Part shown: positions 1-64,000 of the stretch, one piece after another
How positions within the stretch are numbered: position 1 is the stretch's first letter
Layout: every line of letters begins with the position of its first letter
Assembly (NCBI GenBank): GCA_028377305.1
Contig: JAONJW010000006.1
Coordinates: 1-64,000 of the forward strand
Length of the DNA: 64,000 bases
Reading direction: 5' to 3'
Origin: Prolixibacteraceae bacterium
GTDB taxonomy: Bacteria; Bacteroidota; Bacteroidia; Bacteroidales; Prolixibacteraceae
Notes under the pieces: generated by a model
Database searches by the model: none
Told to the model about the DNA's origin: nothing
The model's input: only the letters and a program-made list of their open reading frames with translations
Program-made: the position numbers and the translations under genes

Positions 1-49
1 TTCTCCTTCCTGCGTATCCATCAAATCCGTGGGTATAACACACAAGAAA

Positions 50-75
50 GGGGGTATCCGTTTTTGGACACCCCC
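50..75 (-). terminator. Stem-loop after the giant exoprotein gene
   Basis: A ten-base stem (GGGGGTATCC at 50-59, GGACACCCCC at 66-75) with one internal mismatch and a six-base loop sits 36 bases beyond the stop of the minus-strand gene. The T-run on the minus strand is short, so termination is likely but not certain. Confidence 0.55.
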
Positions 76-111
76 TAACAAAGAGCAATTAAATAATTAG
101 AATCGTTGCGA

Positions 112-3100
112 TTAGAAAACAATAAATTTTTCTATACCATAAACCGTCGATCCTTTACGTGCTGTGATATGGTAGACCCCTGATTTCAGTGAGCTTGTAT
201 TGATTGTAAAGCGTGAGGTAGTCACCTCTTTTTGCATTACAACACGACCTACAACATCTGTCACTTCAAGAATCACAGACCCATTAAAGTCTCGTGTCAT
301 ATGAACATTACAGATCTCTCCTGATTTCACCGGGTTTGGATATACCTTCATCATCTTGTCCGTTCCACTTTCAAGAGCCTCTCCAAACTCTAGTTTGAAT
401 GGAGATGATAGTGTTCCGACAATCTTATCATTCTCGAAATTCACCGACTGCTTAGCCGTATAGGATTTACCAGTCAACTTATCGGTTAGTCTAAACGAGA
501 TATCTTCTAGTGATCCCTCTTTTGCTTTCAATAAATAGAACTGATACTCTCTTGTCAAGAGATCATTCACACTGATAAAGTTTCTTGCAATAACATCGCC
601 TTCTAGCATTGCTTCTACGGTATAGTCATCCGAATTAAGCAGTTGTCCGTTCAGGTAACTCTGTCCAATAAAGGTCATTGTGTTACGTACATTTGCTTCC
701 ACAATTGGAGACAGATCCATCGTAGCTGATTTGGTTTGAACCGTAGATACGGTCTCTACCACATCAGACAGTTGGTTTGGATCGTAAAGCTCATAACCTT
801 TACCTGGCTCGACAAAGTTTACGCTTCCACTCCATGAAGATTTGTCTTCTCTTAATACAGAGAACGCATCATTGTGTCTCAAGACTACATTCGCTGCCAG
901 AGGAACTCTATTAACAGCTGTTTGGATATTGGCTGCCTCTACACTATGTACTGCAACCCAGTTGTATTTCTGATTGCTATACTCTGAAGCATATAATGCA
1001 TAAGCCTCATTGATAATATCCCCTTTAACCTTCAAGATATCGGCTTGATCTACATAGACCTTATACCCTAGCTTCTCATCGATCGTAGTTAGAGCACCAC
1101 TCCATGATTTAGCCGTTGAGCTATATGCACTAAAACCGTCATAAATATGTTTGATCTGAGCCCCATCTTGTGTGATACTAGCCATCACACTGTTGACCGC
1201 ACTGTTTGTTGGAGAGACATTAAAAGAGATAAAGTTCCATCCACTATGCAGTGTGATATACTGCTCGGCTTTACTTGCATGTAGAATCTTTGGATTGTTG
1301 GCTGTACCAATCAAACGATCATCAGCAAACGGATCCGATTCACTTGCTACATACATGATATTCTGTGAGTCATCCCACATCTTATAGGTCACCGATTGGC
1401 TACTATTGGCATCTGCTTCAACAGTGATATAAGATCTATACTCACCCGATACCGCATCATAGGTCAATGGAGAGAAACCTGCCACTTCACCTCCAATATA
1501 TGCAGCAATAAAGTCCTGTCCATCATCAGATAATGGAATATTGGCACTGCTTGATGTTGTGAACTGTGCCACCACATGCATCTGGTATGCTTTAGCCTCT
1601 GGCTGTGATACAGATGGCTTGTTTGCTTTAACAATCAATTCAACCTGTAGGTCTTTCGTGTAAGAGACACCATCCTCTTCGATAAGAACGGTTACCACTC
1701 CATCAAAACGCCCTGTCGCCAAATTATCATATGGATTTACTTCAAACACTAGTGGGAATGTTCCATTACCTGGAAGAACACCACTTGGTACTTTTGGTGT
1801 AATAAAACCACTAAGGGTATTGGCCACCACTTTAAATGGTATCTCTTTGGCACTGCTGTTCATTAGCGATGAGGTTACCTCTGTAGTCTCCCCTTGTAGA
1901 ACGATAATCACTTGATTATTTTGCTTCCACTTCACCGATGAACGATCCAAGACCATATCAAAGCTCTTATCTGTCTGCAACAGCTCTCCATTCATATCGT
2001 TAGTCTCTCCCGATAGTGCCGTAATACGATAAGTAAAGCCTTCATAAAGGTCCGCACTTGGAATGGTTACCAAAGCATTATAACCTTGTACCACTGCATC
2101 CACATAGTCTGTACTATAGATCTCTGTTTTGGCACTATTCAGACGCTCCACTTTAAAACGTGCTTGCGACAACGCTTTAGAGAATTCAACAACAAACTGT
2201 GGCTCACGCAACCAACCATCTTCAAGGTTTGTACCTGTGACCACAAATTCGCTATGGTCAACCACTCCCTGAACTACATTGGAGTAGTTACGTACATTTA
2301 GATTCTGACAGTAGCTATTGGCACGCAGATAGTATTTCCCTGCAGACATCGTATCCATACGAATGGTTAGATGCTTTTTTGGGAACTCACCAATGGCAGC
2401 ACCACTCAACTGCTTCAAAGTGCTCCACTCTTGTGTCCCCGCTTTGCGATACTCTAGCTCGATATACTCTAATTCTGTAGAGTTTGGATCAAAGCCAGTC
2501 AATGTCACAGGCAGACTATTGTCAGCATAGGTATTGACCACAAAGTTATCCGCAGGAGACTCTATCTGAATTGGATCACAATTAGACTCCCATGACATCT
2601 GTAGTGTAATTTTAGAGACATCTGCTGGAACCTTCTTCAACTCATCATCAATACTAGCACGAATATCTTCTGTAATATAGACATTGGTCATACAATCTGG
2701 CGTTGCCACCAGCTCTACTGGTAGAGATTTAGTCTCCGGACCAGGAATCACCTCTACAGTTAGGTCGACCGTCTCATCAGCAGGAATATAGACAGAATAT
2801 CTATTGCCTAAACCAAAGATCTTCTTACCACCTACTTTAATCGTTGCTCCAGTCTCTTGACCTGTCAATGAGTTGATCGAATAGATACGTCCCTCTTCAC
2901 TCTGGCTATCATTATCTAGACGAACTCTAAAGACAGCACTTTTGCCTTTTGGCAAATTACTCAAAATAGGTTCAGAAACTACGGTCATCTTCACCCTATC
3001 ACGAGCCTGTGTATTTGGCTCATTAGGACAACTACTTGTTCCAGACACTGTATGGAAAAGATACGTCCCATAGGTTGGATCTTTCGTTACATTCAATGTA

Positions 3101-6100
3101 AAGTAGTCACCAGCACTACTATCTCCCAGGTGGAATCCTTGCTTTAAATTCGACACCGTCGTGTTAATCTTTGTCTCATCCGTAGAACTATCGTTCACAT
3201 AGGCAAGACCTAACTCAATACGTGCCAAATCCATCAATGGATTCACCCCTACGAAAGATGTATTTACTTTAGTGTTCACCTCCCAGTGGTAACCAACATT
3301 ACGAGTGGTTGTTGTGGACTCATCACTGCTATAATCATAGTTGTTTCCACCACTAAATGTTAGATTCGAGATACTGCTCTCATTTTCCGATAGAGGATCG
3401 CCCCCCATGAAGATAGTGCGCTTGTTGTCGGCTAGTAGTTTCAGCCAGTTATTCAATGACTCTGAAAAGATATCTTTCTGAGTAAATAGATATTGATCCT
3501 CTTGACTCACAGCGGTACCATTAGCAAGCTTGTCTTCAATGGTAGAGACCTCCTCTAAAATTGCATTCAAAGCTGGAATCACTTTTGTTCTCACATGGAA
3601 AATGCTAACCACATAACGAGTCTTGAAACCTGGAGAGACAGCAAATGACTCATCGATAGTTGGCTCATTGATATTGTCATATTCTAGCAATTTACTCTTG
3701 GAATAGACAAAATTAATTCCTGAACCAATAATAACATCAGCATCCTCTCCTGTTCCTGTCAAATCTGTTGTTGTAGTGATCGACTCAGAAAAAGTGGTTG
3801 TATGGATATCCTCATTATCGGTAATCCAACCCTCTTTATGCGAAACATCCACTGAAGCTCCAAAACCAAGATTCATCACAGGGGTAGGGATTGCAAAAGA
3901 GAAAAGTGAGTGGAAATCAACACCATTAAGATTGGCTCCATGATAAACGGTTCCAGTGGTAAGACTTAAACCCTTCTCAATGAAAGCATAACTCTCATCT
4001 CCCGGGGGATCGTGAAGAATAAATTCTGGCAAAGACAACTGGTTGGTGATAAATGTTGGCTCTAGAATCTTATGTCCCAATACCATTGCCCATTGCTCAA
4101 CAAATGGATTATCCTTATAATCTTCAATTACAGCAGTAACGCTCAAGTTCTTTTGATAACCTCTTGGCTTATTCCATGGCCCATTGATATTTGAACTTCC
4201 AGCTAAAGCACTATATTCATAAGTCCCATCCACAATCGTTCGCTCCACAGCATTGCGGTCAGAGATATTATCCACGATGGTTAACTTAGCCTCTTCCACG
4301 CCACACTGATGGGACATGATTGGATAGTAATCATATTTCTCATTCAACTTAATCTTCACTGGATAAGTAGTACCTTGCTCTATGGTATAGATATCCTCAT
4401 TGAAAGTCTCTCCCTCAAACTCTACTTGGTGAGAACCTGCTACAGTCTCAAAAGCAGAAGCTTGTAGATCTAATTCAATCTTCTGACGATATCTGAAATG
4501 GGAGGTAACCAACTTAATATCTGTAACCTTTTCCGTGATCTTCGTTTCACCCGTCTTATCATTGATGACCGTCTTCTCTTGTACTTTGATCGTATCTCGT
4601 TGGGTTAGATCGATATTCATCTCAGGGAAAGAGCTAATAATATTCTCTTTCACATCATTGAAATCGTTGATCATCGTCTCTGTTGCATCGGTATTGGTAA
4701 TACGTAGATCCACCACTTTCACCTGGTAATATGTCGCTGGTAACTCTAGATACTTCTGACCTGTGGCATCCAACGTGTAGGTCTCACTATAACAGATATT
4801 TCCTGAACCATCGGTTCTTGAGATCACCACATCCACCTCATCGGCAATAGGTTCACCACATCCTGAAAAAACAGATAGATCCAATGAATCGGTCTGCATA
4901 TCATGGAATACTATCGGGTTATCTTTGTTTTCGGTATCCTCGATCAAATTCAAATCCACGGTCATATCAAACTCATGATCTTTATAGAAGACCCCTAGCG
5001 TATTTGGCAACGATGGATCTGGAGACTGAATGATATACTCGAAAGTACCATCTTCTTTGGTCACAGTACTCTCCTTCTCTCCATTAAACATCACTTGTGC
5101 CTCAGCAACGGGACAATCCTCTACCTTCACCACCCCATAAACAGGAATAGATGAGTGGTCTTGAAAAAGAATATTATCTTGCTTGTGATCATTTAGAGAT
5201 AACGTACGAGAAATTGTGTGAGGCTGAATATCTGCATCCTCTTTCATGCAGGTAACATCGAAACTAGACTCTTCGCCATAATAGATCTCATCTACATAAA
5301 AATACCCTTCGCTATCTGTCTCTGTATATTTCACATCTCCAGGGGCAATATGTAACACATCAGCAGGGAAATTTCTTTTTGAAATTCCTGGTCCAGAATA
5401 CTTCAAACTAAAGCCAAAACTTCCTGTATTGTTTACATATGCAAATTCGATGTGTTGGAAACCTGCATTATAATACTGCGTATAATGTTCCTCCGCATCA
5501 TATAAATCCATTCCCATTCTCTCAACACCGTTGATTTTCAGAACGCCCCCATCATCGATATTTCCTAGATATATCGTATAGTCTCCATCTTCTGGAAAAT
5601 AGACCCACGTATCATACAATACTCCAAAGTTCCATGATGTATGTGACATTCCTAAATGAATATAATCTATGGTACCAGAAGAAACAGGAGTATATTCTGT
5701 AAATAGATTTCTGGCAATAGTCTCCTCGTTAGTTGAAGTAATCAAATTCGCAATATTAAAAACTTGATACTTAACACCTCTAATATTAGAAGAAACAATC
5801 TTCAATGGCACATTAGGAACCCCTTTTTCGCTATCTGCAATCCGAACGTGACCGCTCAAAACACCATTGGGAGAGATATAGCCTGAACTATTTAGCGATT
5901 GTATTTCATCTAAATCCTTCATTGCTCTGACACGAATCTGATAGATATCTCCTGGTACCAAAGAGAAACTAGGAACCCAGTCATACATATTAGTTGTAGC
6001 AGAAAGCTCTTCAACCAAATTCCAGCTCCCGCTCTCTGTCAGATACTCAAAACGTAGTGCATCATGATAGGTCGTACTATTCACATCCCACTTCAACATC

Positions 6101-6879
6101 ACGGATGTTTTACGTGTATCCACCTCTAAATTCTCAATAACATTATCCAAGGTGATCTCCTTACGAACCCATGGAGATGTTCTAGATGGACAATCTAAGA
6201 AAAGATTCGTACTGTAACCTCCAGGAAAATAAGTTGCTACCTCATACTTAAATCGAGCACCAGGACGCATGTTACGAGTATCCGTATAAGACTCTGTTCC
6301 ACCATTTAACTCTACAATAGTAACAGTGTTATCAGCCAGATCCGTTCGCTTCACCTTAATTTTGTACTTATCTGTAGGTACATAAGTTGCATTGGACCAT
6401 CTTAGAATAACCCTTTTTTGAGACTCTTCATACAATAAATTGAAGTTATAGGGTTGTTTCAATGGCGCTGCGGTTAAATACCTTGCTCCTCTACTCCACT
6501 GCTCACAATTCAACAAGGTTGACCTTGAAATAAAAGTCCCTCCCAATCTTAACGTACCCCCAGGATAAGCATCCACAGTTACGGTACGAATACTCCAATT
6601 TTCAATAGTCCCGCCGATATCATAGTAAGACCCATCTTTTACGATCACAGGACGATTCTCTTTCCACTTCACACCACCACACTCAGGGAATGGTGAGGAA
6701 AGAATCATTCGATACTTAATTTGATAGTCATTACTGGTCTCCAACTGTTCTACCTGAACAGGATGCGAACCAGAGTGACTCTGTGCCAAAAGCTGCATCG
6801 AAAAAGAGCCTAAGAGCACAAGCAATATAGACACCTTAAGTAATAGGCGGCTATATCCATAACATAAAGATTTCTTCAT
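112..6879 (-). CDS. Giant secreted PA14/fibronectin-type-III protein with T9SS sorting domain
   Basis: A very large exported protein, probably surface-anchored or released through the type IX system. The ATG at 6879 is preferred over 6909 because it places a normal signal peptide (MKKSLCYGYSRLLLK, hydrophobic core, cleavage near LLAQS) at the N-terminus. Counting from 6909, fibronectin-III-like strands occupy roughly residues 150-350, a PA14-like module about 395-510, and carboxypeptidase-regulatory-like beta domains about 520-660. A long uncharacterised middle follows, then beta-sandwich repeats including a GWNFISFNV segment near residue 1890. The last 75 residues begin with KVYPNPVKSG and match a T9SS type A sorting domain. 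PA14 modules usually bind carbohydrate, so an adhesin or glycan-associated role is plausible, but no catalytic motif is visible. It appears monocistronic. Confidence 0.85.
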   Translation of the reverse strand: MKKSLCYGYSRLLLKVSILLVLLGSFSMQLLAQSHSGSHPVQVEQLETSNDYQIKYRMILSSPFPECGGVKWKENRPVIVKDGSYYDIGGTIENWSIRTVTVDAYPGGTLRLGGTFISRSTLLNCEQWSRGARYLTAAPLKQPYNFNLLYEESQKRVILRWSNATYVPTDKYKIKVKRTDLADNTVTIVELNGGTESYTDTRNMRPGARFKYEVATYFPGGYSTNLFLDCPSRTSPWVRKEITLDNVIENLEVDTRKTSVMLKWDVNSTTYHDALRFEYLTESGSWNLVEELSATTNMYDWVPSFSLVPGDIYQIRVRAMKDLDEIQSLNSSGYISPNGVLSGHVRIADSEKGVPNVPLKIVSSNIRGVKYQVFNIANLITSTNEETIARNLFTEYTPVSSGTIDYIHLGMSHTSWNFGVLYDTWVYFPEDGDYTIYLGNIDDGGVLKINGVERMGMDLYDAEEHYTQYYNAGFQHIEFAYVNNTGSFGFSLKYSGPGISKRNFPADVLHIAPGDVKYTETDSEGYFYVDEIYYGEESSFDVTCMKEDADIQPHTISRTLSLNDHKQDNILFQDHSSIPVYGVVKVEDCPVAEAQVMFNGEKESTVTKEDGTFEYIIQSPDPSLPNTLGVFYKDHEFDMTVDLNLIEDTENKDNPIVFHDMQTDSLDLSVFSGCGEPIADEVDVVISRTDGSGNICYSETYTLDATGQKYLELPATYYQVKVVDLRITNTDATETMINDFNDVKENIISSFPEMNIDLTQRDTIKVQEKTVINDKTGETKITEKVTDIKLVTSHFRYRQKIELDLQASAFETVAGSHQVEFEGETFNEDIYTIEQGTTYPVKIKLNEKYDYYPIMSHQCGVEEAKLTIVDNISDRNAVERTIVDGTYEYSALAGSSNINGPWNKPRGYQKNLSVTAVIEDYKDNPFVEQWAMVLGHKILEPTFITNQLSLPEFILHDPPGDESYAFIEKGLSLTTGTVYHGANLNGVDFHSLFSFAIPTPVMNLGFGASVDVSHKEGWITDNEDIHTTTFSESITTTTDLTGTGEDADVIIGSGINFVYSKSKLLEYDNINEPTIDESFAVSPGFKTRYVVSIFHVRTKVIPALNAILEEVSTIEDKLANGTAVSQEDQYLFTQKDIFSESLNNWLKLLADNKRTIFMGGDPLSENESSISNLTFSGGNNYDYSSDESTTTTRNVGYHWEVNTKVNTSFVGVNPLMDLARIELGLAYVNDSSTDETKINTTVSNLKQGFHLGDSSAGDYFTLNVTKDPTYGTYLFHTVSGTSSCPNEPNTQARDRVKMTVVSEPILSNLPKGKSAVFRVRLDNDSQSEEGRIYSINSLTGQETGATIKVGGKKIFGLGNRYSVYIPADETVDLTVEVIPGPETKSLPVELVATPDCMTNVYITEDIRASIDDELKKVPADVSKITLQMSWESNCDPIQIESPADNFVVNTYADNSLPVTLTGFDPNSTELEYIELEYRKAGTQEWSTLKQLSGAAIGEFPKKHLTIRMDTMSAGKYYLRANSYCQNLNVRNYSNVVQGVVDHSEFVVTGTNLEDGWLREPQFVVEFSKALSQARFKVERLNSAKTEIYSTDYVDAVVQGYNALVTIPSADLYEGFTYRITALSGETNDMNGELLQTDKSFDMVLDRSSVKWKQNNQVIIVLQGETTEVTSSLMNSSAKEIPFKVVANTLSGFITPKVPSGVLPGNGTFPLVFEVNPYDNLATGRFDGVVTVLIEEDGVSYTKDLQVELIVKANKPSVSQPEAKAYQMHVVAQFTTSSSANIPLSDDGQDFIAAYIGGEVAGFSPLTYDAVSGEYRSYITVEADANSSQSVTYKMWDDSQNIMYVASESDPFADDRLIGTANNPKILHASKAEQYITLHSGWNFISFNVSPTNSAVNSVMASITQDGAQIKHIYDGFSAYSSTAKSWSGALTTIDEKLGYKVYVDQADILKVKGDIINEAYALYASEYSNQKYNWVAVHSVEAANIQTAVNRVPLAANVVLRHNDAFSVLREDKSSWSGSVNFVEPGKGYELYDPNQLSDVVETVSTVQTKSATMDLSPIVEANVRNTMTFIGQSYLNGQLLNSDDYTVEAMLEGDVIARNFISVNDLLTREYQFYLLKAKEGSLEDISFRLTDKLTGKSYTAKQSVNFENDKIVGTLSSPFKLEFGEALESGTDKMMKVYPNPVKSGEICNVHMTRDFNGSVILEVTDVVGRVVMQKEVTTSRFTINTSSLKSGVYHITARKGSTVYGIEKFIVF

Positions 6880-6909
6880 ATTAAATGATAGTTTAATGAA
6901 TAAAAACAA

Positions 6910-8389
6910 CCTATCAGCCTAGTATACACAAACGATATATAGACTAACAGACCATCGCAAACATCTGCCCAGCAAATAGTATCTGGTACTACAAGTATTT
7001 AATATGTAAAGAATAACTATTCGTAATTGTCCCCCCACAGTACGTGTGGGTTATAACATAAACACTTCCCCCAAAGTGAATTATTGTTAATTAGTTGTAA
7101 TACAGAACAAAGACGAATAGTTCATTTGCAACTTTCCTTACTTACAAATAACCTATTAGATATTTACGTCATAAAGCTATGATTAGAAGAAATTAAACAC
7201 AATACAGTAGAATCACTTTTCTCTATCCTATTTGTGTCATAAAACATTGACTAGATAAAAAACATTAATAAAATCCATCTTTTATATGATCTCACCTCCA
7301 CCCAATCTGCAAACCCCTATTTTTCAAACCATAACAAAAACACAACATACGATTTGAAATATCCCAATTATCGATGATTAGTCCATATCGAACCATATAC
7401 GCCACAATAACGATGCTTTTGCAACCTTCAAACATTTTAGAGAATTCTACTTGTTACCAAAAACAACACAATGGTTAATATTTACAAATTTATGAGAAGG
7501 TCATTTTTTAACCCATCGACATGCATATTTACAGAAAAAGACACCCAACAGGAACATCCTCTTGCTATTGTCAAATAACCTCAAATAACATCACATTAAC
7601 TTTCATTTGTTGATATTATTTAACAACAACAATTCATTCTATCACATATTAGAGCCACAAACAACTGAATCATTTTCTATTTATAAAGGAAAATATCACA
7701 AAATTGAATATTTTTAAATGATAATACTTTTCTGAATGTGGAAGGAAAATAATCTCAAAAAACAGAATTCATTGGGTATCCAAACCACCGCATATCAACA
7801 TCGATTAAAGAAGTCGTTGGATCGGACTTTCAGCCCTCCTCCTATTTTCTACTCCTATACCCAGCACTTAGCACTGGACTATTAACAGTAGCACTTTCAC
7901 CGCAGGTGGGAATAAACTAAAAAAACCGATATTTATAATATTGTGTTGCATTTATGATTTGAATGCAAGGTTTAAAAATCCGTCCGATGTGTGATAATAT
8001 GACCTCCTAAGGGTTTGGTTATGCCTTGGTTATACTCTCATTATACTATAAAGCTGATCTCGGTCCTATTTTGATCATCCTTTGGATAGAGACGCATCAC
8101 AGTTTCTGTGACAAAGATGTATCCAATGGGTGAGCAATATGTGACCAATATGTGTCGGAGAGTATGATGAGAGTATAACCAACCCCTTAGGAAACCCTTA
8201 TCAGTTCCTTAGGAGATCATATAGAGGGAGGGGGAATAGGGGAGCTAATGGAAATAAGAGTATTGGAAAGAGAATTTATGAAGTCTAAAGAACAAGAGTT
8301 GAAGGCTTTTGGGAGCAATATTAAGAGAGAATAGGGGTTTGAATGAAACATAATGGGACACTATAAATTGGGAAGGAGAAGGGATTTGT
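6910..8389. other. 1.5-kb gene-free region
   Basis: No convincing coding region is seen. The part from about 7080 to 7760 is very AT-rich. The right part holds an inverted-repeat element (7997-8222) and a 32-base motif shared with the other large gene-free region (7938-7969). A 28-codon ORF at 8249-8335 (MEIRVLEREF start) is too short to support. The upstream promoter of the giant gene should lie near 6900-6960, but I cannot place it with certainty. Confidence 0.7.
7997..8222. repeat. Nested inverted-repeat (cruciform-like) element
   Basis: The outer arms are ATATGACCTCCTAAGG (7997-8012) and its near-complement at 8207-8222. The inner arms are GGTTATACTCTCATTATACT (8028-8047) and its complement with one change at 8161-8180. 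A small hairpin, TCACAG-TTT-CTGTGA (8096-8110), lies at the centre. This could be a MITE-like or REP-like element, or a structured RNA. There is no ORF inside. Confidence 0.7.
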
Positions 8390-8422
8390 TTGTATATTTG
8401 TTATGGGAACAAACTGAATTTT

Positions 8423-8926
8423 ATGGGTACAGATGAGAAGAGCGAAATGATCGCCAAACAGAAAGCTTTTGTTGAACAACTTTTTGTGAAAGAGATTGGA
8501 AGGATGCAGGAAGAGGGTTTTACTTTCTTTTCGTTCATACTGATGGGACAAGCCATCGAGACGCTAGGTGCTTTTTTGGATAAGAAACCGATGAAGGCAA
8601 CAGGACAATCCGCTAAGCGTTTTTCTAAAGGGTTAAATTGGTTGATGGGGGACCGCTATAAGGCAATCAATAAAGACCACTGGTTTTTCTTAAAGTTTCG
8701 TAGCCAGCTAACCCACTCTTTTGTTCCAAGTAGGGAGTTGCTTTTAATTGCTGAAAAGGATATAGAGCAGGGGATGAAACACCTTGGGCTTCACCAGGGC
8801 CGTAGAGTGGTTGTGGCCGAGCGGATGTATGAAGATCTTTCTAAGGGGTGTAAGAAGCTCTATGGTATGTTAGATCAAGGCAGAGTGGTTCCAACGCAGG
8901 TGGGAGACCGTATCCCGACAGTGTAG
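8423..8926 (+). CDS. Hypothetical soluble protein
   Basis: A protein of about 167 residues that I do not recognise. The ATG at 8423 (MGTDEKSEMIAKQKAF) is preferred over 8390, because a promoter-like TATATTTG lies at about 8393-8400 and would overlap the longer start. The sequence is mostly helical and basic, with no signal peptide or membrane segment. A central aromatic segment (KDHWFFLKFRSQLTHSF) is its most distinctive part. The next gene starts 46 bases downstream on the same strand, so the two may be co-transcribed. The C-terminal 12 residues look disordered. Confidence 0.6.
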   Translation: MGTDEKSEMIAKQKAFVEQLFVKEIGRMQEEGFTFFSFILMGQAIETLGAFLDKKPMKATGQSAKRFSKGLNWLMGDRYKAINKDHWFFLKFRSQLTHSFVPSRELLLIAEKDIEQGMKHLGLHQGRRVVVAERMYEDLSKGCKKLYGMLDQGRVVPTQVGDRIPTV

Positions 8927-8972
8927 CCTATCTCGACAGCAAGGATGGAATGACAATAAAAGTATAAATTAT

Positions 8973-9443
8973 ATGAGAAAAAAAATTCTATTGATGGCTA
9001 TGGTGGCGGGAGCCATATTGCTATCTCAATGTAAGATTCAACAGCACCTATGTCCATGTGATTCTCTTGCTGAAGATAGTATCTTGGGTTATCGCTTAAA
9101 GATGGATAGTTATATGATTGAAAAGGTAGATGACGCTGGGAACCACTATGTCAGTTTGGAGGTTGATATTGAAGCCGTTAATCTCGACAGTTTTCCTTCG
9201 GATTTGTTGATTGAACAGTATGGGGTTAGCTTTCAGACCAAAGAGGGATTGTCACACACCTTTACGAGCCATCAACATGGAGATAAGCCGAATCAGATGT
9301 ATTTCTTTTCCGATCAAATGGTTGGTGTTTCGCCAAAGGACACGGTGAATATTGCCATTCAGATTGTTCGCAATAAGGAGGTTAACTTTCTAAAGAATGA
9401 TTCGGTTAGTATAATGGTAGAAGAGGTCGAAATGGATATTTAG
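8973..9443 (+). CDS. Putative lipoprotein of unknown function
   Basis: 156 residues beginning with a lipoprotein signal peptide: positively charged MRKK, a hydrophobic stretch, then a lipobox ending LLSQC with Cys at about residue 20. The mature part contains a short Cys-rich start (HLCPCDS) and then a beta-rich region with alternating charged and hydrophobic residues, resembling small single-domain envelope proteins. No enzymatic motif is seen. It follows the hypothetical gene at 8423 closely and is followed by a strong stem-loop at 9564-9598. Confidence 0.65.
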   Translation: MRKKILLMAMVAGAILLSQCKIQQHLCPCDSLAEDSILGYRLKMDSYMIEKVDDAGNHYVSLEVDIEAVNLDSFPSDLLIEQYGVSFQTKEGLSHTFTSHQHGDKPNQMYFFSDQMVGVSPKDTVNIAIQIVRNKEVNFLKNDSVSIMVEEVEMDI

Positions 9444-9563
9444 GAGGGCTTCACCTGAAGATTATTTTGCTTCGGAGAGAGGTGTTCATCTCTGATTAAG
9501 ATGGGGCTAGTTTCTCTCTGCTAGTTTATGGGTACATCCCCAGCTAAGAGACCACAAAACATA

Positions 9564-9598
9564 AAAGGTCAATAGTTTATGATGGACTATTGACCTTT
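9564..9598 (+). terminator. Strong stem-loop
   Basis: Perfect 13-base arms AAAGGTCAATAGT (9564-9576) and ACTATTGACCTTT (9586-9598) with a nine-base loop lie about 120 bases after the lipoprotein gene. The following T-run is weak. Confidence 0.6.
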
Positions 9599-9935
9599 GT
9601 GCAACTTATGAAAAAAATTCTAAACTAAATAAACATGTGAACGGAGGTGTGTGGTCTCCACATTCACATTATCTTTGTGTATTTACTATCGACCTTATCT
9701 TGATCTACGGATCACAGATAAGCTACACATATCTTCTTTATGGGATGTCTCTCCCTTTCTATTTGTTCAAAACATTCCTTATGTAATTGTCTTGATTCTA
9801 TTGATTTGTTCCTAGAAGCAACGCAAAATATTTTCTAGTGAGAGGGTGTCTATTTTAGTTCTCATCTCTTATGATGATTAATGATAAAAAAAGATTATTG
9901 ACACACACAACCACTAGTGTGGTTACTCTAAAAAT

Positions 9936-9960
9936 CACCGTATATTTGAAATATACGGTG
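9936..9960. repeat. Perfect 25-base palindrome
   Basis: The arms CACCGTATATTT (9936-9947) and AAATATACGGTG (9949-9960) are separated by a single base. The one-base spacing is too tight for an RNA hairpin loop without opening some pairs. A dimeric protein-binding site is therefore as likely as a terminator. Confidence 0.6.
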
Positions 9961-10656
9961 ACAATTAAAACTAAACTAAACTACCCATAGTATCTAACAC
10001 ACGTTGGAGTAGCACCTAATAATGAAATGAGATTATATTAACTCAAAGGTAGATGTTGTAAACCCATTTGACGACCTCTTATAGACATGTCTCTTTTAAT
10101 AAGGATGAAATAAGAGGCCATATGGATTAAAACATTCAAAGTGATATTTTAAGCAATAACCCCATGCAAGAAGACGTTTATCATGTTTCTAGATAAACAG
10201 ACCTTACGTATACAAATGTATATGATCAACTGTAATAAAATGTTCTATTTCATTCCAAATATATTTAAAGATTCTTCAGGCCGAAACAACTCGTTAGGTA
10301 GGGCCGAGAATACATATCTAATTCTGTCTTTTACGCAATAGGCAAAAGGTTAATGAGCCACACACAACACTCTCATTATAAACCCATAGATATTACCTCT
10401 AAGGTGTTTGATTCTATCTAACGATCCCTCCATATCCATTACCATATTCAAATATTTTTTTCGCGCTTTTTCTACTAAACAAATCCCAAGAAAAATATAG
10501 ATGTATAATCTATGTATATAAATGAACGATATATGTTTCTAGTATAAATTCTATATATACAATATTAAACAGTTTATGGACAATGCTTCTCTGAACATTT
10601 CTTTATGGCTAGTGTTTAGGTAGTGTTAGTTACATACAATTTAAATCTATTGCCTT

Positions 10657-11397
10657 ATGAATTGGAAAAAATTAAGTGAACTATCCAAAGATCGAGAGAG
10701 TGAAATTGTAGAGGCATACATGAAGCCCTCTTACGGTATATATATTGTGTCCTCTGCTTATGGAGGGAAACAATCTGCCTATTTAGCCAACTGTGTTTTT
10801 CAGGTATCGGCCTTCCCTCCTCTGTTTGCCGTTTGTAGTAACCACGATAACGATACCACTGCACAGATAAAAGCGAGTCATCGGTTTGCAATTTCTGTGA
10901 TGACCGAAGGGTTGACTCCAGAACAGATAACCCAATATGGGTATAGCCATAGTAACAAGATAAATAAGTTTGAAGGGGTAGAGCATACAGTAGAAGATGG
11001 ACTACCCATCGTAACAGAGAACTGCAACGCATGGTTCTTATGTCGTGTGGTTAAGGCGATCGATATTGGTACGCATATGATGATTATTGGTTCCATTGAT
11101 GACTATGCTCTGTCGGACACCACAGTACCCCCATTGACCTATGATAGGTATCAGAAGATGAAGCATGGATTCTCACCGAAGAACTCTCCAACTCATATTG
11201 AACCCAACAAAAAGAAACATACGGAAGAAGAGTCACCGACAAAGGAGAAATCCAAAGGGAAAAAGATGCGCTGTGATGTTTGTGGGTATGTTTATGACGA
11301 ATCGGACCCAGAACATGAACACACCTTTGATGAGCTGAGCGGCGAATGGGTTTGTCCTGTTTGTAATGCTTCGAAAGATGATTTTACAGAGGTATAA
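10657..11397 (+). CDS. Flavin reductase-rubredoxin fusion protein
   Basis: 246 residues in two parts. Residues about 5-165 resemble the FMN-binding flavin reductase-like (flavoredoxin/HpaC) fold. A charged linker rich in Lys, Glu and Pro (about 170-200) leads to a C-terminal rubredoxin of about 45 residues with the four iron ligands visible as CDVCGY and CPVCNA. This arrangement matches high-molecular-weight rubredoxins, which in anaerobes pass electrons from NAD(P)H to flavodiiron proteins for O2 or NO detoxification. That partner is not in the window. There is no signal peptide, so it is cytoplasmic. It stands alone between two long gene-free stretches and ends in a stem-loop at 11410. Confidence 0.88.
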   Translation: MNWKKLSELSKDRESEIVEAYMKPSYGIYIVSSAYGGKQSAYLANCVFQVSAFPPLFAVCSNHDNDTTAQIKASHRFAISVMTEGLTPEQITQYGYSHSNKINKFEGVEHTVEDGLPIVTENCNAWFLCRVVKAIDIGTHMMIIGSIDDYALSDTTVPPLTYDRYQKMKHGFSPKNSPTHIEPNKKKHTEEESPTKEKSKGKKMRCDVCGYVYDESDPEHEHTFDELSGEWVCPVCNASKDDFTEV

Positions 11398-11409
11398 ATA
11401 ATATCGTTA

Positions 11410-11446
11410 AACGCAAGGATCGACCCAGTTTCTTGCGTTGTTTTTT
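11410..11446 (+). terminator. Rho-independent terminator of the flavin reductase gene
   Basis: AACGCAAG (11410-11417) pairs with CTTGCGTT (11432-11439), followed by G and a six-T run. Confidence 0.75.
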
Positions 11447-11726
11447 GCACCGTACAGAGAGCCATAACATTTACTCAAACAAGCATTCGCTTAGAGCAAC
11501 AGTTGCTTTAAGATACAAAATATCTATGATTTTATAGAGAGCAAAAAACATATAAAAACCTATTTTGCAACACATTAAAGAAATACCTATTATTATAAAA
11601 CCATTGTAATTTTATTGATACTAAATAATCCAACGATCCTACTCAAAAGCCCATGAGATTAATTTAACGGATGAGAAGTGTGTGTGCGGTGGCTGAGGTA
11701 ATGGTCGTCTAAAAACCTTTTGAGTT
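11447..11726. other. Leader region of ppdK
   Basis: About 280 bases after the flavin reductase terminator, AT-rich, without an ORF. It presumably contains the ppdK promoter, which I cannot place. Confidence 0.5.
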
Positions 11727-14456
11727 ATGAAGAAATTCTTTTATACTTTCGGAAATGGTGTGGCTGAGGGCAAAGCCAGCATGCGAGACCTTTTAGGTGG
11801 GAAAGGTGCAAATCTCGCAGAAATGAACCGTATCGGAGTTCCTGTTCCGCCAGGGGTAACGATCACAACGGATGTGTGTACTCTTTTTACGGATCAAGGT
11901 TCCGAGAAGACCATGCAGATGATCTGGGGTGATCTTGAGAAATCAATCCACCATATAGAACAACTAACACATACCATCTTCGGGGATAAAGAGAACCCTT
12001 GTCTTGTATCGGTAAGATCAGGTGCAAGAGTATCGATGCCAGGAATGATGGATACGATCCTCAATTTAGGATTAAACGACCAAGCCGTGGAGGGTCTTGC
12101 TAAGAAGACAGGAAACGAACGTTTTGCTTGGGATTCATACCGTCGCTTCATACAGATGTATGGAGATGTGGTTATGGGGTTAAAGCCAGAGTCGAAAGAG
12201 GATATTGATCCTTTCGAGGAAATTATAGAGGCTAAAAAAGAGGAGAAAAAGGTGTCGTGTGACAACGATCTTACGACCGATGACCTGAAGTCATTGGTGG
12301 CTGAATTTAAAGAGGCTATTTACCAACGTTTAGAAGTACACTTCCCTACCGATCCATGGCAACAATTAAAAGGAGCTATTGAGGCGGTATTTAAAAGCTG
12401 GATGAACGATAGGGCAATTCTTTATCGTCGTTTGCATCAGATCCCAGCTGAATGGGGTACTGCGGTAAATATCCAAGCCATGGTATTCGGGAATATGGGA
12501 GACAATTCCGCTACAGGGGTAGCATTTACTAGAGATGCAGCCACGGGAGAGAATCTATTTAATGGTGAGTACTTGATCAATGCACAAGGAGAAGATGTGG
12601 TGGCAGGTACACGTACACCGCAACAGGTCACTAAGATTGGATCGCAACGTTGGGCTAAACTACAGGAAGTAGACGAAGCCACAAGAGAGAGCCAATATCC
12701 TTCATTGGAAGAGGCGATGCCAACAATATATCAAGAGTTAGACCTAGTGCAAAAACGTTTGGAAGAGCACTATTGTGATATGCAAGATTTGGAGTTTACC
12801 ATTCAAGAAGGAAAGTTATGGTTGCTTCAAACAAGAAATGGTAAGCGAACAGGGCCAGCGATGGTGAAGATTGCTTTAGATCTATTGGATGAAGGCAAGC
12901 TAACAGAAAAAGAGGCCGTGATGTCAGTGGATCCAGCCAAATTAGATGAGCTACTACACCCCGTATTTAAACAAGAGGCTGTAGCGAAAGCTGAGCAGAT
13001 TGGCAAGGGACTACCAGCTTCTCCTGGAGCAGCTACGGGTCAAGTAGTTTTCTTTGCCGACGAGGTGGCGAAATATGAGAAAGCCATTTTGGTTCGTATT
13101 GAGACTTCACCAGAAGATTTAGAAGGGATGCATTTGGCACAAGGTATTTTAACAGCCAGAGGTGGTATGACTTCTCATGCTGCCGTAGTGGCAAGAGGAA
13201 TGGGTAAGTGCTGTATCTCAGGAGCAGGAGATATTCACATCAACTATAAAACCCGTACGTTTAAGGCAAAAGGTGGTGAAATGAAACAGGGCGATTGGAT
13301 CTCTATTGATGGATCAACAGGATTTGTTTATAAAGGTATGGTAGAGACCAAAGCACCATCTGTGGATGGCAATTTTTCTCGTTTGATGGAGCTTTCGGAT
13401 AACTATTCGAATATGAAGGTGAGAACCAATGCCGATACGCCACACGATGCTCAGGTGGCAAGAGGATTTGGTGCACAAGGTATTGGTCTATGTCGTACGG
13501 AACATATGTTCTTTGATGGAGAGCGTATTAAGGTGATGCGTGAGATGATCTTGGCAAAAGATACCGAAGGACGCTGCAAGGCACTGAACAAGTTGCTGCC
13601 TTTCCAAAGAGAGGATTTCGAAGGTATTCTAAGAGCCATGGAAGGCTATGGCGTAACTATTCGTCTATTAGATCCACCTCTTCATGAGTTTGTTCCTCAC
13701 CAAGAGGCACAACAGCGAGAGCTTTCGGAAGAGCTCGGTATTTCGATGGAAGATATTCAAAACACGATACATAACTTAGAAGAGTTTAATCCGATGTTAG
13801 GGCATAGAGGTTGTCGTTTGGGTAACACCTATCCAGAGATCACGGAGATGCAAGCTCGTGCAATTATCGAAGCGACCATCCGATTGAAAAGAGAGCGTAT
13901 AGATGCACGTCCTGAGATTATGGTTCCACTTATTGGAACAGTAGAAGAGCTACAGATGCAAGTCGACATTATTCATGCAACGGCAAAAAAGGTGTTTGAA
14001 GAGAGTGGCGTGGAGGTGGATTACTTGGTGGGAACCATGATTGAGATTCCTCGTGCAGCACTCACAGCAGACAAAGTAGCACATGTGGCAGACTTCTTCT
14101 CTTTCGGAACCAACGATTTAACACAGATGACTTTCGGTTACTCTAGGGATGATGTAAGTAAATTCTTACCTATCTACCTAGAGAAGGGGATCTTGAAAAA
14201 CGATCCATTCGAAGTGTTAGACCAAGAAGGTGTTGGTCAATTGGTTCATATGGGTACACAGAAAGGTCGCAGCACAAAACCTAATTTAAAAGTAGGTATT
14301 TGTGGTGAGCACGGTGGAGAGCCTAGCTCGGTAATGTTCTGTCATACGGTAGGTATGGACTATGTTAGCTGTTCGCCTTATCGAGTACCGATTGCAAGAT
14401 TAGCATCTGCACATGCGAATATCATTCAAAAAAAAAGGATAAACGAGACTAATTAG
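11727..14456 (+). CDS. ppdK: Pyruvate, phosphate dikinase
   Basis: 909 residues, the usual size for the family. The enzyme interconverts pyruvate + ATP + Pi and PEP + AMP + PPi, and in fermentative Bacteroidota serves PPi-linked glycolysis or gluconeogenesis in the cytoplasm. The N-terminal ATP-grasp part starts with GKGANLAEM. The phosphohistidine swivel domain carries GGMTSHAAVVARGMG with the phosphorylated His at residue 484. The C-terminal PEP-binding barrel has the SFGTNDLTQMTFGYSRDD motif and the catalytic Cys859 in GICGEHGG. No key residue is missing. It has its own terminator and no operon partners. Confidence 0.97.
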   Translation: MKKFFYTFGNGVAEGKASMRDLLGGKGANLAEMNRIGVPVPPGVTITTDVCTLFTDQGSEKTMQMIWGDLEKSIHHIEQLTHTIFGDKENPCLVSVRSGARVSMPGMMDTILNLGLNDQAVEGLAKKTGNERFAWDSYRRFIQMYGDVVMGLKPESKEDIDPFEEIIEAKKEEKKVSCDNDLTTDDLKSLVAEFKEAIYQRLEVHFPTDPWQQLKGAIEAVFKSWMNDRAILYRRLHQIPAEWGTAVNIQAMVFGNMGDNSATGVAFTRDAATGENLFNGEYLINAQGEDVVAGTRTPQQVTKIGSQRWAKLQEVDEATRESQYPSLEEAMPTIYQELDLVQKRLEEHYCDMQDLEFTIQEGKLWLLQTRNGKRTGPAMVKIALDLLDEGKLTEKEAVMSVDPAKLDELLHPVFKQEAVAKAEQIGKGLPASPGAATGQVVFFADEVAKYEKAILVRIETSPEDLEGMHLAQGILTARGGMTSHAAVVARGMGKCCISGAGDIHINYKTRTFKAKGGEMKQGDWISIDGSTGFVYKGMVETKAPSVDGNFSRLMELSDNYSNMKVRTNADTPHDAQVARGFGAQGIGLCRTEHMFFDGERIKVMREMILAKDTEGRCKALNKLLPFQREDFEGILRAMEGYGVTIRLLDPPLHEFVPHQEAQQRELSEELGISMEDIQNTIHNLEEFNPMLGHRGCRLGNTYPEITEMQARAIIEATIRLKRERIDARPEIMVPLIGTVEELQMQVDIIHATAKKVFEESGVEVDYLVGTMIEIPRAALTADKVAHVADFFSFGTNDLTQMTFGYSRDDVSKFLPIYLEKGILKNDPFEVLDQEGVGQLVHMGTQKGRSTKPNLKVGICGEHGGEPSSVMFCHTVGMDYVSCSPYRVPIARLASAHANIIQKKRINETN

Positions 14457-14490
14457 TATTTTATATTCGTTAGTTTTGATTAACATACAA

Positions 14491-14527
14491 GAGCTATCAT
14501 TTGAATGAATGATAGCTCTATTTTTTT
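14491..14527 (+). terminator. Rho-independent terminator of ppdK
   Basis: Perfect 11-base stem GAGCTATCATT (14491-14501) / AATGATAGCTC (14508-14518), then TA and a seven-T run. Confidence 0.88.
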
Positions 14528-15089
14528 GTCATTAGTATAAAATAACATCGCCCCCAAGCTTCTCTTTCATAACATCTGACCATCCTATAGGATTATAATA
14601 ATTATAATCTCCATATGTTTAAATAGATCTCAGCAGACAAAACAGCCCCTCCTATTTCATATTATTATTTAATAGGCATAGTTATGTGATCATTTGTCTC
14701 CAAAACACTATAATAAAAGCACTTATATAGGTGTTATTTTTTCTATCCTCCGTTAAATATTCAGAAAATAGAGATAAATATATGATGGATAGACCTCTCC
14801 TTTTAATGATTCTGTCGTGTTCTGCACTACTTCTTACCATAGGATATAATACTGCTCCTAATAAGACATAAAGTAATATTAGGTTATTCGATTAACATCT
14901 CGTTTAACGTCTAAGGTAACATCTAAACATTGTAAAGTAGAGAAAATGCTACCGGATGAATTGAACAGAGTTGAATGATATCGGTCATAACTCTTCTTTA
15001 TCTGCGGGTTAGCAGGAAGTAAATTAATTGATGATGGTACGGTTATTCTAATAGATTATTATAAATTTGCAGTAATCCATTAAATTAAA
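14528..15089. other. Gene-free region before the GntR regulator
   Basis: About 560 AT-rich bases without an ORF. A TAAATTTGC element at 15062-15070, about 32 bases before the regulator start, fits a Bacteroidota -7 promoter box, but I see no clear -33 partner. Confidence 0.55.
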
Positions 15090-15101
15090 GTGAGGAAAAC
15101 A

Positions 15102-16097
15102 ATGAGTAATTTTAATTTTACACTAGACCCTAATTCAACGATCTTACGATACAAACAACTGGTTCATGCTGTTTCGTCTGCTATCCAATCAGGAGAGTTA
15201 AAAACGGGTGATCCACTACCTTCTGTCAATAGCATTATTAAGAGTTCTTCATTATCTAGAGATACGGTTTTTAAGGCTTATGCAGAATTAAAAGATCGTG
15301 GTACGATTGAGTCAATTCCTAATAAGGGATATTTTGTTGCCAAAGAGCAGAAACGCGTTTTCTTGTTCTTAGATACTTTTAAGGCATACAAAGAGGTGCT
15401 TTATAGTACTATTGCACAATCCCTTCCAAGCGACTACATTGTTGATGTTCATTTCCACCACTATAATATTGATACGTTTGAAACAATCATATCGAATGCT
15501 GCAGGACAATATAGCAAATATATGATCATGAATTTTGACGATCCAAAGGTAGCATCGATTACTTCCCAGCTGGATGCCAATAAGCTTATTTTCATCGATT
15601 GGAATACACAAACGGAACACAGTGCCAATATCCTAAATCAAGATTTCGGACCAGCCGTATTAGACTGTATGAAAGAGGTTAAACACCTATTAGGAAAGTA
15701 CCAGGCAATCCATTGTATCTATCCTAACTATACGTTTCATCCATATGAAACGATCAATAACATCAAACTCTTTTGTAGTCAAGAAGGATTGCGTTTTGAG
15801 GAGACAGATGATATGAGTGACTTTAAGTTGTCGTTGAACACTGCCTATATTGTTTTTGAAGATATTGACTTGGCGACCTTACTGTCGATTGCCAAAGAGA
15901 AGAAATTCGTTCTAGGAGAGGATATAGGGATTGTATCTTATAATGAGACTCCAATGAAACCATTTATTGGAAATGGAATCACTGTTATTAGTACGGACTT
16001 CGAGAAGATGGGGAATGTCGCAGCAAGCTATATTATGAACGATATGAAAGGGAAAACAACCATCCCTACCACCGTTCGTATTAGAGAGTCTCTGTAA
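15102..16097 (+). CDS. GntR-family transcriptional regulator with sugar-binding-like domain
   Basis: 331 residues from the ATG at 15102. A GTG at 15090 would add four residues and is less likely. Residues 1-75 form a GntR winged helix-turn-helix (QLVHAVSSAIQSGELKTGDPLPS, then SLSRDTVFKAYAELKDRGTI). The rest resembles a periplasmic-binding-protein/LacI-type effector domain, not an aminotransferase. Bacteroidota carry many such regulators that sense a sugar or sugar derivative. The sulfatase gene starts 47 bases after its stop on the same strand, so it probably controls, or is co-transcribed with, that gene. The ligand may be a sulfated glycan breakdown product, which is inference. Confidence 0.87.
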   Translation: MSNFNFTLDPNSTILRYKQLVHAVSSAIQSGELKTGDPLPSVNSIIKSSSLSRDTVFKAYAELKDRGTIESIPNKGYFVAKEQKRVFLFLDTFKAYKEVLYSTIAQSLPSDYIVDVHFHHYNIDTFETIISNAAGQYSKYMIMNFDDPKVASITSQLDANKLIFIDWNTQTEHSANILNQDFGPAVLDCMKEVKHLLGKYQAIHCIYPNYTFHPYETINNIKLFCSQEGLRFEETDDMSDFKLSLNTAYIVFEDIDLATLLSIAKEKKFVLGEDIGIVSYNETPMKPFIGNGITVISTDFEKMGNVAASYIMNDMKGKTTIPTTVRIRESL

Positions 16098-16144
16098 CGA
16101 ATAGAGCCCCATAAACCAACGAGACAATCTATAAAAACAACAAT

Positions 16145-18028
16145 ATGAAACAAACTAAATCTATCATAGCTTCAATGATTATGCTCATTGGAGGTATGAC
16201 TCTTTTTTCGTGTAGTTCCACAAAAAAAGAGAAGCCAACGGAACGTCCAAATATTCTTTGGATCGTCAGTGAAGACAATAGTGCTTACCTTGGTTGCTAT
16301 GGAGATACAAATGCAACCACTCCGAACTTAGACCGTATGGCAGGAAAGGGTGTGGTTTTTGATAATGCTTATGCCAATGCACCTGTTTGTGCTGCAGCTC
16401 GTAGCACTATTATTACTGGAATGTATGCCACTTCTTTGGGCACTGAACATATGAGAAGTTTACACCCAATGCCTAAGTTTGTAGAAGGTTTTCCAACCTA
16501 CCTTCGTAAGGCAGGCTACTACTGTACCAATAATAGCAAAGAAGATTACAATACTTCCAATGTGCTTAACAATGCTTGGGACGACTCTTCAAAAGGAGCA
16601 TCCTACAAGAACCGCGCAAAAGGACAACCATTCTTTCATATAAAGAACCTTGTAGTGAGCCATGAAAGCTGTATTCATGACTCTATTCCAATGGAGAAAC
16701 TTCAACATGATCCAAACAAGATGGTGGTGCCTCCATATCATCCAGACACTAAAGCTGTTCGACATGATTGGGCACAATTCTATGATAAAATTACGATCAT
16801 GGATAGTCAGGTTGGAGAGATCTTAAGCCAGCTAGAAAAAGATGGGGAGACAGAAAATACCATTGTGATCTACTACTCTGATCACGGTGGAGTATTGCCT
16901 CGTTCTAAGCGCTTCCTATATGAAACAGGAACAAAAGTGCCTATGATTGCATATTTCCCTCCTAAGTTTGCACATTTAAATCCTTGGGGAGATGGTAAAC
17001 GTACAAGCCGTATGGTAAGTTTTGTGGATTTAGGGCCGACCATGCTTTCGTTGTGTGGTGCTGAGGTTCCAGAATATATGCAAGGAGAAGCCTTTATGGG
17101 GGCCAAGGCTAAAGAGCCTAAGAAGTATATACATATGTACAGAGGACGTATGGATGAGAAGTATGACCTTGTTCGTGCTGTAAGAGATAATAAGTATCGA
17201 TATATTCGTAACTATATGCCATATAAGATTTCAGGACAGCACATAAACTATTTGTGGAATGCACCTTCTACTCGCTCATGGGAAAGAGAGTATCTTGCAG
17301 GAAGATGTAATAAGGCTCAGTCGGCTTTCTGGGAGCCTCGTCCAATCGAAGAGTTATATGATGTACAGAACGACCCTTGGGAAGTGAATAATTTGGCTGA
17401 AGATCCAAAATATAAAGAGGTGATTGAGCGTCTGAGAAAAGAGAATATGAGTTGGATATTCAAAACACTCGATACCGGATTCATTCCAGAAGGGGAGTTA
17501 ATGTCGTATAACAACAAGTATAATGGTTACGATTATGTTCGTAGTATTGACCATAAGAGTTTGGTCATGGCAGCAGAAAAAGCGATGAGCCCTAATGTGA
17601 CCAATGATGATCTTATGTTGATGTTTAATTCAGACAATCCATCTATTAGATATTGGGGATTGAATGGGATGCTTTACAATAAGAGAGAAGCTAAGAAACT
17701 TGCGTCAAAAGCTCTAAACCTTTTAAAAGATCCTAGCTTTGATGTTCGTGTGGCTGCTATCGAAACTCTTTATCCATTGGGGTATGAAAAAGAGTGTACA
17801 GCTACCATGAAGAAGATGTTTATGGAAGAAGGAAACGAATTCCAATTCTGCCGCTTGTTTAATATGATCAACTCATTAAAATTAGATACTCCATACTTGC
17901 GAGATGTCGTGATGAAGTATTACAAGGAGAAAAGTCATTTCTCTGAGAATCCTAAGATAGCATACAATCTTAGAGCTGCTGCTCTAACGCTATTTTATCA
18001 ATGGGAAATGGAAAAACCAAAATCTTAG
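16145..18028 (+). CDS. Lipoprotein sulfatase (formylglycine type)
   Basis: 627 residues. The N-terminus is a lipoprotein signal with lipobox LFSC (Cys about residue 23), placing the enzyme on a membrane facing the periplasm or surface. The sulfatase core starts with RPNILWIVSEDNSAYLGCYG, where the metal-binding Asp residues lie. The formylglycine motif is CAAAR with the modifiable Cys82, and the second metal site is YYSDHGG. Residues after about 480 form a helical tail with HEAT-like repeats (DPSFDVRVAAIETLYPLG). It removes sulfate esters or sulfamates from a glycan, and the exact substrate cannot be told. A sulfatase-maturating enzyme is required but not in this window. No SusC/SusD pair lies nearby, so this is not a full polysaccharide locus. 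Confidence 0.93.
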   Translation: MKQTKSIIASMIMLIGGMTLFSCSSTKKEKPTERPNILWIVSEDNSAYLGCYGDTNATTPNLDRMAGKGVVFDNAYANAPVCAAARSTIITGMYATSLGTEHMRSLHPMPKFVEGFPTYLRKAGYYCTNNSKEDYNTSNVLNNAWDDSSKGASYKNRAKGQPFFHIKNLVVSHESCIHDSIPMEKLQHDPNKMVVPPYHPDTKAVRHDWAQFYDKITIMDSQVGEILSQLEKDGETENTIVIYYSDHGGVLPRSKRFLYETGTKVPMIAYFPPKFAHLNPWGDGKRTSRMVSFVDLGPTMLSLCGAEVPEYMQGEAFMGAKAKEPKKYIHMYRGRMDEKYDLVRAVRDNKYRYIRNYMPYKISGQHINYLWNAPSTRSWEREYLAGRCNKAQSAFWEPRPIEELYDVQNDPWEVNNLAEDPKYKEVIERLRKENMSWIFKTLDTGFIPEGELMSYNNKYNGYDYVRSIDHKSLVMAAEKAMSPNVTNDDLMLMFNSDNPSIRYWGLNGMLYNKREAKKLASKALNLLKDPSFDVRVAAIETLYPLGYEKECTATMKKMFMEEGNEFQFCRLFNMINSLKLDTPYLRDVVMKYYKEKSHFSENPKIAYNLRAAALTLFYQWEMEKPKS

Positions 18029-18036
18029 GTAAACAA

Positions 18037-18081
18037 TATTATAATAACGGAGAGCCATCGTGGTTCTCCGTTATTATAATA
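18037..18081. terminator. Bidirectional terminator between convergent genes
   Basis: A perfect 17-base stem (TATTATAATAACGGAGA at 18037-18053 and its complement at 18065-18081) sits between the sulfatase (plus) and the endonuclease-family gene (minus). Confidence 0.82.
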
Positions 18082-18092
18082 TAAAGAACCTT

Positions 18093-18950
18093 TTAATAAC
18101 GGAGATCAACCACTACAGGAAGATGATCCGAATAGTAATGGCGATCCTTAGAATCCGAAAGCACAGCATACGATTCAACCTCTAAACCTTCTTTGACAAA
18201 GATGTAGTCAATTCGACTATCCAACGGATGATTGAAATCGAATCGATTAAAGGTCCCTATAGGACCATACGGCTTACTATGAGACACTTTCTTTGCATCG
18301 TCGAACTCCATAGACAAATATTGGATAGCCTCGCTCTTAGGCTCCATATTGAAGTCTCCTGTTAAGACATAACTATATTTACTATTTTCTGTCAACTCAT
18401 TAATCTTGGACACGATTAACTTTGCCGACTCGCTCTGTGCTTTGGTTCCAACATGGTCAAAATGAGTATTAAACACAAACAAAATCTTTCGAGTAATCTT
18501 GTCACGTAACTTTATCCAAGTACAGATACGTATACAAGCAGCATCCCACCCAATTGAAGCTTTATTTGGAGTGGTAGATAACCAAAAGTTACCATCCTCT
18601 ACTCTAATGAATTTTTCTTTATCATAGAAGATTCCAGCATACTCACCATTCTCTTTGCCATTATCTCTACCTACTCCAACAAAATTGTAATGATCGAGTC
18701 CTGCCTTCAAATCTTTCATCTGATTATTCAGGGCTTCTTGAACACAAAGGACTTCTGGTTTATGGTATTTAATTAAAGCGACCACACCATCTTTTCTTTG
18801 ACTCCAGGGTTGCTTGTCATTAGGGTTGTCGTAGCGAATATTGTAGGTCATAATTCTACTACTAGTTTTGATTATATTAGCTTTAACTCGTGATACACAT
18901 AGTGTAATACCCAATAAAACTAAAAGAAAGGATGTGAATTTTACTTTCAT
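18093..18950 (-). CDS. Secreted endonuclease/exonuclease/phosphatase-family protein
   Basis: 285 residues from the ATG at 18950. The longer reading frame to 19085 adds a 45-residue Phe-rich stretch with no support, while the shorter start gives a clean signal peptide (MKVKFTSFLLVLLG, cleavage near VKA). The EEP fold motifs are in order: TYNIRYDNP, QEAL (metal-binding Glu), HFDHVG, TGDFNM and SDHLPVVVDL. In Bacteroidota such exported members are often sphingomyelinase-like or sugar-phosphate phosphodiesterases. The substrate here is unknown. It lies just downstream of htpG, but the htpG terminator separates them. Confidence 0.88.
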   Translation of the reverse strand: MKVKFTSFLLVLLGITLCVSRVKANIIKTSSRIMTYNIRYDNPNDKQPWSQRKDGVVALIKYHKPEVLCVQEALNNQMKDLKAGLDHYNFVGVGRDNGKENGEYAGIFYDKEKFIRVEDGNFWLSTTPNKASIGWDAACIRICTWIKLRDKITRKILFVFNTHFDHVGTKAQSESAKLIVSKINELTENSKYSYVLTGDFNMEPKSEAIQYLSMEFDDAKKVSHSKPYGPIGTFNRFDFNHPLDSRIDYIFVKEGLEVESYAVLSDSKDRHYYSDHLPVVVDLRY

Positions 18951-19070
18951 GACTATAATGATTAATGTTCGTTTTCCAAGGGGCTGGAAGAATGAAACGA
19001 AGCTACAGAATAAATTGGACAGAGAGAAATATCCGATTAATGAGAAGGAGTAAAAAAGGTCAAAAAAACA

Positions 19071-19099
19071 AAAAAGGAGAGGCAATGCCCCTCCCTTTT
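19071..19099 (-). terminator. Terminator of htpG
   Basis: Imperfect stem (AAAAAGGAGAGGC, loop, GCCCCTCCCTTTT). On the minus strand it is followed by a T-rich run. Confidence 0.65.
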
Positions 19100-19127
19100 A
19101 TCTTAAATAGTAAACTTATTACGATGC

Positions 19128-21176
19128 TTACTTAATCAATTGTACGCTTCGCTGAACAAATTCGTTAAGTGCTTTTCCTTTCAACATGTTGTTTGCTAAC
19201 AACGCAAGATCAACAAGTTGTTTCGCCAAAGCAGAGTCCTTACCGAAAGCTTGAAGCTTTTCACGACGATCACCTTCTAGTTTAGATAACGCGTTATTAA
19301 GATCCGTCATTTGGTCTTTCTCCTCTTGAGGTACCTCATCTTCTTTCTTGCCTTCTTTCAACTTATTAAGACTCTCTACCTCAGACTTTTTATTTTGTAT
19401 ATCTGAAGAAAATTTCTCTAGATCCTCTCCTAGTGTGTTGTCTTTTTGCTCTAACACCTGCTTTACTAATGGATGTGCAATGTTGACTACAAGGTTGTAG
19501 CTGTCTGGCATATCTCCATATATGTTCATTCCTGGTTGCATTGTAGACATATCCTTCATACGACGCATGAACTCGTTTTGAGTAATTACCATAGGCTGAG
19601 AAGCTTCTCCTAGATCTTCGAAATCGATCATGAAGTTTACTTCCTCAGATGGAGTCACCGCTTCAAAGATAGGGCTAAGTACAGTCTTTTCCTCAGAAGT
19701 AAGCTCTTGCTTATTTTCGTTCTCTTTCTCGATTAGTTTGTCCGCAACATTCGAGTCAACACGAACAAAACTCTTCTCTGGAAACTTCTGCTCTAATTGG
19801 TTTAACATTGGTGTTGCCAACATATCATCCATCAACAATACATCGTATCCCTTAGCTTTAGCTGCCTCGATGAATGAGTATTGCTCTGTTTGATCCGTAG
19901 CATACAGATAAACCATCTTATTGTTTTTATCTGTTTGATTCTCTTTGATTACATTCTCATACTCTTCCCATGTGAATGCTTTACCTTCAGTATTTTTCAA
20001 TAAGAAGAATTTCATCGCTCTATCATAGAACTTCTCCTCACTTAACATACCGTATGCAATGAAGATCTTCAAATCGTCCCACTTCGCTTCAAAATCATCA
20101 CGTTGATTCTTAAAGATTTCATGTAGGCGATCTGCTACCTTTTTTGTAATATGACTAGAGATCTTCTTTACATTAGAATCACTCTGTAGATAAGAACGAG
20201 AAACGTTCAATGGTATATCTGGAGAGTCAATCACTCCATGAAGCAGTGTCAAGAATTCAGGTACGATACCTTCAACATGATCAGTAACAAATACCTGATT
20301 ACAGTATAACTGAATCTTATTCTTTTGAATCTCTACGTTGTTTTTCAAACGTGGAAAGTAAAGAACTCCGGTCAAGTTAAATGGATAGTCCACATTTAAG
20401 TGAATATGGAACATTGGGTCATCACCTGTTGGGTAAAGTTGACGATAAAATTTACTATAATCTTCGTCTTTTAGATCCGCAGGTTTCTTTGTCCAAGCAG
20501 GATGTGTATCATTGATGATATTATCTTCTCCTGTTGACTCCTCTTTACCATCTTTCCACTCTTTCTTCTCTCCAAATACAATCTCGATTGGAAGGAACTT
20601 ACAGTATTTATTTAATAAGGCTTGAATACGTGCTTCTTCCAAGAACTCTTTAGATTCTTCGTTAATGTGCATGATTACATCCGTCCCCACTTCTGCACGT
20701 GTCGTATCTTCAATTGTGTATTCTGGTGATCCTGAACAGCTCCACTTAGAAGCAGTTGATCCCTCTTTGTGTGAAAGAGAAACAACTTCTACTTCTGTAG
20801 ATACCATGAAAGATGAATAGAAACCTAAACCAAAATGCCCAATGATTGCATTGGCATCATCTTTATATTTTTCTAGGAATTCGGTTGCTCCAGAGAAAGC
20901 GATCTGATTAAGATACTTATCCATCTCTTCTGCAGTAAGTCCGATACCATTATCTGATATAGTCAATGTTTGCGCTTCTTTGTCTATAGACACACGCACT
21001 TTAAGATTCTCTGTATTCCCATTATACTGTCCAACAGAAGCTAATGTTTTAAGTTTCTGTGTTGCATCGACAGCATTCGATACGATCTCTCTTAAAAAAA
21101 TATCATGATCCGAATATAAGAACTTCTTAATGATCGGAAATAAATTCTCGCTAGTAACCCCAATTTTTCCTTGCAT
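19128..21176 (-). CDS. htpG: Molecular chaperone HtpG (Hsp90 family)
   Basis: 682 residues. The N-terminal GHKL ATPase domain has the usual motifs: FLREIVSNAVDA (Asn/Glu for Mg-ATP), LTISDNGIGL, and GHFGLGFYSSFMV. The middle domain contains the catalytic-loop segment PLNVSRSYLQSD with its Arg. The C-terminal dimerisation part is longer than in E. coli because of a charged coiled-coil insertion around residues 585-640 (LEQKDNTLGEDLEKF onward, Lys/Glu-rich), a usual feature of Bacteroidota HtpG. It is cytoplasmic and helps refold proteins under stress. No heat-shock promoter can be named with confidence. Confidence 0.97.
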   Translation of the reverse strand: MQGKIGVTSENLFPIIKKFLYSDHDIFLREIVSNAVDATQKLKTLASVGQYNGNTENLKVRVSIDKEAQTLTISDNGIGLTAEEMDKYLNQIAFSGATEFLEKYKDDANAIIGHFGLGFYSSFMVSTEVEVVSLSHKEGSTASKWSCSGSPEYTIEDTTRAEVGTDVIMHINEESKEFLEEARIQALLNKYCKFLPIEIVFGEKKEWKDGKEESTGEDNIINDTHPAWTKKPADLKDEDYSKFYRQLYPTGDDPMFHIHLNVDYPFNLTGVLYFPRLKNNVEIQKNKIQLYCNQVFVTDHVEGIVPEFLTLLHGVIDSPDIPLNVSRSYLQSDSNVKKISSHITKKVADRLHEIFKNQRDDFEAKWDDLKIFIAYGMLSEEKFYDRAMKFFLLKNTEGKAFTWEEYENVIKENQTDKNNKMVYLYATDQTEQYSFIEAAKAKGYDVLLMDDMLATPMLNQLEQKFPEKSFVRVDSNVADKLIEKENENKQELTSEEKTVLSPIFEAVTPSEEVNFMIDFEDLGEASQPMVITQNEFMRRMKDMSTMQPGMNIYGDMPDSYNLVVNIAHPLVKQVLEQKDNTLGEDLEKFSSDIQNKKSEVESLNKLKEGKKEDEVPQEEKDQMTDLNNALSKLEGDRREKLQAFGKDSALAKQLVDLALLANNMLKGKALNEFVQRSVQLIK

Positions 21177-21281
21177 AATGCGAATAATATATAGTTATAC
21201 GATTTTTTTATTGTTAAAAACTCTGTATACTGATCAATCAAATGTTGTGCCAAACCTAAAACGCGACATATGGACGTAAAA

Positions 21282-21334
21282 AAAGTGTCAAAATATTCAC
21301 TATCTCAAAAGACAATGACATATTGACACTTTTA
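21282..21334. terminator. Stem-loop downstream of the PAP2 gene
   Basis: AAAAGTGTCAA (21282-21292) pairs with TTGACACTTTT (21324-21334). It lies in the gap between the PAP2 gene stop (21364, minus) and the htpG start, and so may end the PAP2 transcript. Confidence 0.6.
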
Positions 21335-21363
21335 TATATTTATGTTGATCGGTTAACCTGTCA

Positions 21364-22737
21364 TTACCATAGATAACCTGTCAGGGACAAACCAATACTC
21401 CATTGTTGCCAATCAAAATCTGACAGTTCATTAGGCTCTTTAGATGGGAAATTAGATTCCATCGTAAAGTCTGGCTGTGCAATAGCATAACGTGCGTATG
21501 CACCAATACCAAAATTGGAGCCTATCATACGATGTATCGACGCAGAAGAACTCAATGCAAAAGATGACCTAGGTGTCCATGTAACTGTTAGAGGAACACC
21601 ATCGACAATCTCATCTGGATTAAGAGAAGTGATCTTGCTTTTTGCAGCCATCCAATAACCTCCGAATAGATCTGCATCTACTCTCCAATAATCACCCATC
21701 ATACAGCTATAAACTGGACCAATCATCCCTGAAGCACTTCCCATCATCTCAGGACTAGCATTCAGCAGATCTTTTCTTGTATGAGTCCAAAATGAAGTCG
21801 CATTGATCTCTCCTCCAATACCCCAGTGAGGCGAAATAAAATATCCTGCCTTCATTCCAAACTCAACACCATGACTAGCATGTAACTCTGGTGAATTTAC
21901 ATCACTCAGATCGCCTAAAGGTAGCGTACGTCCAATATAAATCCTTGAAAAATGGGGTTTATCAGTACGATAACGTGTTGTCTTTCGATTCTCAATAGAG
22001 CGAGTCCCCTTATCTCCCATCATACATTGGGTTAATCCATATCCGGCTTCCGTACTCAAAATACCGATACCAGCACCAAACATCACATCTGAAACCCAAT
22101 GTTTATTATTTAATACACGGTATATTCCTGTAACTCCAGCCATGGCAAAACCCAACATACTATAAATCGGACTACGATACTCGCCATACTCTTTATGAAG
22201 GAAAGTAGCCATTGTAAATGCCATAGCTGTATGTCCAGAAGGAAATGCATTATTCGAAGATCCATCGGGACGAGGCTCCGCAACTGAATATTTCAAGATA
22301 TTCACCGTCGCACCCATGATTGCCAAGCTCATCCCCAAAGATAAGGATGCTCTAGTCACGGTATGTCGTCCTTTAATCCCAACAGCATTTAGTCCATAAA
22401 CGAGTACACCTGGGGCATACTGCATATAATCATCTAAGGGAAATGAATAACCATTAAGATATGTGTCTCTCAGATCCCTTATCTGCGTTCGCTGCGACCA
22501 CATATATCCTCCCATTGCCATCAATGATACTGGAATGACAATCTTATTATTTAAGAATTGAGGACAACAGTCATTTGTACTATAAGATAATGTATCTCGA
22601 GACTGCGCCACCGCACCCCAATTAAATACGGAAGGATAATCTTTCTTCTCATTCTTAGCTATTGCTGACGGCCCACTTATTACAGAGAGGATAAGTACAG
22701 CAACAACCAAAACATCCCTTAAGCTTATTTGGTTCAT
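21364..22737 (-). CDS. PAP2-family phosphatase with C-terminal outer-membrane-like domain
   Basis: About 457 residues from the ATG at 22737 (MNQISLRDVLVV, hydrophobic signal peptide); 22776 is the alternative start. The middle holds the full PAP2 signature: KYSVAEPRPDGS, then NNAFPSGHTAMAF, then YRVLNNKHWVSDVMFG, which supply the Lys/Arg, PSGH and Arg/His catalytic residues. Such enzymes remove phosphate from lipids such as phosphatidylglycerol phosphate, undecaprenyl pyrophosphate or lipid A. The last 180 residues alternate aromatic and polar residues (GVEFGMKAGYFISPHWGIGGE) and end in YLW, suggesting a small beta-barrel or OmpA-like barrel. The fusion would put the phosphatase on the periplasmic side at the outer membrane, which is inference. 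Confidence 0.85.
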   Translation of the reverse strand: MNQISLRDVLVVAVLILSVISGPSAIAKNEKKDYPSVFNWGAVAQSRDTLSYSTNDCCPQFLNNKIVIPVSLMAMGGYMWSQRTQIRDLRDTYLNGYSFPLDDYMQYAPGVLVYGLNAVGIKGRHTVTRASLSLGMSLAIMGATVNILKYSVAEPRPDGSSNNAFPSGHTAMAFTMATFLHKEYGEYRSPIYSMLGFAMAGVTGIYRVLNNKHWVSDVMFGAGIGILSTEAGYGLTQCMMGDKGTRSIENRKTTRYRTDKPHFSRIYIGRTLPLGDLSDVNSPELHASHGVEFGMKAGYFISPHWGIGGEINATSFWTHTRKDLLNASPEMMGSASGMIGPVYSCMMGDYWRVDADLFGGYWMAAKSKITSLNPDEIVDGVPLTVTWTPRSSFALSSSASIHRMIGSNFGIGAYARYAIAQPDFTMESNFPSKEPNELSDFDWQQWSIGLSLTGYLW

Positions 22738-22838
22738 TTTTCTATAAGTGATAGATAATACATAATAATATTTCACTTATAACGTCACCTTTTATTGTTT
22801 ATGTTAATTTATGCACAAACTTAAACATCTTTAACATA

Positions 22839-24332
22839 TTATCTGGTCTCCACAATCGAAACGCCATTGGGTGCACGATAAATTCGGACCGTACCTAAAT
22901 ACAATGGCGTTGATCGATTATTCGCATTATCTCTAGTCTGAAAATAGACTTTGTAGTTATTCCTGTTGGCATCCACCTCCCAATTAGTAGGATTTACATT
23001 TGTCCAATTCTTTATCATAACATAATTCATGGATATCAATCGCACCCAATAAGTTAAGTTCGGGGTAGGCGTAAAATTATCTGTCACAGACCGAAACATA
23101 TTGCGCAAGTTGAGTGGATTTGCCGCGACATCCGTATCACATTCATCAAAGAGTTTTTGGTTATGCGATGCTTTTAACCGAACCACTGGCCTTACCCTAT
23201 CTGTTATATTAAAGGTTAGGGTTGCAGTTCTTTGAAAATTAGCTCCATTAGCAAGAGTACGTGTTAATGTCACATTCTTTCTAATGGTACCACACTCATC
23301 GGCATTAAAATGAATCACTCTAGGGTTCGCTGTCACATTTTCACAAGCGCCATATGTCTCTGTGTTTAATACAAACCAGTCTACATCTAATCCTGTAGAA
23401 GAGACCATATTAAAATTCAGTGCCGGCAGGCTAATTTGCGGAGTAAGATTTTCTCTAGAGTAGTCATGACCACGCAAACGACCACGAGAGTCCACATTTC
23501 TTCTTCCATTACCAGGAACGCCATCGTTATCAGGATCTGGATATCCAGCCTCTATCACATCATTACAATTATTATTATCGGAGTCATTATCTAACCTATC
23601 AGGCAGACCGTCTCCATCGGTATCACACTCTCTAAAGAATTTAATCCCATCAATAAAGTTACCCACGGTATTGTTACCATTAGCCGTTCGTATGGACTCA
23701 AACCCTAGTTGAATATGTGAAACATTATTAGGAACCTGATAAGTCCCTTCATATAAGACCCACGCATTATTATTGGTCTCCACAGCCCTTTGAATGTCTC
23801 TTGAAGGAAGACGTCCTAGAGCTGGGCGACGGGGATCTCTTTCTGCATGAATATAAATATTCATTTTATCCCGACCATCACGACCTCGATGAGCAACCTG
23901 CCATGTTAATAGCTCACCTGGGTTAACCTTAAATATCTGGAATAGTCTAGAACTTTGATTTGCATTTAGCTCAGCAAACACCTCTCCATCAAAGGCTGGG
24001 ACACGATTGTAACCGTCATCCCATAACTCAATTTTCTTATCACTAGCTGTCGTACGCCAATGATATTTAGCTTCATTTTCTGTAATAGGAATCCAAGAAC
24101 CTTGATTAATATCTGGTAAATAAGTTTCAAAGCCTCCATTCTTGAAAGTTTCCAAACCACACATATCTTCGAATTCATCTAAGATACCGTCGTTGTCATC
24201 GTCTAAGTCAATGGAGTTAATAACTCCGTCGTTATCGTAATCCTGTGATCCGGCCACCTGTGCCAATACAACAGAAGTACAACAAAGAATGTAAAATGTA
24301 AAGAGTAGTAAGATAGTAGTTTTACGATTCAT
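22839..24332 (-). CDS. Secreted protein with thrombospondin type 3 calcium repeats (paralogue 1)
   Basis: 497 residues with a signal peptide (FTFYILCCTSVVLAQ). Directly after it come Asp-rich TSP3-like repeats (DYDNDGVINSIDLDDDNDG). A beta-sandwich-like module of about 150 residues follows (SSRLFQIFKVNPGELLTW). A second Asp-rich segment is near residue 235 (CDTDGDGLPDRLDNDSDNN), and there are beta-rich tail domains. These repeats bind calcium. No T9SS sorting domain or enzyme motif is seen. The neighbour at 24429 has the same layout and shared phrases (GNFIDGI/GNFIDDV, SSRLFQ), so the two are duplicates. Its role is unknown, and an extracellular structural or adhesive protein is most likely. 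Confidence 0.78.
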   Translation of the reverse strand: MNRKTTILLLFTFYILCCTSVVLAQVAGSQDYDNDGVINSIDLDDDNDGILDEFEDMCGLETFKNGGFETYLPDINQGSWIPITENEAKYHWRTTASDKKIELWDDGYNRVPAFDGEVFAELNANQSSRLFQIFKVNPGELLTWQVAHRGRDGRDKMNIYIHAERDPRRPALGRLPSRDIQRAVETNNNAWVLYEGTYQVPNNVSHIQLGFESIRTANGNNTVGNFIDGIKFFRECDTDGDGLPDRLDNDSDNNNCNDVIEAGYPDPDNDGVPGNGRRNVDSRGRLRGHDYSRENLTPQISLPALNFNMVSSTGLDVDWFVLNTETYGACENVTANPRVIHFNADECGTIRKNVTLTRTLANGANFQRTATLTFNITDRVRPVVRLKASHNQKLFDECDTDVAANPLNLRNMFRSVTDNFTPTPNLTYWVRLISMNYVMIKNWTNVNPTNWEVDANRNNYKVYFQTRDNANNRSTPLYLGTVRIYRAPNGVSIVETR

Positions 24333-24428
24333 CGTATTAATATTTCATATAGGACATAATACCACAAAAATAATAATTTACATAATTAATATAACACAAT
24401 TTATCAAACAAATGTATACAACTACTAT

Positions 24429-26018
24429 TTATTTCCAATGTATCGTTAGTGGTTTGATCTGTGGAATAATATGAAACCAACAAATCTTACGATACTCCGT
24501 ACTATTATTATTGGCATCTACATATCTAATACAAAATTCATAGTCCTTATTTATATCTCTCGCTTCAATTTTCAGATGGAACACTCCGTCAGAGCCCACT
24601 TTGAATATTTGTTCTACACCACTACTTTTCTCAACAACAAGCAATACGGGGGTCAATTGCCACATTTCTCCACAGTTATCCTCCAAATCAATGATAAAAT
24701 CAGCTGGATTTATATCCAAACGTTGTCCAATTTCATGGCACAATTCAATCTTGCTATAGTTTAACACATTAAATGAAGGGGGTTCGCAATCGGATAGTAA
24801 TACTGAAATATTAAACGGAACAGAAAACTTCCTCCCATTTGGCAACACCCTTGAAACAACCACCTCCTGAATGGCATAATTGCCACATTGGGATGTAAGA
24901 AAATCAAAACGAGATATCGAATCTGGGGTAAATTGATAATCATCACAATGAAGTGCAGAATATGTAAAAAGATCTTTTATCGCAACCTTACTAACACAGT
25001 CCAAGATAACATTATTCGTTATTATCCATCGAGGCTTTAGCCTATTTCTTGAATAGTCAATAATACTTTGACCATAGCGACGATCTTCCACTTGTAAACG
25101 ACCATACGAATCAACTTTAACAGGAACCCGACTCCCTGGAACGCCATCATTATTAAAATCATCAAACCCAAGCTCTGCACAATCCCAGCAACCATCACCA
25201 TCAGCATCTCGATCTAGTCGATCCGGATATCCATCATCATCAGAATCTGGTACACGATAAAAAGCAACATCATCGATAAAATTACCTACCGAAGCATCTC
25301 CTGAAGCAGTGGATTTTGCCATAAAACCAAGTTGGACATACATTACATTCTTAGGCACACGATAATAGCCCGTATAGGTTTCCCATTTTCTCATCGACGA
25401 GCTAACTGTTCTTATTGGTGACACTCCAGGATCATCTTCCCGATTAGGACTATTCGGCTCATCAGGGAAGATATAGATGTCCATCACATCTTTCCCTGTC
25501 GCTCTACGATGGTATCTCCGAGCACGATGAGAAACCCTATAATATATAAGTTCTCCAGCCTTTACTTTAAAAACCTGAAATAACCTAGATGAACTATTGG
25601 CATTCAACTCAACAAAATTGTTACCTTCATAAGATCTCACACCATTATATCCACTCCCCCAGACCTCAATATCTTTTTTGCTATCTGTCGTTTGCCACCC
25701 AAAGCCGCCATCTTGATTTCCCACATGGATCAACTTGAATCTCTTGATCGCAACCGGATAACTCTCAAACCCTCCATTGTTAAACGTCTTGATCTCCTCA
25801 TATGATTCATACTCATCTAAGATCCCATCATTATCATCATCTAGATCCTTTGAATTAACCACACCATCATTATCGAAGTCGTCTGCATCTCTACAATTTT
25901 CACATACAATAGTATCAGGTCGTATTTTATAACTTCCTTCAATATTACCAAAAACACTCCTGTACAGGCACAACAGAAGAATAAGAAGTAGAACTCTTGT
26001 AAGGGAATTGCATTGCAT
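24429..26018 (-). CDS. Secreted protein with thrombospondin type 3 calcium repeats (paralogue 2)
   Basis: 529 residues. The signal peptide is MQCNSLTRVLLLILLLCL, with cleavage near VFG. The TSP3-type segment DDFDNDGVVNSKDLDDDN lies near residue 45, and the beta module SSSRLFQVFKVKAGELIYY matches paralogue 1. A second calcium segment, PDSDDDGYPDRLDRDADGD, precedes the C-terminal half, which has more Cys residues than paralogue 1 and may be disulphide-stabilised. The 96-base gap upstream of paralogue 1 has no terminator, so both could be on one transcript. Function unknown. Confidence 0.76.
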   Translation of the reverse strand: MQCNSLTRVLLLILLLCLYRSVFGNIEGSYKIRPDTIVCENCRDADDFDNDGVVNSKDLDDDNDGILDEYESYEEIKTFNNGGFESYPVAIKRFKLIHVGNQDGGFGWQTTDSKKDIEVWGSGYNGVRSYEGNNFVELNANSSSRLFQVFKVKAGELIYYRVSHRARRYHRRATGKDVMDIYIFPDEPNSPNREDDPGVSPIRTVSSSMRKWETYTGYYRVPKNVMYVQLGFMAKSTASGDASVGNFIDDVAFYRVPDSDDDGYPDRLDRDADGDGCWDCAELGFDDFNNDGVPGSRVPVKVDSYGRLQVEDRRYGQSIIDYSRNRLKPRWIITNNVILDCVSKVAIKDLFTYSALHCDDYQFTPDSISRFDFLTSQCGNYAIQEVVVSRVLPNGRKFSVPFNISVLLSDCEPPSFNVLNYSKIELCHEIGQRLDINPADFIIDLEDNCGEMWQLTPVLLVVEKSSGVEQIFKVGSDGVFHLKIEARDINKDYEFCIRYVDANNNSTEYRKICWFHIIPQIKPLTIHWK

Positions 26019-26328
26019 AGCTAAGTTTTTTAATTGCGTCTCTCACTAATTTAGCAATTAAATCACTCAAACACAACAACTAAACATTCAGAACAATCAT
26101 ATTCCAATACATTATAATTTTAGACCCAACGGATCAACATCTTCCCCTTTTAATGATATCCTTTTAGCAACCACCTCTTTTAACACGCAACTTAAATTTG
26201 CTTATTTCTATCCATGGAAGGAAGTTATTCAAACCTTCGACATTAAGAATTTTGTAAACCTCTACGATATTCAAATTGGGAATAATCCCTCCTCTTATTT
26301 GAGAAATTATCCTATCAATGGTATAAAA

Positions 26329-26367
26329 AAAGATCTCTTCCATCATCAAAAGATAGAAGAGATCTTT
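26329..26367 (-). terminator. Terminator of ribH
   Basis: Perfect 12-base stem AAAGATCTCTTC (26329-26340) / GAAGAGATCTTT (26356-26367), followed on the minus strand by a T-run. Confidence 0.82.
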
Positions 26368-26411
26368 ATAGGTGAGACCACAAGCCTCACTCAATATATT
26401 TACGAGATAAG

Positions 26412-26894
26412 TTAAAACTGTCTTTTCAAGTCAACCATTTTAATCGCAGCAACAGCTGCTTCATCTCCTTTATTACCTAGTTTACCTCCTGAACGATCTA
26501 AGCTCTGCTGTTCGTTATTATCAGTCAATACACAAAAGATAAAAGGCTTATTATATTTTAAGTTTAACTCTGTCGTTCCTTGGGTTGCACCATCACACAC
26601 AAAATCGAAGTGACGTGTCTGTCCTTGAATCACACACCCGATCAATACTATTGCATCTACATCAGTATATTCAGCCATCCATTGACCTCCCAAAGGCAAT
26701 TCGAAAGTTCCAGGCACATGCTTTACAAGCACATCTTCGTCTGCAACACCGTGCTTCATCAACGTATCTTTCGCACCTTGTGCCATATTTCCGGTGATAT
26801 GGTAGTTCCATTCGGCTACCACTAGCCCTATTTTCATCCCTTTTGCAGATGGTACTGCATCAAAATCGTACTCTGATAAGTTTTTTGTAGCCAT
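26412..26894 (-). CDS. ribH: 6,7-dimethyl-8-ribityllumazine synthase
   Basis: 160 residues, the normal family size. It joins 5-amino-6-ribitylaminouracil with dihydroxybutanone phosphate to give the riboflavin precursor lumazine, and usually assembles into large cytoplasmic particles. Family features include the substrate-binding segment VPGTFELPLG, the IGCVIQGQTRHFDFVCDG stretch with the catalytic His, and the conserved GVLTDNNEQQ-like region, here FCVLTDNNEQQSLDRSG. The other riboflavin gene seen, ribBA, is 23 kb away. ribH follows the TPR gene on the same strand, but a terminator separates them. Confidence 0.96.
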   Translation of the reverse strand: MATKNLSEYDFDAVPSAKGMKIGLVVAEWNYHITGNMAQGAKDTLMKHGVADEDVLVKHVPGTFELPLGGQWMAEYTDVDAIVLIGCVIQGQTRHFDFVCDGATQGTTELNLKYNKPFIFCVLTDNNEQQSLDRSGGKLGNKGDEAAVAAIKMVDLKRQF

Positions 26895-26928
26895 GACAAT
26901 TAATAATAGTGATATACAAAAATAAAAA

Positions 26929-26952
26929 AAATCCTTCCGAAGGGAAGGATTT
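26929..26952 (-). terminator. Terminator between the TPR gene and ribH
   Basis: AAATCCTTCC (26929-26938) pairs with GGAAGGATTT (26943-26952) around a four-base loop, with T-runs on both strands. Confidence 0.8.
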
Positions 26953-26981
26953 TTTCTATTTAAAAGAGAGTTAAATCTCTA

Positions 26982-27665
26982 TTATTTCAAACGCTCGATG
27001 TACTTATTCACTAAACGAGCCTCGTTACTCTTAGGATAATCTTTTTTGATGATCTCTAGATACTTAACTGCGTTAGTTTTGTCTCCTGCTATTTCACTAA
27101 GCTTTGCCGCTTTGAAAAGATAACGTGGAGTAGTCATTTCATTCTTAATACTATTGGCTGCCATTACATACATCTCAATAGCTTTATCTGTATTATCCAT
27201 TTGAGCATATGCATCTCCTTGTGCTCCAATAGAGATAGGCTTAAGCATACGATCATCAGTAGAGAAATCTGACAAATACTTAATAGCATCTTCATTTTTA
27301 CCTAGGTGTAGGTAAGAGATACCTGCATAATAGTTCGCCATGTTTGCTGTAGGTGTTCCACTATAGCTTTCAATGATATCAAGGAATCCACTGTTACCAC
27401 TACCATCACCATTCAATGCTAGATCGAATGAGTCACGGTCAAAGTTATTCTGTGCTACAAATACCTCAACACGTGCTCTCTCTTCACGAGGTGCTTTATA
27501 GTATTTGAAATATCCGATAATCACTACAGCAAGAATGAATAGGGCTCCAAAGCCAATAGTCAATTTCTTGCTATTCTTTTCCATAAAAACCTCTGCAGAG
27601 TTTAGGCTCTCTTCAATCTCGTGGAATTTTTCGTCCACTTGATCCGTTTGATCGTGCTTGCTCAT
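26982..27665 (-). CDS. Inner-membrane-anchored tetratricopeptide repeat protein
   Basis: 227 residues. A short acidic cytoplasmic N-terminus is followed by one transmembrane segment (about 35-55, LTIGFGALFILAVVIIGYF). A periplasmic helical domain with TPR-like repeats comes next (YYAGISYLHLGKNEDAIKYL, then QGDAYAQMDNTDKAIEMY). The layout resembles the YfgM/ancillary SecYEG family and Bacteroidota tol-pal-type TPR proteins. It probably acts as a periplasmic scaffold or chaperone aid. It is divergent from recF, with about 240 bases between them. Confidence 0.85.
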   Translation of the reverse strand: MSKHDQTDQVDEKFHEIEESLNSAEVFMEKNSKKLTIGFGALFILAVVIIGYFKYYKAPREERARVEVFVAQNNFDRDSFDLALNGDGSGNSGFLDIIESYSGTPTANMANYYAGISYLHLGKNEDAIKYLSDFSTDDRMLKPISIGAQGDAYAQMDNTDKAIEMYVMAANSIKNEMTTPRYLFKAAKLSEIAGDKTNAVKYLEIIKKDYPKSNEARLVNKYIERLK

Positions 27666-27855
27666 ATTGTATTATATTATTCGATTTTTCGTTTACCTAC
27701 TTTTTTATTATAGAGACAAAAATAATTTTTTTTCGATAAAAAACATCTTTATTTCAATGTGATTATCCCTATAACAGCATGTTTTTTGAATAAAAAAATG
27801 AATCTTACCATTCAAATAATGCCATTAACTTTAGGTTCTACAGCTATAAAATTAA

Positions 27856-27863
27856 TACTTTTG
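27856..27863 (+). promoter_or_regulatory. Candidate -7 promoter box of recF
   Basis: TACTTTTG matches the Bacteroidota TAnnTTTG consensus about 47 bases before the recF start. No clear -33 element is assigned. Confidence 0.45.
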
Positions 27864-27909
27864 TTTCCAATAATGCAAGTAAAAATCGGAAATAAGGACC
27901 AGACACCCC

Positions 27910-29025
27910 ATGCATCTAAAGAATCTTTCTGTGATTAACTACAAGAATATCGGTCAAACCGATTTGAATTTCTCTGCTAAATTCAACTGTTTCATTGGGA
28001 ACAATGGGATGGGTAAGACCAATATATTGGATACAATATACTACCTATCTTTTTGTAAGAGCTACTTCTCTAGCTCTGACAAACAGAACGTAAAGCACAA
28101 CGAAGCTTTCTTTATGCTACAAGGAGCATACGATCGTAATGGCGAAGAAGAGGTTCTTTACTGCGGATACAAATCTGGACAAAAGAAAAAGTTCAAAAGA
28201 GACGACAAAGAGTACCAAAAACTTTCAGAACATATTGGTCTTTTCCCATTGGTGATCATATCTCCTTCCGACCAAACCTTGATTCAAGGAGGTAGTGAAG
28301 CACGTAGAAAGTTCATGGATGGAGTAATCTCTCAATACAACAAAGCATTTCTTCAAGATCTAATTGCTTATAATCGCATACTACTCCAACGTAATCAACT
28401 TTTGAAGCAGTTTGCCAACGAGCGTTATTTCGATGAAGAGACCCTGATAATCTACGACCAACAGCTTATGCACTATGGGTCTCGTATCTACGAAGCCAGA
28501 GCAAGTTTCATCGACACTTTTCTTCCGATCTTCCAACAACATTATCAATTTATATGTAAAGGGCAAGAACAAGTCGGGTTGAACTATAAGTCATCGATGC
28601 ACGATACACCATACGACCAACTACTTAAAGATAGCCGTCAAAAAGATCTAGCCATGGGCTACACTACTGTAGGACCACACAAAGACGACCTTGAATTAAA
28701 ACTGGGCGACTATCTAATGAAAAAGATTGGTTCCCAAGGACAAAACAAGAGTTATCTGATATCTCTCAAGTTTGCCCAGTTCGACTTTATGAAACATTTA
28801 AGTCAAGCAACACCTATCTTGGTTTTGGATGATATTTTTGATAAATTAGATGCGCAACGTGTAGAGCAGATCATTGACTTGGTATCCAAAGCTGAATTTG
28901 GACAAATATTTATCTCCGACACCAATCGTGAACATATCGACCAAATATTTCAGCGTAAAGGTGCTGATTACAAAATATTCCAATTGAACCAAGGAGAAGT
29001 ATACGAAATAGATCCTAAAGCATGA
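27910..29025 (+). CDS. recF: DNA replication and repair protein RecF
   Basis: 371 residues. RecF is an SMC-like ATPase that loads RecA at gaps with RecO and RecR. The Walker A motif is GNNGMGKTN (about 31-39), the ABC signature-like region is around YTTVGPHKDDLEL, and the Walker B is ILVLDDIFDKLDAQR. The length is normal. The stop overlaps the start of the next gene (DUF721) by four bases, the usual recF-DUF721 arrangement in Bacteroidota. Confidence 0.96.
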   Translation: MHLKNLSVINYKNIGQTDLNFSAKFNCFIGNNGMGKTNILDTIYYLSFCKSYFSSSDKQNVKHNEAFFMLQGAYDRNGEEEVLYCGYKSGQKKKFKRDDKEYQKLSEHIGLFPLVIISPSDQTLIQGGSEARRKFMDGVISQYNKAFLQDLIAYNRILLQRNQLLKQFANERYFDEETLIIYDQQLMHYGSRIYEARASFIDTFLPIFQQHYQFICKGQEQVGLNYKSSMHDTPYDQLLKDSRQKDLAMGYTTVGPHKDDLELKLGDYLMKKIGSQGQNKSYLISLKFAQFDFMKHLSQATPILVLDDIFDKLDAQRVEQIIDLVSKAEFGQIFISDTNREHIDQIFQRKGADYKIFQLNQGEVYEIDPKA

Positions 29026-29318
29026 AATACCGTAAATATCAGCCACAAGCCATTGGCAAAGTGATGGAGAAATATCTAAAAAATTCTCCTCTAAACGATA
29101 AACTCAAAGAGGTTGAAGCACTAAAAGCATGGCAGAAGATCATGGGACCCAACATCATGGATCGCACACAAAAGCTGTATATGAAGAGTGGGGTCCTTCA
29201 TATCAAAGTCGACAGTTCCATCATCAAACACGACATCTATATGATGAGAAGCCACATCATGAGAAACATCAACAGCCATCTCAAAGCAGAAATAGTGACA
29301 GAGATTGTATTAGACTAA
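29022..29318 (+). CDS. DUF721/DciA-like protein
   Basis: 98 residues. Its ATG overlaps the recF stop (ATGA), implying translational coupling. DUF721 (DciA-related) proteins help load the replicative helicase in many bacteria that lack DnaC. The typical segments are AIGKVMEKYLKNSPLNDKL, then EALKAWQKIMGPNIMDRT, then VLHIKVDSSIIKHDI. The family assignment is good, while the helicase-loading role in this organism is inferred from the family. Confidence 0.88.
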   Translation: MKYRKYQPQAIGKVMEKYLKNSPLNDKLKEVEALKAWQKIMGPNIMDRTQKLYMKSGVLHIKVDSSIIKHDIYMMRSHIMRNINSHLKAEIVTEIVLD

Positions 29319-29371
29319 TGTTATTTAAAGGTGAGATGTCTCTAACGTAGCCTCAACAAAAAAACTCAATC

Positions 29372-29971
29372 TTAAGCTTTTTGTATCTGGTTGATTGAGT
29401 AAATTGGAGCATTACTCCAACCCATCATTGCATTGATAACACGAAAATGAGAATAGTCGAATAACGAATCCATTAGAATATCAGCTTCTCGTATCAACCC
29501 TTGATCTAGCAGATACTGTCGTTGTGTCCCCTTCAACAAGCACTGTTTTGGAGTCCACCACTCGCCATTCTGCAGAAACACAAGATTCGTATAAGTCGTA
29601 TCGGTCACCTTTTTGTCAACAATAATGATTGCCTCCTCATTGGACTTCAACGACGATGCAATGGTTTGTAAAGAAGTCCGATCTTTATATTTAAAACCAT
29701 AATCCAATGCCTCCACCTCTACAAACTCAAAACGTTCTATCTCTCGAATATGATAAGGAATACACTCAATATTATCAACCTTATTACTATAGGTCACAGT
29801 CAAGCGAAACCAGCCTTCAGTAGGCAGATCTTCCGACCCTAGAAGTTCTGAAAGATCAATGGTAGAGCCAGGATAAAAATGATCTATCGTACGATCCAAA
29901 CGTGCTTGATGATAAAGGATATTATCAAGCACACCATCGTTTAGTGAAAGGGTCTCAATAAATTGGCACAT
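29372..29971 (-). CDS. pabC: Aminotransferase class IV, aminodeoxychorismate lyase-like
   Basis: 199 residues, shorter than E. coli PabC (about 270). PLP enzymes of this class release pyruvate from aminodeoxychorismate to give p-aminobenzoate for folate. Visible motifs are QARLDRTIDHFYPG, the region around FKYKDR with the probable PLP Lys, the Thr-rich phosphate site VTDTTYTNLVF, and LLKGTQRQYLL. Its start overlaps the 3' end of the pabB-like gene by 17 bases, and this gene pair supports the folate role over branched-chain transamination. Confidence 0.85.
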   Translation of the reverse strand: MCQFIETLSLNDGVLDNILYHQARLDRTIDHFYPGSTIDLSELLGSEDLPTEGWFRLTVTYSNKVDNIECIPYHIREIERFEFVEVEALDYGFKYKDRTSLQTIASSLKSNEEAIIIVDKKVTDTTYTNLVFLQNGEWWTPKQCLLKGTQRQYLLDQGLIREADILMDSLFDYSHFRVINAMMGWSNAPIYSINQIQKA

Positions 29972-30920
29972 AAATCTTCTTTATTAGTTCGTCATATTCA
30001 CGCTGCATATCACTCATGGCTGTCACCCCTCCACCACTATGAAAGAAGTACTTATCTCCCTTTTGTGCGATAAAACGAATCATCACCATCGAATCTAACC
30101 CCTTGCCATCATACACGCCTGCCACCCCTGTATAAAAGCCTCTTTCATCCGTTTCAGCTTGCGCTATAATCTCACAAGTCTTCTTCTTGGGAGCTCCGGT
30201 AATCGATCCTGCAGGCAAAAGCTTATGAAAGATATCTCCCAAATGGTCATGAAAATCATCGGGCAACACCCCCTCTACATGTGAACTCACCTGCAACAAA
30301 GCGCCATGTTGGGTTTTAACCTCATCCACATATCGAAACTGCTTCACCCTAACTTGCTCGGCCACACGACTCAAATCATTACGAATTAGATCAACAATGG
30401 TAAAGTGTTCAGACTCCTCCTTTTCATCGTTTATAATGATCTCTTTAGCGTTGGGGATCGTCGCATCAATGGTCCCCTTCATTGGAAAAGAGGATATCTT
30501 CCGATCACGTATCTCTACAAATGCTTCTGGTGAAAAGCAAAGAAAACGATCGGACACAAAGAGTCTATACTTAGCTTTCACTCCGTAATATAGACGCTCT
30601 AAATCAACAGATAACTTAATTGGAGTCTTCATCGTTAGGTTGGTCAAAAATGAATCTCCATAAAGAAGTCCATCTCTAACCACAGCATAAGATTTAGCAA
30701 ACGAATCTAACGACGCAGGTTTTGCTTCAAGAGTAACCTCTGTAACTTCTTTCTTTGAATCACAGTTGCCAACGCCATTAAAATCGAACTTTATCGAATC
30801 GGAATCTATCTCATCCAAGGGCACAATCTCTCCTGCTTCTCCTTTATAATCAACCATAAAAAAGAAAGGTGTTCTATTAGCACCCAAACGATTCATCTTA
30901 TCTATAAGATCTTTATTCAT
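29955..30920 (-). CDS. pabB: Aminodeoxychorismate synthase component I-like
   Basis: 321 residues, i.e. essentially only the chorismate-binding domain. The N-terminal Trp-binding-like part of E. coli PabB (about 450 residues) is missing, which is usual in Bacteroidota. It converts chorismate and ammonia to 4-amino-4-deoxychorismate. Conserved blocks are FPMKGTIDA, VDLIRNDLSRVAE, LLPAGSITGAPKKKTCEII and GFYTGVAGVYDG. It overlaps pabC. The glutaminase partner (pabA) is 1.6 kb away on the other strand. Confidence 0.9.
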   Translation of the reverse strand: MNKDLIDKMNRLGANRTPFFFMVDYKGEAGEIVPLDEIDSDSIKFDFNGVGNCDSKKEVTEVTLEAKPASLDSFAKSYAVVRDGLLYGDSFLTNLTMKTPIKLSVDLERLYYGVKAKYRLFVSDRFLCFSPEAFVEIRDRKISSFPMKGTIDATIPNAKEIIINDEKEESEHFTIVDLIRNDLSRVAEQVRVKQFRYVDEVKTQHGALLQVSSHVEGVLPDDFHDHLGDIFHKLLPAGSITGAPKKKTCEIIAQAETDERGFYTGVAGVYDGKGLDSMVMIRFIAQKGDKYFFHSGGGVTAMSDMQREYDELIKKIYVPIY

Positions 30921-31216
30921 TGCATGTAAACCAGTTCAAACTAAATGAAGACTATATGGAAAAGCATTCATATTTTATATAATAGTTTACGCTTAATCCC
31001 ATCACGAAATTAGATCTTTTTATCTAAACAAGCAAAAGCCCTTCGACACTCCTTGCAACACTGACCTTCTCTACGAGGAGGAAACACCCTAAACATATAT
31101 TTTTTACAATCACTGTAATTTTCATACTGGAATAGATACTTATAAATAGAGACAGTAAGACATTCAATTTGCACAACGCAAGGATCAAACTGAAAAAGTA
31201 TCAATAAACTTACATT

Positions 31217-32212
31217 ATGAAACAAATTAAATCTTTAGCATCTTTCATTGCTCTACTACTTCTATTCGCTTGTGGAGGCGATGACAAAAAAGTAGAAAAA
31301 ATATATCCTGAAACATCATTTAATGTAACCAATGCATCTGAAACCATGCCCGTCTGGATGCATGGAAAGGAAAACTCCGATTTCATCCTTCTTCCTGTTC
31401 ATGGTGGTCCTGGATCAGATGTACTTGACTTCCGCACCTACAAAGGAGGAGAGGGCTTCAAAACCATAGAGAAAAACTACCTTGTTGCATATTGGCAGCA
31501 GAGAGCATCAGGAGCTTCCAAAGGATCTGACGACAAAACACACTTCACAATTGCACAATATGTGGATGATTTGGATAAAGTAATCGATCAGTTGAAAGAG
31601 CGTTATCCTAACAAGAAAATTGTTCTTTTAGGGCATAGCTGGGGAGGCATGTTAACCTCTTCTTACCTGAAGGATGATGCACATAAAAACAAGATTGCTG
31701 CTTGGATAGATGCCGCAGGTGTCACCAATGGAACTACTTTAATGGCACAAACCAAAGAAGACATTCTGAAAGAAGCTGAAGCTCGTGTGGCAAAGAAAGA
31801 GAACACCAAATATTGGAAAGATGTAATCTCTAAGATCAAATCAAAAAAGACCAACGCAAATGCTCTAGCATACATCGTAACGAACTACATCCCTGAGGTT
31901 TTAACCAAAGTAGACAACCATAAAGATTTTACTATAAATAATAGAGGTTACCTAAGCAACAGTGTCCTATTCGACGAAATTCTTAAAACCAACAACACGC
32001 AAAATGTAGCGGCTTTCACCAAACCCATTTTAATCCTATGGGGTAAATACGATTTTGCAGTCTCGGCTTCACAAAAGAAAGAAGTAGAAAAGGTAGCAGA
32101 GAAAAACCAGATAACCAACATCGTATTCCCTGCTTCGGGACACTATATGATGTTTCACGAACCAGCACTATTTGCTAAGTGCATCGATGATTTTATTAAA
32201 TCTTTACAATAA
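31217..32212 (+). CDS. Lipoprotein alpha/beta hydrolase (proline iminopeptidase-like)
   Basis: 331 residues. It has a lipoprotein signal with lipobox LLFAC near residue 19. The alpha/beta hydrolase core starts with an oxyanion segment VHGGPGSD. The nucleophile elbow is LLGHSWGGMLTSS, the acid lies near LILWGKYDFAVS, and the catalytic His is in ASGHYMMFHEP. HGGPG is typical of the proline iminopeptidase/tricorn-factor branch, so a periplasmic peptidase or ester hydrolase is plausible. It lies between the pabBC pair and pabA without evident functional link and has its own terminator. Confidence 0.87.
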   Translation: MKQIKSLASFIALLLLFACGGDDKKVEKIYPETSFNVTNASETMPVWMHGKENSDFILLPVHGGPGSDVLDFRTYKGGEGFKTIEKNYLVAYWQQRASGASKGSDDKTHFTIAQYVDDLDKVIDQLKERYPNKKIVLLGHSWGGMLTSSYLKDDAHKNKIAAWIDAAGVTNGTTLMAQTKEDILKEAEARVAKKENTKYWKDVISKIKSKKTNANALAYIVTNYIPEVLTKVDNHKDFTINNRGYLSNSVLFDEILKTNNTQNVAAFTKPILILWGKYDFAVSASQKKEVEKVAEKNQITNIVFPASGHYMMFHEPALFAKCIDDFIKSLQ

Positions 32213-32264
32213 TAGTTTTTATAATTAATCAGAGAACAAACAATCTTCTCGCTTTCGTTATTTT

Positions 32265-32300
32265 AAGGTTCCCTACAAATATGGTTAGGGAACCTTTTTT
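32265..32300 (+). terminator. Rho-independent terminator of the lipoprotein hydrolase gene
   Basis: Perfect 11-base stem AAGGTTCCCTA (32265-32275) / TAGGGAACCTT (32286-32296), followed by a T-run. Confidence 0.87.
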
Positions 32301-32479
32301 ATAGCACTAAAACGCAAACCATTGCGAGACTACCCACAGAGATAAACCTCCTTACTATTCATTACGTCAACACCCAAGCCACTTTGATTAAAAATGATCC
32401 GAATACTTTCTGTGAATAGACATAACGAAAGATAAAACAAATTACCTAAAAAGACTTTTCATCCTACCATCCCTTTTCC

Positions 32480-32487
32480 TATTTTTG
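32480..32487 (+). promoter_or_regulatory. Candidate -7 promoter box of pabA
   Basis: TATTTTTG fits TAnnTTTG and lies 28 bases before the pabA start. The -33 element is not clear. Confidence 0.5.
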
Positions 32488-32514
32488 TGACAAACAAAAC
32501 AAAAGAAGATTAAG

Positions 32515-33096
32515 ATGGTGCGTGTGCTAATTATTGATAACGACGATTCGTTTACATATAACCTCAAACAACTTGTCGAAGAGGCAGATATCCAAACAGA
32601 GGACGTTGTCGTAAAATCCCACAGAGAAGTGACCCTCGATGACGTAGATCTTTTTAGTCATATCATCTTCTCTCCAGGCCCTAGTCTTCCCAAAGATCAT
32701 CCTATGATGTTCGAAATACTTGAAGCCTATGAAGAGACCAAAGTTATCCTAGGAGTATGTCTAGGACATCAGGCCATAGGAGCCTTCTATGGTGCCAAAC
32801 TAAACCAGCTAAACCATGTCGTTCATGGACAACAGAGAGAAATCACATGGGACTATTCTACCCATACCAAACTAACCCTTCCTAGTCCATCCATAGTCGG
32901 GCTATACCATTCCTGGTTCATCGATTCCATCCCAGAAGCCATGCCACTACACATCACAGCCGCCGACAAAACAGGACGTATAATGGCCATCGAACACCAC
33001 ACCTTTGCCATCACAGGCGTTCAGTTTCATCCTGAATCAATGATGACCGAACAGGGAGATCTCTTTATCAACCAATGGTTGTCTCAAAAACTATAA
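32515..33096 (+). CDS. pabA: Glutamine amidotransferase, aminodeoxychorismate synthase component II
   Basis: 193 residues, the normal size for PabA/TrpG. It is a class I amidotransferase that supplies ammonia to the chorismate-binding partner. The start has IDNDDSFTYNL, the nucleophile Cys82 is in GVCLGHQAIG, and His172/Glu174 are in FHPESMM. It could serve both PabB and TrpE, as TrpG/PabA do in some bacteria. The nearby pabB-pabC pair and absence of trp genes favour PabA. It converges on argH with a shared hairpin. Confidence 0.88.
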   Translation: MVRVLIIDNDDSFTYNLKQLVEEADIQTEDVVVKSHREVTLDDVDLFSHIIFSPGPSLPKDHPMMFEILEAYEETKVILGVCLGHQAIGAFYGAKLNQLNHVVHGQQREITWDYSTHTKLTLPSPSIVGLYHSWFIDSIPEAMPLHITAADKTGRIMAIEHHTFAITGVQFHPESMMTEQGDLFINQWLSQKL

Positions 33097-33104
33097 AAAA
33101 GTAA

Positions 33105-33131
33105 GGGCATAGCCTCATTGAAACTATGCCC
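33105..33131. terminator. Stem-loop between pabA and argH
   Basis: GGGCATAG (33105-33112) pairs with CTATGCCC (33124-33131) between the convergent genes. Confidence 0.68.
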
Positions 33132-33155
33132 CTATTATATATCAATTTTTAAATC

Positions 33156-34514
33156 CTATCCGATCAGATCCTCTTTCATCTCATCGAGCTTCTCAAACTC
33201 AAACTGATCGATCATATGTTGCATCTTCAGCTTCACCTGTGGCAAACACAAATTGCCTATACTCCCTTCGTGGGTATGATTCACCTGCAGGTCCGTTTCA
33301 AAATGACCTACTTGAATTCCTTGCCCCACCTGCTTATAAGCATCTCTAAAAGGCACCCCATCCAAAACCAACTTATTGACCTCTTCCACACTAAACACCA
33401 AACGATATTTAGGATCTTCAATAATATGATCCTTGATTTCCAAATTATCAATCGCATACTGCGCAATATGAACACACTCTTGCAACTCATCTATGGCAGG
33501 CAGAATCTCTTCTTTGATTAACTGTAAATCCCTAAAATATCCACTAGGTAAATTATTCATCATCAGTGTAATTTGATTTGGCAATCCCTGGATACGATTA
33601 CAGTGAGAACGTAACAATTCAAACACATCAGGATTCTTCTTATGAGGCATAATACTCGACCCCGTAGTCAAAGCATCCGGCAATGTTAGAAAATCAAAAT
33701 TCTGACTCATATACAGACAGACATCCATCGCCATCTTCGACAGTGTAGAAGCCACATTAGCCAAACCAAAAGCCACATTCTTCTCCACACGACCTCTTCC
33801 CATCTGTGCATACACCACATTATAGTTCATCGACTCAAAACGAAGGAGGTCGGTAGTCATCTGACGATTTAAAGGAAACGACGACCCATACCCCGCAGCA
33901 CTCCCTAATGGATTTTGGTTGGCCATTTTATACGCAGACTGCAATGAGATCACATCATCAATCAAACTCTCAGCATAAGCACCAAACCACAAACCAAAAG
34001 ACGAAGGCATCGCCACCTGCAAATGTGTATAACCCGGAATCAACACCCCTTGATGTTTGTCCGCTCGCTTCATCAAACTTAGAAACAACTGCTCAACATC
34101 GCCTACCACTTCACGAATCTTATCTCTAAAAAAAAGTTTCAGATCAACCAAAACCTGATCGTTTCTAGAGCGACCACTATGAATCTTCTTCCCTAGATCA
34201 CCCAATCGTTCCGTCAAAATCAACTCCACCTGAGAGTGAACATCTTCTACCCCCGCTTCAATCTTAAAGTGACCCGCTTCAATATCATGATAGATACGAC
34301 GAAGCTCCTCTATCAAAAGAAGCAACTCCTCTTTTTCCAATAGATCGATAGACTCCAACATGGTGATATGAGCAATAGACCCCAACACATCATATTTAGC
34401 CAACTGATGGTCTAATTCTCTATCCATCCCAACCGTAAAATTCTCTATCTGGGCATCCACTGGCCCACCTTTATCCCATAGTTTCATATCTATCGTATCT
34501 AGTAGTTCCTTCAT
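33156..34514 (-). CDS. argH: Argininosuccinate lyase
   Basis: 452 residues, the family's usual length. It splits argininosuccinate into arginine and fumarate, the last step of arginine synthesis. The fumarase/aspartase-superfamily signature is present as TTGSSIMPHKKNPD, with the mobile loop carrying the catalytic Ser. The substrate-binding segments GRSRNDQVLVDLKLF and PGYTHLQVAMPS are also present. No other arg gene lies in the window, and it appears to be transcribed alone from a promoter in the 34515-34850 region. Confidence 0.97.
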   Translation of the reverse strand: MKELLDTIDMKLWDKGGPVDAQIENFTVGMDRELDHQLAKYDVLGSIAHITMLESIDLLEKEELLLLIEELRRIYHDIEAGHFKIEAGVEDVHSQVELILTERLGDLGKKIHSGRSRNDQVLVDLKLFFRDKIREVVGDVEQLFLSLMKRADKHQGVLIPGYTHLQVAMPSSFGLWFGAYAESLIDDVISLQSAYKMANQNPLGSAAGYGSSFPLNRQMTTDLLRFESMNYNVVYAQMGRGRVEKNVAFGLANVASTLSKMAMDVCLYMSQNFDFLTLPDALTTGSSIMPHKKNPDVFELLRSHCNRIQGLPNQITLMMNNLPSGYFRDLQLIKEEILPAIDELQECVHIAQYAIDNLEIKDHIIEDPKYRLVFSVEEVNKLVLDGVPFRDAYKQVGQGIQVGHFETDLQVNHTHEGSIGNLCLPQVKLKMQHMIDQFEFEKLDEMKEDLIG

Positions 34515-34849
34515 TTATAATTATAGACCTTGTCTCCTCCAAGTCTCCTTCACTCGAAGCTCTATCCAAACAACATCGTGACCTGAATATTTGTTTATAA
34601 ACCTTCAGGTCTATGTTCAACATGAATAGCTATTCACACCAAACATAGGTTATACATCAAATATGCAATTTTATTCTTTACAAAGTGCATAATACACTAT
34701 TTTATTCACCATAATTGAATAAATATTAATCCCCCTCTTAATACATTGACCAGCTCCACCACTTTAAACCACAATTTTATCAGCAGCCACCACTTTTCAT
34801 GACACCCCTGTGTTATATCTCTGTTTACTAAAACAACAAAATATAGGAA

Positions 34850-35002
34850 ATGAGAATCAAAGATGAAGTCCTACGTCATCAACTTATTCTAGCCCGAGTA
34901 ATAGAGATGCACCACCAAAGTGGACACACCACAAAGTCTAAGGCAAGAGATAAAAGAACGAATAGATATAAAGGCAACATAAAATATAGCCTTAACTTAT
35001 AA
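34850..35002 (+). CDS. Possible 50-residue basic protein
   Basis: An ATG at 34850 opens a 50-codon frame (MRIKDEVLRHQLILARVIEM start) ending at 35002. The sequence is amphipathic and basic, with helical character at the start and a Lys/Arg-rich tail. It could be the N-terminal remnant of a larger DNA-binding or mobile-element protein. I do not recognise it, and the only support is its reasonable composition. Confidence 0.25.
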   Translation: MRIKDEVLRHQLILARVIEMHHQSGHTTKSKARDKRTNRYKGNIKYSLNL

Positions 35003-35238
35003 AACAATAAATATTACTTGCATTCAAATCAGAAGTGCAACAATATGTTCTAAAATAGAGGCTCGTTTTTGTGTAGAATATTAGAAGTCCGAAAGGAGAA
35101 TATTAACACGACCGACGGATAACAAAATTCATATTTTTGTAAAATACTAAAGATCAAACCGCAACAAACAATTAATTAGAATATGTTGCCGTCAGGTGAA
35201 TAAATATGATTCTGCTACTACTCCTACCTGTTTCTCGC

Positions 35239-35457
35239 AACAACTCATGAACAAACAAGCATTTTAAATGATGCATAACATGCACACTCTTTCAAACAGT
35301 GCTTAGACCTACATCTCACCAACCCCAAGCAACAGCTCATAAACAGACAGTCATTTAAAATGATGGATAAAGTGTACTCTCTTTCAAACAGTACTTTGAC
35401 CTACATCTCGCCAACCCCAAGCAACAGCTCATAAACAAACAGACATTTTAAAGATTG
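35239..35457. repeat. 92-base tandem repeat, about 2.4 copies
   Basis: Units begin CAACAACTCATGAACAAACA (35239), CAACAGCTCATAAACAGACA (35331) and CAACAGCTCATAAACAAACA (35423), exactly 92 bases apart. The first two are full length and the third is partial. No ORF runs through them. Confidence 0.85.
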
Positions 35458-35495
35458 TATACCTGAAACGACTACAGAACATAGACAGAATTAAA

Positions 35496-35600
35496 TTTAT
35501 CTCCCATAAACCTCCATTTATAATCCCTTTAACACTCCCATTTATCTCCCATAAACCTCCATTTATGATCCCTTTAACACTCCCATTTATCTCCCATATA
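35496..35600. repeat. 45-base tandem repeat, about 2.3 copies
   Basis: TTTATCTCCCATAAACCTCC recurs at 35496 and 35541, with a partial copy at 35586. The unit is a multiple of three, so the minus strand shows a 15-residue repeat (LWEINGSVKGIINGG). There is no sign that it is part of a real protein. Confidence 0.85.
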
Positions 35601-35694
35601 TTATCCACCTCGAGCAACACTGCTATCAAGTTAGTCATATCTCTATACCTCTATAGGGGATACCTTCGCATATGACCCCTACCTAATACGTCTC

Positions 35695-35869
35695 TAATCC
35701 GTAGGTAATCCGTCCATAATCCGTCCTTCCTTCATGGTTGATCAATGGTTTCTCCATGGTTTGTCCATCGATAGAGCCAAATAGATGAACAAACCATGCA
35801 AGAAGGATGAAGTATCCATGATGTATCGACGGATTAGGGACGGATTAGGGACAGATTACCTACGGATTA
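35695..35869. repeat. Long imperfect inverted repeat
   Basis: The left arm starts with TAATCCGTAGGTAATCCGTC (35695) and the right arm ends with GATTACCTACGGATTA (35854-35869). The inner parts (ATGGTTTGTCCAT and ATGAACAAACCAT) also pair. The arms carry several repeats of CGGATTA. It could fold into a long hairpin. Confidence 0.7.
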
Positions 35870-35959
35870 GGGAGAAGCTAAGGAGTAACAAAATAGGTGT
35901 CGGGGAGTAAGTAGGGAAGAATAATGGAGGAGTTTATAGCGATCAAAAGGTTTATTAGG

Positions 35960-36030
35960 GATGGATTAAGCACAGATTACCTACGGTGTAAGAGTGGAAC
36001 CTGGATGGATTAAGCACAGATTACCTACGG
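35960..36030. repeat. Two extra copies of the inverted-repeat arm motif
   Basis: GGATGGATTAAGCACAGATT, continuing to CTACGG, occurs at 35960-35986 and again at 36003-36030. It matches the right arm of the inverted repeat at 35695-35869. Confidence 0.75.
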
Positions 36031-36077
36031 TTTAGTGATGTGTTATGAATGGGTTAGGGGTGGATTTGGTATATGAA

Positions 36078-36326
36078 GTAGTGTAAATTAAACTCTGTCT
36101 GGGTTATTTTTCGTAGTGATTTTAAATATACTGTTTTAAAATCCCCGTAAGTGCCTTTTTGAAGGTAGTGTAAATTAAACTCTGTGACGATGTAGAATTA
36201 ACTCTGTCGGTAGTGTAAATTAAACTCTGTCTGGGTTATTTTTATGTAGTGTTCTAGATATACTATTTTTAGATCCCCGTTAGTTCCTTTTTGAAGACGA
36301 TGTAGAATTAACTCTGTCTGGGTTAC
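36078..36326. repeat. 87-base direct repeats with transposon-end-like motif
   Basis: Two 87-base units (36078-36164 and 36210-36296) both begin GTAGTGTAAATTAAACTCTG and end CCTTTTTGAAG. Extra short copies of the AATTAAACTCTGT / GAATTAACTCTGTC motif lie at about 36165-36208 and 36297-36318. The GTGTAAATTAAACTCTGT phrase resembles the terminal repeats of some IS256-type elements in Bacteroidota. That comparison is from memory, and no transposase is present. Confidence 0.7.
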
Positions 36327-36693
36327 ATGTAAGGGTTTAGGGATATTGTGTTTACCCCTTGTTGGGGCGGTCACATCTATTTATATAGCAGCCCCATTGG
36401 TTTATTCTATGAACTGTTTTTTGGCAACCACAACGGTTTTTTGTTGAAAAACAGCCTTTTGTTTGTAAGGTTTTATCGGGGAGATGCTTTTATAAATGAA
36501 GGGGGATTTTTTTGCTTTTTATATTTGGTTCTGTTTTGAGACGTTTTAAAGCTTGTATCTGAATCTATTACAGGATACTTTATTAGGATAAAGAAGTTTG
36601 TTTTGATCCAAGTTATTTGGACAAATCAATCTTATAATTCATATAAAAGTTGTAGTTTCGTAATATCATAATATGATATATTAGCATTAAGGC

Positions 36694-37200
36694 ATGATTA
36701 AACAGATCTTTACAAAGATAAGAACAAGCATCACTCGCTTCTTAGAAGTTGAGTTGGTAGCCATGTCTTTGTATCTAGGGTTTATTGCAACCATTAAGTT
36801 TATGAACTTTATTGATGTGTTTCACCCTCTTGTTCGTGTGGTCATTGCGCTGTTTGCCTTCCTGTTGATTCTATTCCTTTATGCACGTTTTCGGGACTTT
36901 ATAGTCGATTATTTCGAACACCAGATGGCTAGCACTACCGCTTCTCGTCTAGGCATTGTTATTCGGGTGGTGATGGTTCTTCTACTGATGCTTTCGACAT
37001 GGTTATGTTGGATGTTTGCTCCCATTTTATTCACCCTATTATTCACCCTGCCTTTTCTACCTTTGCTTATCAAAAAAGATGAAGAATCGTCGTCACATTC
37101 AAGTGGTTCAAGCCGTTTCGGAGGCAACGACTTTGGTCATGATTCGATGGGGGCGAATAATTTTGGACAAAAACGATTCAACGACGACAACTATTATTAA
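36694..37200 (+). CDS. Small membrane protein, unknown function
   Basis: 168 residues with three to four hydrophobic segments: about 20-40, 45-65 and 90-130. The tail (about 135-168) is hydrophilic and rich in Ser, Gly, Asn and Asp (SSRFGGNDFGHDS), probably disordered. It is not recognised as a named family. A small palindrome, ATATCAT-AAT-ATGATAT (36663-36679), lies 15 bases before the start and could be an operator or part of the promoter. Confidence 0.65.
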   Translation: MIKQIFTKIRTSITRFLEVELVAMSLYLGFIATIKFMNFIDVFHPLVRVVIALFAFLLILFLYARFRDFIVDYFEHQMASTTASRLGIVIRVVMVLLLMLSTWLCWMFAPILFTLLFTLPFLPLLIKKDEESSSHSSGSSRFGGNDFGHDSMGANNFGQKRFNDDNYY

Positions 37201-37355
37201 GCATTGAGGATGTTAATCGAGTCTCATCATATCGACCGATTTAATTGTATCTGATTCATTTTAAAGTCATAAATATAGAACAACCTCTCTTCTAGCTTGT
37301 TTAAACTACATAACACTATTTCTATTACTTACTTCACTATACATCAAGCTCTTTT

Positions 37356-38213
37356 ATGAAATATTTTGTTTATATCTTTCTTATGAGTTTTCCCTTCTTG
37401 AACTGTAGCGGTCCAAAGAAGATGGCTATAGATAGTACGGCTCAAGATAGAGAGACCGTCGACAACTTTAGAGATATATTGGATGAGGCAAAACTTCAGG
37501 GAGCCATTCTTATCTACGATCTAAACAGAGACCGATACTTCTCCAACGATTTTACCAAAGCCAGTGAAGGGCAACTTCCAGCATCTACATTTAAAATTAT
37601 AAACTCACTTATTGCGTTAGACAATCAGATCGTTGAGAACGACAGTACTCTGATTAAGTGGGATGGGGAAAAACGCTATTTAAAGGTATGGGAGCAAGAT
37701 CTTCTATTTAGAGATGCTTTTCGATACTCGTGCGTTCCATGTTATCAGGAGATAGCACGAAAGATTGGTGTGGACCGAATGAATATGTACACTAGAAGTA
37801 TTGACTATGGACAGATGGATATAAACGAGTCGACTATTGATCAATTTTGGCTTCGAGGTAGTTCTCTCATCACCCCTTTTGAACAGATCACCATTTTGAA
37901 TAAGTTATATCACAATCAGCTCCCATTCAGTGAGAGAACGCAAACAATGGTCAAAGAGATGATGGTGTTACACCATCACAAACAAACTTATCTTAGAGGC
38001 AAAACAGGATGGTCGGTGGATAACGACCACAACAACGGTTGGTTTGTTGGGTGGCTTACGGCTAAAAAAGGAGTCTACTTCTTTGCTGTGAATGTCTCTC
38101 CCAAAGAGGGTTACAATATGAAACAGTTCTCCGCCGATAGAAAGAACATCGCGATATCTGCCTTAAATGCTCTAGGAATAGTGTATGAAAACCCATTTAC
38201 GTCCAAAGATTAA
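37356..38213 (+). CDS. Class D beta-lactamase-like lipoprotein
   Basis: 285 residues. It has a lipoprotein signal (MKYFVYIFLMSFPFLNC, Cys about 17). The serine beta-lactamase motifs follow the class D order: Ser77-x-x-Lys80 in PASTFKIINS, Ser125-x-Val in YSCVPCYQE, the omega-loop-like FWLRGSSL, and Lys216-Thr-Gly in LRGKTGWS. The catalytic set is therefore complete. OXA-type enzymes open beta-lactam rings in the periplasm. The alternative is the related penicillin-sensor domain of BlaR1, but no membrane sensor part exists here. No blaI/blaR or mobile element lies next to it, so it looks like an intrinsic chromosomal gene. Its actual activity is not known. Confidence 0.86.
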   Translation: MKYFVYIFLMSFPFLNCSGPKKMAIDSTAQDRETVDNFRDILDEAKLQGAILIYDLNRDRYFSNDFTKASEGQLPASTFKIINSLIALDNQIVENDSTLIKWDGEKRYLKVWEQDLLFRDAFRYSCVPCYQEIARKIGVDRMNMYTRSIDYGQMDINESTIDQFWLRGSSLITPFEQITILNKLYHNQLPFSERTQTMVKEMMVLHHHKQTYLRGKTGWSVDNDHNNGWFVGWLTAKKGVYFFAVNVSPKEGYNMKQFSADRKNIAISALNALGIVYENPFTSKD

Positions 38214-38827
38214 CGTGCGGTTATAGTATATTTACACCGAAAGAAAAGACGTTCTCTTGTCGAACACTGGTCAGGTACCACTCCTTCATATAAAATCTTA
38301 TATAGACATTCTGGCTTTAAATGGTGTAGGACTAGTGAGAATCTTTACTTGTCTTCTCATGAGTTAAAAATAGAAAGAAGGCATTTTAATGGATACTTTT
38401 CAAGGCTCACATATTACTGAACCTTATTCCTTGTGATAAACATAGGTTTTATTTTATCCTACGATATTTCCTGACACATATAAGATTCACCTTTGACTCT
38501 TATGTCCAAACCCTAGGCGCCATATTTTTAAAACCATATAAAATTATAAGATAACACCGTTGATCGAATAGTCAGGGAGAAGTTGTAGATAAACGCTTCA
38601 CAATCGTGTTATTAAAGGGTAGGTTTTAGTCGCTTCGATGTGTTGTTGGTATAGATTAACCATCCAATGGGTAGGTTTATTTTTTCCATAAGAGAGGTAT
38701 AAAACATGCTGTCGAACATATTTTATAACGCTCACATCTCGATCTTATCTAAAACAGTTCTTAGACTAATAATAAACACTGCAGACAATTAATAATACAA
38801 CACATTAACAATCAACACATTGCATCA

Positions 38828-38851
38828 TGCACAATAAAAACATATTGTGCA
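38828..38851. promoter_or_regulatory. Palindrome upstream of lutC, possible operator
   Basis: Perfect arms TGCACAATA (38828-38836) and TATTGTGCA (38843-38851) around six bases, about 145 bases before the lutC start. The symmetry fits a dimeric regulator site, and the regulator is unknown. Confidence 0.45.
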
Positions 38852-38924
38852 ACATTTATTTTTTATCAAAATATTTACATAAATCGCAAGTAGAATTTAG
38901 AACACATAAATTATCACTAGATCA

Positions 38925-38957
38925 TCGTTTCAATGTAGGGGGGAATCTACGAAACGA
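38925..38957 (+). promoter_or_regulatory. Leader hairpin upstream of lutC
   Basis: TCGTTTC (38925-38931) pairs with GAAACGA (38951-38957), and GTAG (38935-38938) pairs with CTAC (38947-38950). It ends 39 bases before the ATG, so it may be an operator or an mRNA leader structure. Confidence 0.45.
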
Positions 38958-38996
38958 GGTATTTATTGACTAACGAAATAATGGGGGAATTATATC

Positions 38997-39485
38997 ATGA
39001 CAAGTAAAGGAAATTCCATTATTGACCGTTTCACACAGTCGGCTATTGCCGTAACTGCTGCTGTTAAGGTTATAAACAAGGAGCAACTTCTTTCAGAAAA
39101 AGAAGAACACAACTTTAAGTTTATCTCTTCGGAGATACTACAACAATTCGATCAACACTACATCGGCAAAGAGGGGGTAGATGAAGCTCTGGTAGAAGTG
39201 AATCATGCCATAGCCGAAACGGGTACGGTAGTATTGGAATGTAGCAATGAACAAGTTCGTACAGCAACCTGTGTCGCAGAGCACCTGTATGTGATTGTCA
39301 AGGCATCGAGCCTCGTTGAATGTAGTCATGATATAGTAGATTTCATGGCTGAAAACACCCAGAATCAAGGGGGTTACATTGCATTTATTTCGGGGCCAAG
39401 CCGAACGGCAGACATAGAGCGTGTATTGACCGTTGGGGCACATGGCCCAAGAGAACTAACTATCTTCATTGTTTCAGACCTATAA
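38997..39485 (+). CDS. lutC: LUD-domain protein, LutC-like
   Basis: 162 residues, shorter than typical LutC (about 200-240) but retaining the core of the LUD domain: NHAIAETGTVVLE and then the end ISGPSRTADIERVLTVGAHGP. LutC is part of the LutABC complex that oxidises L-lactate to pyruvate in the cytoplasm. The next gene (LutB-LutA fusion) starts 12 bases after its stop. Together they cover all three Lut functions. Confidence 0.9.
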   Translation: MTSKGNSIIDRFTQSAIAVTAAVKVINKEQLLSEKEEHNFKFISSEILQQFDQHYIGKEGVDEALVEVNHAIAETGTVVLECSNEQVRTATCVAEHLYVIVKASSLVECSHDIVDFMAENTQNQGGYIAFISGPSRTADIERVLTVGAHGPRELTIFIVSDL

Positions 39486-39497
39486 AAACTTTCTACC

Positions 39498-41648
39498 ATG
39501 AGCATCCATGATAAAATCCGCACCAAAATAGAAGATGATGTACTGTATAAGAATTTAAAGAATTTTGCATCGTCATACAAACAATCCAAAGCAAACGTAT
39601 ACAAAGGTCATGATTTCGAAACACTCAGAAAGCGTGTATACGATCTAAAAGATAGAGATATAAACAAAGTGATGGAACAATTCCACCGCTTTAAAGATAA
39701 TGCCGAAAAGAGTGGCGCGACGGTTTACCAAGCTAGAACAGGGGAAGATGCCTGTAACTACATTGCTGAGGTGATGAAGAAGCATAACAGCAAGTATATG
39801 GTAAAGAGTAAGTCGATGACCTCGGAAGAGATTCAGCTGAACCACCGTTTAGAGGCAAAAGGGTTGAGCCCAATTGAAACGGATCTTGGAGAGTGGATTC
39901 TTCAGATCGGTGATGAGCATCCTTCACACATGGTGATGCCCGCGATTCACAAAACACGTCAGCAGGTAGCAAAACTTTTTTCGGATTATACTGGTAAAAC
40001 GGTAGATCCAGATGATATCAAGGGAATGGTGGAGATCGCACGTCAATATTTACGTGACGACTACTTCAAAGCAGGGGTCGGAATGACTGGTGCAAACATT
40101 GCTGTTGCAGAGACGGGTACGATCGGTTTGGTAACCAATGAAGGGAATGCAAGACTATCGTCTACCGTGCCACCAGTACATATTGTTTTGGTTGGTTATG
40201 AGAAACTATGTGATAACTTCTCTGAAGCAATGGACATCGTAAAGGTGCTTCCGAAGAGTGCTACCGGGCAGAATATCACCTCTTATGTGACTTGGATCAA
40301 AGGACAAAATCCATCTCATAAGAATGAAACAGGTGTCAAAGAAACCCACTATGTATTTGTTGATAATGGACGTTTGGCCTTCTTTGAGCATCCTGAATTC
40401 AAGGAAGCATTGAAGTGTATTCGTTGTGGTAGTTGTGCAAACATCTGCCCAGCATATGAAATGGTTGGAGGACACGTATATGGCGACCGCTATATCGGCT
40501 CTATTGGACTGATTCTTACGGCACTATATCAAGGGGATGCAGATGCACAAGACATCCTAAAAATGTGTATCGGTTGTCGTGCCTGTTCATTCAACTGTCC
40601 ATCAGGAATCGATCTACAGAAGATGATTTCTAATTTAAAGATGGTGGTAGGACAAAAGTATGGAATCAACAGTGTGAAGAAACAGGTCTTTAATAAGGTG
40701 ATTGCGAAACCAGACCGTATGAAGAGCTTAATGGGCTTAGGGTCTACTTTTCAGTTCCCTATGACCAAGACCAACAAGTTCAACAAAGAGAAGATTATTG
40801 CTTCAGTACCCATGTTGAGTGGAGAGAAAGATTTTCGTCACTTTCCAGCACTTTCGAAGAAGTCGTTCACAAAAATGTTTAACAACCAGATTCGACCATT
40901 AGCCAATCCCAAGAAGAAGGTTTTCTTTTACCCAGGGTGTGCTGTGGAATATATGTATCCAGAGATCGGATTGGCTATGGCAAGGTTATTACATAAGCAT
41001 GGTGTTCAGGTCGATATTCCTTCACGTTCGGTGTGTTGCGGCTTACCAGCGATTGCTGCAGGGGATCCAGAAAACGCTAGAACGATGATCCATAAGAATT
41101 TAGATGAGATGAAGTCTCCTGCTGATTATGATGCATTCTTAGTGGTTTGCCCTACCTGCGGAGGAGCCATCAAGCATGAATTCCTTGATTTTACACGTGA
41201 AGATCCTGATCGCTATAAGCTTTCGAAACAGATAGGGGAGAAATTGATGCCTATGGGGCAATTCTTGGAGCAGTTAAACCTTAAGTTTAGAGTAAAGGGT
41301 GGTCGTTCGGTAACCTACCATACTCCTTGTCACAATACTAGATCCATGGACTATAGTGCTGAAGATCTACTAAAAAACGTTTTAGGCGAACAATTTAAAC
41401 CACTTACAGACAGTAATGTTTGCTGTGGCTTTGGAGGAACATACTCTCTTGATTTCGCACCTATTTCTAATGGGATTTTAAATAAAAAGATTGAACACAT
41501 TGAGGATACCCAAGCTGACATCGTAATTACGGATTGTCCTGGATGTGTAATGCAGATCAACGGTGGCCTGATGTATAAAGGCGTTGAAAAGAAGGTGATG
41601 CATCTCTCATCATTTATTGAAAATGAACTAGAAGTTGTTCCTAGCTAA
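39498..41648 (+). CDS. lutB: LutB-LutA fusion, iron-sulfur lactate oxidation protein
   Basis: 716 residues, about the size of separate LutB (about 470) plus LutA (about 240). The N-terminal LUD part has NIAVAETGTIGLVTNEGNAR. Two [4Fe-4S] ferredoxin motifs follow, CIRCGSCANICP and CIGCRACSFNCP. The C-terminal half carries two CCG-type cysteine-rich domains: FFYPGCAVEY with SVCCGLPA, and YHTPCHNTRS with SNVCCGFGG, plus DCPGCVMQI, which in LutA/GlpC/HdrB proteins bind clusters. The function is electron transfer from lactate to the respiratory chain or other acceptors. No lactate permease or dedicated regulator is adjacent. A terminator lies downstream. Confidence 0.93.
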   Translation: MSIHDKIRTKIEDDVLYKNLKNFASSYKQSKANVYKGHDFETLRKRVYDLKDRDINKVMEQFHRFKDNAEKSGATVYQARTGEDACNYIAEVMKKHNSKYMVKSKSMTSEEIQLNHRLEAKGLSPIETDLGEWILQIGDEHPSHMVMPAIHKTRQQVAKLFSDYTGKTVDPDDIKGMVEIARQYLRDDYFKAGVGMTGANIAVAETGTIGLVTNEGNARLSSTVPPVHIVLVGYEKLCDNFSEAMDIVKVLPKSATGQNITSYVTWIKGQNPSHKNETGVKETHYVFVDNGRLAFFEHPEFKEALKCIRCGSCANICPAYEMVGGHVYGDRYIGSIGLILTALYQGDADAQDILKMCIGCRACSFNCPSGIDLQKMISNLKMVVGQKYGINSVKKQVFNKVIAKPDRMKSLMGLGSTFQFPMTKTNKFNKEKIIASVPMLSGEKDFRHFPALSKKSFTKMFNNQIRPLANPKKKVFFYPGCAVEYMYPEIGLAMARLLHKHGVQVDIPSRSVCCGLPAIAAGDPENARTMIHKNLDEMKSPADYDAFLVVCPTCGGAIKHEFLDFTREDPDRYKLSKQIGEKLMPMGQFLEQLNLKFRVKGGRSVTYHTPCHNTRSMDYSAEDLLKNVLGEQFKPLTDSNVCCGFGGTYSLDFAPISNGILNKKIEHIEDTQADIVITDCPGCVMQINGGLMYKGVEKKVMHLSSFIENELEVVPS

Positions 41649-41990
41649 TTGATCTGGAAAAGATTCTAATTGCTTTTATCTACTTAAAGGCTGCTCTTGA
41701 TTATGGGAGTGGCCTTTTTTCGTTTAATATCAATATCCTCTTACGATATAACTATTATATAAAATGGGAACCACCTGATAATCGATGTAGTGGCATTTAT
41801 AGTTCACTCTGACCGATTTATATGTATAATACATCAAGCAAGGTTAACCTCGCATTATATTATGTTTTATTAACATCCACATAGCCTAATATTATTCCCA
41901 ACTGTAATATATTTGCTTATGCAACAAAATCAATTTACAGTCCACCATTATCCTCAAATTACATTTTAAAGTATATTAAAAAACAATATA
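41649..41990. other. Region after the lut genes
   Basis: About 340 bases containing the lut terminator and an AT-rich leader to the next gene, with no ORF. Confidence 0.55.
41686..41720 (+). terminator. Terminator of the lut operon
   Basis: AAAGGC and CTC on the left pair with GAG and GCCTTT on the right with small internal bulges, followed by a T-run to 41720. Confidence 0.7.
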
Positions 41991-42896
41991 ATGGTAAAAG
42001 CAATTTTTAGAAGTACTGTAATAACAGCTAGTTTGTTATTTTTGATCTCTTGTAGCTCTACTAATAACAATACACCTAATACAACATACTACGTATCGGA
42101 CTATCAAAATCTACATTTAGATGGAACTTTTGAGGTGAATGTAGTAAGTACGGATGCAAGAAATACATCTTCATCTTATGTAGTTATAGATGCACCAGAT
42201 AATGTTAAGGCTGCGATATCGGTTGAAGAACTGGAGGGTACTCTACTTATCACAGTCGACGAAAACGTTCCAATAGAAAATCCTATTCATATCACTATAG
42301 GTGCACCAAAACATATTTCGGAAATTCGATTAAAATCGGATCACGACGCAGTTGTAGAGGGCCACATTATCCAAGATGGGATTTCAATTGCTGCAGAAGC
42401 ACAAAGTAATTTAATACTAAAAGATCTAGAGGTAAAAAACCTATTGTGTCAAGTAAATAATGGAGCGGAAATAGAGTTAACTAATCATTCTGAAATTCTG
42501 CGTAGCCCACAAACTTTTACTGATCAGGAAGCTGTTAAGATTAACGAAACCACACTATTAGTAAATGATTGTCAGCTATATGTTGGAGAGAAGGTGGAGT
42601 TCAATAATAGTATTTGGACTATATCAGGTAAGGAGATCAAGACCACTTTCATCATGGACAAGTGCATTATCAATTCTCTAGGATCTACAACGATTGAGGC
42701 GGTAGATGCATTATCAAAATATATTGACATCTCTATTGAGGGAACAACCTCTGCAAAAGTGTTTGCTATTGAGAGGCTTACAGGAAGAGCTGAAGGCAAT
42801 TCAACCCTTCACTATATCCCAGTAGAAGGGATAAATATTTTGGATTTTAAAGCAGTCGAAGAAGCCGTTGCTGCTCCTATAGACAAGAAAAAATAA
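41991..42896 (+). CDS. Lipoprotein with DUF2807/GIN-like domain
   Basis: 301 residues with a lipoprotein signal (lipobox LISC, Cys about 22). The mature part begins FEVNVVSTDARN and continues with alternating beta strands (HISEIRLKSDHDAVVEGHII), as in the DUF2807 'putative auto-transporter adhesin head GIN' family, which forms a right-handed beta-helix-like head. Members are common cell-envelope proteins in Bacteroidota and their role is unclear. The C-terminus ends in a charged PIDKKK tail. A terminator lies 180 bases downstream. Confidence 0.72.
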   Translation: MVKAIFRSTVITASLLFLISCSSTNNNTPNTTYYVSDYQNLHLDGTFEVNVVSTDARNTSSSYVVIDAPDNVKAAISVEELEGTLLITVDENVPIENPIHITIGAPKHISEIRLKSDHDAVVEGHIIQDGISIAAEAQSNLILKDLEVKNLLCQVNNGAEIELTNHSEILRSPQTFTDQEAVKINETTLLVNDCQLYVGEKVEFNNSIWTISGKEIKTTFIMDKCIINSLGSTTIEAVDALSKYIDISIEGTTSAKVFAIERLTGRAEGNSTLHYIPVEGINILDFKAVEEAVAAPIDKKK

Positions 42897-43217
42897 TATT
42901 ATCAGTGCCTAGTTCTTATGGTGCTCTATTGAGAGTGGGTATGCCAAGAAGACAGATCGATTCTTTCAGAAAAGAGAGGGTTATTTTTTGTACGGCAAAT
43001 ATACCTGTGACGAAATAGAATAGGTCGCTATCATTAGAAGATCAAATTGATATAACAATATAGCTGTACTATTTACAAGTGGTGGTTCTTCGATGAACCT
43101 CCACTTTTTTTATTTCACACCTAACGGTAGATAGAGTTACGACGGTAGCCTATTATAGAATAGATCTCGAAGAGAGTCGATCTTATGATCTATTTTAAAA
43201 CAATAAAAAGAATAATT
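42897..43217. other. Region after the DUF2807-like gene
   Basis: Contains the terminator at 43077-43111 and otherwise AT-rich sequence. No ORF is supported. Confidence 0.5.
43077..43111 (+). terminator. Rho-independent terminator
   Basis: AAGTGGTGGTTC (43077-43088) pairs with GAACCTCCACTT (from 43095) with one mismatch, followed by a T-run. It probably ends the DUF2807-like transcript. Confidence 0.77.
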
Positions 43218-43364
43218 ATGGAAAGAGATAGTTTTATAGTTATTTCTCTTTATTTTTATACCTTTAATTTGAAGATTGGTATGAATATTGATGATATCTA
43301 CCAACAGATTAAATACTCTTTTAAAGAGCTAAAACGACATATTTTCATTCATACATTTGATTAA
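43218..43364 (+). CDS. Possible 48-residue leader ORF before the glucosaminidase gene
   Basis: ATG at 43218, stop at 43364, three bases before the next start. The peptide begins MERDSFIVISLYFY and has an amphipathic end. It resembles no known protein, and the tight spacing is the only support for translation. Confidence 0.25.
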   Translation: MERDSFIVISLYFYTFNLKIGMNIDDIYQQIKYSFKELKRHIFIHTFD

Positions 43365-43367
43365 GAG

Positions 43368-44339
43368 ATGAGAAGTTTATCCCTATTATTAATTACTATT
43401 TTCCTAATTCTCAGTTCATTTAACCAAGCATGGGCAGATAAAAGCAAGAACTTTAGGCCTAAGCGTAAGATGACACGTAAGGAGTATATTGAAACTTATC
43501 GTGAGATTGCGATAAAAGAGATGAATCTCTTTCACATACCAGCCAGTATCACTCTTGCACAAGGTATTCTTGAATCAGGAGATGGGAATAGTTATTTGGC
43601 AGTGGTGGGTAAAAACCACTTTGGGGTTAAGTGTCACTCTTCTTGGAAAGGCCCATCACTGAGACTAGACGATGATAAGAAGAATGAATGTTTTCGTAAA
43701 TATAAAAGTGTTGAACACTCCTATAAAGACCACTCTGTATTTCTTCAATCCCAAAGATACCAGAACCTTTTTACCTATAAGATCACAGATTATAAAAAAT
43801 GGGCAAAAGGATTGAAGAAGGCGGGTTATGCGACCAATCCACATTACCCTAAACTCTTGATTAAAATCATTGAGGAGAACAACTTAGATCAGTATGATCA
43901 ATTCTACCAAAAGGACTATAATAGTCATAAACCTTCACCATTCGATAAAGGATCTGGCTCTTTCAAATTTACTATTGGGAACAAGAATCGTATTTCTGAG
44001 AACAACAGGAGCCGCATGATTGTGGCAGTTGCAGGGGATAGCTATTTATCTTTGGCTCAAAAATATGGATTAAAAGAGTGGGAGATCTACAACTACAACG
44101 ATGCGCATAAATCAGATAAGCCCGAAGCAGATACCAATATCTATTTAGAAAGGAAGAAGGGTAAAGCTGCACGTGGTTCAGACACCCACATTATGAAGGA
44201 GGGTGAAAATATGCATAGCATTGCTCAACAATATGGTATCCGATTGAAAGCGCTATACAGACGTAATCGCATGAAGAGTGGACGTCAACCAAATGTCGGT
44301 GACACTATCTATTTAAGAGGGAAAGCACCAAAGAAATAA
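43368..44339 (+). CDS. Glucosaminidase (GH73-like) with two LysM domains
   Basis: 323 residues. A signal peptide (LLLITIFLILSSFNQAWA) is followed by a mannosyl-glycoprotein endo-beta-N-acetylglucosaminidase-like domain (about 40-170). The domain has ASITLAQGILESGDGNS with the catalytic Glu, then NHFGVKCH and YKDHSVFL. Two LysM modules follow (about 215-265 and 275-320, the second with HIMKEGENMHSIAQQYGI) for peptidoglycan binding. It cuts glycan strands during cell-wall remodelling. The layout is the standard Bacteroidota form. A terminator follows it. Confidence 0.92.
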   Translation: MRSLSLLLITIFLILSSFNQAWADKSKNFRPKRKMTRKEYIETYREIAIKEMNLFHIPASITLAQGILESGDGNSYLAVVGKNHFGVKCHSSWKGPSLRLDDDKKNECFRKYKSVEHSYKDHSVFLQSQRYQNLFTYKITDYKKWAKGLKKAGYATNPHYPKLLIKIIEENNLDQYDQFYQKDYNSHKPSPFDKGSGSFKFTIGNKNRISENNRSRMIVAVAGDSYLSLAQKYGLKEWEIYNYNDAHKSDKPEADTNIYLERKKGKAARGSDTHIMKEGENMHSIAQQYGIRLKALYRRNRMKSGRQPNVGDTIYLRGKAPKK

Positions 44340-44358
44340 CCAGATATTAAGGATAAAG

Positions 44359-44393
44359 AAAATGGCCGATTGTTATTCAACATCGGCCATTTC
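44359..44393 (+). terminator. Stem-loop after the glucosaminidase gene
   Basis: Perfect 12-base stem GAAATGGCCGAT (44359-44370) / ATCGGCCATTTC (44382-44393). Confidence 0.75.
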
Positions 44394-44593
44394 TATATAT
44401 ATGAAGTTAGATATCAGAGATTATTTCAAAGGAAGAATCGTTTTATGCTACAGTACGTTATATTATTACAATAAGGTGACTGCTATGTTTATCATTACTA
44501 AGTATAAATAGAGTATTGAAGTGGGAGTTTTTCGTATATACCTGTAACATAATTGAATCGAGAGACGTATGAACCTAAAACCTTTTATAACAA

Positions 44594-46954
44594 ATGAAAA
44601 ATTCACTTTTACTCTTACTACTTCTATTCACCTTACAGACTTATGCTCAATCGACTATCGAAACAGTTGTTCTGGAAGCAAAAACCAATAACCCTATTGC
44701 TTTTGCGAACGTCGTACTTAAATCTATCGACGATACCACTTTTGTTCGAGGGAAAGTGAGTGATCAACAGGGTAAGATATCTTTTAGTGATCTTACTAAA
44801 GATCAAGAATACTGTTTAACGGTGTCGTATGTAGGTTTTACACCTGAGAGTTACACTTTTCGGACCACGCAGAAGAGGGTGGTATTGGATGCTATATTCC
44901 TCAAAGAAGACAAAACAATCTTAGGGGAAGTTTCGGTAAGTGGAAATGCACATGGAGTAAGATACAAAGTCGACAGAAAAGTTATTGATGCACAAAGTTT
45001 TCCAGAAGCAACACAAGCAATAGATCTACTAGAGAATATTCCATCGTTAGACGTTGATTATAATGGAGAGATCACTTATAGAGAAGGAGGGACCTTTTTA
45101 GTCTATATTGATGATCATCCAGTGAATAATGGGGTGCAACGTTTACAACAGATCTCAACTAGCCGAATCAAACAGATTGAAGTGATTACCAATCCTCCAG
45201 CAAAATATAATGCAGAAGGTAGTGCTGGAATTATACGAGTGGTACTGAAGAAGAGTCGCCTAGAGGGATACAATATTGCTCTATCAGCCTCAATGGAACA
45301 GACTGGAGAGAGAAAAATGAGCTATAACTTAGAAAAACAAGGAAAGAAAGGAAGCTGGTACTTGAATGGCTCTTTTAGAAAAACAATATGGACCTATGCC
45401 GATACTAAGATTGAGCAGACCACCATCGTGGATCAACAACAGAACTACCTAAGACAAGAGATGGATCTACTAGGTGGAGGTTACTATAACTCAATTGATT
45501 TTGGATTTAACTATGATATAACACCTCTTGATTTTGTGGATATAAGCATCGGATTACACCCTTTTGTACAAAAGCAGAATAATTTTGACGAAGGCAAAGT
45601 GTGGGAGCAAAATGGGGTATCCAGTCCTATCTATGAATACAACATCCTTACGCATTATCATGGTGAATATCAATACGTCTGGAGCACTGCCACGTGGAAG
45701 CATCAATTTGGAGATGATACCGATCATAACCTCTCCTTAAATATGGAATACTCTCAACCATTTATCCAATATATCGATAAGAATATTAGCACCAAGAAGA
45801 CCGACACATTCTTTGAGGGGAGAGGCTACCAAGGATCAGAAGGCAAAGATGTAGAGTTGGATGCCCTGCTGTCGTATGAGCACCCTATCGGAGAAAATGC
45901 AAAACTAGAGATAGGTGTAAGTCATAAAGATTATCGTATTCCTGGTATAGAGAATAGAAATGGAGAGTTTCTGGAAGATGGTACATTTGTGGCTTTTGGA
46001 GAACAAGAGGTACAAGAAGACATCTATTATCAAAGAATGGTGGATGCAACCTTTGCTACTTTAGAGGCGAAAATGGGCAAGATAAACATGAAAGTTGGCG
46101 CTAGAGGAGAATGGACAGATAGGAAGGTAGAGTATGATGATTTCCAAGATAACGACAAAAAACGTAAACAAAACAATGATAACTATTTTAAACTATTTCC
46201 ATCGTTCCATTTACTATACGAGAATAATGACGAGAATCAGTGGGCAGTAAGCTATACTAAAAGAATTAGTCGTCCTAGATACTACGATATCGTTCCAGTG
46301 AAGAACTTTAGTTCCCCCTACTCCTACCACATCGGTAACGAAACACTTCAACCAATCTATAGGCATTCTTTTGAGGTGTCTTACCGGAAGATGTGGAAAA
46401 ATAACTTCTTTAACGTGGAGTTATATCACAAAAGGATTGAGCAGGTATATCGCATTGAGTACCATCTAGGAGAAGGTAACACCCTATATGAAATACCTGA
46501 AAATGTAGGGACCTATAACCTTACTGGGGGTGAAATTATGATCGGAATAGATATTACCAAATGGTGGAATGTGAACCTTTCAACCAAGGCTTTCCACCAT
46601 ATTACAACTTTCGAAGATGCGTCAAGAGAGGTTTTAAAACAGTTCTGTTCCAATGTAAGGTTAAATAATAAGATGAGATTAGGACAGCTTGCAAAATTGA
46701 AATGGGATGTTAGATACAGCTCGCCATTTGATAATGGTCAAACCAAACAGGATGGGTTTTGGTATTGCAACGGTTCTGTATCAAAGTCGTTGTGGAAGAA
46801 ACATTGGAATGTAACATTCTCTTATAACCACATATTTGACCGTAGAACAACGATTAGCACCATTGATGACCCTACCATCCAAAGGGTAGAACAAGAACAC
46901 CGTAAACCCTTCTATACGCTAAAATTAAGCTATCAATTAAATAATCAAAAGTAG
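44594..46954 (+). CDS. TonB-dependent outer-membrane receptor-like protein
   Basis: 786 residues with a signal peptide (MKNSLLLLLLLFTLQTYAQS). A carboxypeptidase-regulatory-like domain covers about 20-105 (ANVVLKSIDDTTFVRGKVSD). A plug domain follows (DLLENIPSLDVDYNGEITYREGG, then QIEVITNPPAKYNAEGSAGI), then a large C-terminal barrel ending in YTLKLSYQLNNQK. The layout matches the 'outer membrane beta-barrel family' rather than SusC, and there is no SusD neighbour. The substrate is unknown, with siderophore, metal or peptide among the possibilities. It appears to be transcribed alone and shares a bidirectional hairpin with the convergent tautomerase gene. Confidence 0.9.
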   Translation: MKNSLLLLLLLFTLQTYAQSTIETVVLEAKTNNPIAFANVVLKSIDDTTFVRGKVSDQQGKISFSDLTKDQEYCLTVSYVGFTPESYTFRTTQKRVVLDAIFLKEDKTILGEVSVSGNAHGVRYKVDRKVIDAQSFPEATQAIDLLENIPSLDVDYNGEITYREGGTFLVYIDDHPVNNGVQRLQQISTSRIKQIEVITNPPAKYNAEGSAGIIRVVLKKSRLEGYNIALSASMEQTGERKMSYNLEKQGKKGSWYLNGSFRKTIWTYADTKIEQTTIVDQQQNYLRQEMDLLGGGYYNSIDFGFNYDITPLDFVDISIGLHPFVQKQNNFDEGKVWEQNGVSSPIYEYNILTHYHGEYQYVWSTATWKHQFGDDTDHNLSLNMEYSQPFIQYIDKNISTKKTDTFFEGRGYQGSEGKDVELDALLSYEHPIGENAKLEIGVSHKDYRIPGIENRNGEFLEDGTFVAFGEQEVQEDIYYQRMVDATFATLEAKMGKINMKVGARGEWTDRKVEYDDFQDNDKKRKQNNDNYFKLFPSFHLLYENNDENQWAVSYTKRISRPRYYDIVPVKNFSSPYSYHIGNETLQPIYRHSFEVSYRKMWKNNFFNVELYHKRIEQVYRIEYHLGEGNTLYEIPENVGTYNLTGGEIMIGIDITKWWNVNLSTKAFHHITTFEDASREVLKQFCSNVRLNNKMRLGQLAKLKWDVRYSSPFDNGQTKQDGFWYCNGSVSKSLWKKHWNVTFSYNHIFDRRTTISTIDDPTIQRVEQEHRKPFYTLKLSYQLNNQK

Positions 46955-47171
46955 TGAATATTACTTCTTGATAAAGTTGAATATTAATGGATGTTATGGG
47001 AAGAGAAAACACGATTTTTCTTCATTGCCTTCAGTATAAGATTTAGAATTAATTTAATTGTACCGGATGCCTATCTATCATACGAATTACCTTCAAATAA
47101 AAATTAGATGATAAGAGAATATGATCTATTCGGAAGGTAAATATCTTCTGTAATCAGTAGTATAGTCAAAC

Positions 47172-47212
47172 AGAGAACAGCATCTTTAAAGGTTTGAGAG
47201 ATGCTGTTCTCT
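47172..47212. terminator. Bidirectional terminator between receptor and tautomerase genes
   Basis: Perfect 14-base stem AGAGAACAGCATCT (47172-47185) / AGATGCTGTTCTCT (47199-47212). Confidence 0.8.
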
Positions 47213-47245
47213 AATTTGCTATGATCTGCAATATACGTCTTATTT

Positions 47246-47446
47246 CTATTTCTTCAACTCCGCCTTTATCTGTGATATCGTTTTCCCTCCGACGCCCATG
47301 TTCTCTTCGGCAAACTCCTGTATGATTACAGAGATGAATGGATCTGGTGCGTGGGTTACTCGATGTACTACTTTAGTGAACTCTTCTATAAGTTCTTGTT
47401 TTTGTTCTATTGTCAAACTAGCTCCTGAATACTGAATTGTGGGCAT
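47246..47446 (-). CDS. 4-oxalocrotonate tautomerase-like protein
   Basis: 66 residues, the typical size. The second residue is Pro (MPTIQYSG), which after Met removal becomes the catalytic Pro1. The region DPFISVIIQEFAEENMGVGG matches the family end. These tautomerases shift keto/enol forms, and the physiological substrate is unknown. It lies 160 bases downstream of an AraC-type regulator on the same strand, so the regulator gene could be read through into it. Confidence 0.9.
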   Translation of the reverse strand: MPTIQYSGASLTIEQKQELIEEFTKVVHRVTHAPDPFISVIIQEFAEENMGVGGKTISQIKAELKK

Positions 47447-47607
47447 CTTAATTTTTATTTTATCTTAATTAATAATCTCTAAACCGTTATAAAGTACAGA
47501 TTTCGATCTTTAGAACCGACATATGCCTTCACTCGGGAAAGATGATGCCAAAGATAGGAAGGGATCTATAGAGCTAATTTCTCGTTTGAAAGATAGAATT
47601 ACTTATA

Positions 47608-48528
47608 TCAAATATTTGTCTCTTTTCTAAAAGCCATCGGAGTTACTCCAGTAAGTTTCTTAAAAAAGGTGCTGAATTTCCCTGGAGAGCTGAAATGGAG
47701 ATTGTATGCAATCTCTTTAGCACTTAAGGCTGTTTGAATCAAACTCTCCTTTGCTTTCTTTAAAATGTAATTCTGTATATTTTGTAATGCAGTAAGCCCT
47801 GAAACCGACTTTACAACTGCATTAAGATAGTTAGGGTGGATATTCAGCTTGGACGCGTAGTATGAGGTGGAGTGTGGATTAGATTCAGCATTTAATGCGG
47901 TGTTCAGACAGAACCCCAACTCTATAAGCTCCTGAAAACGGGTATAAATAGCTTGATCAGAAGAAGATAACGTGTCAGGTATTCTGCCTTCTGCATATCT
48001 ACGTAACAGTCGATTAATATAATGTAGAAGGTGTAGAACATTTACCTCTATAAATCGGAATTTATCCTCTTCATTAAGATAATATTCATCACTTATCTGC
48101 TGATAGATACTAACGATTTCATTTTGCTCCTCCTCAGAGATCTCTAGAGGAAACGTATTATACATCTTCAAAAAGGGGAAGTCTTCGAGAAAACGATCGA
48201 AATAATGGGACGAAGAGATAAAGTCTTGTGAGAAAATAATATAATAGCCTGACCAATCTTGTTGGATCTCCCAAGACTGGATTTGAAAAGGGGTATTAAA
48301 ATAAACAGTGGGACTTTTAGGACTCATTGCATTGTGTCCTGAAACAACCATACCTTCCCCTCTAATCTGGATTGCTATAAAATAGAATTCATGACGAAAA
48401 GGAAGCATCGTTCTTGAAATATCAAATCGGTTATCCTCAAAACGTCTAACATCAAAATGTGGATGGAGAGGCTCTTTTATTCCAATAGCTTTAGAATACT
48501 CGGCAAGTGTTTTAAAATGCTGCATCAC
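47608..48528 (-). CDS. AraC-family transcriptional regulator
   Basis: 306 residues. The N-terminal half is a cupin-like effector domain (about 30-160), and the C-terminal 100 residues are the double helix-turn-helix: YYASKLNIHPNYLNAVVKSVSG, then AKEIAYNLHFSSPGKFSTFFKKLTGVTPMAFRK. The second helix-turn-helix with FSSPGKFSTFFKK is characteristic. The target is unknown, and the tautomerase downstream on the same strand is the nearest candidate. There is no signal peptide. Confidence 0.93.
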   Translation of the reverse strand: MMQHFKTLAEYSKAIGIKEPLHPHFDVRRFEDNRFDISRTMLPFRHEFYFIAIQIRGEGMVVSGHNAMSPKSPTVYFNTPFQIQSWEIQQDWSGYYIIFSQDFISSSHYFDRFLEDFPFLKMYNTFPLEISEEEQNEIVSIYQQISDEYYLNEEDKFRFIEVNVLHLLHYINRLLRRYAEGRIPDTLSSSDQAIYTRFQELIELGFCLNTALNAESNPHSTSYYASKLNIHPNYLNAVVKSVSGLTALQNIQNYILKKAKESLIQTALSAKEIAYNLHFSSPGKFSTFFKKLTGVTPMAFRKETNI

Positions 48529-48621
48529 AACAAACTAGATTGATATAATAATAGATCACATCTTGCATTGACAAGGTAAAACTAGTGTCTAACAACAAGT
48601 TCTAATCTTTCTCTTTTGAAC

Positions 48622-48653
48622 AATCACCAAAGAGCCTCAACTCTTTGATGATT
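48622..48653. terminator. Stem-loop between fmt and the AraC gene
   Basis: AATCACCAAAGAG (48622-48634) pairs with CTCTTTGATGATT (48641-48653) with one mismatch. There is no T-run, so the terminator call is tentative. Confidence 0.5.
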
Positions 48654-48666
48654 ATCTACTATCTAT

Positions 48667-49632
48667 TTAAGATAAGATCAACTGATTATCAATACGGAAA
48701 CCGTTGACAAACTGTGATGTCTTCATACGTTTCTTTCCCGCCAACTGCATCTCCTCAAACCATACGTACCCATCTTTTAATGCGACACGTAACATATCGT
48801 TATCAACAACAACAGCTCCAATGGCATCGCTATGTGACTGAATCAAAGGCTTGGTTGCAAAAAGTTTTGCTGTATGTTTCTTCGGCCCATCTGTCATTTC
48901 AATCCAAGCAGCAGGATAAGGAGAAAGACCACGTACTTTGTTATGAAATGCCATTACCGATAGATCTGAGGTTACTTGACAATCTGCCTTAAATATTTTA
49001 GGCGCATGTATAGATAGAGCACCTTCGGCAATCAACTTCTCTTGGTCCATTGGAGTGACATCGCCTTCTGCCAATGCATCCACTGTTTTACAAACAAGGT
49101 TGGCACCAATGACCATCAACTTATCGTGAATCGTCCCGATATTATCATAAAGGTCGATGTCGATAGCTTCTTGAAAAAGAAGAGCTCCTGTGTCAATCTC
49201 ATGCTTTAACAAGAACGTAGTGACCCCTGTTTGTTTATCTCCATTGATGATAGCCCAGTTTAACGGAGCGGCACCACGATAGTTTGGAAGCAACGATCCA
49301 TGAAGGTTGAATGTTCCCATCTTAGGCATGTTCCATACAATCTCGGGTAACATTCTAAAAGCAACGACTATTTGTAAGTCGGCTCTATATGAAGCCAACT
49401 CCTCGACAAACTCAGGAGCCTTAAGTTTCTCTGGTTGAAGAATTGGAAGTTCTTGCTCCATAGCATATTGCTTCACCTCTGACATACGCACTTTCTGCCC
49501 TCTACCAGCTGGTTTATCAGGAACAGTAACTACCGCAACCACATTGTACCCACCTTCAACCAAAGCCTTTAAGCTTTCAACGGCGAAGCCAGGAGTACCC
49601 ATAAATACGATTCTAATATCTTTTGCACTCAT
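48667..49632 (-). CDS. fmt: Methionyl-tRNA formyltransferase
   Basis: 321 residues, the usual length. It transfers a formyl group from 10-formyl-THF to Met on initiator tRNA. Motifs are IVFMGTPGFAVESL at the start, the SLLPNYRGAAPLNWAIINGD stretch with the catalytic His and Asn-type residues, and the C-terminal tRNA-binding domain (KVRGLSPYPAAWIEM). It is separated from the DUF5522-like gene by about 30 bases, and the two may be co-transcribed on the minus strand. Confidence 0.96.
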   Translation of the reverse strand: MSAKDIRIVFMGTPGFAVESLKALVEGGYNVVAVVTVPDKPAGRGQKVRMSEVKQYAMEQELPILQPEKLKAPEFVEELASYRADLQIVVAFRMLPEIVWNMPKMGTFNLHGSLLPNYRGAAPLNWAIINGDKQTGVTTFLLKHEIDTGALLFQEAIDIDLYDNIGTIHDKLMVIGANLVCKTVDALAEGDVTPMDQEKLIAEGALSIHAPKIFKADCQVTSDLSVMAFHNKVRGLSPYPAAWIEMTDGPKKHTAKLFATKPLIQSHSDAIGAVVVDNDMLRVALKDGYVWFEEMQLAGKKRMKTSQFVNGFRIDNQLILS

Positions 49633-49663
49633 CGCTATTCTTATTCTTTAAACACTATGGATG

Positions 49664-49864
49664 CTATCCTTTTAAATCCTCTTGAAGATTGGCATTGCCT
49701 TTGGTCGCTTTCGGATCATATGGACAATGTTTACATCCGTTTCCACAACAGTAGCCCTTCTTCATTAAGAATTTCTCTGTCATCACACGATATCCATGAT
49801 CGCTCATATAATAGTCAACCCCTTCCACCAATGTATCCTGTAAAGGTTTATCATCAAATAGCAT
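49664..49864 (-). CDS. DUF5522-like small cysteine-rich protein
   Basis: 66 residues from the ATG at 49864 (MLFDDKPLQD). The upstream Met at 49894 lies inside the ribBA terminator stem. The motif MKKGYCCGNGCKHCPYDP holds four Cys and matches the DUF5522 family, where these residues probably bind a metal. Its function is unknown. It sits directly 5' of fmt. Confidence 0.8.
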   Translation of the reverse strand: MLFDDKPLQDTLVEGVDYYMSDHGYRVMTEKFLMKKGYCCGNGCKHCPYDPKATKGNANLQEDLKG

Positions 49865-49885
49865 AATCTGTTTGTTTAGAGTGAA

Positions 49886-49913
49886 AAAAGGCATTTCCGT
49901 AGAGATGCCTTTT
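49886..49913 (-). terminator. Terminator of ribBA
   Basis: AAAAGGCATTTC (49886-49897) pairs with GAGATGCCTTTT (49902-49913), and the minus strand continues with T residues. Confidence 0.75.
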
Positions 49914-49928
49914 CTTATTTCCTTGGAA

Positions 49929-51191
49929 CTATTTCTTTTCTTTAGGCTCTACCTTCTCAAGCACATGCCCCATACGATCCTTCTTGGTTTTCATATAGAA
50001 GGCATTAAACTCATTTGGTTCAATCTCAATAGAGACTGTCTCCTCTACTTTCAATCCATAGCCTTCTAAGCCAACACGCTTAATCGGATTGTTGGTCATT
50101 AGACGCATATTCTTAACCCCTAGACTACGTAAGATCTGTGCTCCCACACCATAATCTCTCTCATCAGGATCGAAACCTAAGTGTACATTCGCATCCACTG
50201 TATCTAACCCCTGTTCTTGAAGTTTATACGCTTTGATCTTATTCATTAGACCAATGCCACGTCCTTCTTGTTGCATGTAAACAACAACTCCTTTTCCTTC
50301 GTCTTCGATCATGGACATTGCTTTATGTAGCTGCTCGCCACATTCACAACGCATCGACCCAAATATATCGCCCGTAGCACAAGAAGAGTGTACACGAACA
50401 AGAATTGGATCATCTTCTTTCCACTCCCCTTTGATTAGTGCAATATGCTCTACACCATTGGACTTTTGGCGAAAAGGAATCAGACGGAAATGACCATCCT
50501 TAGTTGGCATCTGTACTTCGTCACCTCGCTCTATTAAACTCTCTCGCTCTAAACGATAAGCAATTAAATCTTCAATAGAGATGATCTTAATATTGAATTT
50601 CTCACTAATTTCTAATAGTTGCGGTAGACGTGCCATCGAACCATCTTCATTCATGATCTCGACCAATACACCAGAAGGCTGAAGTCCAGCCAATCGAGCT
50701 AAGTCGCTAGAAGCTTCGGTGTGACCACTACGTCTTAACACCCCTTTTTCTTTCGCTCTTAATGGGAAAATATGTCCCGGTCTTCCGAGAACTGCAGGGT
50801 CGGTCTTTGGATCTACTAATGCCTGAATGGTTTTTGCTCTATCATGAGCAGAAATTCCTGTAGTACATCCATCTCCAATCTTATCTACAGAGATCGTAAA
50901 CGGCGTATCATAGTGGGAAGAGTTTTTTCCAACCATCATCTCTAGTTCTAACTCCTCACAACGCTCTTCCGTAAGAGAAACACAGATCAATCCACGGCCA
51001 TGTGTAGCCATGAAGTTCACCATCTCCGGGGTAATCCTCTCCGCTGCCCCAATAAAGTCTCCTTCGTTTTCACGATCTTCATCATCAACAACGATGACTA
51101 ATTTACCATCACGAATGTCTTGTAATGCTTCCTCGATGGTATTCAACACTCCCCCTAGAGTGTTCATATTATCTGCTTTAGCTTCACTCAT
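49929..51191 (-). CDS. ribBA: Bifunctional DHBP synthase / GTP cyclohydrolase II
   Basis: 420 residues. The N-terminal half makes dihydroxybutanone phosphate from ribulose-5-phosphate: the acidic metal motif [12 protein letters not shown] is present, as is [20 protein letters not shown]. The C-terminal half opens GTP to the pyrimidine precursor: zinc ligands in [19 protein letters not shown], then [15 protein letters not shown]. It thus provides both early substrates of riboflavin synthesis, feeding ribH at 26412. Both catalytic sets look complete. Confidence 0.96.
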
Positions 51192-51297
51192 TACTTCACT
51201 CTTTTTTACGATAGACGTCTTTCTACGACGTAATATTTAATGGATCAAACAACCATCTTTATACGTTTAGTACTGCTGTTTGATGATAGACAACTTC

Positions 51298-52794
51298 TTA
51301 CGCTTCTGTTGAATCGCTAGATGTGTTCTTTGATTTTAACATCCATCTCTTCAATATGTTTTTCACCGGCTTAAATATCAACGAAAAATTAAAACGTGAA
51401 GAATCATTCGCTGAGATATAGGTTAGAAGTAAACCTACCGGAAAATATATCAATGTACTTAACCACATTGCTTGCCACACTGGCATTGTACCAGCTTGAC
51501 CAGCTTTTTTTAAGGTTGTTCCAATAACATAATAAATAATAAACAGGAATATCGATAGAACTAATGGCATTCCCATACCCCCTTTACGGATAATGGACCC
51601 CAAGGGAGCTCCAATTAGAAAGAATAACAAACATGCTACGGAAAGAACCAACTTATCGTGCCAATATACCACATATTTATTCCCAAGCATTCTCATACCT
51701 AATATCTCCTCCTCTGAACGAGACAGGGAGCGTTGGTTTGAGCGAACAGACTCGATTGCTCTATTTAAAACCATCTTCTGTATTCTTAATTCAGCTTGAT
51801 TTAAGATACTATCATTCATTAAAATAGAGTCTAGTTTGAAGACTGGCTTATCTACTCTCTGTTGTACTGAATCAGGATAGTTATCATAGGCTAGACTTCG
51901 AATTAGAGGTGAAATAAGAGTAAAACGAATCACCTTGTCTTTCGCCCATTTATCTGTTTTATCATATATGGAATCCGCCATATATTCCAATTTCCTCATC
52001 GGTAAAGAGTGGTAGCTATTCTTAAATAATTTTTCGTCTTTACGCTGAAATGTCATTCCCTCCATCGGGATTAGATAAGTTTGCTTGGAAAACTTCATTT
52101 TGGTGAATGGCTTATTCTCCCTATCTTTTCGACTCTCTGGCTTCTTTTCCTCATAAGTCTCTCCATCAAAGAGAGTTAAACGCATACTCATCTTATCATC
52201 TGTCAATCCCATATAAGCAGAATCGGCTAAGGTGATATTAACGTTTCCACCTCTTTTGGAGTGGTCGTATATCATTACTTCTGTTAGGGTACCGTTCTCT
52301 TTCTTGTCTTCTACTTTGATACGATAGTTAGGAATATTATTTGTGAATGCTCCAGGTTTGACCAAAAGCTCTGGTTGCGTCTGCTTGACACTATATAGAA
52401 GTATTGACAGTTTTCTGTTTACGGAAGGAAGCGCATAATTACTAAAACTAAATGCTCCAATAGAAATCAGTATTGCAATTAAAATAAGAGGTTTAAAAAT
52501 ATTCAATTGTGAAATTCCTGCTGCCTTCATTGCTAACAGCTCATTTCTCTCACCCAAATTACCTAAAGTCATAATAGAAGCAATAAGCATTGCTAAAGGT
52601 AATGACATTGGGATCATACTCAAAAATATATATGTTACAATCTCAGTTATAACCGGCCATTCTAGCCCCTTACCTACTATATCTTCCAAGTATCTCCACA
52701 TAAATTGCATAAAAAAAACAAAAATGCAGATAAAGAAGGTCATCACAAATGGCCCTATGAACTCTTGTAACAAGTAACGGTGTAAACGCTTCAT
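51298..52794 (-). CDS. LptF/LptG-family permease
   Basis: 498 residues. Three transmembrane segments at the N-terminus (PFVMTFFICIFVFFMQF onward) and three at the C-terminus (LSVACLLFFLIGAPLG, then MPLVLSIFLFIIYYVIG) flank a large periplasmic domain of about 230 residues. With LptB and LptC these permeases pull lipopolysaccharide from the inner membrane toward the outer membrane. LptF and LptG cannot be separated by eye. The gene lies alone between ribBA and the START-like gene. Confidence 0.9.
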   Translation of the reverse strand: MKRLHRYLLQEFIGPFVMTFFICIFVFFMQFMWRYLEDIVGKGLEWPVITEIVTYIFLSMIPMSLPLAMLIASIMTLGNLGERNELLAMKAAGISQLNIFKPLILIAILISIGAFSFSNYALPSVNRKLSILLYSVKQTQPELLVKPGAFTNNIPNYRIKVEDKKENGTLTEVMIYDHSKRGGNVNITLADSAYMGLTDDKMSMRLTLFDGETYEEKKPESRKDRENKPFTKMKFSKQTYLIPMEGMTFQRKDEKLFKNSYHSLPMRKLEYMADSIYDKTDKWAKDKVIRFTLISPLIRSLAYDNYPDSVQQRVDKPVFKLDSILMNDSILNQAELRIQKMVLNRAIESVRSNQRSLSRSEEEILGMRMLGNKYVVYWHDKLVLSVACLLFFLIGAPLGSIIRKGGMGMPLVLSIFLFIIYYVIGTTLKKAGQAGTMPVWQAMWLSTLIYFPVGLLLTYISANDSSRFNFSLIFKPVKNILKRWMLKSKNTSSDSTEA

Positions 52795-52911
52795 TAAATA
52801 TCCTTTAATCTAAAAAATATGCACTATTCTCATCAGCCACTTCCTTCGTCTAGGAAGGAAATGACATACAAAGTTATCAATATTTTAAAGAAAAAGCGAA
52901 GCAATATGGTT

Positions 52912-53307
52912 TTATGAACAACCAAGTGTACGTTTCAACATTTTTATCTGCTCGTTCCACAATAATGTAGCATCCTCTGTTTCGTCTGAATCCACAAAAT
53001 CAGTTACAACTAAAAGCATTCCTCCCCCAATTTCTTCCCTTACTAATCGCAACTCTAAAAATTCCTCTTCTTCTTCTCTGTCACTCCATTGCCAACGAAT
53101 ATATTCATTTGAATCGACTTCAATATTATCGGCTCTTTGTTGATCACCATCCCAATAAAACATGAAATAGTCATCAAAACCATCTACACGATCTGCAAAC
53201 CAACTTTCTAACCCTGAAGGATTGGATAGTGTATAATACAATGAGCCTAAAGATGCCTTGATAGGATACTCTAAAACGATCTTTTCTCTAAGGTTTTGTA
53301 CCGTCAT
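52912..53307 (-). CDS. START-like domain protein
   Basis: 131 residues with no signal peptide. The START/SRPBCC-like fold is suggested by EKIVLEYPIKASLGSLYYTL, the SGLESWFADRV segment, and the C-terminal helix LLWNEQIKMLKRTLG. This small family is widespread in Bacteroidota, and its ligand is unknown. It is strongly acidic. Confidence 0.86.
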   Translation of the reverse strand: MTVQNLREKIVLEYPIKASLGSLYYTLSNPSGLESWFADRVDGFDDYFMFYWDGDQQRADNIEVDSNEYIRWQWSDREEEEEFLELRLVREEIGGGMLLVVTDFVDSDETEDATLLWNEQIKMLKRTLGCS

Positions 53308-53508
53308 AAGTTTTAGTTTAAGTTACGCTTCTAAATAATAAGCTAAGACTGTTTTTTTCATTTTCAGTAAACTTAAAAAAATAAGGTAAAACTTTCACAT
53401 AAACGGGTACTTTATGTAACATGTTATTTATTTGAACCTTTAATCATATACATCACAAGTGATTAAAATGAAAAACGCTCAAATAATATGATTTTTTTCA
53501 TACTCACT

Positions 53509-53540
53509 ATTGTCAGGAATAAAAAAAGAGATATATTTGC
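53509..53540 (+). promoter_or_regulatory. tRNA promoter of Bacteroidota type
   Basis: TATTGTC at 53509-53515 (-33 region) and TATATTTGC at 53532-53540 (-7 box, TAnnTTTG) are spaced as in the Bacteroidota consensus. The tRNA begins 10 bases later. Confidence 0.7.
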
Positions 53541-53549
53541 ATCCGCAAT

Positions 53550-53623
53550 GGCGAGGTAGCTCAGCTGGTTAGAGCGCAGGATTCATAATCCTGAGGTCGG
53601 CGGTTCAAGCCCGCCTCTCGCTA
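53550..53623 (+). tRNA. tRNA-Met (CAT anticodon, elongator-like)
   Basis: 74 bases fold into a cloverleaf: acceptor arm GGCGAGG pairing with TCTCGCT (with wobble pairs at both ends), D-arm GCTC...GAGC, anticodon arm CAGGA-TTCATAA-TCCTG with CAT at 53584-53586, and T-arm GGCGG-TTCAAGC-CCGCC. CCA is not encoded. The paired first acceptor position argues against an initiator tRNA. A tRNA-Ile with modified CAU cannot be fully excluded. Confidence 0.93.
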
Positions 53624-53630
53624 CTCAAAA

Positions 53631-53656
53631 GGTCTCTATAATTATAGAGATCTTTT
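53631..53656 (+). terminator. Terminator of the tRNA gene
   Basis: GGTCTCTATA (53631-53640) pairs with TATAGAGATC (53643-53652), followed by a T-run. Confidence 0.8.
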
Positions 53657-53862
53657 TTTATTTTTACACTCCCCCCTCTCTTCTCAGTAACCATATCGTA
53701 ATAAAATAACGATCAAGATATAGGAATTTTGTGTATCGTGCCCCCTTCACCTGAAAGATCATAATATACTATTTTTTGTATCTATAGTTGTAATAAAAGA
53801 GGTCTGTTGTCTACTTATTAAAGTATATAATACAATAGTTAATTCACAAAATACAACGACCA

Positions 53863-54693
53863 ATGAACACAAAGCATATCGTAATCGTAATGCTTCTTTA
53901 CATTTTTATGGGATGTAAAAAAGATGAAGCAACTCCCACCAAAGCAACCAATCTAAAAGAGTATCTGATTGAAAACTGTAGTCATGTACATGAGATCAAT
54001 GGATTTTATATTGTGGCTAGCAATGAAATCCCTAAGGAGGCTAATGGGGCAACATCCAAAGAGATATGGGAACATGCCATCAAGCTATTTAGTAACTATC
54101 TTGATCAAAATGAAGATGGAATCATTGATAGCGATAAAAATGATTTGTCAGATGCATTAACAAAGCATATGCTCTTCTGTATTGGCTCACAAGATTTTGT
54201 TGACAAAATATCGATGGGGAAATTTGTTGTAGACAAACTTACAACCATCGGGATGCACACCGATTCATGGCCTTACTTAGCAACCTATACTGGGAAAGGG
54301 TGGAAATTCGATAAACTAGACTCTTCCACATGGAGACCTGAAGCGTTCAATGCTCTTTGGGAAGAGACCTACCACACACTTACAGAAGCCTTAAGTAGAT
54401 CGGACAAAAGTTTCCAATTCACGAAAGGAAAACTACTACGTGAAACAATGGATGCAGACATTAAAGCAAAGACTTATGAAACAGAAGTACAAAACAGAGA
54501 AGAAAATGGAAATTACGATACAATAACTGCAGTGAACGAGTATATCCATCAAATATGGGCTATAACGAATGCTGGCTATGAGGTTAAATTAAATGATTTA
54601 CAAAAAAAAGCACTTGAATTCATGAAAAACAAGGGTATTATTTTATCCGTGGATCCGAACTATCCATATATGATAGGCACCACACTAAAATAA
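53863..54693 (+). CDS. Lipoprotein of unknown function with EF-hand-like motif
   Basis: 276 residues. The lipobox FMGC (Cys about 18) follows a hydrophobic start. A calcium-type loop is visible near residues 83-97 (DQNEDGIIDSDKNDL), and a segment FNALWEETYHTLTEAL has the look of a metal- or active-site helix but lacks an HExxH signature. I do not recognise the family. It is the first of a run of lipoprotein genes on the plus strand, but a terminator follows it. Confidence 0.6.
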   Translation: MNTKHIVIVMLLYIFMGCKKDEATPTKATNLKEYLIENCSHVHEINGFYIVASNEIPKEANGATSKEIWEHAIKLFSNYLDQNEDGIIDSDKNDLSDALTKHMLFCIGSQDFVDKISMGKFVVDKLTTIGMHTDSWPYLATYTGKGWKFDKLDSSTWRPEAFNALWEETYHTLTEALSRSDKSFQFTKGKLLRETMDADIKAKTYETEVQNREENGNYDTITAVNEYIHQIWAITNAGYEVKLNDLQKKALEFMKNKGIILSVDPNYPYMIGTTLK

Positions 54694-54721
54694 TATAAAC
54701 ACCAATATCTACTTCTTATTA

Positions 54722-54765
54722 AGCTCCAAGACCCTTTGCAAAAAGGACTCTTGGAGTTACTTTTT
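54722..54765 (+). terminator. Terminator after the EF-hand-like lipoprotein gene
   Basis: AGCTCCAAGACCCTTT (from 54723) pairs with AAAAGGACTCTTGGAGTT with mismatches, followed by a T-rich run. Confidence 0.72.
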
Positions 54766-54856
54766 ATAAATAAAAGCAGCTATAATTTCTTGGACACTCA
54801 TTACCATGGCATGGTTTTTGACTTATTTTAACGTTTAATTATAAAAACAAAATATA

Positions 54857-55906
54857 ATGATTAATAGAAAGCTACTTGTTGCATTCATGTCCACAGTAAT
54901 AACAATAGGCTGTACAAACCGTAAAGTGTTAACCAAGAATTATTCTTTAAATGAGGTAGAAGAGAAAATTGAGATACTGCATACCTCTCCAAACCAATCT
55001 CTTAATAAGATAGATGTTTCCAAATTAAATCAGATGAAGCTCATCGACAAAAAATATCTTGTCTTAGTAGATAAAGCCTCTGAAAATAAAGGCATACTTA
55101 TTCTTGACAGAAAGAACTTTTCACTTTTAGGAAAAACAGGAATCAAAGGCGAGGGGCCTCAAGAGATTTCAAACTATAGTGAGCTTATTCCTTTTAAAGG
55201 TGGCTTCTTAATGGCAGACTACGCTAAAAAGATCCTCTATTTCTATGATATTAAAAAGGCCATTGAAGACACAAACTATTTACCAGAGACGTATGGCCCG
55301 CTAAAAACATTCCTATCATCGCTTCGAATCACAAAGGGTAATCAATACATCGGAACGCAATTAGGAATGTCACAATCAGTAGAAGGAGCACTAGAGATAA
55401 ATATTGTAAAAGGAGATATTAGTAAAGAAGAATCTGATCTTGTTATTCCCCACTACAAAGAGGTAGATGCTACACAAACCTCTATGGATCCTTCAAATCT
55501 TCTTTGCTATATTGAAAAAGATCAAGATCTGTTTAGTGTCTCTTATACTCCATATGATTTATTTACAATTTATAATGTCAACGGAGAGTTGGTACGTTCT
55601 ATAAAAGGAGAAGAGAAATTGAAGAAGAGAGAAGGATATAGCTATTTCCGGCATACTCAATTTACCCCAAATTATATATATGTAGATCATCAAAATAATG
55701 CAATCTACAAAAAGAATAACAAAGGGAAAATGCAATACGCTGGCTATAATACAATCCTTTGCTTCGATAGAGAGGGGACTTATCAAGAGACATTAGAGTC
55801 AGAACATCCTTTTGATCTTTTCTTAATTCTTCCCGATAAAAAAGAGATAATATTTTACCGTGCTAACAGCGACACCCCATTTACCTCAACACGACTATCT
55901 ATATAG
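54857..55906 (+). CDS. BF3164-like beta-propeller lipoprotein (copy A)
   Basis: 349 residues with lipobox TIGC (Cys about 19). The family signature is a TolB/BF3164-like six-bladed beta-propeller: the conserved turn GIKGEGPQEIS near residue 95, then ADYAKKILYFYDI, and the C-terminal SDTPFTSTRLSI. Its relatives at 56455 and 57905 share the GEGP-EIS turn and the SDTPFT end, but are much more diverged from this copy than from each other. BF3164 proteins lie in the envelope of Bacteroidota, often beside NVEALA-type peptides, and their function is not known. Confidence 0.82.
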   Translation: MINRKLLVAFMSTVITIGCTNRKVLTKNYSLNEVEEKIEILHTSPNQSLNKIDVSKLNQMKLIDKKYLVLVDKASENKGILILDRKNFSLLGKTGIKGEGPQEISNYSELIPFKGGFLMADYAKKILYFYDIKKAIEDTNYLPETYGPLKTFLSSLRITKGNQYIGTQLGMSQSVEGALEINIVKGDISKEESDLVIPHYKEVDATQTSMDPSNLLCYIEKDQDLFSVSYTPYDLFTIYNVNGELVRSIKGEEKLKKREGYSYFRHTQFTPNYIYVDHQNNAIYKKNNKGKMQYAGYNTILCFDREGTYQETLESEHPFDLFLILPDKKEIIFYRANSDTPFTSTRLSI

Positions 55907-56308
55907 AATATCATACATCGTCATTCTCCCGACAATTGAAGTTAGTTCAATTGTCGGGGGTTTTCTTTATTAGACCTCAAAATATCCATGGGAAGGAAAC
56001 TACAGAATATTTTGAAATTTTGCATGCTTCTTAACTCCTAACATTAGTTGCTATAACATACTGCCAACAGTGACATTCAACCTACTACTTTAGCTTATTT
56101 ACAAACATAATCTATAACAACAAGTTTTCTCTCCACTGAACATCCAGTATTAAACAGAATCATTCCATACCCCAAAACTATCAAAATGAAACAACATAAC
56201 CACATAAACAATTAAACTATTGTAACAATCGATATATATACATATACTTGCATTTATTAACTCTATTTAAATTAATTGCCATAAGATAATACTACTGCTC
56301 TTCCAATC
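55907..56308. other. Gene-free region before copy B
   Basis: Holds the terminator of copy A (55928-55968) and AT-rich DNA. No intact NVEALA-like gene is found, although the tail of one begins at 56309. Confidence 0.55.
55928..55968 (+). terminator. Rho-independent terminator after copy A
   Basis: Perfect 13-base stem CCCGACAATTGAA (55928-55940) / TTCAATTGTCGGG (55946-55958), then a T-rich run. Confidence 0.87.
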
Positions 56309-56344
56309 ATGCCTAAAAAAGCGGTGTATCCTTTCGGAAAATAA
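56309..56344 (+). pseudogene. Remnant 3' end of an NVEALA-like gene
   Basis: Twelve codons ending in a stop (MPKKAVYPFGK) align in position with the end of the NVEALA-like frame at 57572 (MPEIEMNPFAK). Both lie at the same distance before the hairpin and BF3164 gene. An in-frame stop lies just upstream (near 56281), so only the tail is left. Confidence 0.5.
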
Positions 56345-56356
56345 TTCGACAATCAC

Positions 56357-56386
56357 ATTGGAGTTGTTTGTAAAAACAACTCCAAT
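56357..56386 (+). promoter_or_regulatory. Hairpin before BF3164 copy B
   Basis: Perfect 13-base stem ATTGGAGTTGTTT (56357-56369) / AAACAACTCCAAT (56374-56386). There is no T-run. It could be the terminator of the lost upstream gene or a leader structure. The same hairpin recurs, partly decayed, before copy C at 57806-57836. Confidence 0.6.
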
Positions 56387-56454
56387 GTTGGTAAACAAGA
56401 CGACTTTCAAACTCAATTTTATAATAATACTAACAACTGTAAAGTATCTTCAAT

Positions 56455-57477
56455 ATGAAATTTTTAAACCTACTATTGCTCTCCTTGATTATTATATCTT
56501 GCTCAACCAAGAATGATAATAAAAAACTGTACCTGTGTGACGTACAACCTAAAATTATCAAAGCAAAGCAATCTCCTTTATACGCTCTCAATCATGCTGA
56601 TTTTGAACGCCCTTTTTCTATTAATAATATTGACAATAGATATCTTGTAATCACAGATGACAATGCTGTGGATAAAGGATTATATATATATGACATTAAT
56701 AACTTTAACCTTATTAATCGGACAGGAAAGCTTGGAGAAGGACCTGGTGAAATATCATATTACCTTAGTCCAATAGCATATAAAGATGGTTTTTTAATGA
56801 AAGATGGTAGTAAACAGCTATTCTATTATTTTAATATTCCACAGGTTAAAACAGAATCTGACTATCTTCCGACTATAATAACAAAATATCCTAATAAAAA
56901 GCATTTCCCATTTGCACTAAAAATGATAAATGACAGTAATTATATTGGTGTAGTTGCAACCATCAGTTCTACTGGTACATTTGAAATAGATATTGCCAAA
57001 GGAAACATATTTAACGATTCGATAGAACATCTTATAGATTTACCCCAAATAATAGACAATCACAATTTACAATACTTTTTTACTGCAAGCAAAAATAGAA
57101 TCGTAATGAGTTACCAATACTATAATATTTTTTCCATATATAATAATCATGGGGAAATCATTAAACACATTTATGGAAATAATAAGATTGCTAAAAATAG
57201 AATGAAAAACTATTTCAGTATTCCACAAACCGATGGTAGAGATATCTACATTCCATATAACCCTGACGATTCCAAATATAAAGATAAAAGAGGTCGTACA
57301 AGAACTAAAGGATATAATAGAATCCTTCATTTTGACATTAATGGCAATTATATCAACACCTTGAAAACCAATAAATATTTTAAGATCTGCACCATTCTTC
57401 CTACAAAGCATCAGCTACTTCTGTATAGCCCTCAAAGCGACACACCCTTTACCACTATCGATTACGCGAACCTATAA
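56455..57477 (+). CDS. BF3164-like beta-propeller lipoprotein (copy B)
   Basis: 340 residues. The lipoprotein signal is MKFLNLLLLSLIIISC (lipobox IISC, Cys 16). Propeller motifs are KLGEGPGEISYY (near 95), FMKDGSKQLFYYF and the SDTPFTTIDYANL end. Its first about 28 codons and last about 35 codons are almost identical at the DNA level to copy C (57905), but the middle differs in most positions. This mosaic pattern suggests duplication followed by divergence or recombination at the ends. The next start, a truncated redoxin-like gene, lies nine bases beyond. Confidence 0.82.
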   Translation: MKFLNLLLLSLIIISCSTKNDNKKLYLCDVQPKIIKAKQSPLYALNHADFERPFSINNIDNRYLVITDDNAVDKGLYIYDINNFNLINRTGKLGEGPGEISYYLSPIAYKDGFLMKDGSKQLFYYFNIPQVKTESDYLPTIITKYPNKKHFPFALKMINDSNYIGVVATISSTGTFEIDIAKGNIFNDSIEHLIDLPQIIDNHNLQYFFTASKNRIVMSYQYYNIFSIYNNHGEIIKHIYGNNKIAKNRMKNYFSIPQTDGRDIYIPYNPDDSKYKDKRGRTRTKGYNRILHFDINGNYINTLKTNKYFKICTILPTKHQLLLYSPQSDTPFTTIDYANL

Positions 57478-57486
57478 TTAACAACA

Positions 57487-57589
57487 ATGAAACCTACCAA
57501 GTTTATACTTCTCCTATGGTCTCTTGGCTCGATAGCAACCTCTTGCCATCATAAACCCAAAGTTTCTTTTATTGGAAAACAGATTCATT
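57487..57589 (+). pseudogene. Truncated copy of the redoxin-like lipoprotein gene
   Basis: Begins with the same 5' end as the gene at 58937 (MKPTKFILLLWSLGSIATSC, with near-identical DNA including the nine-base spacing to the upstream BF3164 stop). The match continues to about 57589 (codon 34) and then stops abruptly. Only the signal peptide and first residues remain. Confidence 0.85.
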
Positions 57590-57793
57590 GCAACAGGTGG
57601 AATTTTTGGATATTTACATGCACATGCCGAAGAGGCTTCAAAAAAGCTTACTCCTTGTCCTAATGGGTGTCTGACAACAAAAGGATCATGTATGTGTGGT
57701 GAAACACACCCTTATGATGAAGCTAATTCAAAGGTGATAGTTCATCACCTTACTTTGATGCCTGAAATTGAAATGAATCCTTTCGCTAAATAA
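57572..57793 (+). pseudogene. NVEALA-like cysteine-rich peptide gene, 5' end replaced
   Basis: A frame of 73 codons whose first codon is a TTG inside the truncated redoxin copy. From about 57590 onward the sequence is unrelated to redoxin and encodes GGIFGYLHAHAEEASKKL, then CPNGCLTTKGSCMCGETHPY. Short Cys/Gly-rich tails of this kind resemble NVEALA-family peptides, which have an N-terminal leader and four or more Cys. The original leader appears to have been lost at the junction. Whether it is still translated is unclear. The NVEALA call is by resemblance only. Confidence 0.5.
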
Positions 57794-57805
57794 CACAGTA
57801 ATCAC

Positions 57806-57836
57806 ATTGGAGTTGTTTGTAACAAACAACACTAAT
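57806..57836 (+). promoter_or_regulatory. Decayed hairpin before BF3164 copy C
   Basis: ATTGGAGTTGTTTG (57806-57819) and CAAACAACACTAAT (57823-57836) pair with two mismatches. It corresponds to the perfect hairpin before copy B. Confidence 0.5.
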
Positions 57837-57904
57837 GTTAGTAAAAAAGACGAACTTCAAACTCAATTTTATAATAATACTAACAACTGTAAAGTATCTT
57901 CAAT

Positions 57905-58927
57905 ATGAAATTTTTAAACCTACTATTGCTCTCCTTGATTATTATATCTTGCTCAACCAAGAATGATAATAAAAAACTGTACCTGTGTGATATCGATCAA
58001 AATAAAATTGCAGTAAAACAGACTCCTGTCGATATTCTAAATAAAGAGCCATTAGGTCGTCCTTTTTTTATTGACAATATAAAAGACCAATACCTTGTTA
58101 TCACAGATATGGAAGCATACGACAAAGGATTATTTATCTACGACATCAACAACTTTACCCCCTTAGCTGCAACAGGGATACTTGGAGAAGGGCCTGGTGA
58201 GATTTCTTTTTATAGTGAATTAGCGCCATACAAAGATGGCATCATAATGCAAGATAACAGTAAATTATTATATTATTATTATGATTTGAACAAGGCGATA
58301 CAAGACAAAAGCTATCTTCCCGAAGAAGTAGTGCAATATAAAAATAAGAAGTTATTTCCATTTCACTATGTCATGAGGTCAGATAGTACATATGTTGGAA
58401 TGGTCGGACATATTACATCACATAGCACATATAGAATTGAAGTGGCGAAGGGTAATATATTTATGGATTCAATAGAACACCTTATAGATATACCACAAGA
58501 GATCGACAATCATAATCTACAGTTCTTCTTTTCGGCGAGTAACAAAAGAATATTCATAAATTATCATTACTATGACCTTTTTTCAATATATGATAATGAT
58601 GGCAAAGAGATTAAACAGATCTATGGCTCTCGTAAGATACTTAAAGATGTGAGCAAGACCCATTATAACTTTGCTCAAACCGATGGCAAAGATATCTATA
58701 TCCCATATAACCCTGATGTATCTAAGCACAAAGACAAAAGAGGTAGGATAAAGTCTACTGGATATAAAATGATTCTTCACTTCGATATAAATGGGAACTA
58801 TATTAATACGCTCAAGACAGATGATTCTTTTGAGATCTGCACCATTCTTCCTAAAAAGCATCAGCTACTTCTGTATAGCCCCCAAAGCGACACACCCTTT
58901 ACCACTATCGATTACGCGAACCTATAA
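57905..58927 (+). CDS. BF3164-like beta-propeller lipoprotein (copy C)
   Basis: 340 residues, the same length as copy B and exactly 1,450 bases downstream of it. It has the same signal peptide MKFLNLLLLSLIIISC, the turn ILGEGPGEISFY, the MQDNSKLLYYYYDL segment and the SDTPFTTIDYANL end. The middle third differs from copy B while keeping the propeller pattern. It is followed nine bases later by the full-length redoxin-like gene, so it is the likely original position of the cassette. Confidence 0.83.
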   Translation: MKFLNLLLLSLIIISCSTKNDNKKLYLCDIDQNKIAVKQTPVDILNKEPLGRPFFIDNIKDQYLVITDMEAYDKGLFIYDINNFTPLAATGILGEGPGEISFYSELAPYKDGIIMQDNSKLLYYYYDLNKAIQDKSYLPEEVVQYKNKKLFPFHYVMRSDSTYVGMVGHITSHSTYRIEVAKGNIFMDSIEHLIDIPQEIDNHNLQFFFSASNKRIFINYHYYDLFSIYDNDGKEIKQIYGSRKILKDVSKTHYNFAQTDGKDIYIPYNPDVSKHKDKRGRIKSTGYKMILHFDINGNYINTLKTDDSFEICTILPKKHQLLLYSPQSDTPFTTIDYANL

Positions 58928-58936
58928 TTAACAACA

Positions 58937-59489
58937 ATGAAACCTACCAAGTTTATACTTCTCCTATGGTCTTTTGGCACGATAGCAACCTCTTGCCATC
59001 ATAAACCCAAAGATCCTTTTATTGGCAAACAGATTCATTTAGACAAAGAATTAAAGTTGATCTTCAACCAATTGGTGATACAAGATATTCCAGATAGCTT
59101 ACAGAAGGGCAAATATCGCATTATCACCATTCATGATGCAACATGTCCTAAGTGCATATATGGAAAGCTAAACCTTGTAGACCAGGAGCTTTTTAGCAGA
59201 CTTCATGGGATAGATAAGATGGATGTGATTCATATTTTAAATATTCAACCGGGTGATTCACTCTATTTTAGAAATAAGATGTATGCACAGGTAAAAGTGC
59301 AAGGGGAATTGATATGGGATAGGAACTTTATTTTTGAGGAAAGCAACGAGCTTTTTACTCCCGATGAGTCAAAGCGTGTATTTCTAGTCGATCCCCAACA
59401 ACAAGATCTTAATGACTGGAGATCCATTACTAGATCCTGACTGTATTCATCGTTATAATGACATGATTGATACAATACCTGCTTTATGA
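58937..59489 (+). pseudogene. Thioredoxin-like lipoprotein gene with frameshift
   Basis: A lipoprotein signal (lipobox IATSC, Cys about 20) is followed by a thioredoxin-like domain with the CxxC motif DATCPKCIYGKL. As written, the frame ends at 59440 in a non-family tail. Dropping one C from the CCCC run at 59393-59396 gives FLVDPNNKILMTGDPLLDPD and continues to a stop at 59489. That is the expected end of a redoxin-like protein. The restored stop overlaps the next ATG (59486) by four bases. The frameshift is either real decay or a sequencing error in a homopolymer. A role in disulphide chemistry or redox in the envelope is likely. Confidence 0.8.
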
Positions 59490-59867
59490 GATATATAGTT
59501 AGCATATTTTTTTTATATTTATTTATAAAATATTCTTCTCCGACTTCAATAGACTCGGGAGGAACATTTTCAGGCTATAATAGGATCGAGTCAAACCATA
59601 ATAGTTCCGATAGAAAAGTGCTCTAATAAACTCCAAATTAAGGTTTTATTAGAAAATAGAGGAGTGAGACCTATCTGTATCTATCGTTTGATCTCTTTCT
59701 GTGGGTGTGTTAACCCACAATGGGATACAAAGCCAGTGGTTCCAAACCAAAGAACCACCATCACATTAACCATAAAGAACGAGGATCAATCGAAGTTACA
59801 AAAGAGGTGTCTGATTAAACATAGTGGTGCATCTGTTCCAGATACACTATACATAAGATCCCAATAA
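59486..59867 (+). pseudogene. DUF1573-domain protein gene with frameshift
   Basis: The ATG at 59486 overlaps the restored stop of the redoxin-like gene (ATGA), implying coupling. It starts MRYIVSIFFLYLFIKYSS (signal/anchor). As written the frame stops early, but removing one T from the TTTT run at 59567-59570 gives GGTFQAIIGSSQTIIVPIEK and continues through the DUF1573 core (FCGCVNPQW) to the stop at 59867. DUF1573 is an Ig-like domain found near redoxin and BF3164 genes in Bacteroidota. The two frameshifts lie only about 170 bases apart in separate genes. Confidence 0.72.
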
Positions 59868-59888
59868 ATGATATAAACCATACGCAAT

Positions 59889-60956
59889 ATGAAGCAATAC
59901 ACGTTGTTATTTCTCACGACACTTTTAGGTCTTATGTCGTGTATGAATAAGCAGAATGAAAATATCACCACGCAAGAAGTAAAAAGAGAAGTCGCAGTAC
60001 CTGTAGACGTGACTGTTCTTAAACGTCAACCATTTCATGAATCATTCTCCTATCAAGGTATAGTGCATGCTTCTAGTAAGATCACCATTTCAGCTCCTTC
60101 TAAAGGGACAATTCGTTATCTATATTCCATTGGAGCCACCATAAGCAAAGGGGCTATCATTGCAGAAGTAACGAGTCCACAAACCCTTGATCGATATGAA
60201 CAAGCCAAACTACAAGTAGATAGATGTAGCTTGGAGTATAAAAACAAAATGCTTGGACTGGTAGGGATAAAAGATCAGACACTGGTACTAGAATCACAAA
60301 AGCACTCCATCGCACTGCAAGTGGGACTCTTGGAAGCCCAGAAACAGTTTGATATATGTCAAAGAGAGAAAGAGTCTTTAAAGATACGAGCCCCATTTGA
60401 TGGACAGATATCTCAAGAAATAAGTCCCAACCTACAAGAGGTAGAGGTAGGGGCCAAGATCTTTGAATATATCCCTATCAAAGCCTACGAAGTGACATTT
60501 AAAATCCTTGAAAGTGATCTCCCAAAACTTCAAGAGGGAGATGCCCTTCATGTGGTTCTACTATCCACCCAAGACACACTACAAGGAGAGCTACTTCATA
60601 TCACACCCAAAGTAGACGCCTACGGTTTTATCCAGCTCACAGGAAAGATTGTACCTCAGAACGAAAAGGTTATCATGGATGGGATGCATGCCATGGTAGA
60701 AGTCTATCATAACCTCCCGAATCAGATTGTACTACCCAAGAAAGCGGTACTACGTAGAGGAGGGAAACGCATTGTCTTTATTAAAAAAGGGAACGAAGCA
60801 CATTGGAAATATATCGACATCATCGGAGAGAATGCCAATGCCCTGAATATATCTAAAGGAGTCGTTGAAGGAGACTCTCTTATCGTCTCGAACTGCGTAA
60901 ATCTAGCCCACCACTCGGACATTGTATTAGAAGAAGTCATCGAAGTAAAATTATAG
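59889..60956 (+). CDS. RND efflux periplasmic adaptor (lipoprotein)
   Basis: 355 residues with lipobox LMSC (Cys about 20). The membrane-fusion-protein layout is visible. A lipoyl-like half is TISAPSKGTIRYLYSIGAT; a short helical hairpin region covers about 98-155; the second lipoyl half is LKIRAPFDGQISQEI; and a beta-barrel part includes QLTGKIVPQNEKVIMDGMHA. It links an inner-membrane RND pump to an outer-membrane channel. The permease gene starts 14 bases after its stop. It follows the DUF1573 gene by 21 bases, so export genes and the BF3164/redoxin set may form one operon. Confidence 0.9.
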   Translation: MKQYTLLFLTTLLGLMSCMNKQNENITTQEVKREVAVPVDVTVLKRQPFHESFSYQGIVHASSKITISAPSKGTIRYLYSIGATISKGAIIAEVTSPQTLDRYEQAKLQVDRCSLEYKNKMLGLVGIKDQTLVLESQKHSIALQVGLLEAQKQFDICQREKESLKIRAPFDGQISQEISPNLQEVEVGAKIFEYIPIKAYEVTFKILESDLPKLQEGDALHVVLLSTQDTLQGELLHITPKVDAYGFIQLTGKIVPQNEKVIMDGMHAMVEVYHNLPNQIVLPKKAVLRRGGKRIVFIKKGNEAHWKYIDIIGENANALNISKGVVEGDSLIVSNCVNLAHHSDIVLEEVIEVKL

Positions 60957-60970
60957 ATCTCCCGATATTT

Positions 60971-63900
60971 ATGCATAAAGAAATTGTACGCCGACCTATT
61001 GCAGTGGGAATGATCTTCTTATCGCTAACCATACTTGGTATTGTCGCTTTCCTAAAGCTTCCCATAGCCATGCTGCCCAAAGTTCATATTCCACAAATTA
61101 CGGTACGGATAAATCAACCAAACGCCAGTGCATCTGTCATAGAACAACAAGCCACTACTCCTTTAAGGAGTAGTTTGATGCAACTGCCCCATCTCAAAGA
61201 GATACATAGCCAAAGCAGCGATGGTACAGGGATGATATCCTTACGCTTCTACTACGGTACCGACATCGATAGAGCATTTATTGCGACCCATGAGAAGATA
61301 GACCGTACCCTTTCTGCCTTACCCAAAGAGATGGAGCGTCCCCAAGTGATGAAGGCCAGTGTTACAGATCTTCCGACATGCTATATACAGATCTCATCCC
61401 AAAAAGGAGAAGATCACCAGTCTTTCCTCAACCTATCTAAGTTTACACAAGCTGTCGTCCTGCGCCGTTTAGAGCAGATTCCAGAAGTCGCAATGATCGA
61501 CCACACTGGAATGATCTCGTCACAAATCACCATAAGACCAAAGCACAAAGCACTTGCGGCACATCAGATCACTGTAGATGAGCTCGAACTGTTTATGCAA
61601 CAATCGCAGATACGCTGTAATGACCTTAGAGTGGTAGATGGGGCATACGAATTCTATATCAACTATAATGGGAGCATCCAAACGACAGAGGACCTATCTC
61701 AACTCGTCTATACCCAAAATGGTAGATCCATTCCCTTTTCTAAACTAGTAGATATCCAAGAGGAGATGAAACCTCACTATGGAGAGGTATTACAGGCTCA
61801 TAGGAACGCAATATCACTTGCAGTGATCCAGAAATCCGAAGCACGATTTGAAGACCTTAAAACGTCCATAAACGACGTCATAGAAGATCTTCAAAAAGGA
61901 TACCCCGAACTATCCTTTACCATTACTCGAGATCAAACTACCCTTCTTGCCTATGCCATAGAAAACCTCAAACAGAGTTTATGGATTGGTGCCCTATTGG
62001 CCATTGTGATCATGTTCTTCTTCATGAAAGACTATCGTGTCTCACTATTGATGACCCTCACCATTCCTGTGAGCCTTATCATCTGTTTTATAGGCTTCTA
62101 CTTCTTAGGTATTACCATGAATCTCATCTCCATTTCAGGATTAATTCTAGGGGTAGGAATGATGATAGACAACGCCATTATTGTAATGGACAACATCACC
62201 CAACATCGAGAAAGAGGTGCCACTTTAGACCAAGCATGTATACAAGGAGCATCCGAAGTATTTAAACCCATGCTTAGCTCTGCCTTAACCACCTGTGCCG
62301 TGTTTATCCCGCTTATCTTCTTAAGCGGTATATCTGGAGCTCTATTCTACGATCAAGCTATGGCTATTACCATAGGCCTCGGCATATCCTTACTAGTCTC
62401 TGTCACCTTTTTGCCAATGGTTTATAAAATGTCATTCAAACGCAAACAGCAGATCGATTTCAAGGAGAACCGATGGGTCCAATTCTTAATCCACCTCTAC
62501 GAAAAAGCGATGGTCTACTGTTTGCGACATAACAAAACCATAACCTCTATCTCCTTTGTAATGATCATTTCTGCGATGTGGTTAGGGAAAACACTACCCA
62601 AACAAGTTATGCCCACCTTAGTGCAGAATGAGATAGGAGTAAAAATATCATGGAATAGTCCCATAACACTTCAAGAAAATCGACAACGAGTAGCTCGTCT
62701 TCTCAATGCACTAACCATCAAACCTGCGATGTCTGTAAGTTATCTTGGAACACAAGACTTTGTTATGTTTCAAGGAGAACAGACAGAGGCAGGTGATGCC
62801 ATGATCTATCTTTCCGCAGAAAACAGCCATCAACTTCAGTCCATCGAACAGCAGGTAAAGCAAGAAGTGTATAAACATCATCCAGAAGCTAGCATAACTT
62901 TTACTGCTTCGGAGAACTTCCTCTCCCTTTTTGTGGGGAAACAAAAAGCACCACTTCAAGCGCATTTTCTCTTAGATAATATGGAAGAGATTGCACCGTT
63001 ACAAAAGCTATGGCAGAAACTTAGAACAATCAACACATTAGACTCTATTCCTGATTTAATGATGAAAGAGATCTATCAAATCGAGATCGAGACAAAAAAG
63101 ATGAATGCATGGCAAATTTCACCAGAGGCAGTGGCAAAGGTGTTGAAACGAAGTTTAGGACAAGAAACCATTCTTCACCTTACTGATGGGGTAACACGCA
63201 TCCCCATTGTTGTTCAAACTCCTTTGCCTCGAAGCACTAACTTTTTAACTCAAGTGGAGGTACCCAATGCCAATGGAGACAAAATCGCACTATCTCAATT
63301 TGCCAAACTTGTACCGACCCAAAGGTTAAAGCATATCGATGGGGGAACCATAGGAACATACTACCCTTTAGATATCAACAATGTGACCAACACTCATCAA
63401 GCAACTCAAACCATAGATGCCCTACATAAAGTTGTAGATCAAGTCGATCAAATAGAGCTGGTCTATGGAGGAGATATATGGGAAAGGGAAGCGATAGTAA
63501 AAGAGCTTATGGGAGTTTTTATTGTCTCTCTACTCCTACTTTACCTTATCATGGCCATACAGTTCGAATCTTTTCTTCTTCCCTTTATCGTGTTGATAGA
63601 GGTCCCTATTGACCTGTTTGGAGTGATGCTATTGTTAAAACTCTTTGGACAATCCATCAATCTGATGTCACTCATTGGAATGGTGGTTATGAGTGGAATT
63701 ATCATCAACGACTCCATCCTTAAGATCGACACCATACGACAACTAATGATTCAACAGAAGATGGGGCTATACAAAGCACTCCTGATTGGAGGACAGCGTC
63801 GTTTTAAATCCATCGTCATGACAAGTCTTACAACCATTTTAGCCATGACCCCGTTCCTTTTTGGACAGGGAATAGGAAACGATTTGCAGATACCTCTAGC

Positions 63901-64000
63901 CATTGCAGTGATAGGAGGAATGACCCTAGGAACCTTAGTGAGTCTTTTTATCGTTCCTCTTCTATTTGTGGGGATGACTAAGCTACAACGCAACACCCAA
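60971..64000 (+). CDS. RND efflux permease, runs off the window
   Basis: 1,010 codons are visible from the ATG at 60971 with no stop. RND permeases are about 1,020-1,060 residues, so little is missing. It begins MHKEIVRRPIAVGMIFLSLT (first transmembrane helix). It has a large periplasmic domain, the LGVGMMIDNAIIVMDNI helix corresponding to the proton-relay helix of AcrB-type pumps, and a second half with MIRQ-like helices ending near TSLTTILAMTPFLFGQGIG. An HAE1-type hydrophobic or peptide efflux is suggested. The outer-membrane factor is not seen in the window. Confidence 0.93.
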   Translation, partial: MHKEIVRRPIAVGMIFLSLTILGIVAFLKLPIAMLPKVHIPQITVRINQPNASASVIEQQATTPLRSSLMQLPHLKEIHSQSSDGTGMISLRFYYGTDIDRAFIATHEKIDRTLSALPKEMERPQVMKASVTDLPTCYIQISSQKGEDHQSFLNLSKFTQAVVLRRLEQIPEVAMIDHTGMISSQITIRPKHKALAAHQITVDELELFMQQSQIRCNDLRVVDGAYEFYINYNGSIQTTEDLSQLVYTQNGRSIPFSKLVDIQEEMKPHYGEVLQAHRNAISLAVIQKSEARFEDLKTSINDVIEDLQKGYPELSFTITRDQTTLLAYAIENLKQSLWIGALLAIVIMFFFMKDYRVSLLMTLTIPVSLIICFIGFYFLGITMNLISISGLILGVGMMIDNAIIVMDNITQHRERGATLDQACIQGASEVFKPMLSSALTTCAVFIPLIFLSGISGALFYDQAMAITIGLGISLLVSVTFLPMVYKMSFKRKQQIDFKENRWVQFLIHLYEKAMVYCLRHNKTITSISFVMIISAMWLGKTLPKQVMPTLVQNEIGVKISWNSPITLQENRQRVARLLNALTIKPAMSVSYLGTQDFVMFQGEQTEAGDAMIYLSAENSHQLQSIEQQVKQEVYKHHPEASITFTASENFLSLFVGKQKAPLQAHFLLDNMEEIAPLQKLWQKLRTINTLDSIPDLMMKEIYQIEIETKKMNAWQISPEAVAKVLKRSLGQETILHLTDGVTRIPIVVQTPLPRSTNFLTQVEVPNANGDKIALSQFAKLVPTQRLKHIDGGTIGTYYPLDINNVTNTHQATQTIDALHKVVDQVDQIELVYGGDIWEREAIVKELMGVFIVSLLLLYLIMAIQFESFLLPFIVLIEVPIDLFGVMLLLKLFGQSINLMSLIGMVVMSGIIINDSILKIDTIRQLMIQQKMGLYKALLIGGQRRFKSIVMTSLTTILAMTPFLFGQGIGNDLQIPLAIAVIGGMTLGTLVSLFIVPLLFVGMTKLQRNTQ

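Follow-up and report, generated by a model that had tools for sequence, protein, structure and literature searches.

The window, a 64,000-nt stretch of a Prolixibacteraceae genome available as a draft assembly (154 contigs, 77% completeness), contains three propeller lipoprotein genes, here called U, A and B; the label "BF3164-like" is that of the original prediction. Downstream of them come genes for a redoxin-like protein (58937), a DUF1573 protein, a HlyD-type protein and an AcrB-type pump. Between A and B lies a truncated redoxin 5′ end joined to a Cys-rich peptide frame. For comparison we used the corresponding loci of two genomes of the same genus, L033 in genome G003 and L034 in genome G001. 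NCBIfam searches with single window proteins gave nothing beyond one stray weak match.

Table 1. Features of the propeller locus, in window coordinates.
Feature	Position	Strand	Observation
Propeller lipoprotein gene U	54857..55906	+	Open; 66% identical to its G003 counterpart
Remnant matching the stretch ahead of G003 peptide 1 (propeller 3′ end and intergenic)	56063..56276	+	68% over 224 aligned columns with L033 5205-5418
Decayed peptide gene ahead of gene A, of which the tail is left	56300..56344	+	In-frame LPIMPKKAVYPFGK, then a stop; resembles the chimera tail
Inverted repeat in the gap between peptide tail and gene A	56355..56388	+	Minus-strand blast self-match
5′ copied tract, common to gene B (57856-57990)	56406..56540	+	0 mismatches in 135 nt
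Propeller lipoprotein gene A	56455..57477	+	Open, 340 aa
3′ copied tract (propeller 3′ end and redoxin 5′ end), common to 58833-59039	57383..57589	+	7 mismatches in 207 nt; right edge coincides with the junction
Truncated redoxin 5′ fragment	57487..57589	+	57487-57588 identical at 97 of 102 nt to 58937-59038
Cys-rich peptide gene without its own start	57590..57793	+	TTG ORF 57572-57793; tail match E 1.2e-6
Imperfect copy of the inverted repeat	57804..57838	+	Minus-strand blast self-match
Propeller lipoprotein gene B	57905..58927	+	76% amino acid identity to G003 copy 1
Redoxin-like gene, frameshift near 3′ end	58937..59440	+	G003 counterpart aligns in two frames
DUF1573 gene split by a frameshift	59486..59867	+	PF07610 E 1.8e-9 on the second part; two frames against G003

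The original prediction placed the end of redoxin homology at about 57589, and the alignment agrees: position 57589 still matches the start of the full redoxin gene, and the first mismatch beyond it is 57590. The frame that runs on from there, ATGGIFGYLHAHAEEASKKLTPCPNGCLTTKGSCMCGETHPYDEANSK..., is rich in Cys and Gly, encodes ATGGIFGYLHAHAEEASKKLTPCPNGCLTTKGSCMCGETHPYDEA followed by a further tail, and stays open to 57793. Its listed start, the TTG at 57572, lies within the redoxin-derived part. A one-frame redoxin-peptide fusion was rejected, because the stop of the redoxin frame, at 57663, is not in the frame of the peptide. The two sequences overlap at the join by about 2 nt (TT, by eye). 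The junction is real. Junction-spanning k-mers (12-30 nt) were sampled and each was found once in the window, and differences between the fragment and the full redoxin gene reach up to 13 nt from the junction. Four of these differences could be polarised by eye with G003, all to the fragment side, and a fifth could not. The dN/dS ratio of fragment to full redoxin was 1.16, on only 5 differences, and that of the full redoxin to G003 was 0.05.

When we searched 61 genomes with the peptide, seven, including the window's own, gave matches at E <=0.1. The clear outside matches were two places in G003 (2.9e-10 and 1.2e-6); three matches in G001 were weaker (0.011-0.018). Intact versions of the gene, which the original prediction had proposed to look for at the orthologous locus, are present before propeller genes in both same-genus genomes (L033 15736-15909 and L034 5368-5604), and they carry a signal-like leader of about 23 residues, MKKLLLICILATGGIFGY in G003 and MRKLFFVCVFSVCGLFGF in G001. 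The window copy retains only ATGGIFGY of this leader: relative to the G003 peptide it lacks the first ten residues, so that its charged end is gone and its hydrophobic stretch is shortened, which bears out the claim that the peptide's own start had been replaced. Its best 11-residue hydropathy is 1.55, compared with 2.52 in the G003 peptide. The gene for the intact G003 peptide (57 aa, MKKLLLICILATGGIFGYVNAIAGPGDE...CPNGC) lies between a truncated redoxin and a propeller gene downstream. G003 peptide 1, ahead of the first B-type copy, is decayed, with two internal stops; the window compared with peptide 1 gave pN 0.40 and pS 0.49, values compatible with constraint as well as with its absence. 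In G001, four peptide genes closely resemble one another (78 aa, CPNGC tails). Three are immediately followed by a propeller gene, and in the remaining case a transposase gene intervenes; the propeller copy preceding these has ahead of it a fifth peptide gene, which is divergent. One of the four differs from the other three at 12-15 of 237 nt, chiefly within the tail, and directly precedes the most divergent of propeller copies 2-5 (L034 9735-11058).

An arginine, a stretch of moderate hydrophobicity and an AHA site are still encoded in the chimeric TTG ORF, whose product may thus be weakly exported. Judging from what the leader has lost, the window copy has probably lost its function, and the peptide is probably not made or not exported now; the break looks like ordinary gene decay. 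A peptide profile found no second copy in the part of the window genome that is present, and since that genome is 77% complete an intact peptide could lie elsewhere in it.

The decayed tail ahead of gene A (copy B of the original prediction, which had reported this remnant) is 75% identical to the chimera over 77 nt, in register with 57749-57825, and from 56309 onward the identity is 86% over 147 nt with 57758-57904. Because 56063-56276 resembles the stretch before G003 peptide 1 and a peptide tail is left at 56300-56344, gene A probably once had a peptide gene of its own. The broader claim that such a gene preceded every BF3164 gene did not hold: G003 copies 1, 2 and 3 are consecutive with none between them, and the window ORF list has no peptide-like ORF directly upstream of gene U.

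Whether the peptide is NVEALA-like, as predicted, depends on which part of it is considered. At the gathering cut-off the Pfam NVEALA model (PF14055) matched neither the window peptide nor the G003 peptide and one intact G001 peptide, and nothing in the window's own genome exceeded the cut-off. The NVEALA motif at the leader end is absent from the aligned window, G003 and G001 peptides. With a profile made from 13 propeller sequences, three of the window and ten of G003 and G001, we found 26 loci in named records. Seven carry the label Parabacteroides and five the label Bacteroides, one is in a bin labelled Lachnospiraceae, and the remainder belong to further Bacteroidota, among them Marinifilum, Sphingobacterium and Alistipes. 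From these we chose by eye 15 NVEALA-type peptides, each encoded by the ORF just before the propeller match, leaving 11 of the 26 loci unused; the loci came from the propeller profile, and two of the 15 peptides had no Pfam match (L071) or fell under the cut-off (L085). A profile of these peptides matched the window peptide through its tail at E 1.2e-6, the next of 2827 window segments scoring E 1.7, and gave 3e-7 to 8e-7 for the four G001 CPNGC peptides and 6.5e-5 and 0.0047 for two G003 peptides. PF14055 matched 14 of the 19 aligned peptides, the window, G003 and G001 members being unmatched where tested singly; NCBIfam gave one stray match, in one of the 19. We therefore place the window peptide in the NVEALA class provisionally, by tail homology only. 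Other genera of the same family have the motif (G309, G015) or looser forms of it (G031, G355), suggesting that loss of the motif and the short leader are derived in the window's genus.

To the original prediction the junction marked a duplication breakpoint. The junction stands, but the comparison of the propeller genes showed this account to be too simple. Between their ends, A and B are 52-76% identical per 30 codons. A matches G003 copy 3 at 82-97% in codon windows 60 to 240, and B matches G003 copy 1 at 70-88% in windows 30 to 300; at codons 60-89, B vs. copy 1 and A vs. B are level (70% each). The first 30 codons are just 56-57% identical to G003, so the identity of the A and B ends is not due to general conservation. 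On these identities A and B are old paralogues whose middles predate the split from G003 and whose ends were copied recently. The array of G001 has a similar pattern, copies 2-4 being 100% identical over the first and last 90 nt and copy b4 standing at 82-97% in much of the middle. Propellers A and B look to be under constraint, with dN/dS values of 0.31 overall and 0.25 in the middle for A vs. copy 3, and 0.13 and 0.11 for B vs. copy 1; U gave 0.11 against its G003 counterpart at saturated dS. The three window genes were the only such propeller genes found in the 77% complete genome, and G002, a third genome of the genus, had none at E 1e-5.

The products of A, B and U had no match to Pfam PF15869, and A had two weak unrelated matches. 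All three nonetheless align with 15 outside proteins, and among these 18 sequences PF15869 matched 15 and PF17170 matched 14; NCBIfam gave an unrelated name in three of the 18. The structural model of B (pLDDT 87.7, pTM 0.85) is mostly beta, and its best matches in the PDB were NHL propellers (rank 1, TMq 0.56), with a Bacteroides DUF4221 protein at rank 21. The gene B product is accordingly predicted by the model to have a propeller fold.

We also surveyed frame breaks downstream and around the locus. Of 59 G003 ORFs of at least 100 aa taken from the corresponding region, 39 aligned with the window at >45% identity and 20 did not. No frame break or stop was present in the window for 37 of the 39, and the two exceptions were the adjacent redoxin and DUF1573 genes. 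General sequencing noise as the cause of these two frameshifts was rejected, given the 37 unbroken frames and the fact that the broken ones are neighbors. The species thus seems to retain its propellers, with decay under way in the peptide gene and two accessory genes. Between the redoxin and those of NVEALA loci there is a distant relationship (pairwise hhalign probability 95.7%, and 86.8% to the redoxins of two loci of the same family). The hairpin-bearing 109-nt gap before A folds with a z of -5.6 against mononucleotide shuffles and the 111-nt gap before B with -3.3. Corresponding gaps in G001 (-2.0 to -3.9) and G003 (-2.0 and -2.9) fold too, with other sequence, and there may be an intercistronic element conserved in position. 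Transposase genes (PF01609; ISL3-type PF01610; another with only HTH_38) break the arrays at L033 8925-14665 and L034 5689-6954. In two outside genomes, a signal peptidase gene (PF10502) stands amid NVEALA peptide and propeller genes (L063 13335-14225 and L065 2293-3180); this peptidase might process NVEALA peptides.

How did the junction arise? Recent copying affected the ends of A and B, which as whole genes are old paralogues, and the 3′ copied tract stops exactly at the junction; we therefore read the junction as the illegitimate edge of such a tract. We consider it fairly likely that such a tract broke an NVEALA-class exported-peptide gene while both propellers stayed open. Relatives with intact peptides have, in order, a peptide gene, a propeller lipoprotein gene and, at the end of the array, the redoxin gene. 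In the window's lineage, a tract that spans the 3′ end of propeller B and the 5′ end of the redoxin would have been copied beside propeller A, with its left edge in homologous propeller sequence and its right edge joined illegitimately into the peptide gene. That join would have cost the peptide gene its upstream region, the start codon and roughly ten residues of the leader. The intact peptide, we infer, is an exported ligand or substrate of the adjoining propeller. Counting against the copied tract is that no unbroken sister strain shows the state before the event.

Its main rival is tandem duplication followed by gene conversion, which gives similar traces. A recent duplication of the whole unit as sole cause was rejected, the middles of A and B being divergent and the ends near-identical. 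A single tandem duplication of peptide, propeller and redoxin, with breakpoints in the redoxin and the peptide and with the middle of A later replaced by an old paralogue, would account for the unit spacing of about 1450 nt and for the redoxin-to-peptide join, and G003 too has a truncated redoxin before a peptide gene, although with a different end. We nevertheless regard it as rather unlikely, since the middles fall so far below the 97-100% of the end tracts, divergence is much greater in the tail remnant ahead of A than in the redoxin fragment, and an A-type donor is required in a genome in which only the three window propellers were found. That the chimera is instead a working new gene, started at the TTG and putatively still exported by a shortened signal sequence, is favored by the frame, which is open for 73 codons, and by the retained CPNGC...CMC and AHA site; the loss of the original start, upstream region and leader front, the weaker hydrophobic stretch and the frameshifts in two neighboring genes make this improbable. 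Near-identical tracts favor misjoins, and in so fragmented and incomplete a draft an assembly error has to be considered, but sampled junction k-mers that never recur in the window, fragment differences so close to the junction and unbroken frames in nearly all matched G003 ORFs leave it very improbable indeed. The copied tract thus remains our preferred reading.

We then asked how peptides and propellers are paired more widely. In the 26 outside loci an NVEALA peptide was upstream of 15 of 32 propeller-like ORFs, compared with 23 of 195 other ORFs of at least 200 aa (Fisher 1.3e-5), many of the 23 also resembling propeller lipoproteins by eye. The pairing set comprised 36 loci (L063, L111 and L117 left out) and 56 peptides, 51 with a long ORF behind them and five dropped. 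Behind the 13 peptides with CxNGC/CxDGC tails stand propellers with scores of 41.6-134 bits against the window profile (89-134 for the 12 with CPNGC), whereas the propellers of the other 38 score -3.8 to 86.5 bits (Mann-Whitney 1e-7). Leaders were more similar within than between genomes (0.468 vs. 0.306), and tails were not (0.125 vs. 0.132). Tail similarity followed propeller similarity (rho 0.247, 0 of 500 shuffles) more closely than leader similarity did (0.123, 31 of 500); with the set thinned to 42 of the 51 pairs, the values were 0.212 for tail given leader (0 of 500) and 0.102 for leader given tail (57 of 500). After removal of the CxNGC class, the tail rho for the remaining 33 pairs was 0.112, reached by 20 of 500 shuffles, and the leader rho was 0.104. 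Within genomes (44 comparisons) the propeller was followed about equally by leader (0.219) and tail (0.261). Two L081 propellers are a counter-example, resembling CPNGC-type ones yet having other tails. The correlations suggest a tail-propeller link that is strong for the CPNGC class and weak otherwise, and co-inheritance of linked genes without binding would yield the same correlation.

As a tentative model, which we put forward as one possibility, NVEALA-class peptides and the propellers encoded downstream would be putative cognate pairs, the leader being homogenized within each genome and the diversified Cys-rich tail fitting its own propeller. Intact peptides would be exported and oxidized with the help of the redoxin, and then bound by the neighboring propeller as a ligand or immunity partner. 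Arrays would diversify by recombination that copies propeller ends and keeps middles distinct; in the window's genus a plain signal-like leader would have taken the place of the NVEALA motif, and the window's species would have lost the peptide and kept the propellers. That particular peptide types go with particular propeller types may be new. In the collection of papers searched, none contained the word "NVEALA"; the Pfam names brought up nothing relevant, judged by title, and searches on BF3164 and on wider subjects contributed nothing used here. NVEALA peptides and TolB_like-type lipoproteins adjoin, often in arrays, in gut and marine Bacteroidota, and the tracking of propeller type by tail type in one clear class makes a direct test of binding possible. 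In the window's genus such a tail occurs with no NVEALA motif, which limits the roles that the motif could have.

Like members of the NVEALA family (PF14055), the window peptide is a small precursor with a hydrophobic N-terminus and a Cys-rich tail, encoded directly before a TolB_like-type propeller lipoprotein gene, and it has its CPNGC...C-x-C tail in common with one class of these peptides. The peptides of the window's genus differ from the family in lacking the motif and the Pfam match and in their short, signal-peptide-like leader, and the window copy also lacks a start. The propellers resemble the TolB_like / DUF5128 6-bladed propeller lipoproteins (PF15869, PF17170) in the alignment of A, B and U and in the propeller-like model of B, and differ in that the window's own three are unmatched by PF15869. 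Pilin cassettes are gene families with recombining ends and differing middles. Unlike in those, the middles here have dN/dS well under 1 and an arrangement of silent and expressed cassettes is not seen; what A and B have in common with pilin cassettes is near-identical ends around divergent middles.
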